Virus record (IMG/VR): IMGVR_UViG_3300000364_000025
Span: 1 to 37,880 of that record
Direction: 5' to 3' (one strand)
Length of the DNA: 37,880 nt
DNA from: a virus
Part shown: positions 1 to 37,880 of the stretch, piece after piece
Layout: each line of letters opens with the position of its first letter
Position numbering within the stretch: position 1 is the stretch's first letter
The notes under the pieces: model-generated
Databases searched by the model: none
Told to the model about the DNA's origin: nothing
Seen by the model: the letters and a program-made list of their open reading frames with translations, nothing else
Made by a program: the position numbers and the translations under genes

Positions 1-27
1 TTGAACCTGAAACCTTCTGATCCGTAG
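1..27 (-). other. attachment-site core: 3' half of a tRNA-Arg(ACG) gene, cut by the window edge
   Basis: Read on the minus strand, the bases next to the integrase stop give a tRNA anticodon loop CTACGGA (27-21, anticodon ACG), then a 3' stem TCAGA, a 5-base variable loop AGGTT, a T-stem strand TCAGG and the start of a T loop (TTCAA) at the window edge. The matching 5' half is absent: upstream is integrase coding sequence that cannot form the anticodon stem. This is the pattern of an att core that begins at the anticodon loop of a tRNA and restores the tRNA 3' end on integration. Whether position 1 continues into host or phage DNA cannot be seen. Confidence 0.65.
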
Positions 28-1275
28 TTAAAACACGCCCTTTATAACGTTGTCTTGAGACGTGTCCTCACTCTGTGCTTTCCGGCTTAATCGCGTGATC
101 TTGCTCTCCAAGACGTGCTCGGATTTGGTAAGAGCACTGGTATAATTTTGGTATAACGCTTCGTCGGTCCAGGCTGGGTCTCCTTCCGACGGCATCCAAT
201 GAACTTTTTCGGGCGTGGCGTCTCCGTACGTGCGCACGATCTCACGGCCCCCGGACAAGTGGCCCATCTCCAAAGCGATCTGTGCATCACTGGCACCCTG
301 CGAGCGCCGGCACGTGACGTAGAAGCTCCGTAACCCGTGCGCGGTCCTCGCCGCTTTCGCTACGATCTTCCCGGCTCGTTGTAACGCGTGGGTAAGCGCC
401 TGAATCTCGACGGGTTGACCCGCGATCTTTCCTGGGAACCACCACACGGACTCACGCACCCGCGGGCCCTGCTTTTGTCGCCACAAATCGAAGTGACGCA
501 AGCACTCTTTAAGGTCGTCGTGCATCACGAAAAAGTTGTTGGCTCCTTTCTTCTTTCGACGCAGCCACAAAACCCCATTCGTGATGTTGCCCGGTTCGCC
601 CTGCTTGGCATCCGTGCGTAGCGCCAGCATTTCACTGATCCGGCAACCGACCATCGCCGTTATGAGTGTGAGCCAGCCCAAAACCTGACTGCGTTTGCTG
701 TCGAACAGAGCGCCGGCCAGGTCGTGCAGTTCGTCCCCTGACCGCGGCGCCGACTCCCGGCAATGTTTTACCGTGGGCTTTCGGTAACTGCTAACCGTGA
801 TGTGTTTGAATGGGTCAGTTTGCAACAGGTCCTTACGGACAGCCCACCGCACCGCGTTTTTGAGCGTGACGATCTCAAGGTCCACGGCCCGGCCGCCGTG
901 CCCCTTCTTGGCGCGTTTGATCCGCCAGTCTGCGTACTCGTCTAGGCTGGCCGCGGTGATGTTCGCGCACTGGGCAGCGTTCCAAAACGTATCCAGCATG
1001 TCACACCGCCACACTTCAGCCTTGAGCCGATCCCCTGTTCGCGCGAGCCGCCGGCCATCCGGGCAATCTGCTGCCCGATACACCGCAATGGCTTCCCCCA
1101 CGGTCAAACTGCTTTCTACGCCCTGCCCGGTTAGTTTGTGGAAGTGTTGCCGTGCTGCTTTGAGGGTGGCACCGGGCAACGCCCGCCAGGTGCGCTTACC
1201 ATCGGCGCGGTATGGCCGGTAGTAGAAGCGCCCCCTGAACTTATAAATCCCGTCGGCAACATTTTTAAAACTCAT
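28..1275 (-). CDS. int: tyrosine recombinase (phage integrase)
   Basis: A 415-residue site-specific recombinase that would integrate the element at the adjoining tRNA-Arg core. Residues 1-50 resemble an arm-binding N-terminal domain (YKFRGRFYYRPYR), about 55-160 the core-binding SAM-like domain and about 180-365 the catalytic domain. The catalytic set is visible: R212 (GCRISE), a lysine around 241-243, H313 and R316 (HGLR), H339 (MGHLSG) and Y350 (VRTYGD). The tail after residue 370 is longer than usual. The ATG at 1275 gives the full N-terminal domain. It is the last gene of the leftward unit, and its TAA directly abuts the attachment core, as in many prophages. Confidence 0.95.
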   Translation of the reverse strand: MSFKNVADGIYKFRGRFYYRPYRADGKRTWRALPGATLKAARQHFHKLTGQGVESSLTVGEAIAVYRAADCPDGRRLARTGDRLKAEVWRCDMLDTFWNAAQCANITAASLDEYADWRIKRAKKGHGGRAVDLEIVTLKNAVRWAVRKDLLQTDPFKHITVSSYRKPTVKHCRESAPRSGDELHDLAGALFDSKRSQVLGWLTLITAMVGCRISEMLALRTDAKQGEPGNITNGVLWLRRKKKGANNFFVMHDDLKECLRHFDLWRQKQGPRVRESVWWFPGKIAGQPVEIQALTHALQRAGKIVAKAARTAHGLRSFYVTCRRSQGASDAQIALEMGHLSGGREIVRTYGDATPEKVHWMPSEGDPAWTDEALYQNYTSALTKSEHVLESKITRLSRKAQSEDTSQDNVIKGVF

Positions 1276-1288
1276 GTTTCGGTACTTT

Positions 1289-1303
1289 TACGGTTGGACC
1301 GTA
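1289..1303. promoter_or_regulatory. palindrome upstream of the integrase start (possible operator or promoter region)
   Basis: TACGGTTGGACCGTA is a perfect 6+6 palindrome with a 3-base centre, 14 bases upstream of the integrase ATG. On the minus strand a CTGACA element lies 16 bases upstream of TACGGT, so the palindrome could overlap a weak -10 of an integrase promoter. The promoter match is poor and no protein is tied to the site. It could equally be an RNA hairpin. Confidence 0.3.
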
Positions 1304-1338
1304 TTTGTCTCACCCTCTGTGTCAGGATCGCGGGCGTT

Positions 1339-1584
1339 ATGAAGAACATCGGTTCCTCAAATCCGAAGCAACTTGAGTTCAAGTTTTCTTTCGCTCCCGC
1401 TCTTCGCGAGCAGGGTGCCGAGGCTTGGACTCCGGAGAAGATGGACGAGGTGGCTCTGCGCCTTGAGAAGCAGGCTCACCAACTCCGGACGGTGGCGAAG
1501 ATAATTCGTCACCGGCGTCGTTCTCTACTTCCTTCACGACCGCGGCTAAAATGGCTGCCTCGTCTGAAGGCGGCAATGAACTAG
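1339..1584 (+). CDS. small charged helical protein, antisense to the RHH gene tail
   Basis: An ATG-started frame of 81 residues on the plus strand, unrecognised. It has a lysine-poor start, a segment likely to form an amphipathic helix (EKMDEVALRLEKQAHQLR) and a very basic end (RHRRRSLLPSRPRLKW). It runs against the C-terminal part of the leftward RHH gene (1379-1822). In that overlap this strand reads like protein, whereas the leftward frame reads as low-complexity Pro/Ser/Glu sequence. No good ribosome binding site is seen (GCGGGCGTT before ATG). It may be a genuine antisense gene or chance. Confidence 0.35.
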   Translation: MKNIGSSNPKQLEFKFSFAPALREQGAEAWTPEKMDEVALRLEKQAHQLRTVAKIIRHRRRSLLPSRPRLKWLPRLKAAMN

Positions 1585-1822
1585 CGGGCTTCTCTTGCGG
1601 GGTAACGCCAGGGGTCCCACCCCTCTGGCTGTAGCCTTCCGGCCTAATCGGCCCGAACAGCCTGACAAACTCGTCCCGGATCAACCCCTCGATAAAGGCG
1701 GTAATGGTCTGCCCCCGCGCTGCTGCCATGTCTTCCGCCCACTTTCGCACCTTGCGGTGGATCGTGATGTTTAGCGGTGATTTCTCCGATTCGGTCTCAG
1801 GCTGCTTGGCGGGCTTCGTCAT
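1379..1822 (-). CDS. ribbon-helix-helix DNA-binding protein with a disordered tail
   Basis: A 147-residue protein. Residues 15-55 (LNITIHRKVRKWAEDMAAAR, then a helix ending IRDEFVRLF) fit an RHH fold: a short beta strand that binds DNA as a dimer, followed by two helices. The rest is Pro/Ser/Glu-rich with a basic end and looks disordered. The start overlaps the end of the upstream RHH gene by 26 bases, so translation is probably coupled. Being in the leftward unit with the integrase, it is a candidate lysogeny or integrase regulator. The C-terminal third overlaps a possible plus-strand gene, so the true stop region deserves care. Confidence 0.6.
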   Translation of the reverse strand: MTKPAKQPETESEKSPLNITIHRKVRKWAEDMAAARGQTITAFIEGLIRDEFVRLFGPIRPEGYSQRGGTPGVTPQEKPASSLPPSDEAAILAAVVKEVENDAGDELSSPPSGVGEPASQGAEPPRPSSPESKPRHPAREERERKKT

Positions 1823-2003
1823 CTTGGAGGGTCAAACCAGCATCCAGGCGGATGCGCGCTTGCACATAATCAGACGGCCCACTGAATCCCTTTGCTTTGA
1901 CCAACTCCGAAAGTTTTTCATGCAGTAGCGGAGGCAGAGTGATGTTGACCGGGACACTCGTTTCGTAGCGGTTTTTACGCTTCGCTCCGGTCTTCATGCG
2001 CAC
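1797..2003 (-). CDS. small ribbon-helix-helix regulator
   Basis: A 68-residue protein with a basic N-terminus (KTGAKRKNRYETS) and an RHH core: strand PVNITLPPLL, helix HEKLSELVKAKG, turn, helix PSDYVQARIRLD. It is the first gene of the leftward unit and starts at the edge of the divergent control region, the usual place for a lysis-lysogeny repressor. The GTG at 2003 is kept because an AAGGGG lies 11 bases upstream; the ATG at 1997 is an alternative. ATGCGCA boxes cover both start codons, which suggests autoregulation. The function is inferred from fold and position only. Confidence 0.65.
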   Translation of the reverse strand: MRMKTGAKRKNRYETSVPVNITLPPLLHEKLSELVKAKGFSGPSDYVQARIRLDAGLTLQDDEARQAA

Positions 2004-2014
2004 ACTATGCGCAT
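1996..2014. promoter_or_regulatory. tandem ATGCGCAC / ATGCGCAT boxes at the leftward gene start
   Basis: ATGCGCAC (1996-2003) and the perfect 8-base palindrome ATGCGCAT (2007-2014) are 11 bases apart, about one helical turn. The second box recurs exactly at 2085-2092 over the rightward promoter. RHH repressors commonly bind short repeated palindromes, and three RHH genes flank the region. The operator role is an inference. Confidence 0.4.
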
Positions 2015-2023
2015 CCCCTTAAG

Positions 2024-2053
2024 GATTGTCCATAAAAAATAATACGGACAATC
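2024..2053. repeat. inverted repeat in the divergent control region
   Basis: GATTGTCC (2024-2031) and GGACAATC (2046-2053) are perfect inverted 8-mers around a 14-base A/T-rich spacer. The spot midway between the two divergent start regions suggests an operator or a regulator dimer site. A hairpin in either transcript is also possible. Confidence 0.4.
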
Positions 2054-2065
2054 TCATTTTTTCTA

Positions 2066-2095
2066 TTGACGTGCTGCGCGTGATATGCGCATATT
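2066..2095 (+). promoter_or_regulatory. rightward early promoter overlapping an ATGCGCAT box
   Basis: TTGACG (2066-2071) is followed 18 bases later by CATATT (2090-2095), a fair sigma70-type pair. The -10 overlaps the palindrome ATGCGCAT (2085-2092), so a protein on that box would block the promoter. The predicted transcript start is at about 2101-2103, almost at the ATG of the first rightward gene (2103), so that mRNA could be leaderless. Confidence 0.5.
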
Positions 2096-2102
2096 ACGCG
2101 CA

Positions 2103-2282
2103 ATGAAAGCGCATCATTCCAAAAAGACCAACAAGAAGATCACCAGAAAGCCGGTAAATATCACCCTTTCCACCGAAACGGTTGAGCATGGGAAAGCCAT
2201 TGCGGTGAAGACCGGGCATCGAAGTTTGTCCGGGTTGGTCGAGCACCTAATCAACAAGGAACACGAACTCCAAGCGGCATGA
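2103..2282 (+). CDS. small ribbon-helix-helix regulator (first rightward gene)
   Basis: A 59-residue basic protein: Lys-rich N-terminus, strand PVNITLSTETV, helix EHGKAIAVKTG, turn, helix SLSGLVEHLINKEH, which is an RHH plan like the two leftward proteins. The ATG at 2103 is chosen over the in-frame ATG at 2085 because the latter lies inside the operator box and just before the -10. No ribosome binding site fits, in keeping with leaderless translation. It overlaps the next gene by four bases. A Cro-like role opposite the leftward RHH protein is plausible but unproven. Confidence 0.65.
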   Translation: MKAHHSKKTNKKITRKPVNITLSTETVEHGKAIAVKTGHRSLSGLVEHLINKEHELQAA

Positions 2283-2494
2283 TCGAGCGTAACGACACCC
2301 CGTGGTGCAGCCGTGCTGAGGCCGCTTCGTATCTCGGAGAGGACGAAGTGACCATAGACACCAAGCTCCATGATTCGGCTGCGTTCAAGCCTGGGATGCT
2401 TCGTTACCGGTTGATCAGGGACAAGAGCAAGCGCAACAAACCGCGAATCTGGAAAGCTGACGTACTGGCGATGTTGCCCCCGTTTGAGGACTGA
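2279..2494 (+). CDS. excisionase-like small winged-HTH protein
   Basis: A 71-residue protein. WCSRAEAASYLGEDEVTI looks like the first helices of a MerR/AlpA/excisionase-type winged helix, and RIWKADVLAMLP resembles the C-terminal helix of helix-turn-helix 17 or Xis-like proteins, where a residue set is read from a substrate of the type R-x-W-K-x-D-V. The ATG overlaps the previous stop. Position just right of the control region fits an excisionase or early regulator. The core helix pair is longer than usual, so the assignment is moderate. Confidence 0.5.
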   Translation: MIERNDTPWCSRAEAASYLGEDEVTIDTKLHDSAAFKPGMLRYRLIRDKSKRNKPRIWKADVLAMLPPFED

Positions 2495-2498
2495 ATTT

Positions 2499-2753
2499 AT
2501 GAGACACGAACTTTACGACGACGCGAAGTTACTTGGTCGTTTCATGGCTGAGTGTGGCCACCCCCGACAAACAGACTTTGTAGATGAGGAATTGAAGCAG
2601 GCGTTTTTCGAGTCGTTTGACGAGCGGAAAGCGGAGTTGGCCGGCACCCCGAAAGGCTGTAGCGCCTGTGGTGATTCAGTCGTGAAAGGCTCGGACCTTT
2701 GTTCCCGATGCCTGCACGAGTGGACGATGGTTAACGATAAGGAGGCCGCGTGA
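2499..2753 (+). CDS. small zinc-ribbon protein of unknown function
   Basis: An 84-residue protein. The C-terminal half has CSAC and CSRC pairs 12 residues apart, a likely zinc ribbon. The N-terminal half is acidic and helical. ATG 2499 is chosen over a TTG at 2484 because it follows the preceding stop directly. The end overlaps the next GTG start by four bases, and GGAGG lies just upstream of that start. Early phage genes often encode such zinc proteins; no specific function can be named. Confidence 0.7.
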   Translation: MRHELYDDAKLLGRFMAECGHPRQTDFVDEELKQAFFESFDERKAELAGTPKGCSACGDSVVKGSDLCSRCLHEWTMVNDKEAA

Positions 2754-3094
2754 TTCTTTTCCTGTTGATCCTGATTTTTGTGATTCTGCCCTTGTCGATC
2801 CTGGGTGGAGTCTTTCTTTGGCCGGTTGTCGGCCTTGAAGGTGGAGTCCTGGCTTGTTCTGACGAGGCTAGCCCGTGTCGTCAGAATCAACCCGGTAGCA
2901 AGCCAAACAACGCTCTGGGCGTACCCCAGTTCGGGCCGGTTGGTCACATCAGCCGGTCCTCACTTTTCTTGCTGCATGGCTCGCTCCCTCGGCTATGTCG
3001 CAAGGATAAGCCCCGGCCAGCGGTTCCTTACGGGACCAGTCATGGCAACCAGAGCGCCGGAGCCGGGGCTTTAATTTCCAAGGAGGTAGCGTGA
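2750..3094 (+). CDS. putative small membrane protein with an odd tail
   Basis: A GTG-started frame of 114 residues with GGAGG upstream. Residues 2-28 (FLLILIFVILPLSILGGVFL) form a strong membrane helix. The remaining 85 residues have no recognisable character, and that DNA contains strong inverted repeats, so the tail may not be conserved protein. The real product could be the membrane helix plus a short tail, with the rest selected as RNA structure. Both ends overlap neighbouring genes by four bases, which supports translation of the whole frame. Confidence 0.45.
   Translation: MILFLLILIFVILPLSILGGVFLWPVVGLEGGVLACSDEASPCRQNQPGSKPNNALGVPQFGPVGHISRSSLFLLHGSLPRLCRKDKPRPAVPYGTSHGNQSAGAGALISKEVA
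2857..3071 (+). ncRNA. candidate structured RNA region (two strong hairpins)
   Basis: TTCTGACGA (2857-2865) pairs perfectly with TCGTCAGAA (2878-2886) around a 12-base loop. Further on, AAGCCCCGGC (3008-3017) pairs with GCCGGGGCTT (3062-3071), enclosing GGTTCC/GGGACC around TTAC. The second closing stem ends 19 bases before the next GTG start. The frame read across the region looks unlike normal protein. A cis-acting RNA or a small RNA inside the operon would fit, but no known family is recognised. Confidence 0.35.
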
Positions 3095-3609
3095 AACAAT
3101 TCTTTGTATTCGATGTGGAATCAGTTGGCCTTTATGGCGAGGGGTTTGCTGTTGGTGGTGGTGTATTCCTCGAAAACGGAGCGATTCAAAATGGGTTCTG
3201 TTTCGCCTCTGACCCCCACTTGGCTTTTGGCCGCGACGAGGATCGAAAGTGGGTGGACGCAAATATCCCAGTCATGGAGATCACGCACCGCTCAACGAGT
3301 CTTTTACGAGCTGCATTTTGGAATGAGTGGCTGAAGGCAAGAACGGGTGGTGCTTTGATGGCTGCGGACTGCGCGTTCCCGGTGGAGCATGGTTTTATTG
3401 CCCAGTGCATTCTGGATGACTTCAAAGAGCGGTCCCCACTAGCCCCGTACCCACTAGTTGAAATTTCGTCCCTTCTGCTCGCTGCTGGAATGGAGCCCGT
3501 TGGGACGTACGACCGCGAGCCGTCGGAACTTCCAAAGCATAACCCTTACTGCGATGCGGTTCAGTCGGCCCGGATGCTCGCTACCGCATTAGCCGCGATC
3601 AAACCATGA
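3091..3609 (+). CDS. DEDDh-type 3'-5' exonuclease
   Basis: A 172-residue protein with an RNase H-like exonuclease fold. All five expected acidic/histidine positions are visible: D8 and E10 (FDVES), D93 (AADCAFPVE), H150 and D155 (HNPYCD, the H-x4-D form). It would remove nucleotides from 3' ends with two metal ions. AAGGAGG precedes the GTG start. It lies in the early region with an annealing protein and resolvase-like genes, so a role in phage replication or recombination is likely. The substrate (DNA or RNA) is not determined by the sequence. Confidence 0.8.
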   Translation: MKQFFVFDVESVGLYGEGFAVGGGVFLENGAIQNGFCFASDPHLAFGRDEDRKWVDANIPVMEITHRSTSLLRAAFWNEWLKARTGGALMAADCAFPVEHGFIAQCILDDFKERSPLAPYPLVEISSLLLAAGMEPVGTYDREPSELPKHNPYCDAVQSARMLATALAAIKP

Positions 3610-4280
3610 AAGCACTAAAAACCCCACTGACCCCCGAAGAGAAAAAACGGCTTGCCGAACTGGAAGCCATCATCATCCCCGGCATAGTCGATTGTTTGAA
3701 GATAGGAAATGCCCTGCGGGAAATCTCCGACAGCCGCCTTTACCGAGAGTCCCACACGACGTTCAAAGAGTACGTAAAAGACACCTACTCAATCGGTGTG
3801 AGGACGGCTTACGAACTGGTCGAACACTCAGAAATCGTTGAACAGGTTAAAAACGAGTGTGCGACATTCGCACAAACGGCCACCCCTAGGCAGACGCGGG
3901 AACTGAAAAAAGTTCCGAAGGAGAAGCGCGCCAAAGTTATCGAGTTGGCCAGCGCCGACGGCCCCCCGACCACGAAGAAACTTCAGGAAGCAGCCGCCCC
4001 AGTTATCCGGGAATCCCGGACACCTGAACCAGTTATTAAGGAATCCTTAACAACTGAACCACCTGTTGCAAATTCTGCAACAACTGATCCCGAAGAGGAC
4101 GAAGGCCAGGCCCTACAGGGGTTTGAGATCGACGTGCAGGCGTGTCTGGGATCGATCCCTGAGGGAGCGAACCTGAGCCCGTACATAGCGATCCTGCGTA
4201 AAGCGGCCAGTGGGTTGGAGAAGCGGGCGTTGCGGTCGAACACGAACACGGCCGGGTGGTTCAAGGCTTATACATCGTAG
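3606..4280 (+). CDS. phage protein with a regulator-like N-terminal helical domain
   Basis: A 224-residue protein. Residues 15-85, around IGNALREISDSRLYRESH, TFKEYVKDTYSIG and RTAYELVEHSEIV, match a helical domain common in phage and mobile-element proteins, perhaps DNA-binding. The middle (130-170) is a Pro/Glu/Thr-rich linker with near-repeats of PVIRES and PVIKES. The C-terminus ends in a helical segment. The start overlaps the exonuclease stop. The exact function is unknown; a replication- or partition-related DNA-binding role is possible but not shown. Confidence 0.6.
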   Translation: MKALKTPLTPEEKKRLAELEAIIIPGIVDCLKIGNALREISDSRLYRESHTTFKEYVKDTYSIGVRTAYELVEHSEIVEQVKNECATFAQTATPRQTRELKKVPKEKRAKVIELASADGPPTTKKLQEAAAPVIRESRTPEPVIKESLTTEPPVANSATTDPEEDEGQALQGFEIDVQACLGSIPEGANLSPYIAILRKAASGLEKRALRSNTNTAGWFKAYTS

Positions 4281-4285
4281 AACCC

Positions 4286-4609
4286 ATGAACGACAAATAC
4301 ATTCTCGATGCGTCCGGAAAACCTGTTCCTGAGCCTGATTTACTGGCTTGGGGGAAGTGGTTTCAGGACAACGGACAACAACGGATCGTTAAAAAGGACA
4401 AGATCGGCGATTCGACGGTTAGCACGGTTTTCCTTGGGTTAGATCACAACTTCGCTCCGGATGGCCCGCCGTTAATCTGGGAAACAATGGTTTTTGAGGG
4501 ACCAATGGCCCATGAAATGGATCGCTGTTCTGGCAACCGAGAGCAGGCGGAGGCCATGCACGCCCGAATGGTGGGCCGAGTGAAACAACAACAACGAAAG
4601 GAACTATGA
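4286..4609 (+). CDS. conserved phage hypothetical protein
   Basis: A 107-residue protein of a type I recall from many phage genomes, built around YILDASGKPVPEPDLLAWGKW, STVFLGLDHNF and PPLIWETMVFEGP, followed by a helix with EQAEAMHARM. No function is known to me. The ATG at 4286 is used because an upstream in-frame GTG (4256) would overlap the previous gene widely. It ends with an ATGA overlap with the next gene. Confidence 0.75.
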   Translation: MNDKYILDASGKPVPEPDLLAWGKWFQDNGQQRIVKKDKIGDSTVSTVFLGLDHNFAPDGPPLIWETMVFEGPMAHEMDRCSGNREQAEAMHARMVGRVKQQQRKEL

Positions 4610-4908
4610 TCAAGGTAATCAAAAGTGAGGACAGCTTTGACGTGTGGATTGGCATGGATGCGGCCAACCTTGTTGATCCGCGACGTGAGCGCGAAACATT
4701 CATCATCGGCTGTGATGGTGACCAGCCAAAATCCATCCAAGAGGCTATAGAGTTTCTCAACGCAGATCTGACCGAGCTTCACCGGCTGCGGGCAGAATTA
4801 AGGTGGAAAGACAATGTGTGTGTCGAAGAGGGGTGCCAGGAGCCCAAACACACCGGGTCATTCTGTCAAAAACACAGCCAGATAGAGGAACGCACGATCC
4901 CGTATTGA
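4606..4908 (+). CDS. small protein with a C-terminal Cys/His zinc motif
   Basis: A 100-residue protein of unknown function. The first 60 residues are mixed, with a helix (SIQEAIEFLNADLTELHRLR). The end has C-x4-C-x9-C-x2-H (VCVEEGCQEPKH then SFCQKH), a likely zinc-binding site. It is coupled to the preceding gene by ATGA and followed three bases later by the annealing protein gene. Confidence 0.65.
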   Translation: MIKVIKSEDSFDVWIGMDAANLVDPRRERETFIIGCDGDQPKSIQEAIEFLNADLTELHRLRAELRWKDNVCVEEGCQEPKHTGSFCQKHSQIEERTIPY

Positions 4909-4911
4909 CCT

Positions 4912-6216
4912 ATGAAATTAGCCCAAGTCGAACAACCCGAACCGGAGAACACGGCATTAGCTGTGCGGCAGACCACACCGTCAAACGGAGTAACCCCCGC
5001 ACAGGCCAAGGTTGACGCTATCGCTGCCCTGACCATGAGCGCCTACGCCAAAGCTTCCACGTTGAAATTCACGGATGAGGAACAAAAGGCCCTCGCCGCG
5101 GATTTCCCAGATGAAGCGTTCAAGCCGGGCGCAGCCGGGAAAGAACATCTGATCTACATCGAACACGCGTTTTTACGTGATCGGTTCAACTCGACCTTTG
5201 GTCCGGGGCAATGGGCGATCATCCCGCGTAATCGCTGGGCGGAACCGTTTATGACCAAGGGTGGACCGAACAAACCACAAACGGAAGGGAGTCGGGTGTA
5301 CGTCGAGGCGATGTTGATGATCCGGGGTTGCTTTGTGGCTGAGGCGGTGGGGGCGATGGAATACTACCCGAGCAACGCCGGCCAGGACTACTCTGACGCT
5401 GTAGAGGGCGCGAAGACTGCGGCCCTGCGCCGTTGTGCCAAAGAGTTGGGCGTTGGTTTGCAGGCGTGGAAAAAGGATTTTGGTGACGGATGGTGGAAAC
5501 GTCGAAACGGTTTCAGACCAAACGATCCCAGCACGGGCGGCAGAGGTCATTCCCCAGACCCGGCGGCTCATACACCGAGTACTGCCGCCGCCCGTGCTGC
5601 TACTTCACCCCAGGCCAAGCCGGTACAGGGGGTTGGTGGTGAAAAGGTCGTCAAGACGGTGGCCCCGAAGTGTGCGACCGAGGAACAGAAAAAGAAGTTC
5701 TTGGCCGAAATACTGAAAGACCTGGGGAACGACATTGGTTACGCGGATGAGTTTTGCTGGAAGATAAATTGGTTAATTCCTGACGTGGAGTCCCTGTCGG
5801 ACCTGCCGCTGAAGTACGTCCCGCCCTCAACGAGACCATACAAGCTGCTTCTGGCCGCGATAAAGGACTTCAAGGATGGAAACGCCGCCGTAGCGCCGTA
5901 CCCGCCGAATCCCGAATCAGACAGCCCACCGGACAAGAAAACAGCGCCCCGGGCCAACCAGCAGCCGAGTTCACCCCCTGTAGAAGCTACTGAGGATGAG
6001 GCTTGGAGGTCGTTTGTGTGCTTCTACGGCAAGGGTAAAGACCAGACCTTGGGCAAGATGGATAAGAAGCTGTTGTACGGCTACTGGATCGGCCACAAGG
6101 TCGAGACGGAGTACAACGGCAAACAGAAGCGCCCTGAGACCATCGCCAAGGATCAGGCGTTTCGTGCGGCCCTTGATGCTGCAGGCCAACATTATGCCTT
6201 CAAGAGAAAAGCCTGA
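4912..6216 (+). CDS. single-strand annealing protein of the Rad52/Mgm101 superfamily
   Basis: A 434-residue protein. Residues 80-195 carry the pattern of Mgm101/Rad52-like annealing proteins: RFNSTFGPGQWAIIPRNRW, then VYVEAMLMIRGCFVAEAVG, then SDAVEGAKTAALRRCAKELG and WKKDFGDGWW. It would coat single strands and anneal complementary DNA in phage recombination. A Pro/Ser-rich linker follows (200-245). Residues 360-434 (FYGKGKDQTLGKM) form a second small domain resembling tails of exonuclease- or recombination-associated phage proteins. The nearby exonuclease and RusA-like genes fit a recombination set. Confidence 0.8.
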   Translation: MKLAQVEQPEPENTALAVRQTTPSNGVTPAQAKVDAIAALTMSAYAKASTLKFTDEEQKALAADFPDEAFKPGAAGKEHLIYIEHAFLRDRFNSTFGPGQWAIIPRNRWAEPFMTKGGPNKPQTEGSRVYVEAMLMIRGCFVAEAVGAMEYYPSNAGQDYSDAVEGAKTAALRRCAKELGVGLQAWKKDFGDGWWKRRNGFRPNDPSTGGRGHSPDPAAHTPSTAAARAATSPQAKPVQGVGGEKVVKTVAPKCATEEQKKKFLAEILKDLGNDIGYADEFCWKINWLIPDVESLSDLPLKYVPPSTRPYKLLLAAIKDFKDGNAAVAPYPPNPESDSPPDKKTAPRANQQPSSPPVEATEDEAWRSFVCFYGKGKDQTLGKMDKKLLYGYWIGHKVETEYNGKQKRPETIAKDQAFRAALDAAGQHYAFKRKA

Positions 6217-6666
6217 ATGAACCTCAAAAACTACACGTCATCCACGCCCACGCACCAAACGATTGCCTATATCGAGGCGTATTTGGCTGAGTGCGGCGTC
6301 TCAGGTGTGACCAAGCAGTACGAGGACAAGCAGCCTGCGGCCTTGTTCTTCACGGTGGAAGTAGGCGAAAACAGATTCACTATACGGCTTCCCGCGAGAG
6401 TGGCCGAGGTCCACGACTACCTTTGGCGATCGTACTGTTCTGGCGTGTCGAAACCGCGCAAGGTAAAGGCAGATTTCCACGAGCAAGCCGCCCGTACGGC
6501 GTGGAAGATTCAACAGGATTGGGTTCAGGTGCAAATGAGCCTGATCAAGCTGAAGCAAGTTGAATTTCTCGAAGTGTTCATGGGGTTCCTGTGGGATGGA
6601 AAACAGAGCTACTACCAATCGCTGAAAGGCGGTGGATTCAAGGAATTGCCGGAAAGGACGGAATAA
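6217..6666 (+). CDS. conserved phage hypothetical protein
   Basis: A 149-residue protein starting right after the annealing protein gene. The central part has a beta-rich stretch (FFTVEVGENRFTIRLPARV) and the second half is helical (AARTAWKIQQDWVQVQMSLI, FLEVFMGFLWDGKQSYYQSL). I recall similar proteins beside phage single-strand annealing genes, without a known role. No catalytic motif is visible. Confidence 0.7.
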   Translation: MNLKNYTSSTPTHQTIAYIEAYLAECGVSGVTKQYEDKQPAALFFTVEVGENRFTIRLPARVAEVHDYLWRSYCSGVSKPRKVKADFHEQAARTAWKIQQDWVQVQMSLIKLKQVEFLEVFMGFLWDGKQSYYQSLKGGGFKELPERTE

Positions 6667-6668
6667 CC

Positions 6669-7376
6669 ATGCAAATCATAGAGCAAACCATCGAACTACC
6701 ACAACGCTACAGCGTCCCGGCGGAGCAGGTAGGCGCGCGCGATGACCTGATCGCCGAATCTGCGGACATTACAGCCATCACCAGCGCACAAAGTCAGCAG
6801 TGGGCATCTGCTTGTGGTTCGGACTTGCAACGCCACATAAAATCAGTTCAGGAAGCCCGTGTTTCACTGTCCCGACCCTTGGACGAAGCCAAAGCCAAGC
6901 TGATCGAACTGGAGCGGAACTATTTGGCTCCGCTTTTGGCTGAGAAAGACCGGCTTGGCCGGCTGGTGTCTGCCTATCAAATCGCAGAAAACGAGCGTGT
7001 AGCGGCAGAGGAACGCCAAAGACAGGCAGAATTTGAGCGACTCGAGAACGAGCGCAGGACCTTGGAAGCCAAAGCAGAGAAAGCGAAGTCAATAGACCAG
7101 CAGGTACAGCTTGAACAGGCAGCGTATCAGGCGACCGAAGCGGCAACGGCGGTCCTCATGGCGCCACTACCGGAAGTCAGCAAGGCTAAAGGTGCAGCGA
7201 CCAGGATGGAGTTGAAATGGGAAGTCACCGATCGGGATGCTCTCTACAAGGCCCGGCCTGACCTGTTCACGGAACCGGAGTTGAAGGCGTCGGCGGTGAA
7301 AGCGTGTTGTGGGGTTAAGACGGTGATCCCAGGCATCCGCTTTTGGGAAATTCCACAAACTAGTTTCCGACGATGA
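6669..7376 (+). CDS. coiled-coil early protein of unknown function
   Basis: A 235-residue protein with a long charged coiled coil from about 65 to 165 (runs such as RQRQAEFERLENERRTLEAK). It then has a globular end (MELKWEVTDRDALYK, VKTVIPGIRFWE). The plan resembles phage proteins found beside recombination genes that guard or organise DNA ends, but no family can be named. ATG 6669 follows the previous stop by two bases. The longer frame upstream overlaps the previous gene and is not used. Confidence 0.65.
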   Translation: MQIIEQTIELPQRYSVPAEQVGARDDLIAESADITAITSAQSQQWASACGSDLQRHIKSVQEARVSLSRPLDEAKAKLIELERNYLAPLLAEKDRLGRLVSAYQIAENERVAAEERQRQAEFERLENERRTLEAKAEKAKSIDQQVQLEQAAYQATEAATAVLMAPLPEVSKAKGAATRMELKWEVTDRDALYKARPDLFTEPELKASAVKACCGVKTVIPGIRFWEIPQTSFRR

Positions 7377-8038
7377 AAGAACGACCAATCCTATTTCAAG
7401 GCGACATGGTAAAAGCCATTCTGGACGGTCGAAAGACGCAGACGCGGCGACTATTGAGTCACCAACCCGATCCCGCTTGGACGGGGATAGGTATTGAGTA
7501 CATAAAGCACGCGACACGCGGGGATATAGCCATCGCCATATATGACGCTTATCCGGGGCGTGGCACCGCTCGTCACGGTATCTGTGAATGTCCTTATGGT
7601 GGGCGTTGGCACGGCCTGTGGATTAAAGAGACCTTCTGGACCAATGGAGTAAAGCCAACCGAGGCTAACTTCGTCATTTACGATCTAGAACACTCACAGG
7701 GCCAGAACGAAGTCAGCCGAGACCGGGACGGGAACATGCAACAGGGCGCATTTGTGGGCACCTATAAGCGGTTTCCTTCAATCGTTATGCCTCGTTGGGC
7801 TTCCCGCCTGACCCTCGAAATAACAGGGGTTCGGGTGCAGCGGTTACAGGAGATTTCCTATGACGATTGCAAAGCCGAAGGGGTGAAACCGTCCATTGGC
7901 AGGGGCATGGAGCAATTTAATTTGAACGACCCGCGAGTGTACTACAACACGTACTCCGATCTTTGGAACCAAATCAACGGCCCCGGCTCATGGGACAAGA
8001 ATCCGTGGATCTGGGCGATAACCTTTCGAAGAACCTAA
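7373..8038 (+). CDS. ASCH-like phage protein
   Basis: A 221-residue protein of a widespread phage type. It shows RPILFQGDMVKAILDGRKTQ followed by TRR, then GLWIKETFW, then MPRWASRLTLEITGVRVQRL and the end SDLWNQINGPGSWDKNPWIW. The start and the IVMPRWASR region fit ASCH-type beta-barrel proteins, which bind RNA or modified nucleotides in known cases. The biological role in phages is not settled. The start overlaps the previous gene by four bases. Confidence 0.75.
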   Translation: MKERPILFQGDMVKAILDGRKTQTRRLLSHQPDPAWTGIGIEYIKHATRGDIAIAIYDAYPGRGTARHGICECPYGGRWHGLWIKETFWTNGVKPTEANFVIYDLEHSQGQNEVSRDRDGNMQQGAFVGTYKRFPSIVMPRWASRLTLEITGVRVQRLQEISYDDCKAEGVKPSIGRGMEQFNLNDPRVYYNTYSDLWNQINGPGSWDKNPWIWAITFRRT

Positions 8039-8084
8039 AAGCTTTCCGTCGGAATGAACCAACTACCAAACCTAACTACCATCA

Positions 8085-8897
8085 ATGACAGACCGAGACT
8101 TACTATCAAAACAAGGCTTCACGACTGAAGGTATTGACTTAATCCTCGCCAACAAGACAGACCCAGCAGTTAAGGGCAGTCTTGAGGAATTACGCGGGCA
8201 ACCGCGGGCGTTCAAAGGAGTGTGGATACCTTACCAAATCTGGCTCGACGACACCATCACATGGACCGAGAAATGCCTATTGGCCGAAATAGACAGCCTG
8301 GATGACGGCCGTGGGTGTCGTGCCAGTGCCGGCCATCTTGCCCGGATGATGGGCAGTACCGCCGGCTCCATCCGAACAATGCTCTCGAAATTGGCCGCGA
8401 GAAAGTACGTCTCAACCGACGTTTCTGAGGGTGGATTACGCAAGCTGAAAGTCACTCCATGGCTGGTGGGGGTGTCAATGCCTGTTAACGGGGGGTGTCA
8501 ACACCCATTAACGAGGGTGTCAATGCCTGTTAACACAGAGGTACTAGAAGATACTAGTAGAGAAGTACCCCCTTTATCCCCCATTGGGGGAGGGGAGGGC
8601 TTTGAAGAATTTTGGAATGCCTACCCGCGCAAGGTTGGAAAGGGAATAGCAGTCCGGATATGGCTCAAGCAAAAGCTCGACGATTTGTTGCCGCGAATCC
8701 TCGATGCCATTTCAGAGCAGAAGCGGTGCGAGCAGTGGACCAAGGACGGCGGCCGGTACATCCCGCACCCCTCGACTTGGCTTAACCAAAGCCGATGGGA
8801 GGATGAGGTTCAGGCCAACGGGCACCAGCCCAAAAAGTTTCTGACCCACTTCGAGCGCACGATTAAACAGGCCATGCAGAAAGCAAACCTACCATGA
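8085..8897 (+). CDS. phage replication initiator-like protein (wHTH plus DnaD-like end)
   Basis: A 270-residue protein. Residues 40-125 resemble a winged helix used for origin binding (ITWTEKCLLAEIDSLDDGRG, ASAGHLARMMGSTAGSIRTM). Residues 125-170 are a low-complexity linker that is encoded by three DNA repeats. Residues 172-242 (FEEFWNAYPRKVGKGIAVRI, HPSTWLNQSRWEDE) match the C-terminal part common in phage replication proteins. As in lambda O, the gene may contain its own origin. A 46-base gap precedes the ATG. Confidence 0.75.
   Translation: MTDRDLLSKQGFTTEGIDLILANKTDPAVKGSLEELRGQPRAFKGVWIPYQIWLDDTITWTEKCLLAEIDSLDDGRGCRASAGHLARMMGSTAGSIRTMLSKLAARKYVSTDVSEGGLRKLKVTPWLVGVSMPVNGGCQHPLTRVSMPVNTEVLEDTSREVPPLSPIGGGEGFEEFWNAYPRKVGKGIAVRIWLKQKLDDLLPRILDAISEQKRCEQWTKDGGRYIPHPSTWLNQSRWEDEVQANGHQPKKFLTHFERTIKQAMQKANLP
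8471..8534. repeat. three iteron-like direct repeats: candidate replication origin
   Basis: GGTGTCAATGCCTGTTAAC occurs at 8471-8489 and 8516-8534 exactly, and as GGTGTCAACACCCATTAAC at 8494-8512. Start-to-start spacing is 23 and 22 bases, near two helical turns. The spacing is not a multiple of three, so the middle copy is read in another frame, and the repeats are kept at DNA level. They sit in the linker of the initiator gene, as lambda O iterons do. An inverted GGTACT/AGTACC pair (8540-8569) and a C5/G5 hairpin (about 8579-8591) follow. Confidence 0.65.
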
Positions 8898-9373
8898 AAC
8901 AAGCTGCTAATTGCAAAATGTGTGCTCGGCCCATCGTGGTCGAGATTGACGACGATTACGCGAAGCTTGGGGACCCGTTCAGGCTGATAAAGCTCGCGAC
9001 GTGTGATCGCTGTTACGACCTGCGCATACGTCGGCAAAACATCGAGGACGCGATCTACAGGGCCTGCCTCGGCATCATCCAGGCAGGGATCAAGCCAAAC
9101 AAACCAACCAAACCGGGCGAAGAGCCAAAGACGCCGGCAGAGAAAGCACGGTTCAAAGAATCTGAGGACGCTTTGAAAGTGTTGGTGACTCTGACCCAGG
9201 CGTACGCGTTGCTGGCGTCGGACTGGTGCAACCGCTCTGGGATGATCTGGGATGAGGCGTTACCGGCGGCGATATTGGAGAAACCCAAGTTCTGGCGCGT
9301 GATTCTTGAGGACTACTGGAAAACGTTTAACCGCGTGCGCAGAGAAGAACAACAGGAGATGGCGACGGCATGA
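8894..9373 (+). CDS. phage protein with an N-terminal zinc ribbon
   Basis: A 159-residue protein. CKMC (8-11) and CDRC about 30 residues later form a likely zinc ribbon, followed by a helical body with a Lys/Pro-rich loop (KPNKPTKPGEEPKTPAEKAR). It is translationally coupled to the initiator gene upstream and the small gene downstream. It could be a replication accessory, but nothing in the sequence proves this. Confidence 0.65.
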   Translation: MKQAANCKMCARPIVVEIDDDYAKLGDPFRLIKLATCDRCYDLRIRRQNIEDAIYRACLGIIQAGIKPNKPTKPGEEPKTPAEKARFKESEDALKVLVTLTQAYALLASDWCNRSGMIWDEALPAAILEKPKFWRVILEDYWKTFNRVRREEQQEMATA

Positions 9374-9546
9374 TCACCGAAGAACGAAGGAAATGGCTGG
9401 CCCAGATGTGGCAACAACACCTGAGAGACGCGGAGAAAGAGCGGTTGGCAGGACACGACCGGATCGCGGACAGCTACGAGAACAGCGCGGCGCGGATCGA
9501 AACCGAGCTGGCACGGGAAGACGTGGACCCGAGGGAGTATTTGTGA
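9370..9546 (+). CDS. very small helical protein between the zinc-ribbon and methyltransferase genes
   Basis: A 58-residue, highly charged protein (starts MITEERRKWLAQMWQQHLRD, ends REDVDPREYL), predicted helical. It fills the gap exactly: its ATG overlaps the previous stop and its TGA overlaps the GTG of the methyltransferase. That tight coupling is the main support. The function is unknown. Confidence 0.6.
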   Translation: MITEERRKWLAQMWQQHLRDAEKERLAGHDRIADSYENSAARIETELAREDVDPREYL

Positions 9547-10943
9547 AACCGACGATCTGGCACGGTTGCTACGACAAAAGCTTGAAAGGCTTTATCACCG
9601 ATCAGTCTTTCGGCCATCCGGCGAAGTATTCCCTCGGTCTGATCGAACGAATCTTCGACCATTGCCTACAACGGGGTTATTTGAAGCGTGGTGACCTTGT
9701 GGGCGACGTTTTCGGGGGAGTGGCTATCGGAGGACTCGTAGCGGCTTATCGTGGCCTACGGTGGCTTGGGTGTGAATTAGAGCCGCGTTTTGTGGGTTGG
9801 TCCAGGGCCAACATTGAGCTACACCGGACGAAGCTGGAATACCTCGGGTGTCCGTTGCCGGTGATCGTCCAGGGGGACAGCCGGAAGTTTGCGGAGCGGG
9901 TTCAGGCCATTGTGAGTAGTCCGCCGTATTCTGAAACCCTTTCGCATGGCGGTGGACCGGACACGAAACACGACTTGCTGCAGGGTGGTAAAAGTCTGCT
10001 GGCGATTAAGGCCGGCTATGGAGAGACAAACGGGAACATTGGTAGCTGCCCCGCCGGTGTGGTCGAAGCGGTGGTGTCCTCGCCGCCCTACAACCTGCCA
10101 ATGTCACAGGACCACAACGGGAAGCGCGGCGGCAAGCGCGGAACGAAGCAGATTGAGCCGGGAGCATTCGCCAAGTACGGAAACACCGAGGGACAGATCG
10201 AAGGCTTGCAGCAGGGGAAAGTGGCCGCCGTGGTGTCATCGCCCCCTTACTCCGACATTGCGGCGGGTGCAGGCGGATTGAACACCAAACCAGCGAAGCA
10301 CAACGGCCAGCAGTCAGGACGTAGCGCCAAAGCAGCCTCACAGGATGCCGACCAGAAATACGGCACGAGCGACGGCCAGATTTCACGGCTCAAGGTGGGC
10401 GCGGTGGTGACGAGTCCGCCGTTCGAGGACTGCAAGCAGGGCACATCGGGAACGCTAAAGGAAATGAAAACAGCATGGCAGCGAGATCCGAAGAACTTTG
10501 GAAAGCCGGGGCACCGACCTGCGCAAATGAGTGAATACAATTGCAACTCAATGAATGATGAGTACGGTAATACCGAGGGTCAAATTGGGAATGCCAAGGG
10601 CGAAACATACTGGCAGGCCATGGATCAGGTTTACCGCTCGTGCTTCCAGGCTATACGACCCGGTGGCGTCCTCGTGCTGGTGGTCAAAGACTACTGCAAA
10701 GGCGGTAAGCGGGTCCGACTCTGCGACGACACCATGCGTCTGTGTGAACACATCGGCTTTCAACCGCTGGAGCGGATCCACGCGATGCTTGTCAGCGAGA
10801 CCGTAGAAGCTGGCCTGTTCGGCGAGGAAAAGACCAAACGCCAGCGCAAAAGCTTTTTCCGCCGTCTCTACGAGGCAGGCATACCCGACGGTGACGAACG
10901 CCGGATTGACCATGAGGAAGTGTTGATTTTGACCCGACCGTAA
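9543..10943 (+). CDS. DNA N4-cytosine/N6-adenine-type methyltransferase with four tandem SPPY modules
   Basis: A 466-residue enzyme. Residues 52-63 (LVGDVFGGVAIG) are the SAM-binding motif I. The catalytic motif IV occurs four times: SPPY at 126-129, 180-183 and 233-236, and SPPF at 291-294. Each copy is followed by a YGxTxGxI-type tail (159-166, 212-219, 273-280, 341-348), so a unit of about 55 residues is repeated four times. The end (IRPGGVLVLVVKDYCKGGKR) closes a normal methyltransferase fold. The usual enzyme has one SPPY. The GTG start overlaps the preceding gene. Which copy is catalytic cannot be told. Confidence 0.85.
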   Translation: MKPTIWHGCYDKSLKGFITDQSFGHPAKYSLGLIERIFDHCLQRGYLKRGDLVGDVFGGVAIGGLVAAYRGLRWLGCELEPRFVGWSRANIELHRTKLEYLGCPLPVIVQGDSRKFAERVQAIVSSPPYSETLSHGGGPDTKHDLLQGGKSLLAIKAGYGETNGNIGSCPAGVVEAVVSSPPYNLPMSQDHNGKRGGKRGTKQIEPGAFAKYGNTEGQIEGLQQGKVAAVVSSPPYSDIAAGAGGLNTKPAKHNGQQSGRSAKAASQDADQKYGTSDGQISRLKVGAVVTSPPFEDCKQGTSGTLKEMKTAWQRDPKNFGKPGHRPAQMSEYNCNSMNDEYGNTEGQIGNAKGETYWQAMDQVYRSCFQAIRPGGVLVLVVKDYCKGGKRVRLCDDTMRLCEHIGFQPLERIHAMLVSETVEAGLFGEEKTKRQRKSFFRRLYEAGIPDGDERRIDHEEVLILTRP

Positions 10944-10979
10944 AAACACCAAAACCAAAACACACACACGAAAGGAAAC

Positions 10980-11411
10980 ATGGCCAGAAAGAGTAAGAAG
11001 TTGGCGGCAGTAGCCGCCGACCTACAGGACACAATGACCGGCAACCAGGTGCCACCACCTGAACCGGGTAACGAGACGGCGCCCGACGCCAAGGAACGGC
11101 GCAGCCGCCGGCCAAAGCTTCAGGACCTGCCGAACATGCGGGGCCCGGGCGTTGGCGGCCAGGAAGAGGACGCGGAACTCGAGGCCCTCGGTGACGAGAT
11201 GGACGAGTTAGTCACCAAAAAGCGCAAGCTCGCGGAGAAAATCACGGCGGTAGATGGCAAGGCCCAGGAACGGCTAGCTACCCTCGGGCTGAAATCGTAC
11301 CGGTACAGCGACCGGGAAATCTACCTAAAGGAAGGCAAAGACCACGTGAAAACACGGGTAATAAAAGCCGACCAGAACGGAGAATCAGAGCACAACGGCA
11401 ACGGCGATTAA
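10980..11411 (+). CDS. charged coiled-coil phage protein
   Basis: A 143-residue protein with a disordered, basic first half (KERRSRRPKLQDL) and a coiled coil from about 60 to 100 (ALGDEMDELVTKKRKLAEKI), then a short conserved-looking end (GLKSYRYSDREIYLKEGKDH). It follows a 36-base spacer with AAAGGA before its ATG. No function recognised. Confidence 0.6.
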   Translation: MARKSKKLAAVAADLQDTMTGNQVPPPEPGNETAPDAKERRSRRPKLQDLPNMRGPGVGGQEEDAELEALGDEMDELVTKKRKLAEKITAVDGKAQERLATLGLKSYRYSDREIYLKEGKDHVKTRVIKADQNGESEHNGNGD

Positions 11412-11627
11412 ATGAAGGTCGAGCCCCTACCATTTGAGCCCGAGCGGTTTCTGGTCCAAAGCCAGAGCCGCAAGGGCATCGTGCATCTGGTGGACATGAA
11501 TTACGACCCCGAACAACGCAAGCCGGTGAAGGGCAGGCCGGTTTGCGGGTGCGAAGACTGCCAGATCCGAAATCGAACCTGTAAACACATACTAGCCGTC
11601 TATGAAGCGACAAAAACCACTCCGTAA
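11412..11627 (+). CDS. SWIM zinc-finger protein
   Basis: A 71-residue protein. CGCEDCQIRNRTCKHI contains the SWIM pattern C-x-C-xn-C-x-H. SWIM fingers bind DNA or protein in other systems, for example in recombination mediators. It begins directly after the previous stop and overlaps the next gene by 26 bases. The small size suggests an adaptor or regulator rather than an enzyme. Confidence 0.7.
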   Translation: MKVEPLPFEPERFLVQSQSRKGIVHLVDMNYDPEQRKPVKGRPVCGCEDCQIRNRTCKHILAVYEATKTTP

Positions 11628-11967
11628 GATCAGCCCCCGCCGGCGATTAGTGCTGGCGGAACTAAACCGCGTAGTAAAAATCTGGTGGGACGCCCTGGTC
11701 CGCAACGCTGCACCCTACGTGCCTGTGTGTGACTGGCCAGGGTGCAAACGGCCAGCCGGCAAGCGCCCACACCATTTAATCCCGCGGTCGGTGCGGCCGG
11801 ACCTGATCTGTGAACCGCTGAACTTCGCCGGGACCTGTCAGAAACACCACGATTACGCGCACAGCCACCCCGCAGAGGCGTACAAGATCGGTTTCATGGG
11901 TAGATCGACAGATAAGCTGTCTGACCTGTGGGAGCGACTGTTACGCGCGCAGAAGGAGGCCAAATGA
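11602..11967 (+). CDS. HNH-type nuclease
   Basis: A 121-residue protein. The core runs CDWPGCKRPAGKRPHHLIPR, then LNFAGTCQKHHDYAHSHP: a zinc pair (CDWPGC), the catalytic HH, a central Asn (N in LNF) and the closing H residues, which is a beta-beta-alpha-metal HNH layout. The basic start (KRQKPLRKISPRRR) would hold DNA. Related phage proteins such as NinG-like nucleases act on recombination intermediates; that role is inferred. It overlaps both neighbours. Confidence 0.75.
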   Translation: MKRQKPLRKISPRRRLVLAELNRVVKIWWDALVRNAAPYVPVCDWPGCKRPAGKRPHHLIPRSVRPDLICEPLNFAGTCQKHHDYAHSHPAEAYKIGFMGRSTDKLSDLWERLLRAQKEAK

Positions 11968-12140
11968 AGTCATACGAGGTAATTGACAGCATCCAGAATA
12001 TCGAGCGGTCCATCTGGAGACTACGCAACGCCAAGGGCGTAAAACACGCTAAATGGCTGGTGCTTGCACTGAAAGGGTTGGAGACCTACGCGAATGGCAT
12101 CCGGCAGGCAGTGGAACATGTTACAAAGCTTTCCAAATGA
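11964..12140 (+). CDS. small helical phage protein
   Basis: A 58-residue helical protein (SYEVIDSIQNIERSIWRLRN, then LVLALKGLETYANGIRQAV). AAGGAGG lies seven bases before the ATG at 11964 and the start overlaps the HNH stop. Unrecognised; the strong ribosome binding site is the best argument that it is real. Confidence 0.6.
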   Translation: MKSYEVIDSIQNIERSIWRLRNAKGVKHAKWLVLALKGLETYANGIRQAVEHVTKLSK

Positions 12141-12144
12141 ATTT

Positions 12145-12345
12145 ATGAGCACCGAAAAAGCACAACGCCTTTACGACGCACTGAAACGCATCTCGCATTA
12201 TATGAAGCCTGAGACCCTGAGAAAGCAGTCAGAAAAGTTGTACGGCGTGGGACCAGAAGAAGCCATTGAGATGGCTTACGAAAACGTCATTGCGGAAGCC
12301 GCCCTCGCCCTGTGCGATGACCCGACCGGAAAGGCGAAGGAATGA
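12145..12345 (+). CDS. small phage protein of unknown function
   Basis: A 66-residue, mostly helical protein (KAQRLYDALKRISHYM, AIEMAYENVIAEAALALC). ATG 12145 is chosen because it starts four bases after the previous stop; a longer frame upstream overlaps the previous gene. It ends with an ATGA overlap into the next gene. No family recognised. Confidence 0.55.
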   Translation: MSTEKAQRLYDALKRISHYMKPETLRKQSEKLYGVGPEEAIEMAYENVIAEAALALCDDPTGKAKE

Positions 12346-12680
12346 CAAACGAGGAGATCAACGCGGCAATAGCGACCGCCTGCGGCTGGAAGTACGAAAT
12401 ACGGCGCAGTTACAGGGAAACGCCCGGATGGTTCCATCCCAATGGCATTACCCTGTGCGAACAACTACCATACTTCTGCAATGACCTGAACGCGATGCAC
12501 GAGGTAATCTCCACGCTGAACGACCATGAACAGATGTGGAATTACCTGCACGTCTTGAAGGGAATCGTCGCAGCGCATTTTGAGTGGGAAGAATTTATGT
12601 GTGCATGGAGCCTGATGAACGCCACCGCGCAGCAAAAGGCCAAAGCGTTCTGCATTACGAAAGGACTATGGAAGGAATGA
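12342..12680 (+). CDS. phage ABA-sandwich domain protein
   Basis: A 112-residue protein of a type common in phages, with NEEINAAIATACGWKYE at the start, YFCNDLNAMHEVI in the middle and ATAQQKAKAFCITKGLWKE at the end. This matches the phage ABA-sandwich domain as I recall it. No activity is known for the family. Coupled to the preceding gene by ATGA. Confidence 0.7.
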   Translation: MTNEEINAAIATACGWKYEIRRSYRETPGWFHPNGITLCEQLPYFCNDLNAMHEVISTLNDHEQMWNYLHVLKGIVAAHFEWEEFMCAWSLMNATAQQKAKAFCITKGLWKE

Positions 12681-12687
12681 CCACCTC

Positions 12688-12864
12688 ATGGATGGCGAAA
12701 CGGAAGATGCTGAGCGCGTCATCCAACAAGCCATGGACCAGGCACGCGACGAGGCGTTGGATGAAGCGGCGAAGGAGTGTGATTTACTTGACGACGACGG
12801 CGGGCGCATTGCGGCACTAGCTTTGGCCAAACGCATCCGCGCCCTGAAGAAAGGAGCAAAGTGA
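12688..12864 (+). CDS. small acidic helical protein
   Basis: A 58-residue protein (MDGETEDAERVIQQAMDQAR, then GRIAALALAKRIRALKKG), acidic at the start and basic at the end. The ATG at 12688 follows the previous stop by seven bases and the TGA overlaps the next GTG. Unrecognised; supported by spacing and by codon-like composition. Confidence 0.5.
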   Translation: MDGETEDAERVIQQAMDQARDEALDEAAKECDLLDDDGGRIAALALAKRIRALKKGAK

Positions 12865-13079
12865 CCTCGGGTAAACTAACCAAGATAACCAACCACCTGC
12901 GCGAACAGGTGCAGCGCGAGAACCCTAAGGCCGTATCGCTTAAAACTTGGCGCATGATGCAGGCCGAAAAAGAGGATGTTTCCGAGGAGGCTGTTCGTTC
13001 ACGCTATTATTACGGCGGCTGGTACAATCCGAAAATCAAACGGCTTAACGCCCGAGTCGTCCTAGTGCTGAACCCATGA
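12861..13079 (+). CDS. small basic phage protein
   Basis: A 72-residue basic protein (KLTKITNHLREQVQRENPKA then SEEAVRSRYYYGGWYN). AAAGGAG lies just before the GTG start, which overlaps the preceding stop. The composition suggests nucleic-acid binding, possibly a small helix-turn-helix, but no family is recognised. Confidence 0.5.
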   Translation: MTSGKLTKITNHLREQVQRENPKAVSLKTWRMMQAEKEDVSEEAVRSRYYYGGWYNPKIKRLNARVVLVLNP

Positions 13080-13107
13080 AACGCAATGCGGGCAAACCAC
13101 GGAAGAT

Positions 13108-13395
13108 ATGACAATCGACCTTGACCAACTCGCCAAAGATGTGGCTGAAAGAATTGGCAACACGAGATACCCTGATAGTTATGGCGGTAATTTCACGCCG
13201 TTGTTTAACTTAAACTCCTGCTGTGGTGACGATGCCGTGAGGAGTGCGAGAACCGTCCTTGGTGAATCCCTGGCCCCACTCATCGAAGAAAACAGACTGT
13301 GCATCGAGTGGCTGCGGGCAATCCTGAAGGACCCGAGCCGTAACGAATCACTTGCAATTGGACTGAGAGAATTCCTGAAGGACAAAAAACCATGA
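13108..13395 (+). CDS. hypothetical early protein
   Basis: A 95-residue protein with a helical start (IDLDQLAKDVAERIGNTRY) and a helical end (IEENRLCIEWLRAILKD). No motif is recognised. It lies just upstream of the C5-methyltransferase gene, after a 28-base spacer. Confidence 0.5.
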   Translation: MTIDLDQLAKDVAERIGNTRYPDSYGGNFTPLFNLNSCCGDDAVRSARTVLGESLAPLIEENRLCIEWLRAILKDPSRNESLAIGLREFLKDKKP

Positions 13396-13423
13396 CAATC
13401 GAGCGCAAACAAAGGGGCGGTGA

Positions 13424-14236
13424 GTGACAAATGAACTCACACACCTTGACCTTTTTTCCGGCATTGGAGGATTCAGCCTCGCATTTGAAGCCGAAGGGTT
13501 TAAGACCATCGGATTCTCGGAAATCGATCCGTTTGCGGCCGCAGTTCTCCGCAAACATTGGCCAGATGTGCCCAACTACGGAGACATTCGCAATGTTCCC
13601 CGAGGACGATGCCACGTCATTACTGGGGGATTCCCTTGCCAACCCTTTTCGCAGGTACGGCAAACCAGGGGCGCCAAAGGCAAAGCAGATGACCGCTATC
13701 TGTGGCCGGCAATGCTTCATGTTATCAAGGAGTGGCGCCCGCCTTGGGTTGTTGGTGAAAACGTTGTTGGAATCATCAATATGGCACTCGACACTTGCAT
13801 ATCTGATTTGGAAAACCTCGGTTACGCCGTCCAACCGATTGTTATTCCAGCTTGTGCCCTGGGCGCCGTCCACATCAGAAAGCGGGTCTGGATTCTGGCC
13901 CACTCCGCAAGCCTCGGATGCCCTACGCTTGAGGAAATTTACCATCCCCCAACTAGCCAAAGCGGTGGCCCGAAATCGGCGAAACGGAACCGGGGGCGGC
14001 GATGCCTCCCTGAGCTTGCCGCATCAAATCAGCGTGCGGTCTCGCTTCTGTGTGAACAGTCAGTTCCTGCCGAGTCAGTTCCTGCCGAGTCAGTTCCTGC
14101 CGATAGTGGAAGCAATGATGGGTTTTCCGCCGAACTGGACGCGATTAGATGCTACGGAAACGCCATCGTCCCGCAAGTCGCGCAAATCTTCGCCCGAGCA
14201 ATCAAACAACCCCTAACCCCTTTAAACGATGCGTAA
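13424..14236 (+). CDS. DNA C5-cytosine methyltransferase (short target domain)
   Basis: A 270-residue enzyme. Motif I DLFSGIGGFSLAFEAEGF binds SAM, motif IV is GGFPCQPFSQ with the catalytic Cys, motif VI is GENV, motif VIII is RKRVWIL, and motif X is YGNAIVPQVAQIFARAI. It would methylate cytosine at position 5. At 270 residues it is short: the target-recognition region between motifs VIII and X is only about 80 residues and holds a repeated SVPAE linker. The GTG follows GGGGCGGTGA. A second long frame covers nearly the same DNA. Confidence 0.9.
   Translation: MTNELTHLDLFSGIGGFSLAFEAEGFKTIGFSEIDPFAAAVLRKHWPDVPNYGDIRNVPRGRCHVITGGFPCQPFSQVRQTRGAKGKADDRYLWPAMLHVIKEWRPPWVVGENVVGIINMALDTCISDLENLGYAVQPIVIPACALGAVHIRKRVWILAHSASLGCPTLEEIYHPPTSQSGGPKSAKRNRGRRCLPELAASNQRAVSLLCEQSVPAESVPAESVPADSGSNDGFSAELDAIRCYGNAIVPQVAQIFARAIKQPLTPLNDA
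13431..14216 (+). CDS. second open frame inside the C5-methyltransferase gene (possible overlapping gene)
   Basis: A 261-codon frame, +1 relative to the methyltransferase, without a stop over 786 bases. From about residue 55 it reads like a family I recall from phage genomes: AKQMTAICGRQCFMLSRSGA, GLLVKTLLESSIWHSTLAYL, LLFQLVPWAPSTSESGSGFW followed by PTPQASDA, and near the end VEAMMGFPPNWTRLDATETP and SSRKSRKSS. The true start may be ATG 13431 or 13593. It may be a genuine overprinted gene or an old shadow of the methyltransferase, and the sequence alone cannot decide. Confidence 0.4.
   Translation: MNSHTLTFFPALEDSASHLKPKGLRPSDSRKSIRLRPQFSANIGQMCPTTETFAMFPEDDATSLLGDSLANPFRRYGKPGAPKAKQMTAICGRQCFMLSRSGARLGLLVKTLLESSIWHSTLAYLIWKTSVTPSNRLLFQLVPWAPSTSESGSGFWPTPQASDALRLRKFTIPQLAKAVARNRRNGTGGGDASLSLPHQISVRSRFCVNSQFLPSQFLPSQFLPIVEAMMGFPPNWTRLDATETPSSRKSRKSSPEQSNNP
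14059..14103 (+). repeat. three tandem 15-base repeats inside both overlapping frames
   Basis: GTCAGTTCCTGCCGA is repeated three times without change. The length is a multiple of three, so it gives SVPAE-like repeats in the methyltransferase and SQFLP repeats in the other frame. It sits in the weakly structured target region and may vary in copy number by slippage. Confidence 0.85.
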
Positions 14237-14242
14237 GAGTGT

Positions 14243-14599
14243 ATGAAAAGACTTGGTAAAACGACTAAAACGAAACGTGGATTTGAAACCGTAGAGTTCA
14301 AAGACCATTACGGCGCAGCGTGCAGCCTGCAAGCCAGCAGTTTGGCCGTTTATGAAACTTCGGCGATCTGGCTTGGCGTTGATGATGCGGACCCGAAAAT
14401 ATTTCACGGCAAGGCGGCTGAACACGGCATAAAAACAGAGGCAACGTGTGGGTGGGTGCCGTATCCGATTCCCGATGATGTATTACTCACTACGCGAATG
14501 CACCTTAACCGGGATCAGGTCGGCGCACTAATCGCCCATCTGCAAAAATGGCTTCGAGATGACACGTTCAAAATCCCACCTGAGACGAAAAGAAAGTGA
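14243..14599 (+). CDS. conserved phage hypothetical protein
   Basis: A 118-residue protein of a type recalled from many phages: RGFETVEFKDHYGAACSLQA then SSLAVYETSAIWLGVDDADP, GWVPYPIPDDVLLTTRMHLN, and an end in QVGALIAHLQKWL. No function is known to me. GTGA overlap with the next gene. Confidence 0.75.
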   Translation: MKRLGKTTKTKRGFETVEFKDHYGAACSLQASSLAVYETSAIWLGVDDADPKIFHGKAAEHGIKTEATCGWVPYPIPDDVLLTTRMHLNRDQVGALIAHLQKWLRDDTFKIPPETKRK

Positions 14600-15024
14600 A
14601 GAATGAACCTGAAATCATCTGGATTGACGGCAAAGCCTACTCGAAGAATTGCAAAGAGGCCATCGCTTACCGTAAGTCTCTGGCTGGACTGGATAGCCCC
14701 GAGTCCAAACAAAATGAGCCATCACATCCATTGGACCGCAACATTTCAGCAACGCCGGCTAGCCCGCAAAGCCCTGGACGCTTCCGTATCCTCATTGTCC
14801 GGTACGGCCGCAAGCGCCTGGGCAGCGATGTGCTACCCTTTGCGTACAAATCACTCCGGGACGAACTTGCCATGAGGCTATTGGGTGGCACCATCGGCCA
14901 ACTTGACGACGATCCGTGCCTTGAATGGCAGTACGGCCAAATCATCAGCAAAACCACAGGAACACACGTGCTAATCTCACACGACCAACAAACCAAAGGC
15001 CAAACCGGAACGAAGGGGATATGA
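14596..15024 (+). CDS. RusA-like Holliday-junction resolvase candidate
   Basis: A 142-residue protein. The second half (FRILIVRYGRKRLGSDVLPF, SLRDELAMRLLG, LDDDPCLEWQYGQI) resembles RusA-type resolvases of phages, where acidic residues in an RLDxDNL-like loop and a DDDP loop bind metal. Here the loop reads RLGSDVL, so one expected Asp is Gly and activity may be altered. The N-terminal 55 residues look like a separate linker. GTG 14596 gives the four-base overlap with the gene before; a competing frame at 14603 reads poorly. Confidence 0.55.
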   Translation: MKNEPEIIWIDGKAYSKNCKEAIAYRKSLAGLDSPESKQNEPSHPLDRNISATPASPQSPGRFRILIVRYGRKRLGSDVLPFAYKSLRDELAMRLLGGTIGQLDDDPCLEWQYGQIISKTTGTHVLISHDQQTKGQTGTKGI

Positions 15025-15971
15025 ATGTGTTGCTGTTCCAACTCGACGGCAAGATTCCAAACATCGCCTTGATGCGTGTGGCGGCTCACCATCGCGCACT
15101 TGGCCACGAGGTTAGCTTTCGGTGGACTGGAAACCCCGAGCGAAGCCTTTGGGACCGCCCGGACGTGGTTTATGGGTCAGCCATCTTTGAGAAAACCCGT
15201 CCAGCCGCCGAACTGTTACGGGAGCATTTCCCGAACGCCATTGTCGGTGGAACGGGGGTTGATATTTCAGATTCACTGGAGCGCCACGGCATTGAAACGA
15301 CCGAGCAGGACTATTCGCTTTATCCACGCTGGCGCCAGAGCATCGGTTTTACGCAACGGGGATGCCGCCTGCGTTGTTCTTTCTGCGTCGTGCCCCGCAA
15401 GGAAGGCGCGATCCGGCCAGAGCGCACCATAGCCGAAATCTGGCGCGGCGAACCATGGCCGCGTGAGTTGCTTCTACTGGACAATGACTTCTTTGGTCAA
15501 CCCGCATGGAGAGAGCGGATCGCAGAGATTCGGGAAGGCGGATTCAAGGTCAGTTTCAATCAGGGGATAAACGTCAGGTTCATCACTGACGAGTCAGCGG
15601 AAGCAATCGCCTCGGTGGACTACCGCGCCGACGACATGAAAACCAAGCGCATTTATACCGCTTGGGATAATCGAAAGGACGAAGAACGGCTTTTCGCTGG
15701 CCTGAACCGACTGATAAAATACGGAGTGAAGCCCGACCACATCATGGTTTACATTCTAATCGGCTATTGGCCCGGAGAGACCGACACTGATTGGGTTTAC
15801 CGCCAATCAAAGCTTCGCGAGTTCGGATGCCGCCCCTACCCCATGCCATACGAAAGGAATAAGGCCACTATGGGCTTTCAACGCTGGTGTATAGGTGCGT
15901 ACGATAAACGGTTTTCATGGGCGGACTGGAAGCGAGCCGATTACAGACCCGAGAAACTAAACCGCTACTAA
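15021..15971 (+). CDS. radical SAM enzyme of unknown substrate
   Basis: A 316-residue protein. C115, C119 and C122 (GCRLRCSFC) form the C-x3-C-x2-C cluster that holds the 4Fe-4S and SAM. The first 100 residues look like a cobalamin-binding-type fold (IVGGTGVDIS and preceding helices), as in B12-dependent radical SAM proteins, though no B12 motif is complete. The rest has barrel-like segments such as LLLLDNDFFGQPAW and IYTAWDNRKDEERL. It may modify nucleic acid or a small molecule; its place beside two methyltransferases favours nucleic acid, which is inference. Confidence 0.8.
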   Translation: MNVLLFQLDGKIPNIALMRVAAHHRALGHEVSFRWTGNPERSLWDRPDVVYGSAIFEKTRPAAELLREHFPNAIVGGTGVDISDSLERHGIETTEQDYSLYPRWRQSIGFTQRGCRLRCSFCVVPRKEGAIRPERTIAEIWRGEPWPRELLLLDNDFFGQPAWRERIAEIREGGFKVSFNQGINVRFITDESAEAIASVDYRADDMKTKRIYTAWDNRKDEERLFAGLNRLIKYGVKPDHIMVYILIGYWPGETDTDWVYRQSKLREFGCRPYPMPYERNKATMGFQRWCIGAYDKRFSWADWKRADYRPEKLNRY

Positions 15972-16003
15972 TCCACCCCCAACACAGCCGAACGAAAGGC
16001 AAT

Positions 16004-16174
16004 ATGAGTGAGGAAATACAAACTCTAATGGTTCCGACTGGTGAAACCCCCAGTCAAATACGCTTCCCGATGACACAGGAGGACTTTGAAATGCTTCTCA
16101 AAACGTTGGCGTTATGGCATAAGCGCATCGTGCCGCCAGAACCACAACCGCAACCCTTTTGTTATGACATATGA
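16004..16174 (+). CDS. very small phage protein
   Basis: A 56-residue protein (MSEEIQTLMVPTGETPSQIR, then FPMTQEDFEMLLKTLALWHK). GAAAGG lies eight bases upstream of the ATG. The frame closes with an ATGA overlap into the next gene. Unrecognised, but position and ribosome binding site support it. Confidence 0.55.
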   Translation: MSEEIQTLMVPTGETPSQIRFPMTQEDFEMLLKTLALWHKRIVPPEPQPQPFCYDI

Positions 16175-16596
16175 GCGAAGTTGAAGAACTGATTACGCGA
16201 CTAGCACAGCACAAACTCGACCTTGGCACAGCAGAGATGCGCATCGCCGAGCTTGAGCGGGAGTTGGCCAGCGCCGAAAAAGCCATTGCTGGACTTGGGC
16301 AGCGCTTGCTATACGAACATCTTAGAACCTGCAACGGTTCCTGTGATATAGCATTGGCCCGCCGTCAGATCGGTCCGGATGGCTACGTTCCTGGAAATGC
16401 TCGCGAGTGCGCTGAGATGTGGGAGAGAGAAGCTTCACGCCTTCAAAATCTTCTGAGGGATACACAGATTCTACTCGATGAAAAGAACCAAACAGCTGAT
16501 GTCTTTATGAAGCAAATTCGAGCCTTGCAGAAAGACAATGCCGCGTTGCGCGGAAAACTCGGAATTGATGAAGTTGGTCAAATCGGAAGGGAATAA
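16171..16596 (+). CDS. coiled-coil protein of unknown function
   Basis: A 141-residue protein with a long helix at the start (IAELERELASAEKAIAGLGQ) and another at the end (RLQNLLRDTQILLDEKNQTA). A Cys pair lies in the middle (RTCNGSCDIA). It may be a structural adaptor or a regulator. It is the last long early gene before the terminase block. Confidence 0.6.
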   Translation: MSEVEELITRLAQHKLDLGTAEMRIAELERELASAEKAIAGLGQRLLYEHLRTCNGSCDIALARRQIGPDGYVPGNARECAEMWEREASRLQNLLRDTQILLDEKNQTADVFMKQIRALQKDNAALRGKLGIDEVGQIGRE

Positions 16597-16625
16597 CATG
16601 ACACCCGAAGAAAGAGAGCAACTTT

Positions 16626-16763
16626 GTGGTAATATCTTGGCAAATAACCCAGCTTGCCGAGGCTGTGCGAGAGGATGGCAAACTACCGTGCGCCAAGCTT
16701 ATTGACCGAGCACATGCGATTGTCCGCAAAGAGATCGAAAGGATCGAGCGCGTGGTGGGGTGA
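16626..16763 (+). CDS. small helical ORF just before the terminase genes (start uncertain)
   Basis: A GTG-started frame of 45 residues (VISWQITQLAEAVREDGKLP, then CAKLIDRAHAIVRKEIERIE) that reads like a short helical protein. An ATG at 16598 starts a different frame (MTPEEREQLCGNILAN) that stops at 16705. Joining the two across a frameshift would give a coherent protein starting MTPEEREQL. One of the two is real, or a base is missing in the sequence; no clear choice is possible. Confidence 0.4.
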   Translation: MVISWQITQLAEAVREDGKLPCAKLIDRAHAIVRKEIERIERVVG

Positions 16764-16781
16764 AGTGCTAGGATTGACACA

Positions 16782-17258
16782 GTGAAAACAGTGAAAACAG
16801 GCAGACCACAAAAAGCAGTTGAACCGAAGAACGTAGCCAAGGTCGTCGGCCGGCTGGGCGGCATTGATAAGGACCTGGCCGAAGCCCTTGGTATCAATCG
16901 TTCAGCCCTGGCCAAACGAGACGCTGAATTATTAGACACCTTAAAACAGTCCAAAGCCGCAGCCGACGCTGCGGTTGAGAAGTCCCTATTCCAACGGGCG
17001 ATCGGCTATAGTGCCCCAGACACCTATTTCAGCACTCACCAGGGCGTTGTTACCGCCACGCCCTACACCAAACACTACCCGCCTTCAGAAGTGGCCTGCA
17101 TCTTCTGGTTGAAGAACCGCAAACCGGACCAGTGGCGCGAAAAGAGCGAAACCCAAATTAGCGGCACCCTGACCGGGCTCGGCGAGGACTTGGTAAAGGC
17201 CATCCAACAACGCGCAGCACAAAAGGCTCGAGCAAAAGCCAATGGTTCCACCCGTTAA
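16782..17258 (+). CDS. terS: terminase small subunit
   Basis: A 158-residue protein. Residues 20-60 (GRLGGIDKDLAEALGINRSA, KRDAELLDTLKQSK) form an HTH-like DNA-binding part, and AVEKSLFQRAIGYS, YPPSEVACIFWLKNRKPDQW are typical of small terminases that carry a nuclease-free packaging-start domain. It would recognise the packaging site and hand DNA to the large subunit. It overlaps the large-subunit gene by 17 bases, as is common. The GTG start is preceded by an A-rich stretch. Confidence 0.8.
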   Translation: MKTVKTGRPQKAVEPKNVAKVVGRLGGIDKDLAEALGINRSALAKRDAELLDTLKQSKAAADAAVEKSLFQRAIGYSAPDTYFSTHQGVVTATPYTKHYPPSEVACIFWLKNRKPDQWREKSETQISGTLTGLGEDLVKAIQQRAAQKARAKANGSTR

Positions 17259-18717
17259 GCTGTCCAAAGGCGAAGAGATCGTAGTCCGCGAGACCAGCGA
17301 CTTCGTTGGATTTGGTGAAGAGATCCTCGGCAAACGTTACCACCCGGTTCAACGCGCAGTCCTCGAAGCTGCTTTCCATGAAGGGTTTTGCGGGTCCTTC
17401 GTGAGTTGTAACGACGGCGGCAAGACCCGGGAAGTGTTCTCAACCATCATCCTGGGGAGCCTGTTTCTGTTCCCCAATGGCCGGATCATGTCCACGAGTG
17501 GCGCCTTTCGGCAGATCAAAGACCAACTGAACCCGGAATTGCAGAAATACCGCGGGCTGTTCCCATCATGGGAGTTTCAGGACTGCCGGATCAACACACC
17601 GAACCCGAATTGCTTCTGGCATGGCTTCGCGACCAACGACGCCGGCAAGTTCGAAGGCCAACACGAAGGCAACCGGGACAAGGGGGAATGCCTTACCCTG
17701 CTCTTTGACGAGGCCAAGACCATCAAAGACCCGGTATTTGAGGCTGGCGACCGTTGTCGCACCACCCGTCGGCTCTACGCTTCATCTGCAGGGTACGCGC
17801 AAGGCGAGTTCTGGCGGTCACACACCACACGGCGCAAGTTCTTCGAGTGTTTCAAGCAGCGCGCGGAAGACTGCCCGCACATACCCCAGGAACGGATCGC
17901 GCAGATGCGTGAGAAATGGGGCGCCGAGCATCCCTTGGTCAAATCCGCTTTGGATGCTGAGTTCATGGGGTTCGTTGCCGGTGCGATCATCCAGCTTTAC
18001 GCCCTGGACGCGCTGTTAGCCAACCCGCCACCGTTCAAGGACGGGCCCCAGAAGGTGTTTTGCGACTTCGCTTGGTCAGAGACAGCCTCAGGTGACGAGA
18101 ACGTGTTAGCGCATCGTCGTGGCAACCGTATCACCATCCCAGCCGCATTCAGGGCCAAAGGCATCCACGCTGTAGCCGCGCGGTTTGTTCAGGAGTTCAA
18201 CCGTATTCCTGGGCTCAAACCGCATGAAGTCGAGGGGGACGCCGACGGCGAAGGGTCGAACATCATCAAAGCGATCTGGGATTTGGGCTGGCCGATAGGT
18301 AAAGCGCACAACGGCGGCCCGCCGCGGTTCAACGACCACTACAAAAACCTTGCCTCAGAGACCTGGTGCGAAGGTGGCCAGGACATTATCAACGGCAGAT
18401 GGATTTTACCGGATGACTCGGACCTATACGGCCAGATGTTGGATCGTAAGCTTGTGCCTCACCCATCGGGATTGCTGGCCATCGAGAGCAAACAGGCCAT
18501 GAAAGACCCGAACCGCGAAGGTGGCGCCGTGCGGTGCTCACCAGATCGAGCAGACGCCGTGTTTGGCGTGATGCGACCTATGCCGCTGATTACTGGTCGG
18601 CAGGTGATCGGAGTGCCTGAAGGAGTGCCCCACAACAAGAGCACGTACGGATCAGACGAACAGGACTGGGGACAAGAGAAGGAACAGGCAGGGCCCGCGG
18701 GGGCCTGGTTCGGTTGA
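17242..18717 (+). CDS. terL: terminase large subunit (packaging ATPase and nuclease)
   Basis: A 491-residue motor protein. Residues 55-62 (SCNDGGKT) are the Walker A, and LTLLFDEAK (D156, E157) is the Walker B. The C-terminal half shows nuclease acidic residues: D275 (VFCDFAWS), D333 or D335 (EGDADGEG) and SPDRADAV near the end. It packs DNA into the procapsid and cuts it. It follows terS and lies upstream of the portal gene, the normal order. The length is in the usual range. Confidence 0.9.
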   Translation: MVPPVKLSKGEEIVVRETSDFVGFGEEILGKRYHPVQRAVLEAAFHEGFCGSFVSCNDGGKTREVFSTIILGSLFLFPNGRIMSTSGAFRQIKDQLNPELQKYRGLFPSWEFQDCRINTPNPNCFWHGFATNDAGKFEGQHEGNRDKGECLTLLFDEAKTIKDPVFEAGDRCRTTRRLYASSAGYAQGEFWRSHTTRRKFFECFKQRAEDCPHIPQERIAQMREKWGAEHPLVKSALDAEFMGFVAGAIIQLYALDALLANPPPFKDGPQKVFCDFAWSETASGDENVLAHRRGNRITIPAAFRAKGIHAVAARFVQEFNRIPGLKPHEVEGDADGEGSNIIKAIWDLGWPIGKAHNGGPPRFNDHYKNLASETWCEGGQDIINGRWILPDDSDLYGQMLDRKLVPHPSGLLAIESKQAMKDPNREGGAVRCSPDRADAVFGVMRPMPLITGRQVIGVPEGVPHNKSTYGSDEQDWGQEKEQAGPAGAWFG

Positions 18718-18718
18718 C

Positions 18719-18916
18719 GTGAATGGTAGAGTTGAAACTATGAAAGTCCCTGACCAAGTTCGCAAGGCTGCCACCGAAGACATTGGCCAAACCTTAGGGT
18801 TCTGGTGGCATCACGGTAAGTGGTGGGCCAGAGGTTTATACGGTGTGCTTTGGTGCGGTGTGTTTCCTGAGCCGAAGAAACCAAAGAAGGAACAAGAGCA
18901 GGATTACGAGATATGA
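18719..18916 (+). CDS. small protein after the terminase gene
   Basis: A 65-residue frame starting with GTG at 18719 (alternative ATG 18740, MKVPDQV). It has an aromatic middle (GFWWHHGKWWARGLYGVLWC) and a Lys/Glu-rich end. It overlaps the next frame by four bases. Unrecognised. Confidence 0.5.
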   Translation: MNGRVETMKVPDQVRKAATEDIGQTLGFWWHHGKWWARGLYGVLWCGVFPEPKKPKKEQEQDYEI

Positions 18917-19111
18917 CTCCCAGAGAACGAATCAAAGCCCTGTTGCCGGTGATACAGGCGTGGACCGAGGGCAAGCCAACTGAGTGGCGACGAATGGTGG
19001 TTGGGCTGGTGTCCCGACCATGGACCATCGCCGCGAGTGTTTAACCACGCACCTACATTTCAGTGCGATAAGTGCGAGGTCGTCCACGTCCGCGAAGTAG
19101 AACAGACTTGA
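18913..19111 (+). pseudogene. possibly frameshifted small zinc-binding gene
   Basis: The ATG frame gives 43 residues (MTPRERIKALLPVIQAWTEG) and stops at 19044. In the +1 frame from about 18953 to 19111 a protein-like sequence appears with no start codon: DEWWLGWCPDHG, then FQCDKCEVVHVREVEQ, with CPDH and CDKC as a likely zinc site. Together they read like one gene of about 65 residues, broken by one base, or joined by a programmed +1 shift. A sequencing error is also possible. Confidence 0.5.
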
Positions 19112-19121
19112 CAATCTGCCC

Positions 19122-19141
19122 CCTGACAACTGAATGTCAGG
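19122..19141 (+). other. perfect 7-bp hairpin between terminase block and tRNA-like element
   Basis: CCTGACA (19122-19128) and TGTCAGG (19135-19141) pair perfectly around a six-base loop. No T-run follows, so it is not a clear terminator. A TTGACA sequence lies just upstream (19108-19113) but has no good -10. It could be a processing site beside the tRNA-like element. Confidence 0.35.
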
Positions 19142-19159
19142 CTAGATGTCTATTAGGAC

Positions 19160-19233
19160 TCCGGGCGGGCGGTTAGATCGCAGCGTGCTCATAACGCGCT
19201 ATAACGTGGTGCAATTCCACGGCTTTGGAACCA
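19160..19233 (+). tRNA. degenerate tRNA-like element, anticodon CAU
   Basis: The 74 bases fold as a tRNA: anticodon arm GCGTG-CTCATAA-CGCGC (anticodon 19190-19192), T arm CGTGG-TGCAATT-CCACG, a short D arm (GCG...CGC) and an acceptor pair TCCGGG / TTTGGA with G-U pairs and one bulge, ending A-CCA. The CCA is encoded. It deviates from standard: the D loop is short without the GG pair, and the T loop has G where T55 is expected. It may be a decayed tRNA-Met/Ile gene or a tRNA mimic. The portal gene starts eight bases later. Confidence 0.5.
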
Positions 19234-19240
19234 TCCCCCG

Positions 19241-21376
19241 GTGAGCAACTCCCTACAGGAACGCTACTGGAACCTCATCGGTAGGCGTGCCCATTGGGAG
19301 CTCAAACAGCGAATGTATTACCAGATGCGGCGGGATGGTTTACGCCGTGTCAATCGGCCCTGGCCGAAAGCCGCCGACTCGCATTTCCCCCTGATCGACA
19401 TGCAGATCAACCAGATTAAACCGTTCTGGATGAACCAGGTGTTCAGCGGGGACCGACTGACGGACTTCGTAGCGATGCGCCAGCAGCTTGACGACCATAC
19501 CGAGGCCGCGGCGGATTACTTCAATTTCGAGCTCAAATACAACTCTCAAGGCCAGTTCAGGTATCGGCTCGAACAGGCGTTTGATTGCATGGGACTGCGT
19601 GGTCGGTCAGCGTTCAAGCCGACATTCGACCCAAGGTCACGCCGAATCAACTACCGGGCGGTGAGCCCCATGAATATCCTGATGGACCAGGGCTTTGACG
19701 ACTTCGCCGATGCTGATGACTTCGTGGAGATCCAGACCCTGACCGTTGACCAGTATAAACGGGAACAGAAGTTCAAGCAGAGCCCGGCCACCATCTCGAC
19801 CATCCGCGGTAAAGCTGATTGGCTCCTGGCCGCGGCGAAGCTTGAAAAGCAGGCCAGTGAAGGCGTTACCCACTCGAACAACCCCGATCGGATCATCCTC
19901 TGGAACATCTACAAGAAAATGGATAGCGGTTGGATGGTGGACACGCGGAGCCCTGCCAACTGGGACGTGAAGATCTGCGACCCGCACTACCTCGCTACCG
20001 AGTGGCAGGGCGAGACGTTGCTGCCGTTCTACAGTTTGACCATGGAAATCGTGGATGAAGGGTGGTACGCCCCTCGTGGGATTGGTGAATTATGCGCGCA
20101 ATTCGAAGCCTGGCTATGCAAATGCTGGAACGACCGGGCCGACGCGATGACGTTGACCACCAAGCCGATCCTGACCAGCGACGGCGAGATCCCGAACATT
20201 GATAACCTGCGTGTAATGCCTGGTGAAGTGTGGCCGGGCAACCTTAAAGCTGTCCAGATGCCGTCGGTATCGAGCAGTTTGATGGAAGAGGTCAACTTTA
20301 CACGGTCAGTCGCCGAGCAGCGCGCCAAAGCCCCGGATTTCGGCCAGTTCGCACCGGACGAAAGCAGCGGCGGGGGCGGCGGCAGCAAACCGATCACCGC
20401 GACGCAAAGCCGCATCAGTGCAGGGTTGCAGCAGGTGGGCGCCGACCACGACGGGGAGACGCTTCGAAGTGTGCGGATGATGCCGATCTTCAAGCATATT
20501 TGGGCGTTAAAAGTTCAGTATCACGACGCAGACAAGACGGTGACTTACTTTATCGGTAAAGACCTGAAGCAGTTACCGCAACAGGTGATTCACGATGAAT
20601 ACTTCGTGCTGCCGGCGGGATCAGGTGGGACCAAGCACGATAAGTTGCAACGAGCCCTACAGCGGTTCACGCTGCTTTATGGCAAACCGAACTGTAACAA
20701 CGACGAGCTGGTAACGGACCTGTTGGCAGCCGACGATTCGCGGTTGGTCAAACGGATTCTGTTACCGTCGAACGTCAAAGCGGGGAACGAAGCGGAAGCG
20801 GAAGCGATGGAGATCGCGGTTATGCTGTTGGGATTCCCAGCACAGGTCAATGCGGACGAAGATCATGTGTTACGGCTCAAGGTGTTGATCGGGTTCATCC
20901 AGAAGCAGCATATCACGGCGCAGAGTGTTGACCCGGGCGTCATCCAGAACATAGCCGGCCACCTGCAGGAGCACATGCGGATTCTTACTGAGCAACAGCC
21001 ACAGGCCGCGAAGCAGCTACAGGCACAGGTGATGCAGATGGTTCAGAGTCTATCCGCCCCGCAAGGCCAGCCACAGTTGACAAACGGGACGGGAACCGGA
21101 ATGGTAGGCGCTACCAATGGCGCGACCGGAACCACTCCGTCTCCGGGGCCGGGAAGCGGCGGGTTAACGCCCCCGGCAGCGCCAGAGGGTAAAGAAAGCG
21201 ACTCTATCAGCGCCAAGCTCGCAGACCTGTATCCATCAGAACGTGCACAGTGGCTGCAAAAGCTTGGTATCACCGCCGCGTCACCCGAGGAGATTTTCAA
21301 GACTGAACAGGCCAGAGCACAACTGAAGGCGCAGCAACCCACCCCTGAACCCAAGATAGCGACTATTGCCAAATGA
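19241..21376 (+). CDS. portal protein (podovirus-type)
   Basis: A 711-residue protein of the large podovirus portal kind. The N-terminal half carries ADSHFPLIDMQINQIKPFWM, AFDCMGLRGRSAFKPTFD, and VSPMNILMDQGFDDFADADD. The middle includes a long helical part, and the last 110 residues are Gln/Gly/Pro-rich. Portals form the dodecameric ring at the capsid vertex through which DNA passes. The gene lies between terL and the scaffold and capsid genes, as expected. The GTG start has CCCCCGG just before it, not a strong ribosome binding site. Confidence 0.8.
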   Translation: MSNSLQERYWNLIGRRAHWELKQRMYYQMRRDGLRRVNRPWPKAADSHFPLIDMQINQIKPFWMNQVFSGDRLTDFVAMRQQLDDHTEAAADYFNFELKYNSQGQFRYRLEQAFDCMGLRGRSAFKPTFDPRSRRINYRAVSPMNILMDQGFDDFADADDFVEIQTLTVDQYKREQKFKQSPATISTIRGKADWLLAAAKLEKQASEGVTHSNNPDRIILWNIYKKMDSGWMVDTRSPANWDVKICDPHYLATEWQGETLLPFYSLTMEIVDEGWYAPRGIGELCAQFEAWLCKCWNDRADAMTLTTKPILTSDGEIPNIDNLRVMPGEVWPGNLKAVQMPSVSSSLMEEVNFTRSVAEQRAKAPDFGQFAPDESSGGGGGSKPITATQSRISAGLQQVGADHDGETLRSVRMMPIFKHIWALKVQYHDADKTVTYFIGKDLKQLPQQVIHDEYFVLPAGSGGTKHDKLQRALQRFTLLYGKPNCNNDELVTDLLAADDSRLVKRILLPSNVKAGNEAEAEAMEIAVMLLGFPAQVNADEDHVLRLKVLIGFIQKQHITAQSVDPGVIQNIAGHLQEHMRILTEQQPQAAKQLQAQVMQMVQSLSAPQGQPQLTNGTGTGMVGATNGATGTTPSPGPGSGGLTPPAAPEGKESDSISAKLADLYPSERAQWLQKLGITAASPEEIFKTEQARAQLKAQQPTPEPKIATIAK

Positions 21377-21549
21377 ACCGCCGCGCCTTTCTCGCCGCTC
21401 TGCCGCTGTTCGCTACCGTTAAGCGATGGCTGAAACCGAAGCCGCAAATAAGGTGGAAAAGCGTTTATCGTTCTGGCGTCCTTTTGTGTGACTGGATGCC
21501 TCAGCCGCGTTACATGATCCTTCGTCGCATGAAACAGGAACAACCATGA
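21373..21549 (+). CDS. small basic protein with a signal-like start
   Basis: A 58-residue protein. The start NRRAFLAALPLFATV has twin arginines and a short hydrophobic stretch, like a Tat or Sec signal, followed by a basic body (RWLKPKPQIRWKSVYRSG). It overlaps both neighbours by four bases. Unrecognised; position between portal and scaffold genes is all that can be said. Confidence 0.5.
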   Translation: MNRRAFLAALPLFATVKRWLKPKPQIRWKSVYRSGVLLCDWMPQPRYMILRRMKQEQP

Positions 21550-22028
21550 GCACATTCCGCACTCCCCTCCCCGTTGACGTAGCAGCCGTCAAAGCCCTGT
21601 TACCAGAGCAAAGCCACGTCGAAGATATCACGCTCGACACCACCCAGGACCCGCCCGCGGTGGTTCTGCAATGGTCAAATCACCGGCTGAAGACACCCTA
21701 CAGCGTGCCCCATGATTTCCCGATAGCGAACCTCAAAGCCGGCCCGAGCCAACTACCGGAGAATGTTACGATTGTGGAATGGCCGCCCAAACCCAAGACC
21801 CCACCAGAGGCCGCAGCCAAGCCGGAGGCCAAACCCCAGGCACAACCGAAGATCTGCAATCGTTGTGGTAAAGTAGCGCCCCCTACACACTTCGATAACA
21901 ACCTGAAATTCTGCTCAGAAAAGTGTCATCGAGAACACCAGGACGCGAAGTTAGCCAAGGCGGGTGTACCTACACCGGCGGCACCCGCGAAACGGAAGCA
22001 AGCGATCAAGCCGCTCGCCAAGGAATGA
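21546..22028 (+). CDS. phage protein with a C-terminal zinc site
   Basis: A 160-residue protein. The first 80 residues look like a small beta domain (AVVLQWSNHRLKTPYSVPHD), followed by a Pro/Ala/Lys linker (PPEAAAKPEAKPQ). CNRCGKVAPP and FCSEKCHREHQ form a zinc site of the C-x2-C-xn-C-x3-C type. It ends in a basic Ala/Pro tail. The role in assembly is unknown. Confidence 0.6.
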   Translation: MSTFRTPLPVDVAAVKALLPEQSHVEDITLDTTQDPPAVVLQWSNHRLKTPYSVPHDFPIANLKAGPSQLPENVTIVEWPPKPKTPPEAAAKPEAKPQAQPKICNRCGKVAPPTHFDNNLKFCSEKCHREHQDAKLAKAGVPTPAAPAKRKQAIKPLAKE

Positions 22029-22300
22029 GCCGGCGAGTCCATTTGCTTCTGCGGAGGATGGTCCTGCGGTTGGAATTTAAGCAGCATCCAGACACATGGG
22101 GGGCGATGAACATGCACACGGTTAATCTCGAAGTTACACCCGAAGCCGTAGCACTCCTTGAGAGGATGGAGAGCGCCGAACCGCTACCCGGCAGGCCGCT
22201 AGACACTAAGGCAGAGCTACGCGAATGCGCTCAACACCTAAGGAAACTAGTAGCTGAGCGTGATTTGGTAGTTGACAACCCCATACTACCCGTGCAATAG
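22025..22300 (+). CDS. small phage protein, start uncertain
   Basis: A 91-residue frame from ATG 22025 (MSRRVHLLLRRMVLRLEF), overlapping the previous stop. A later ATG at 22107 (MNMHTVNLEVTPEAVALLE) may be the true start, since the sequence before it looks less protein-like. The second half is helical. Unrecognised. Confidence 0.5.
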   Translation: MSRRVHLLLRRMVLRLEFKQHPDTWGAMNMHTVNLEVTPEAVALLERMESAEPLPGRPLDTKAELRECAQHLRKLVAERDLVVDNPILPVQ

Positions 22301-22310
22301 CCTAACGTAC

Positions 22311-22673
22311 GTGAAACGGCTCACTTCCATAGGTAAACGGTTCCTTCTGAGGTTAGTTAACGTGCAATCAGAGCCGGCGGCCGCTTCGCCGGTCCCTGAA
22401 CTCCCCCGGCTATCACTCTGGACCGAAGAGGATGCCGACCAGTTGAAACGGTTCCTTCTGGGTGCCACCGGTCAAAAGCTGGTTAACCGGTTACAGGCAG
22501 TCGCCTACAAAACCGCCCTGGACGAAGCCCACGACCCGAGCAAACCCAAGCAAGCCACCGGTTACGACTTCTGCCGCAAGAACATCCTTTCGCTCACTGA
22601 AACCCACGAGACACCGGTGCGACGTGAGGACATGGAAGAAGAACTTGGGGTGATGGAGAGGCTTAGCCCGTGA
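22311..22673 (+). CDS. hypothetical phage assembly-region protein
   Basis: A 120-residue protein from a GTG at 22311 (MKRLTSIGKRFLLRL). The middle has WTEEDADQLKRFLLGATGQK and a helical stretch NRLQAVAYKTALDEAHD; the end is acidic (REDMEEELGVMERL). Similar small proteins often stand just before scaffold genes in podoviruses. It overlaps the next GTG by four bases. Confidence 0.55.
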   Translation: MKRLTSIGKRFLLRLVNVQSEPAAASPVPELPRLSLWTEEDADQLKRFLLGATGQKLVNRLQAVAYKTALDEAHDPSKPKQATGYDFCRKNILSLTETHETPVRREDMEEELGVMERLSP

Positions 22674-22984
22674 CTGCTTCATTTTGCGGCATACGAAAGG
22701 GCGAGTTTCATCAGAACCTGCCAGAAATGGTAAAGGTAATTCCTGTGTCGGCTGAAACCTTTGCCAAATTGCAAGCCGATCCACGCCTTCAGTCCGGTGT
22801 GCACAACCGTGAATTGCTTCGTGAGTACTGCGGCTACAACGGGCCGTTTATCGGCAGTATCCGACTGGTTGTGTCTGAGTTCACACAAACACTTTCGCCC
22901 GCCCCTTGCGTAATGGGGCAAACTGACAGCACGCCGTCAGGCGAGACGGTGCCTGCTGAATCCTCATCGCCAGCTAAGAAATGA
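22670..22984 (+). CDS. hypothetical phage protein
   Basis: A 104-residue protein from GTG 22670. Residues 15-65 have some helix (VSAETFAKLQADPRLQSGVH), and the end is a Ser/Pro/Thr-rich tail. No family recognised. It overlaps the scaffold gene by four bases. Confidence 0.5.
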   Translation: MTASFCGIRKGEFHQNLPEMVKVIPVSAETFAKLQADPRLQSGVHNRELLREYCGYNGPFIGSIRLVVSEFTQTLSPAPCVMGQTDSTPSGETVPAESSSPAKK

Positions 22985-24027
22985 TGGACTCGACCCAAAC
23001 CGCAGAATCGTCTATGGACGCCGAGACCCTGTTAGCGCAGATGGAGGCCGCTGAGCCGCCACCGACGCCGGGGCCCGACGCGCCAGGGGCGACCAGCGCG
23101 ACTACCGGGGAACGCGCCCCCGAAGCGGAGCAAGTTGAGCCAGCCCCGCCCGAAACTACTGAACCTACGGGCGCAGCAAAGCCTACTGAACCACCGAAAC
23201 CAACAGAGCAAAAGACAGCAGAACAGATCGCTGCAGAGACCAAGCAGGCGAGCAAGTTTGCGCAGAACCAGCAACGCCTGGAAGGCGGCTGGAAACAGTT
23301 GAATGAACGCAAAGCCGCGTTGGAAAAGACCGAGACCGAGTACAAACTTCGGGAGCAGGAATTGACCAAACGCCAGCAGGACCTTGACCGTAAGGCTGAG
23401 GAACTGCGACAGCCACGCGTTAAACCTGAGCAGGCGGATGCCTGGGCCCTTGATTGGCTCGAGCAATCGCAGGCTGCGCTGGATGAGGCAAAACGCCTTG
23501 AAGACAAAGGCGATTTCGAAGCCTCCGAGGCCAAGAAAGCCGAGGCCATCATCCTTAAAGGCAAGGCCAAAGATGCTCGCCAATACGCTGCCGATCTGCG
23601 CGCCAACCCACCTAAGCCCAGCCCTACCGCTGAACAGGAAAGAGCGGAGTTTGAGGGCAAGCAAAAGGAGTGGGGGCAAAAGGCGTCTATTGACTTCCCG
23701 CAGTGCTTTGACAAACGCACGGCGGAATATGCTGCTCTCCAAGCTCTGATAAAAACGAACCCCGATTTGTCGAATGACCCACAGGGCATTTACTACGGGG
23801 CACGATTGATTGCGGCGGAACAAACGGCGGCGCGTGCGCTCGACTGGAAAGGGAAGTTCGAGGCGGCAGACGCGAAAGTTAAGAAGCTCGAATCCAAGCT
23901 GGCGATCCCTGGCGGTGGCGCGGCAACTGAACAATCTCCAAAGTCTGACGCTGAAATGAGCGAACAGGAATTGGAAACACAGTTGAGGCGAGAAACAGCC
24001 GGGCAACGGTCCAGTTATCAGGATTAG
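22981..24027 (+). CDS. capsid scaffold protein
   Basis: A 348-residue protein, directly before the capsid gene. It has an acidic Ala/Pro/Glu-rich start (residues 1-90), then long charged helices (NERKAALEKTETEYKLREQE, LTKRQQDLDRKAEELRQ) and a C-terminal part with few hydrophobic residues. This is the usual make-up of scaffold proteins that guide capsid assembly and then leave. There is no sign of a fused protease. Confidence 0.7.
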   Translation: MMDSTQTAESSMDAETLLAQMEAAEPPPTPGPDAPGATSATTGERAPEAEQVEPAPPETTEPTGAAKPTEPPKPTEQKTAEQIAAETKQASKFAQNQQRLEGGWKQLNERKAALEKTETEYKLREQELTKRQQDLDRKAEELRQPRVKPEQADAWALDWLEQSQAALDEAKRLEDKGDFEASEAKKAEAIILKGKAKDARQYAADLRANPPKPSPTAEQERAEFEGKQKEWGQKASIDFPQCFDKRTAEYAALQALIKTNPDLSNDPQGIYYGARLIAAEQTAARALDWKGKFEAADAKVKKLESKLAIPGGGAATEQSPKSDAEMSEQELETQLRRETAGQRSSYQD

Positions 24028-24055
24028 GTTTCGGTAACGCTTTCGCGGTCAAGCT

Positions 24056-25363
24056 ATGACCGCAATTCTCTTGTTAGTGGCGCTGGTAGGTGCGCTCTTC
24101 CTCCTTCATTCCTACCGTAATTGGCTTTGGAAATCGCGCTGGGAACGGTGCCTGGCCCAAGCCGCAACCATCCTCGCTCAGGTCAAGGCGCAGTATCCCG
24201 GGTGTGAAGGGGCCTTGAACCTCGACAGCACCACCAGCAATCCGCCGGCCATGACCGACCGGATTCAGACGCTCTACAACTCGAAGCTGCTCCGCAAGAT
24301 CGAGCCGATGTTGAAGCTCTGCCAGTACGGCCTGGATCGAGCCTACAAAACCATCGGAACAACCATCCGCTTCTATCGTCCGCGGCGCGCTAACCTGTCC
24401 GGTATCAATGCCGAGACGGTCTCACTCTCCATCGTCCCACTGGTGACGCCTACAGCCATCACTGAAGGCACCTCCCCGACGACCTTGACCACTGTTCGGA
24501 TCGGTTACGTGGAAATCTCCCTCGGTCAACGCATGGGCAAATCGGTGATCACCGACAAAATGCAGGCGATTGACCTGTTGAATACCTCGGAACTCTACAC
24601 CGACGCTTTGGCTGGTGATTGCGCCTTGGATTACGACACGGTTGCCCGTAACGCGCTGATCAATGGCGTTTACAACTCGGACAACAATTACAGCAACGCC
24701 ACCCTGGCGGCCAATGACGGGGGCTATTTCGAACGGTTCGGCGGCATCGTTAACAGCGGTAACAGCCTGAACGATTTCAACGCGCTCTCGGCTGCGCCCA
24801 CAGTCAATGGACGGTTCACCCGTGCCGGCGCCCTCGGTTGTGTGACCCAGCTTAAGACCTCGAAGATCCCCAAGATCGGCGGGCGTTACGGCTGTATCGC
24901 TCCACCGCAGATCGTTCACGATATTCGATTGGATACGGTCTGGACCCAATCCGCTGTGTTCAACGGCAACGCACTTTGGCGGGATCAACAGCTTGAAATT
25001 GACGGCGTGGTCTATGTCGAAGCCAACAATCCTTGGGTTGAATCTGGCACATACGGCACGGAATCAACCACCGACGCCGGGACCGGCCTGATCTACACCA
25101 CCCTGTTTATTGGTGACGAATCGTTCGGACTCCCGACCTTGAGCAACAAACGAGCTGGCGGCAGTCAGCAAGCCCCGAGCATCGAGATCCTGAACAAAGC
25201 CGACAAATCGGACTCGCACAACCAAACAACTGTGTTCGCCTGGAAATCAATGTTCGGTTGCGGCCCGTTCATCGCCAAAGGTTACAACGCCTCGGCGACG
25301 GCCAACACGATCGGGGACGTGCCCCGGTACGTGGCGATGCGTAATAAATCCACCTTCGCCTAA
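24056..25363 (+). CDS. major capsid protein, N4-gp56-like, with an odd N-terminal extension
   Basis: A 435-residue protein. From residue 66 onward (TDRIQTLYNSKLLRKIEPML, LSIVPLVTPTAITEGTSPTT, VEISLGQRMGKSVI) it follows the N4-gp56 major capsid family with an HK97-like fold. The first 65 residues are unusual: a strong membrane helix (MTAILLLVALVGALFLL) and then WKSRWERCLAQAATIL. A capsid shell protein should have none. TTG 24215, with GAAGG four bases before it, or ATG 24251 may be the true capsid start, leaving 24056-24214 as a separate open frame fused in frame. Confidence 0.8.
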   Translation: MTAILLLVALVGALFLLHSYRNWLWKSRWERCLAQAATILAQVKAQYPGCEGALNLDSTTSNPPAMTDRIQTLYNSKLLRKIEPMLKLCQYGLDRAYKTIGTTIRFYRPRRANLSGINAETVSLSIVPLVTPTAITEGTSPTTLTTVRIGYVEISLGQRMGKSVITDKMQAIDLLNTSELYTDALAGDCALDYDTVARNALINGVYNSDNNYSNATLAANDGGYFERFGGIVNSGNSLNDFNALSAAPTVNGRFTRAGALGCVTQLKTSKIPKIGGRYGCIAPPQIVHDIRLDTVWTQSAVFNGNALWRDQQLEIDGVVYVEANNPWVESGTYGTESTTDAGTGLIYTTLFIGDESFGLPTLSNKRAGGSQQAPSIEILNKADKSDSHNQTTVFAWKSMFGCGPFIAKGYNASATANTIGDVPRYVAMRNKSTFA

Positions 25364-25370
25364 ACCCACC

Positions 25371-25408
25371 TGAGGCTGCCGGCCAATGGCCTTAGACCGA
25401 CAGCCTCA
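25371..25408 (+). terminator. nested hairpin after the capsid gene
   Basis: TGAGGCTG (25371-25378) pairs perfectly with CAGCCTCA (25401-25408), and the loop contains a second small hairpin GGCC-AAT-GGCC (25381-25391). No T-run follows. It may slow or end transcription after the abundant capsid mRNA, or protect its 3' end. Confidence 0.4.
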
Positions 25409-25437
25409 CCAACCAAAACTTTATCGAAATAACGATT

Positions 25438-26094
25438 ATGAAAACTCTTACGAAAATCATCGCGGGCAGCCTGATGATGCTGCTCGCTACATTCAGTGCC
25501 TTGGCGCTGGACCCGGCGCAGAATGTTTTCTGTGTCGGAACCACTAACCCGGCAGCAGCCGCCAGTTGGGCAATCGTTTCACCACGCAGCGGCAACGGCG
25601 GTCCTCCGGTTGTGACCTGCATTAATTACGCGACCGATGCTTCAGCCAAAGCGATCACCGCGTATTTGGTGACAACGAACAACACTGTTACGAACTGGAT
25701 TGACTCTACCCATGTGCAATTCAGTGGTCCCAGCAACGTCTGGGCGGCAGGGGACAACCTTGTCATCTGGCATCGTAATAGCGACTTCTGCGAGCGCCGG
25801 ATCGTCAGCACGATCCTGCTTACGAACATTATGACGCTATCGGTGGCGCCGCATGTGGCGATCACGAACAACGACATTTTGTTCAGGATCACCAACTCGG
25901 CCGCCCCTCAGATATGGGCGACCTGGAGCGCCACGAGCGGTACAAACACGCTCAGCTCAGTAGGCGGGCTATTGGTGGGGCAAGCCGGTAAACCGATGGT
26001 AATTGAGGTTAACGGCTCATCCGCAGCTACACTGGGTAGTGCTTCCGGGTTCTACGCGCCACCGGCCACGATTGGCACCCAACCAAACCGCTAA
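25438..26094 (+). CDS. secreted decoration-like protein
   Basis: A 218-residue protein with a Sec signal (MKTLTKIIAGSLMMLLATFS, cut near ALALDP). The mature part is rich in Asn/Thr with short beta strands (VQFSGPSNVWAAGDNLVIWH) and ends with GKPMVIEVNGSSAATLGSAS, similar in style to phage decoration proteins. It follows the capsid gene, where decoration genes lie. The signal peptide is unexpected for a virion protein assembled in the cytoplasm. CGAAATAACG precedes the ATG. Confidence 0.6.
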   Translation: MKTLTKIIAGSLMMLLATFSALALDPAQNVFCVGTTNPAAAASWAIVSPRSGNGGPPVVTCINYATDASAKAITAYLVTTNNTVTNWIDSTHVQFSGPSNVWAAGDNLVIWHRNSDFCERRIVSTILLTNIMTLSVAPHVAITNNDILFRITNSAAPQIWATWSATSGTNTLSSVGGLLVGQAGKPMVIEVNGSSAATLGSASGFYAPPATIGTQPNR

Positions 26095-26111
26095 CCCAAC
26101 CAAACCGCTAA
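26078..26111 (+). repeat. two tandem 17-base repeats over the stop codon
   Basis: CCCAACCAAACCGCTAA occurs twice back to back (26078-26094, 26095-26111). The first copy contains the stop codon of the decoration-like gene, so the duplication adds a second stop context and lies outside coding sequence. Probably a slippage duplication. Confidence 0.8.
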
Positions 26112-26135
26112 CCATCAACGAAAGAGCAAATCATT

Positions 26136-26432
26136 ATGAAAAACGGAACAAAAGTTAGTTGGGCCAACGCCGACGGCACCCACGCCACCCGCGTTTACGG
26201 TGTGCTGATTCTGGACGGTGATCCCGCCCTGGTCGCCCCGGATTCACTCACCAAAGTAGCCCCGGCTTATGCTGTGGCTGCGTCTCGAGTGGTCGAGAGG
26301 AAGGACGGTGAGAGCGAACAGGAGCACGAAGCGCGGATCCGCAGCGAAGCGGCTGAACGGGAAATTGCGGCAACCAAAGCCGAAGCGGCCAAGCGCACGA
26401 AAGAAGCGAAAGCCGCCAAAGCCAAAGAATAG
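26136..26432 (+). CDS. small protein with an Ala/Lys/Glu-rich helical tail
   Basis: A 98-residue protein. The first 50 residues look like a small beta fold (KVSWANADGTHATRVYGVLI), and the rest is a charged helix (EREIAATKAEAAKRTKEAKA). The ATG is preceded by GAAAGAG. It may be a capsid-stabilising accessory; no family recognised. Confidence 0.6.
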   Translation: MKNGTKVSWANADGTHATRVYGVLILDGDPALVAPDSLTKVAPAYAVAASRVVERKDGESEQEHEARIRSEAAEREIAATKAEAAKRTKEAKAAKAKE

Positions 26433-26451
26433 TTCCTGAACCTTGAACTGA

Positions 26452-26494
26452 GCCGGGGCGGGTAACACCGCCTCGGCCAGCCGGAAAGCTTTTT
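26452..26494 (+). terminator. GC-rich hairpin with a T-run before the next gene
   Basis: GCCGGGGCGG (26452-26461) pairs with CCGCCTCGGC (26468-26477) over 10 base pairs with one G-U and a six-base loop. TTTTT follows at 26490-26494, twelve bases after the stem, just before the next ATG. The distance is longer than in a standard terminator, so attenuation or a translation-control hairpin is as likely. Confidence 0.4.
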
Positions 26495-27511
26495 ATGATG
26501 CCGAAACCCCCGATGGCCAAGAGTGATGGCGATTACGCGATCAACTCGGGCGAAACCGCGCCCCCCGGCGCCACCGATAACAGCATGGAAACCGGGGAGA
26601 TCTGCATCCCGCTCGCGGCTCTCGCCTCACCTGACGAAGGCGATCAGATGGTCGAACCGTCCAACGGTGACATTGTGCCGTTTTCCGGTGAATGCAAGGT
26701 GAACCGGACGGAAGGTAAAAACGCCTACATCAAGATCACCGCGGTTAACGGTCAAAAGCTCGACAAAACACCGGGCCCACCAGGAGAGGACGAAGAAGAA
26801 GCCAGCATCCGGGCGAGCCTCGGCAACGGGGACCAGGGCGGTAGCGGAATGAACAGCTACGTTTCATCGTTGATCGCGCTGTTGCTGCTTCTATGGTCGT
26901 TTGGTGCCTCAGCTCAACCGATGACGCAGACCTACAGCAGCCTGCAGCAGGCACCGCGCGCGGATTCGAGCTCTAACCTTGTGGATTGGTGGCTGGTGAA
27001 GGCCAGGCCGACGACAATGGTTAGCTGTTTCGGGTACAACAACGGTTCGCAGCAGTTTTTGCAGTTCTTCGATACCGCCTCGACCAACGGGCCGTTGATT
27101 TACGTCTCAGGGATGAACTCAACCGCAGAGTTTTTCACCAACAGCGTAACAGGCGGGAGCGGGGAAGTGATGATGGGTGAGAGAATCCAGCTTACCAACA
27201 ATTTCGGCGCAGCAGCCGGGATTTACTATGCGGTGACGACCAACATTGCCGGGGTGTTCCGCTTGGCCACAAGCCTCGCCAATGCCCAGGCGGGAACAGT
27301 GGTGAACCTGACCAATAATTCGAGCTCCGGGGTGTTGCTGCGTGTCCCTGAACATTCCATGGCTATGGGTGCAGCAGACAATTTCTCTGTGATCGTGCCG
27401 AATACCGGCATGGGCTTCGGCAAAGGTATCGTGGCGGCCGTTTCGACCACGGCAGCGACCTACACGGCTGGGGCGAAAGACCTGACTCTGTTCATCACGC
27501 TACAGCCATGA
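26495..27511 (+). CDS. phage capsid-type N-terminal part fused to a secreted decoration-like domain
   Basis: A 338-residue frame. Residues 1-110 are a soluble part without a signal (DYAINSGETAPPGATDNSME, IVPFSGECKVNRTEGKNAYI). At residue 119 a complete Sec signal begins (MNSYVSSLIALLLLLWSFGA then SAQP). The rest resembles phage virion decoration proteins (WWLVKARPTTMVSCFGYNNG, GKGIVAAVSTTAATYTAGAK). ATG 26849 with AGGGCGG nearby could start the secreted part as its own gene inside the same frame. The mid-frame signal is unusual. Confidence 0.6.
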   Translation: MMPKPPMAKSDGDYAINSGETAPPGATDNSMETGEICIPLAALASPDEGDQMVEPSNGDIVPFSGECKVNRTEGKNAYIKITAVNGQKLDKTPGPPGEDEEEASIRASLGNGDQGGSGMNSYVSSLIALLLLLWSFGASAQPMTQTYSSLQQAPRADSSSNLVDWWLVKARPTTMVSCFGYNNGSQQFLQFFDTASTNGPLIYVSGMNSTAEFFTNSVTGGSGEVMMGERIQLTNNFGAAAGIYYAVTTNIAGVFRLATSLANAQAGTVVNLTNNSSSGVLLRVPEHSMAMGAADNFSVIVPNTGMGFGKGIVAAVSTTAATYTAGAKDLTLFITLQP

Positions 27512-28815
27512 GAAAGCTTTTACTCGCTCTATTGCTGTTGCCGGGGGTGTGTTTTGGGCAGGAGTCGATCACGCGTGTGCCGAAGGGAACGCTGCCACTC
27601 GGAACGACAACGATTGGCAGACTGACACAGTACACAAATCAAATTCTGTTTGGCTACGGGGCGCTAATCACTAACACGGTGGCCGTTGCCAATCCGGTTC
27701 CCAGCTTCCCCATGCAGCTTTATAACGGTGCGAGAATTTATGGGTTGACCGTGCTCAACACCGACACCGATCCGACCAAGACTTCCGCCGCACTCGGCTT
27801 TAACGGCACGGTTGGAACTCCGACCGGGACAAAGTTTGAAGTCCACGATCTCACTGTGACCGGGGCGACCTATGCGGTTCACATGTATGCCAGCAACAAT
27901 TTCGGCTCGGACTGGTACAACTGTCGCCTATTTGCGAACTACATCCCAATCGTGTGCGGCAGCGGCACAAATAAATTTTGGAATTGCATCTTTGCCAGTG
28001 ACGGCCCTTCCGAGTATAGCGGCGCAGCCAATGGCGCGTATCAAAGCTATGGCTTTGCCTGTGACGGATTTCACGGCCCGGACACGTCGTCAACCAACTG
28101 GCTTTTTGATTGCATCATCAGATCCAAAAATTCCATGGGCACGAATGGCTCTTTGTTGGCGGCCACCATCGGCCTTGAAGTTGAGTTCCAGGCGAACTGT
28201 GTGTTGAACGGATGCATTATTGATGTGGCTGACAAAACGGGGCAGCTTTACCAAACCACGGCTATCAACTTCATCGAGGACAACGAGCGGGCAGAGCTGA
28301 ACGGGTGCACGATTTATTGGGGTGGCGGGACCAATGGCAGCGACGTGGTTGCCACAACCCTCGGATCGGGCGCAACCAACAATGTGCTCGTGCTCAACAA
28401 CACCTTTTACTACCCGACAACCAACGGCGTGTGCATTGATAACGGCTTGTGCCCGGTCTACGTCTCTGGTGGAAACTGGGTTCCAGCCAACTTTACACAC
28501 CCTGAAAAAGTCGTCTGGAGCATTCCGCCTTGGGGCACAACGGCAGTGATGACAAATAGCTACGTCACCAATATCACGATTGACTTTCCTTCAACCGCAA
28601 CCGCGACTTCATCGGACGTTAACTCCGGGATACCGAGCCTAAAAAGCAACGACTTCGTGACCGTGATGACGCCTTTTGCGGTGCGGACCAATACGGCGTT
28701 TGTCTATGCCTGGATGAGTAACGCTACGTGCTGGATCAGCCTTCAGAATTACAAAGGATCGAACATTGATCCCCCCCCGGCAATTTTCCCGGTGAAAGTT
28801 GAGCAGTTCAAATAA
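27508..28815 (+). CDS. secreted beta-helix protein (tailspike- or fibre-like)
   Basis: A 435-residue protein with a Sec signal (MRKLLLALLLLPGVCFGQ). The body has repeated short strands with an aligned N-x-C pattern: FWNCIFAS, WLFDCIIRS, VLNGCIIDV, ELNGCTIYW, LVLNNTFYY. This suggests a right-handed parallel beta helix, the fold of many tailspikes and polysaccharide lyases. No catalytic set is obvious. The signal peptide is not expected for a tailspike. Coupled to the preceding gene by ATGA. Confidence 0.6.
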   Translation: MRKLLLALLLLPGVCFGQESITRVPKGTLPLGTTTIGRLTQYTNQILFGYGALITNTVAVANPVPSFPMQLYNGARIYGLTVLNTDTDPTKTSAALGFNGTVGTPTGTKFEVHDLTVTGATYAVHMYASNNFGSDWYNCRLFANYIPIVCGSGTNKFWNCIFASDGPSEYSGAANGAYQSYGFACDGFHGPDTSSTNWLFDCIIRSKNSMGTNGSLLAATIGLEVEFQANCVLNGCIIDVADKTGQLYQTTAINFIEDNERAELNGCTIYWGGGTNGSDVVATTLGSGATNNVLVLNNTFYYPTTNGVCIDNGLCPVYVSGGNWVPANFTHPEKVVWSIPPWGTTAVMTNSYVTNITIDFPSTATATSSDVNSGIPSLKSNDFVTVMTPFAVRTNTAFVYAWMSNATCWISLQNYKGSNIDPPPAIFPVKVEQFK

Positions 28816-28846
28816 CGACGTACCAACCTGAAACCCCCAATGAGTT

Positions 28847-29143
28847 TTGAAAGAATCCCTGACGGAACAACGACTCGAGCAAATGAATGCCCGCCTGTTC
28901 GCTTTGGAGGGACGGATGGGCACATTTGAAAGCGTGGCGGTCGTCGAGGGCAAAGCCCGCAAGGAATTGCTCGAAACCATCGTGAAAAACCAAACCGAAG
29001 CCCAAAAACGGTATGAGGAAGATCGCGCCAACCAGGACAAACGTACCCGGGCCCTGGAAGTCAAATTTGCCGTTGGCGTCGGGCTGATCATCGCCACCAA
29101 AGCAGCCTTGGAACTCGTGCCTATTCTCCTGCACAAATTATGA
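28847..29143 (+). CDS. XhlA-like holin-associated protein (coiled coil plus membrane helix)
   Basis: A 98-residue protein. It has a charged coiled coil (LTEQRLEQMNARLFALEGRM, then RKELLETIVKNQTEAQKRYE) and one C-terminal membrane helix (FAVGVGLIIATKAALELVPI). This is the plan of XhlA proteins that accompany holins. The start is a TTG at 28847; ATG 28883 (MNARLFALEG) is an alternative. It overlaps the holin-like gene by four bases. Confidence 0.6.
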   Translation: MKESLTEQRLEQMNARLFALEGRMGTFESVAVVEGKARKELLETIVKNQTEAQKRYEEDRANQDKRTRALEVKFAVGVGLIIATKAALELVPILLHKL

Positions 29144-29472
29144 AGAACTGGCGTAGCACAATCAGCGGGACCTGTGCCGCGGTGGGCGTGACCCTCTTTG
29201 GCATGCCGCTCGTGTGCTCGCAGTTCTCTGGCCCGATCTCCAATGTCATCCCACAGGACTGGTACAAATGGATGATCCTCAGTGGCATCCTGTTCAACGT
29301 GCTCGGGGTGTTCTTCGGCCACTTGTTTGCCGCCGACGCCAAAGCCGTCAACAACCTGAAAGAACAGGTCCAGGAGAACTCCGACGCACTCAGGACGGGC
29401 GACACCAGCTATGTCCGTTGTGCTGATGGCCAACGCCCGGGCCCCGATGTTGCAATCAATCCCAAACCATGA
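29140..29472 (+). CDS. holin-like protein with two membrane helices
   Basis: A 110-residue protein. Helix 1 covers about residues 8-26 (SGTCAAVGVTLFGMPL), helix 2 about 44-64 (WMILSGILFNVLGVFFGHLF), and the tail is charged. The size and two-helix plan fit class II holins, which perforate the inner membrane at lysis. No sequence match is certain. It lies in a cassette with an XhlA-like protein and a lipoprotein. Confidence 0.6.
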   Translation: MKNWRSTISGTCAAVGVTLFGMPLVCSQFSGPISNVIPQDWYKWMILSGILFNVLGVFFGHLFAADAKAVNNLKEQVQENSDALRTGDTSYVRCADGQRPGPDVAINPKP

Positions 29473-29924
29473 AGAACCTGATTTTACCGTTGCTGTTGCT
29501 GGCCCTCGCGGGCTGCGCCTCCGTCGCTCCCAATGCTGACCCGATCGAGGTTCGCGCCGAACAATCCATCAGTGTAGCGGCTGACACGATGGATCTGTTT
29601 ATCGCGCTGGAATACGATCACCAACTCTTGATCGAGGACAAAGCCCCTGAGGTACACCAGTTCGCCGAATGGTTACGGACCTACATTCCGTACCCAGGAG
29701 CGCCCAGCGGCCAACTGCAACGCGGTTTGGTGTTCATCCAACAGGCAACGGACGCCCGACGGACGTACAAGGCACTACGAACCATCGAAAACCAGAACAA
29801 ATTGACTGCGGCCCTGGCTGCGCTCGAGCAGGTTTTGAACAGCATCCAGTCTCACCTGTTATCGGCTCAGGCACTCACTAAACCAGGACCGCTCACCGCA
29901 CCTGCCCCCGGACTCAAATTCTAA
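29469..29924 (+). CDS. small lipoprotein, outer-spanin candidate
   Basis: A 151-residue protein with a lipobox LAGC at residues 13-16 after a hydrophobic signal (LILPLLLLALAGC). The mature part is helical and ends in a Pro-rich tail (LTKPGPLTAPAPGL), which is common in outer-membrane spanins (Rz1). It is the third gene of the lysis-like cassette. No matching inner spanin is certain, although the next small gene has one N-terminal helix. Host lipoprotein function cannot be excluded. Confidence 0.6.
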   Translation: MKNLILPLLLLALAGCASVAPNADPIEVRAEQSISVAADTMDLFIALEYDHQLLIEDKAPEVHQFAEWLRTYIPYPGAPSGQLQRGLVFIQQATDARRTYKALRTIENQNKLTAALAALEQVLNSIQSHLLSAQALTKPGPLTAPAPGLKF

Positions 29925-29928
29925 TGTT

Positions 29929-30120
29929 ATGGACCCACTCACGATCATCGCTCTTATCACGGCTTCCCTGACGACCATCGAACAACTGACGGCTTTTCTT
30001 GAGAAGCTTCGGGCTACTTCCCAGCAAAGCGGCGAGTGGACCGAGGAACAGGAGAAAGCCTTTAACGACCTGCAAGCGCAACGCGCCGCCTCCCCACGAT
30101 GGCAACCAAAAGGAAAATAA
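29929..30120 (+). CDS. small membrane-anchored phage protein
   Basis: A 63-residue protein with a hydrophobic start (MDPLTIIALITASLTTIEQL) and a soluble end (GEWTEEQEKAFNDLQAQ). I recall similar small proteins in phage lysis or tail regions, without a clear function. It might be an inner spanin-like partner of the lipoprotein. It overlaps the next gene by 22 bases. Confidence 0.55.
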   Translation: MDPLTIIALITASLTTIEQLTAFLEKLRATSQQSGEWTEEQEKAFNDLQAQRAASPRWQPKGK

Positions 30121-30719
30121 CCCGCCGCAAGCGGAAGAATCTGATCGACCTGATTATGAGCTACGGAGTCTTGAAAGGTGCCTGGGCGGCCGACCTGCTG
30201 AAGAAGCTTATCAAGCGGCTCAAGCTCTGGCTCGTGTTGGCCTTGCTCTGTGGTTCTGCGCGCGCGGGAGTTATCAACCTGCCTGCGGTCGTGACGAGCA
30301 CGAATACAAATTGCGTAACGGTGTATTTCGATCCGGTGCCCGGTGCATGGGGTTACAAGGTGCAATGGAACGACACCAACGAAATCACAGTTAGTAATCT
30401 GTGCTGGATCAACATCTGCGGCCAGAACCTTGGGGCCAACTACACAGTGATAGCGTTCAACGGCTTTGGGGTAAGCGACGGGGTAAGCGGGTTGATGACC
30501 AACAAATTCCATCCGCCACTGTCGCCGCCTGTGTCCAACGTGCTCGTGATGACCACCGTTCTGGCCACTAACAATTCACTGAACGGCAAATGGCAGGATG
30601 CCGTAAAATACCCTCCCGTAACGCTCACCAACCCAGCCGGGAACCTCGTTGCTCGCCCCTACTCCAAGATCGATTTCGTATCAACCCAACAGCCGAGCAA
30701 AACCGTGATTCTGCCATGA
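30099..30719 (+). CDS. protein with a basic N-terminus, internal signal and fibronectin-III-like domain
   Basis: A 206-residue protein. Residues 1-40 are strongly basic (KRKITRRKRKNLIDLIMSYG). Residues 42-56 (KLWLVLALLCGSARA) look like a Sec signal with a cleavage site after ARA. Residues 65-125 (CVTVYFDPVPGAWGYKVQWN) resemble a fibronectin-III domain, common on phage surface proteins. The long basic lead before the signal is unusual. It may be a membrane-anchored (type II) protein. Confidence 0.55.
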   Translation: MATKRKITRRKRKNLIDLIMSYGVLKGAWAADLLKKLIKRLKLWLVLALLCGSARAGVINLPAVVTSTNTNCVTVYFDPVPGAWGYKVQWNDTNEITVSNLCWINICGQNLGANYTVIAFNGFGVSDGVSGLMTNKFHPPLSPPVSNVLVMTTVLATNNSLNGKWQDAVKYPPVTLTNPAGNLVARPYSKIDFVSTQQPSKTVILP

Positions 30720-30985
30720 CCATCTACCCGGAAAATCATCGGCAAATGCAGGTGCTGCAACTGGTGGCGTGGGATTGTCCACTAAAGGAAGTGGCCCGCA
30801 AGCTTCGCATCTCGGTCAAGACCGTTGAATACCACTGGGCGAATTTGCGGAGGGTTGGAATCACTACTCCAATAAAAGCGTTCAAGGCTTGGCGGTTGGT
30901 GAAGCTCGCGCGTGCGTGCGAACGGCGCCGCCGACTGTTCTACAACCAAGATTGGTACAATCAGCAGATTTCAAAGCTGCTATGA
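30716..30985 (+). CDS. stand-alone LuxR/GerE-type HTH protein
   Basis: An 89-residue protein. Residues 8-48 (QMQVLQLVAWDCPLKEVARK, LRISVKTVEYHWANLRRVG) form a GerE-type helix-turn-helix, the DNA-binding half of LuxR regulators, with no receiver or ligand domain. The end is basic (CERRRRLFYNQDW). It could switch late genes or act on host promoters. It sits oddly among virion genes. Overlaps both neighbours. Confidence 0.75.
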   Translation: MTIYPENHRQMQVLQLVAWDCPLKEVARKLRISVKTVEYHWANLRRVGITTPIKAFKAWRLVKLARACERRRRLFYNQDWYNQQISKLL

Positions 30986-31182
30986 GAACCCTTGGCGCCA
31001 TCCTCGATAAAGCCCAGTCCCGCGGCTGGTTTCAGGCCCGACGGCTGGCGGTCAGGCTGACCAAAACCGAGCGCCAGGCGCACAGACGGGAAGCACGCTA
31101 TCAGACCACCGAACGAGAAATAGAAAGGCAGAGACAGTGCCCACTTACGAATATTACGACAGCACAACCGGCAAGACCGTAG
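30982..31182 (+). CDS. small basic protein
   Basis: A 66-residue, very basic protein (RGWFQARRLAVRLTKTERQA, ARYQTTEREIERQRQ). It is coupled to the HTH gene and overlaps the next gene by 46 bases in another frame. Unrecognised. The long overlap weakens the case that its end is functional. Confidence 0.45.
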   Translation: MRTLGAILDKAQSRGWFQARRLAVRLTKTERQAHRREARYQTTEREIERQRQCPLTNITTAQPARP

Positions 31183-32225
31183 AGCTGCAACGCCGGATTG
31201 CCGAGCGCGACAACGTACCGCCGCATCTGAAGCGGATCGTAGCGCCGAACATCGGCGGCCAAGGGTTCATGGGGCGCGATTGCTGCCGGGAACCGGGTGT
31301 TGACGAAGCTGTCCCAAAAGCCTTTCGTGAGATGGAATTGCAAGGGCACAGTCACCACGACATTTGCCGACAAGCAGGCTTCTCCGTTGACCACATCAAA
31401 CGAACTTGGAACTTCCTTGCCTTCCTCGTGGCCATGCTGGCGTTGAGCGCCGGGGCTGCGGATCTTACGCAGGGGTATATCTTTACCGATCAGGAGCACG
31501 TTACCGCGTCGAAGATGAACGCGATCGCGGGCAGTGCAACGATCAACGCCGGGTTCATCACAGCCAAGTCAGCAGCGACCCCAGCCGCCGACGGTAGCGA
31601 TCAGTTTGTGGTAAGCCAGGGTGGAACACTGAAGCGGATGACGATGACGGTTCTGCTCGCCAACACGAACCTGATCAACAATCCGTCGGAAGCAACCACC
31701 GTGTTGACCAACGATTACGTTTTAGTGCTCGAAAACGGCACCTTGGTTAAAGCCCAAATCGGCACGCTGCTGAGCAAGATCGCTGGTTTCGTCACGAGCA
31801 GCACCACTCCGAACACCAACAACTATATTTTCACGGCGAACAACGGGGCCACCGCGCAATACGCTTCAGTCCCGGGAATTGGTGGCTATTCGTTTACGGC
31901 TGGCCCGTCAAATCTCGCTGCCAAGGGAACCTTTACCGTAAACATCGCGCACGGCTTTGCGGGCAAGCCCCAGGATGTCAGGGCTGTGCTGGTATGCACA
32001 ACGGCTGAGAACGGGTACTCCATCGGAGACGAAGTGGACGTGGCCAACGTGAGTTTGCAAGGTGGTGACGGTAATTCAGCCTTCATCCTCGTAGCCAACG
32101 CCACGACCCTTTATCTGCACGGCTTGGGGGCCTATGCCATGGCCAACCGCGGGACCTTCGTTTACGGCAACGCGAACACCAATAACTGGCAGGCCAAAGT
32201 GTACGCCCGGTACTGGACCTACTGA
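31137..32225 (+). CDS. FmdB-like N-terminus fused in frame to a signal and a tail-fibre-like domain
   Basis: A 362-residue frame from GTG 31137. Residues 1-38 (MPTYEYYDSTTGKTVELQRR) resemble the FmdB regulatory domain but lack its zinc cysteines, and the part to about residue 91 (GFSVDHIKRTW) reads like a complete small phage protein. Then a signal-like hydrophobic stretch begins (NFLAFLVAMLALSAGAADL, cut near 108) and a fibre-like part (FTDQEHVTASKMNAIAGSAT) with Gly/Asn-rich strands to the end. Residue 87 is Ile (ATC), where a Met would give a perfect signal peptide start. Confidence 0.6.
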   Translation: MPTYEYYDSTTGKTVELQRRIAERDNVPPHLKRIVAPNIGGQGFMGRDCCREPGVDEAVPKAFREMELQGHSHHDICRQAGFSVDHIKRTWNFLAFLVAMLALSAGAADLTQGYIFTDQEHVTASKMNAIAGSATINAGFITAKSAATPAADGSDQFVVSQGGTLKRMTMTVLLANTNLINNPSEATTVLTNDYVLVLENGTLVKAQIGTLLSKIAGFVTSSTTPNTNNYIFTANNGATAQYASVPGIGGYSFTAGPSNLAAKGTFTVNIAHGFAGKPQDVRAVLVCTTAENGYSIGDEVDVANVSLQGGDGNSAFILVANATTLYLHGLGAYAMANRGTFVYGNANTNNWQAKVYARYWTY

Positions 32226-33212
32226 ATGAACCGCGCCGATCTCATCACCCAAATCTGCACGGGCGTAGATATGTCCGAGCAGGAAGACCAGGACGCTTGC
32301 GGGCTGTTCCTCTCTCAGAACGCCAAGCTTGTTTGGGGCCGGGCGATGTGGAAAGATTCAGTCGCCCAATTCACGAGCACAATCGGAGACGCCGGCGCCG
32401 GGATGACTACCGCTCTCTGGCTACCCTCTCGTGCAACCTTCCTTTGTCCAGCCATGGTTGACCGGGTGTTAGCCTGCCGATTGGATTCGCGGTATCTGAA
32501 CATCGAAGATCAAGGCGTCTATTTCCGGTTCGACATGGAAGTGTTCGACGTTCAAGGCATCCCGAGCCAGTTCCATCTGTTAAGCCCGTGCGTGTGGGAA
32601 TGGGACACAGCCGTAGCGGTACGCCTGGAAGCGAGCGAACAAGACCCGAGCTTATCCGCAGTAGTGGATTACCTGAGCACTGACAATTTCACGGTGACAC
32701 GGGCGACAGTGGCCGGGACGGATTTCGGTCAGGACTTCGCCACCACGCTACGGATCGACGCGATGACAAAGCAGGTTACAGATGGGTCAGCGATCATCGT
32801 GGACGACACCAACGAAGAGGAAGTGTTTGCCGTGGGTGCGAGCGATACCGCGGCGGCACTGCGCCAGCGTATTCGTTTGGTGAAAATCCCGACCGGCAAC
32901 AATACCTTGCGGGTCCTGGCAAAGGTCGTGATGCCGACGTTTACGGCCGATGCGGATAACCCACCGATCCGGGGTAGTGAAGATGTGCTGATCGCGCTGA
33001 CCCAGGCTGACATGTACCAACGGGAACACCAGGTAGGCAAAGCGGAAGCCAAAAAGCAGGAAGCCGCCGGCCATTACGAGAGCCTTTTCAGGCTCGAAAC
33101 CGTTCAGCAAGCGCACAACAAACGGTTGATACCTGATGATGGGTTCGGGGAGACCAACATGGGTGTTGGGGCTGGGTGGGATTGGGATTACGTGACTTCA
33201 AGCAAGATTTGA
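32226..33212 (+). CDS. tail adaptor-like protein
   Basis: A 328-residue protein following the fibre-like gene. It has a beta-rich body (VDRVLACRLDSRYLNIEDQG, VYFRFDMEVFDVQG, FHLLSPCVWEWDTAVAVRLE) and a helical end (VGKAEAKKQEAAGHYESLFR). In podoviruses, a protein of this size beside a beta-propeller protein forms the connector ring between portal and tail. No direct match is certain, so the role rests on size and order. Confidence 0.55.
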   Translation: MNRADLITQICTGVDMSEQEDQDACGLFLSQNAKLVWGRAMWKDSVAQFTSTIGDAGAGMTTALWLPSRATFLCPAMVDRVLACRLDSRYLNIEDQGVYFRFDMEVFDVQGIPSQFHLLSPCVWEWDTAVAVRLEASEQDPSLSAVVDYLSTDNFTVTRATVAGTDFGQDFATTLRIDAMTKQVTDGSAIIVDDTNEEEVFAVGASDTAAALRQRIRLVKIPTGNNTLRVLAKVVMPTFTADADNPPIRGSEDVLIALTQADMYQREHQVGKAEAKKQEAAGHYESLFRLETVQQAHNKRLIPDDGFGETNMGVGAGWDWDYVTSSKI

Positions 33213-33213
33213 A

Positions 33214-34815
33214 ATGGCACTGTACAACCAGGCGGTTGACGACGAACCGACAACGGAACGGTGTGAATCGTTCGGGGGCGGGATGGATGCCTTCTCCCCT
33301 CCGACTTTGCTGGCCCCAGACGCCTTTCAATACGGCGAAAACATAGTCTTACCGGATAACCTTCGAGCTCGGACACGACCGGGCGCAGACCGTTTTTGCG
33401 CAGCCTTCGCAGCCAAGATGCAGGGAGCACTCTACTTTGACACCCCGAGCCAGGAGAAATTGATCGTTGAATCGAATGACGCGTTTTCACTCGTGGACAG
33501 TTCAGCAGTCATCACGGCTTTGACGGGGTGGACCCCGGCAAGTGGGGCTGACTTCATTGCGGCTCAAGGGGTGGACAAAGCACTGTTCACAGACGGAACC
33601 ACGCTACGCCGGTACTCTGCAGGTACAGCCTTTGATGGTCCGTTCTCGGTTGGAAACGATGGCTCACCGCCGGCGGGGGCTTCGTTTGTGGTGTGGCACG
33701 CTGGCCGCATGTGGGCCATGGGTTTTTCCGGTTCAGTTGACGACGAAGCGTACCGGAACGATGCGATCTGGGCTTCAGCCCTCGGAGCGTACGGGGATGG
33801 TGATTGGAGCAAGACCGACCGCACTTTCCGAATCGGTCAAGGTGAAGGCGACCAGGTGATCGCCGCGGCTAGCCTGTGCTCAAGCGCCAAGGATGGGTTT
33901 ATTCTCGCCGTGGGCAAAGAGAACAGTATTTGGCTGGTGAACACGGACCCACGCCTGCAGATCACCAACTTTCAGGCAGCCATGGGCCCCGAGCAACAGA
34001 CTGACGGGATCGGGTTTTGTGGTAAACGTGCGTTCACCGTCCGTAAAGGCGATCTCTATTTCGCTAGCCCGGACAAGAACTTCTACAGCTTGGCCCGGAT
34101 GGACGCTGCAGCCTCGCAACACGTCGTTGGACCGGCCTTGTCACTCCCGATGAATCCTTACGTAGCGCGGATCAACTGGGACCATGACGACACGATCGCG
34201 GTCACGTCTTACGGCAATTACATTCTGTTCTCGGTGCCCCTGGACAGTGCGACCGCCCCTAACACGGTGATGGTGTTCAACGCCAATCTTCAGAAGTGGA
34301 TGGGCATATGGACGGGTTGGACGGCTAATTGCTGGGAGACGACACGCTTTAATGGGGTGCATAGGTTGATCCACGGTGATAGCGTAGGCAACGTGAGAGT
34401 CTGGAAAGATTACGCCGATGACGGCCTTGATGCCACCTACAAAGATGATGGGACGGACATACCCACAAAGCTATGGAGCAGGGCAATGCTGTTCGGTGAC
34501 GCCAACGTCAACAAAAGCGCCCAGAGAGCCCAAGCACGGTTCGGGGAAAGCAATGCGCTGGTGACGATCACAGCGGTAGCGGATAACGCGGACCTGAAAA
34601 GCTGGCAAGGTGACTTGCGGCAGGGCGCGCCGAATCTGCCGATTGATTTGCCGTTTGACCTCACGAGCGAAACCAACACCCCGATCACCAAACGGTTGAT
34701 CGGGTTGCGTAGATTCAACGAACTGTTTTTGAAAATCGAAAGCAGTTCAGGATGGTGGCAATTAAACAATTTGAGCCTGGCAGCGTTTCTGCGCTGCCTG
34801 AGAGGGGACGAGTAA
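33214..34815 (+). CDS. tail tube or hub protein, beta-propeller-like
   Basis: A 533-residue protein with repeated strand segments such as ALYFDTPSQEKLIVES, FVVWHAGRMWAMGF, DLYFASPDKNFYSLARM, and ILFSVPLDSATAPNTVMVFN. The repeated short blocks suggest a propeller, as in the tail hub proteins of short-tailed phages (T7 gp12-like). It begins one base after the previous stop and ends in an ATG overlap. No catalytic residues seen. Confidence 0.6.
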   Translation: MALYNQAVDDEPTTERCESFGGGMDAFSPPTLLAPDAFQYGENIVLPDNLRARTRPGADRFCAAFAAKMQGALYFDTPSQEKLIVESNDAFSLVDSSAVITALTGWTPASGADFIAAQGVDKALFTDGTTLRRYSAGTAFDGPFSVGNDGSPPAGASFVVWHAGRMWAMGFSGSVDDEAYRNDAIWASALGAYGDGDWSKTDRTFRIGQGEGDQVIAAASLCSSAKDGFILAVGKENSIWLVNTDPRLQITNFQAAMGPEQQTDGIGFCGKRAFTVRKGDLYFASPDKNFYSLARMDAAASQHVVGPALSLPMNPYVARINWDHDDTIAVTSYGNYILFSVPLDSATAPNTVMVFNANLQKWMGIWTGWTANCWETTRFNGVHRLIHGDSVGNVRVWKDYADDGLDATYKDDGTDIPTKLWSRAMLFGDANVNKSAQRAQARFGESNALVTITAVADNADLKSWQGDLRQGAPNLPIDLPFDLTSETNTPITKRLIGLRRFNELFLKIESSSGWWQLNNLSLAAFLRCLRGDE

Positions 34816-35786
34816 TGGGTGTACCTTTCCTGAGCACTTCAGCCCCGAAACCTCCGACGGTAGCGGAACAAGCCGATTATGGGATTCAGAGCGACATTCA
34901 GACCCAGCCCGACCTTTACAAGCTGCAATCAGCGATGGCCCTCGGCCAAAAGGTCACACTCAGCAACGGGCAAACCTACGATTTCACCGGCAAAGGGAAC
35001 GCGGACATAACCGGCGGTGTGTCTGACAAGATGGCGGCGACCCTCCTTCAGTTGATGAAGGAGAAAGACCCGACGCTGATTCAGCAAAGGTTAAACGAAC
35101 TCAAAGCCGCCGATCCGCAGGGTTACGCCGCAAGGCAACAGCTTTTCGATAAGATTCAGGAGAACGCCAAGCTCAACCCAAATTCCCCGGTATCGGCTGA
35201 CCTGCAACAGCAGCTACAGGATGAACTTTCAAAGGGGGCAGGGTTCAGCGACCCGAAACAGCAAGAGCAAGTACGGGAAGGTGTCCGGGGCCAACAATAT
35301 GCGAGCGGGATCACCCTCGGGAACGCTCCGACCAGCCAGGAGGCTAAAGCAGTCGTAAACGCCGGCGAATCCTTACAGAGTCAGAGACAGGCTAACGCCT
35401 TGAAGATTCTGGAAGCCGGTACGTCACCTGAAGATGTGGCGTATCAGAACTATCGGCGGGCGATTGGGAATGAAGGAGCGTTTGCGAACGGGACGAACCC
35501 AACGAGCCAGTTTGCTGACCTGAGCGCACCCGGGATGCAACAGCCGGTAGCGGGTGGACCTACGGCGGGGTTCAACTCGAATGCGGCGGGATCAGGCGCA
35601 GCCAACAGCATCTACAACAGTAGCTACAACTGGGCGAACAGTCAGACTAATCCATGGTTAGCCGGGATTGGGACCGCTGCGCAAGGGGTAGGTGCAGCAC
35701 AGTCAAACGGCTGGTTTGGACTGGGCCAGAACCAGAACCAACAACCGGGCAACACCTGGGTTAACAATGGTCAACGCGGCGGATGA
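34815..35786 (+). CDS. internal virion protein candidate
   Basis: A 323-residue protein, Gln/Asn/Ala-rich with helices (KPPTVAEQADYGIQSDIQTQ, QENAKLNPNSPVSADLQQQL) and a Gly/Asn-rich end. Such composition is typical of podovirus ejection proteins, although no family is recognised. ATG 34815 overlaps the previous TAA; a longer frame upstream would overlap the propeller gene. Confidence 0.5.
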   Translation: MGVPFLSTSAPKPPTVAEQADYGIQSDIQTQPDLYKLQSAMALGQKVTLSNGQTYDFTGKGNADITGGVSDKMAATLLQLMKEKDPTLIQQRLNELKAADPQGYAARQQLFDKIQENAKLNPNSPVSADLQQQLQDELSKGAGFSDPKQQEQVREGVRGQQYASGITLGNAPTSQEAKAVVNAGESLQSQRQANALKILEAGTSPEDVAYQNYRRAIGNEGAFANGTNPTSQFADLSAPGMQQPVAGGPTAGFNSNAAGSGAANSIYNSSYNWANSQTNPWLAGIGTAAQGVGAAQSNGWFGLGQNQNQQPGNTWVNNGQRGG

Positions 35787-36319
35787 AAACTCCCTTCTTC
35801 GTCACTGGCTTGCCTCGGAGTAGAAGCGCCTGGATGGCCAATTTCCTGACCACCGATCGGACACTGTGTTATCACGACCCAGTACCGGGCACGATGCTGC
35901 ATATCATCGGAAATGATGAACGGACGATCGGCGCGAGTGGCCCGGAACTGATGACGGAGTTTGAAGCCTTGAGTAATTTCTACCCCTCGGCGCCGTGGGT
36001 GGTCCTGCTACGTAACCCCGATGAAGCGCAGGCCAGTTTTGACGCACTTATGAACCGTGAATGTGTGCGGTTAAACGGATGGGCTACAGAAGCGGTCTGG
36101 GAAGCCCGTAAATTGACTTTAAAACAGCTTTGCGTTAAGCCGATGGTAATGGCAATAGACACGGAAGACCTCGACGACGAAGGCCAAGCCAGCCGCGTCT
36201 GGAATTGGCTCTTACCGAACATTCAATTTGATCATCAACGTTGGAAACTGCTTAAAAACCTGAATATTCAGCAACATTTCACAAAAAGACTGACACTACT
36301 GGCAAAGGAGGGGATCTGA
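35783..36319 (+). CDS. sulfotransferase-like protein
   Basis: A 178-residue protein. Residues 8-20 (TGLPRSRSAWMAN) are a P-loop-like PAPS-binding site as in sulfotransferases, and LLRNPDEAQASFDALM (from R77) fits the second PAPS-binding motif with an Arg and a Ser. It would transfer sulfate from PAPS to a sugar or protein. It stands between virion genes in the tail region. The short length means the acceptor part is minimal. The target is unknown. Confidence 0.7.
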   Translation: MKTPFFVTGLPRSRSAWMANFLTTDRTLCYHDPVPGTMLHIIGNDERTIGASGPELMTEFEALSNFYPSAPWVVLLRNPDEAQASFDALMNRECVRLNGWATEAVWEARKLTLKQLCVKPMVMAIDTEDLDDEGQASRVWNWLLPNIQFDHQRWKLLKNLNIQQHFTKRLTLLAKEGI

Positions 36320-36320
36320 T

Positions 36321-37439
36321 ATGGCTTTGATGGCTGGTCTAGCGATTGCCGGTATCGGCGCGAGCGCCGCGGGCGCCGCGGGTGTAGGTGGTCCCAAGGC
36401 ACCAAAAGCCCCTAACCCGGTTCAGGCCGCGAAAACGACCCTTGGCGCACAAGCCGACGCGATGTTGATCGAACGTGAGCTGGCGCAACGTGAAGCTCTC
36501 GGGCAAGGAACCCCGGCAGGCACCAAAACGAGCCAGATGACCCGGGGCCAACTCGAAGCCCTGTACCGGAAACTGATCAAGAGCAAAGACCCGGCAGAAA
36601 GAGCGCAAGGCCGAATCCTCGAGCCATTGGCGACCGCAGCGAAGAGGACTGGAAAGGCTCAGACGGTGTATCAGGACGCCAACGGGAACTACATCAAAGG
36701 TGACGATTTCACCGGGTTAGGAACCGCCGACATTCAAGGCAAACTGGCGGGACAGCAAGCCGATCAGCAAATAGCGCTTGGAGCGAAGTACGGGGAAGAT
36801 TACGCCAATCAGCAAAGGGAAGAGGCGGAACAGGCTGACCCACTCGGCACTGGGGCCCGTAAGGCTGAATACGAGATGATCCAAAACCAGATCGAGAACC
36901 CGACCCCGATCAACCCGCTTGCTGGCCAACTCGACAGCCAGATTGACGCCCAGGTCAAAGCCGGCAAAGGGCTGGACCCACAATCGCAAGCCTTACTTGA
37001 AAGCGCAGTTGCTCGAGCCAATGCGGATCGCGGTGGTAACGTGGCCGCGGGCGACGTGGCTAACAGCATGTCCACCGGGGCGGAAGGTCAGGCACGGTTA
37101 CAGGCCGCCGAGGACAAGGCCGGGGCGTATCTGGCCAGCGGGAAGAGCCCGCAACAGATTCAGCGTGAACGGGAACAACTCAACATGTCTGACCTCGGCT
37201 CGTTTGTCTCGGGCAGGACACCAGAGGACCAGTTTCGACAAATCGGGGCGGCACAGGGATCGGTGCCGTATTACCCTGGGGCTACGGGCCCGGGGATGCC
37301 GACCAACGCGGCGAGCATCGGCCCGAATGCGGCCGCCCAGACCTACGCGGACCAAGTACGCCAGGCACAAGGCCAAACTTCATGGCTTTCAGCTCTGGGC
37401 GGGCTGGCGATCAAAGGTGCAGGAATGGGGATGGGCTGA
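36321..37439 (+). CDS. second internal virion or ejection protein candidate
   Basis: A 372-residue protein. It has a Gly/Ala-rich hydrophobic start (MALMAGLAIAGIGASAAGAA), then long helices with many Gln and Ala residues (ALYRKLIKSKDPAERAQ, GQQADQQIALGAKYGEDYAN) and a Gly-rich end (GGLAIKGAGMGMG). This fits ejection proteins that leave the virion with the DNA and enter the host envelope. AAAGGAGGGG precedes the ATG. Confidence 0.55.
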   Translation: MALMAGLAIAGIGASAAGAAGVGGPKAPKAPNPVQAAKTTLGAQADAMLIERELAQREALGQGTPAGTKTSQMTRGQLEALYRKLIKSKDPAERAQGRILEPLATAAKRTGKAQTVYQDANGNYIKGDDFTGLGTADIQGKLAGQQADQQIALGAKYGEDYANQQREEAEQADPLGTGARKAEYEMIQNQIENPTPINPLAGQLDSQIDAQVKAGKGLDPQSQALLESAVARANADRGGNVAAGDVANSMSTGAEGQARLQAAEDKAGAYLASGKSPQQIQREREQLNMSDLGSFVSGRTPEDQFRQIGAAQGSVPYYPGATGPGMPTNAASIGPNAAAQTYADQVRQAQGQTSWLSALGGLAIKGAGMGMG

Positions 37440-37443
37440 TTTT

Positions 37444-37680
37444 ATGGCAATCAATAGACAAGACACTTTAGGGCGGATGACAGCCTATCTCTCGAAAAAG
37501 TACCACCGACGTGTTGAATTTTTGCAGATGCCGAACAAGGGATTTATTGACGACGATGATGCGGTGGCGGTGCTCGTCGGTGGCGTGCATATCGGAACGG
37601 TTCCCCCTGGACACATTAACCCTGTTGCCTTACTCGACGCACTTTCTGCCGAGGTAAGGAGGCATTGTGAAGCAGGCTAA
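37444..37680 (+). CDS. small phage protein
   Basis: A 78-residue protein (RQDTLGRMTAYLSKKYHRRV, GFIDDDDAVAVLVGGVHIGT) with an alternating strand-helix pattern. The ATG at 37444 lies four bases after the previous stop. Unrecognised; it may be a tail-region accessory. Confidence 0.55.
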   Translation: MAINRQDTLGRMTAYLSKKYHRRVEFLQMPNKGFIDDDDAVAVLVGGVHIGTVPPGHINPVALLDALSAEVRRHCEAG

Positions 37681-37683
37681 TTT

Positions 37684-37880
37684 ATGGGCACTCTATCACG
37701 CGCAGATGTTGAATTACTGGATCGTAACCTACAAGACCTGACCGACACCGGGTTAAAGCGGCAAGGACTGAAGATCGCGCAGCAACGTGCCGACCAGGAA
37801 CACGAAGCCGAAGTAGCCCGGGAATTGACCAACCGCAGGCTGTTGGACGCCGAGGAACGACGGGGCAAAGCCGAAGACGC
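37684..37880 (+). CDS. coiled-coil protein, cut by the window end
   Basis: The first 65 residues of a frame that runs off the window (MGTLSRADVELLDRNLQDLT, then KIAQQRADQEHEAEVARELT). Strongly helical and charged, probably a virion or tail-region coiled coil. The 3' end and the full length cannot be seen. Confidence 0.5.
   Translation, partial: MGTLSRADVELLDRNLQDLTDTGLKRQGLKIAQQRADQEHEAEVARELTNRRLLDAEERRGKAED

Follow-up and report, generated by a model that had tools for sequence, protein, structure and literature searches.

The window (the whole stretch of DNA analyzed, a virus record of 37,880 bases) contains a gene whose product is probably a phage multispecific amino-DNA-methyltransferase with tandem, interchangeable cassettes for catalysis and target recognition. 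Read in this way, the protein would consist of a single SAM-binding body in which several self-contained cassettes, arranged in tandem, take the place of the usual single motif IV. Each of them would bring its own β4 strand, a catalytic SPP[Y/F/W] motif and a target-recognizing loop, and would be closed by a YGxTxGQ[LI] clip leading back into the body. At any moment, the strand of one cassette would fill the β4 slot, with SPPY over SAM and the loop on DNA, while the remaining cassettes would be looped out. Different cassettes would confer different recognition sequences, so that phage DNA could be guarded against several restriction systems by one gene. That every cassette is catalytic, that its loop recognizes a DNA sequence and that the gene counters restriction is what we infer from the data below, and our confidence in the explanation is held down chiefly by a glutamate asymmetry of the last cassette.

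Four motif IV units in one open reading frame

The gene occupies positions 9543..10943 (+) and is translated into 466 amino acids; its GTG start overlaps the stop of a small upstream ORF (9370-9546). A sequence-only reading had placed SPP[YF] at residues 126, 180, 233 and 291, each unit ending in a YGxTxGxI-type tail, and both the positions and the tails proved exact on the translation, with the motifs spaced by 54, 53 and 58 residues. The shuffled window protein held a mean of 0.006 and a maximum of 2 SPP[YF] motifs (20,000 shuffles), and none was present in the other stop-to-stop frames of at least 80 aa in the six frames of the window; a chance origin of the motifs was thereby ruled out.

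The N-terminal body (9543..9887, +), which has invariant columns in alignment A5 and was modeled by AlphaFold2 with pLDDT mostly 87-98, carries the motifs recognized in that alignment: motif X (HPAK, residue 25), the SAM-binding motif I (DVFGG, residues 55-59), motif II (CELE, residues 77-80) and the motif III region (GDSR, residue 111). The four units follow on the same strand. Unit 1 (9900..10046) comprises VQAIVSSPPY, the loop SETLSHGGGPDTKHDLLQGGKSLLAIKAG and YGETNGNIG at residue 159; its loop resembles the 'ADGCSHTGG' type by eye only and falls below the clustering cut-off. Unit 2 (10047..10202), with VEAVVSSPPY, the loop NLPMSQDHNGKRGGKRGTKQIEPGAFAK and YGNTEGQIE at residue 212, belongs to loop type 1, which is common to six other proteins. 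Unit 3 (10203..10385) consists of VAAVVSSPPY, the loop SDIAAGAGGLNTKPAKHNGQQSGRSAKAASQDADQK and YGTSDGQIS at residue 273, and is of type 5. Unit 4, the last (10386..10589), begins with VGAVVTSPPFED, followed by its loop and YGNTEGQIG at residue 341, and has a Glu right after SPPF, as is typical of last units. The C-terminal body (10590..10940, +; alignments A2 and A5, pLDDT mostly 83-94) contains an ETYWQAM helix, PGGVLVLVVKDY (motif V/VI), motif VII/VIII and the family signature RKSFFRRLYE...RID.

Within the gene, the only repeat detectable at the DNA level is a stretch of 27 nt coding for the strand and SPP, at 70-74% identity, and the units are otherwise dissimilar. A recent tandem duplication is therefore out, in line with what had been claimed from the sequence.

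Enzyme class and motif order

The window protein is matched by the Pfam family PF01555 (N6_N4_Mtase) with 36.8 bits against a cut-off of 26.7, and so are all 32 of 32 aligned relatives at E <= 0.001. Motif I together with four copies of SPP[YF] as motif IV assigns it to the amino-DNA-methyltransferase superfamily. A Rossmann methyltransferase fold is seen in the AlphaFold2 bodies of the window protein and of a single-unit relative (L047), whose PDB matches are SAM-dependent methyltransferases. SPP[YF] favors N4-cytosine methylation, and N4-methylcytosine is the probable product, as judged from the motif.

The end of the PF01555 profile matches the N-terminus of the protein; the motif order is therefore permuted relative to the β class. 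It reads X-I-II-III-[IV-loop-clip]n-V-VI-VII-VIII, with the array between motifs III and V. Classes are defined by motif order in PMC2890505, β being IV-VIII-TRD-X-I-III and γ being X-I-II-III-IV-...-VIII-TRD with NPPY. The window protein does not show the β order; it agrees with the γ order, but it has its variable region between IV and V, and SPPY instead of NPPY as motif IV, so that it fits none of the α, β and γ classes as defined there.

Relatives and unit number

To find relatives, IMG/VR was scanned with conserved segments taken from the cassettes and the C-terminal body, and bacterial genomes were scanned once. The scans yielded 49 non-redundant proteins including that of the window, and cassette searches added four (L061, L065, L067 and L081), giving 53, nearly all from uncultured phages. 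The body is common to all of them, with KSFFRR or KGFFRR in 52 and TSFFRR in L065. Two relatives come from metagenome-assembled bacterial genomes, one of Chloroflexi (L059) and one of Phycisphaeraceae (L060). The gene is rare: the pattern scans, which see near matches to the pattern only, gave about 50 occurrences in 2.9 million viral contigs and two loci in a collection of cellular genomes from 84,980 species. When 400 and 392 genomes of the two seed phyla were searched with profiles, nothing beyond the two seed genomes was returned. No array was found in annotated records of cultured phages or plasmids, and no description of a repeated motif IV or of SSPPY repeats was found in the open-access literature.

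A search for homologues with varying unit number, proposed as a check on the repeat, gave a clear answer, as between one and seven units occur in one conserved body. Among the 49 proteins, some of which are cut by contig ends, the units inside the body number one in 3 proteins, two in 14, three in 13, four in 12, five in 3, six in 3 and seven in 1. Across the relatives, a unit consists of the β4 strand with motif IV, followed by a variable loop with a median length of 33 residues and by the YG tail. Units also lie beyond the body in the same reading frame, two in L005 and three in L007, and a truncated unit lies beyond the C-terminal end of the body in L023.

Several loci depart from this plan. 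A separate small ORF (L036:4753-4977, +), which follows a methyltransferase of two units at a distance of about 400 bases downstream, corresponds to one cassette (VDMAVSSPPYAQSVHDGNGIDQAKLTG...YGTAPGQLGAM), for which a trans-acting cassette, a reservoir and a remnant are the alternatives. In L042:2335-4342 (+), units 1 and 2 are separated by an in-frame insertion that resembles an HNH endonuclease domain (WEWKGKKQNKGYGRI...CHHCDNPGCVRPDHLFLGT). The last unit of L024:2374-4324 (+) seems to be without SPPY (DSVIGGTTCD, then unlike sequence), and the single unit of L029:2878-4348 (+) has FPPF and an inserted stretch; these two are possibly decaying or domain-invaded members of the family.

Loop types and their distribution

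Loops, taken without the SPPY and YG motifs, were grouped into types by BLASTP (E < 1e-4). With types that rest on this one cut-off and on regular-expression unit boundaries, 25 types were found to occur in at least two proteins and together to cover 85 of 160 units, the remainder being singletons. Their positions are not fixed. Type 1 (NLPMSQDHNGKRGG...) is the second of four units in the window and in L003, the fourth of seven in L001, the first in L004-L006, and a unit beyond the body in L007; three types common to L001 and L006 stand there in inverted relative order.

The body closest to that of the window belongs to L008 (N-terminal part 64% and C-terminal part 81% identical). Only window unit 3 is shared with it (82%), and units 1, 2 and 4 find there matches of 28-31% at best. 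Conversely, window unit 2 and unit 4 of L001 are 82% identical, though their bodies are only 33% identical. Body and cassette content are thus uncoupled.

No type is repeated within one protein, and none of 235 within-protein pairs of units reaches 45% identity. The absence of repeated types is weakly significant taken alone (2.7 expected, 0 observed, P = 0.054). The cassettes of each protein appear to form a non-redundant set, and the comparison of the arrays indicates that phages exchange, add and lose cassettes. The one to seven units, the shuffled order of loop types and the motifs left intact at 83 of 88 boundaries (see below) strongly support the proposal that the repeats are alternative cassettes related to target or catalysis.

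Conservation of the units

Since the units had first been found by SPPY, they were also counted from their YG boundaries. For this count, those YGxTxGQ[LI]-type boundaries were taken after which the motif V helix does not follow immediately (n = 88), and an intact SPP[YFWH] lies within 34 residues past 83 of them. The extra SPPY copies are accordingly not alignment noise, one of two outcomes that would have spoken against the repeat, and nothing points to the other, unrelated surface loops.

Same-type loops of distant proteins have kept their protein sequence while their synonymous third bases have drifted. Unit 1 of L006 and the second unit beyond the body of L007, for example, share 93% amino acid identity and have the same third base in 10 of 26 codons. 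The loops are thus under purifying selection, those in the position beyond the body included. Conserved loop protein together with diverged third codon bases implies that the units are old and selected, and the cassette exchanges are likewise old, because the third bases of shared types have diverged. Recent transfer of cassettes at the DNA level was not seen among the pairs checked, all with diverged third bases. No evidence of programmed rearrangement was found in four sets of near-identical contigs, in which the genes are identical.

These observations bear on a different use of the array. Silent hsdS or pilin cassettes provide a model in which one unit would work per protein and the others would be recombination stock for switching specificity. 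Such a reservoir is favored by the units that L005, L007 and L023 carry past their body and by the lone cassette ORF downstream of the gene in L036. However, the units stand in frame within one protein, their loops are under purifying selection even beyond the body, the near-identical contigs carry no rearrangement, and the repeats of the window gene are short and diverged. We consider a reservoir improbable.

Still less probable, to the point of being barely credible, is a broadly non-specific enzyme, in which the many loops of the array together would result in low specificity and an effect like that of M.EcoGII. Broad protection would presumably come either way from an orphan phage enzyme whose many loops are unlike one another; within a type, however, loops are conserved in detail over long divergence, as is expected for specific recognition, and each protein avoids repeating a type.

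Asymmetry of the last unit and predicted structure

The last unit differs from the others. Of 49 last units, 35 have a Glu directly after SPP[YFW], versus 2 of the 115 remaining units (p = 6e-22, Fisher test), and the six SPPW variants are all in last units. Copies of types 4, 6, 12, 18 and 23, and partly of 3 and 8, have this Glu in the last position and lack it internally, type 15 being an exception to the pattern. Only the last unit joins the motif V helix directly, as the unit of a single-unit enzyme does. The Glu may stabilize the junction with this helix, or activity may reside mainly or by default in the last unit. The cassettes are therefore possibly not equivalent, and a simple equivalence of units, which does not predict the Glu, counts against the explanation we prefer.

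The same asymmetry favors a protein in which only the last unit is catalytic and the upstream ones are recognition or scaffold modules, e.g., DNA-binding strands, that keep an SPPY-like motif for structural reasons. The near confinement of the Glu and the full confinement of SPPW to last units, and the direct connection of these units to the motif V helix, speak for this arrangement. Intact motifs past nearly all internal boundaries would be odd in non-catalytic copies, types 2, 3, 4, 6, 8, 12, 18 and 23 occur both internally and last, and AlphaFold2 put an internal strand in the slot, albeit with low confidence. We regard catalysis by the last unit alone as unlikely. The original suggestion of one active and three structural copies is disfavored, though kept alive by the position-specific Glu.

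AlphaFold2 modeling of the single-unit L047 (pLDDT 89, pTM 0.87) gave one β4 strand (125-130) leading to SPPY, with disorder only in the loop 142-152, the N-terminus aside. In the window protein, the N- and C-terminal bodies were mostly predicted with pLDDT >80, and the array poorly, with pLDDT <50 over residues 122-305 and 321-341. A single array strand was called, that of unit 3 (residues 227-232; 10221-10238, +), and it was placed in the β4 slot; that it was unit 3 carries no weight because confidence in the array is low. As a check on whether each SPPY can reach SAM, the prediction thus delivered a confident body with one β4 slot and an unreliable indication of which SPPY fills it. The models suggest a picture of several similar strands and one position in the fold. 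A Foldseek search against the PDB returned SAM-dependent methyltransferases for both models, with TTHA0409 on top for the window model.

Returning to the multispecific enzyme, we hypothesize that up to seven interchangeable catalytic strands take turns in one slot, so that conformational exchange would switch both the catalytic strand and the DNA specificity; we hold this part tentatively, at close to an even chance. Cassettes located past the C-terminus, as in L005 and L007, or encoded on their own, as in L036, may enter the slot from another part of the chain or in trans.

Genomic context and implications

Among the other genes of the window are those for an integrase (28-1275, -) and a replication-initiation protein (8085-8897, +), along with genes for a major head protein and a head-tail connector. 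The window further carries a phage recombination pair, an Mgm101-like annealing protein (4912-6216, +; PF06420) together with an exonuclease (6591-7376, +), and it is a matter of speculation that the two could drive recombination over the short strand-coding repeats and thereby cassette exchange. The same phage has a second DNA methyltransferase (13431-14216, +; phrog_1008) and, near it, a radical SAM protein (14925-15971, +; PF04055, phrog_9298), possibly a modification enzyme.

If the preferred explanation is true, the rule that a methyltransferase has one motif IV is broken, in a fold where alternative core strands compete for a single position. One gene would then offer phages a compact and evolvable escape from many restriction systems, and the at least 25 recurring types with many singletons would form a natural pool of recognition cassettes for methyltransferases of chosen specificity.

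Comparison with known systems

The solved structure that matches best in sequence is that of the Thermus methylase TTHA0409 (PDB 2zie/2zif/2zig), whose SPPY leads after a few residues to RYEDTPGQLG and from there into the next helix, a step directly comparable to that in the window protein. By this likeness, SPPY...YGxTxGQ[LI] corresponds to one motif IV step, here loop-enlarged and repeated. TTHA0409 and M.PvuII (1boo) are, like the window protein, SPPY/SPPF amino-methyltransferases; they have one motif IV step of a few residues, whereas the window family has one to seven units of about 55 residues each, in a motif order that is permuted relative to theirs. A distantly related protein of the cultured Microcystis phage Mel-JY01 (WWT39422.1) shows the same order in one chain, X-I-(III)-SPPY-loop of ~45 residues-motif V, but differs in its single unit, the clip DFGNLSY, an identity of ~23% and the lack of the KSFFRR signature.

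Type I HsdS and Type III Mod proteins change their specificity when recognition domains recombine on a conserved body. These have one or two recognition domains, and the exchanged part is without the catalytic motif, which the window cassettes carry.

The C5-cytosine methyltransferases of Bacillus phages (SPR, phi3T, rho11 and the SPbeta group) are of a different class and have a single shared catalytic motif. Like the window protein, they are phage proteins with tandem modules on one catalytic body. The window family has tandem non-redundant modules too, with putative DNA recognition by each; its chemistry, however, is of the SPPY type, motif IV and its strand lie inside every module, and the array sits between motifs III and V. 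In temperate Bacillus phages, several recognition domains arrayed in one enzyme protect against many restriction systems (PMC12707154), where the organization of these domains (TRDs) is also described; both this paper and PMC4081073 cite papers in EMBO J from 1987 and 1996 on multispecific C5 enzymes.

In L001, the gene for the amino-methyltransferase with seven units is immediately preceded by a C5-cytosine methyltransferase gene (L001:2607-3983, +; PF00145, 89.6 bits), with about five RAF[V/I]-type repeated segments between the catalytic and C-terminal parts. It looks like a second, C5-type multi-module enzyme, a circumstantial support for multispecificity. By analogy, the window family is best read as a putative amino-methyltransferase counterpart of the multi-TRD C5 enzymes.
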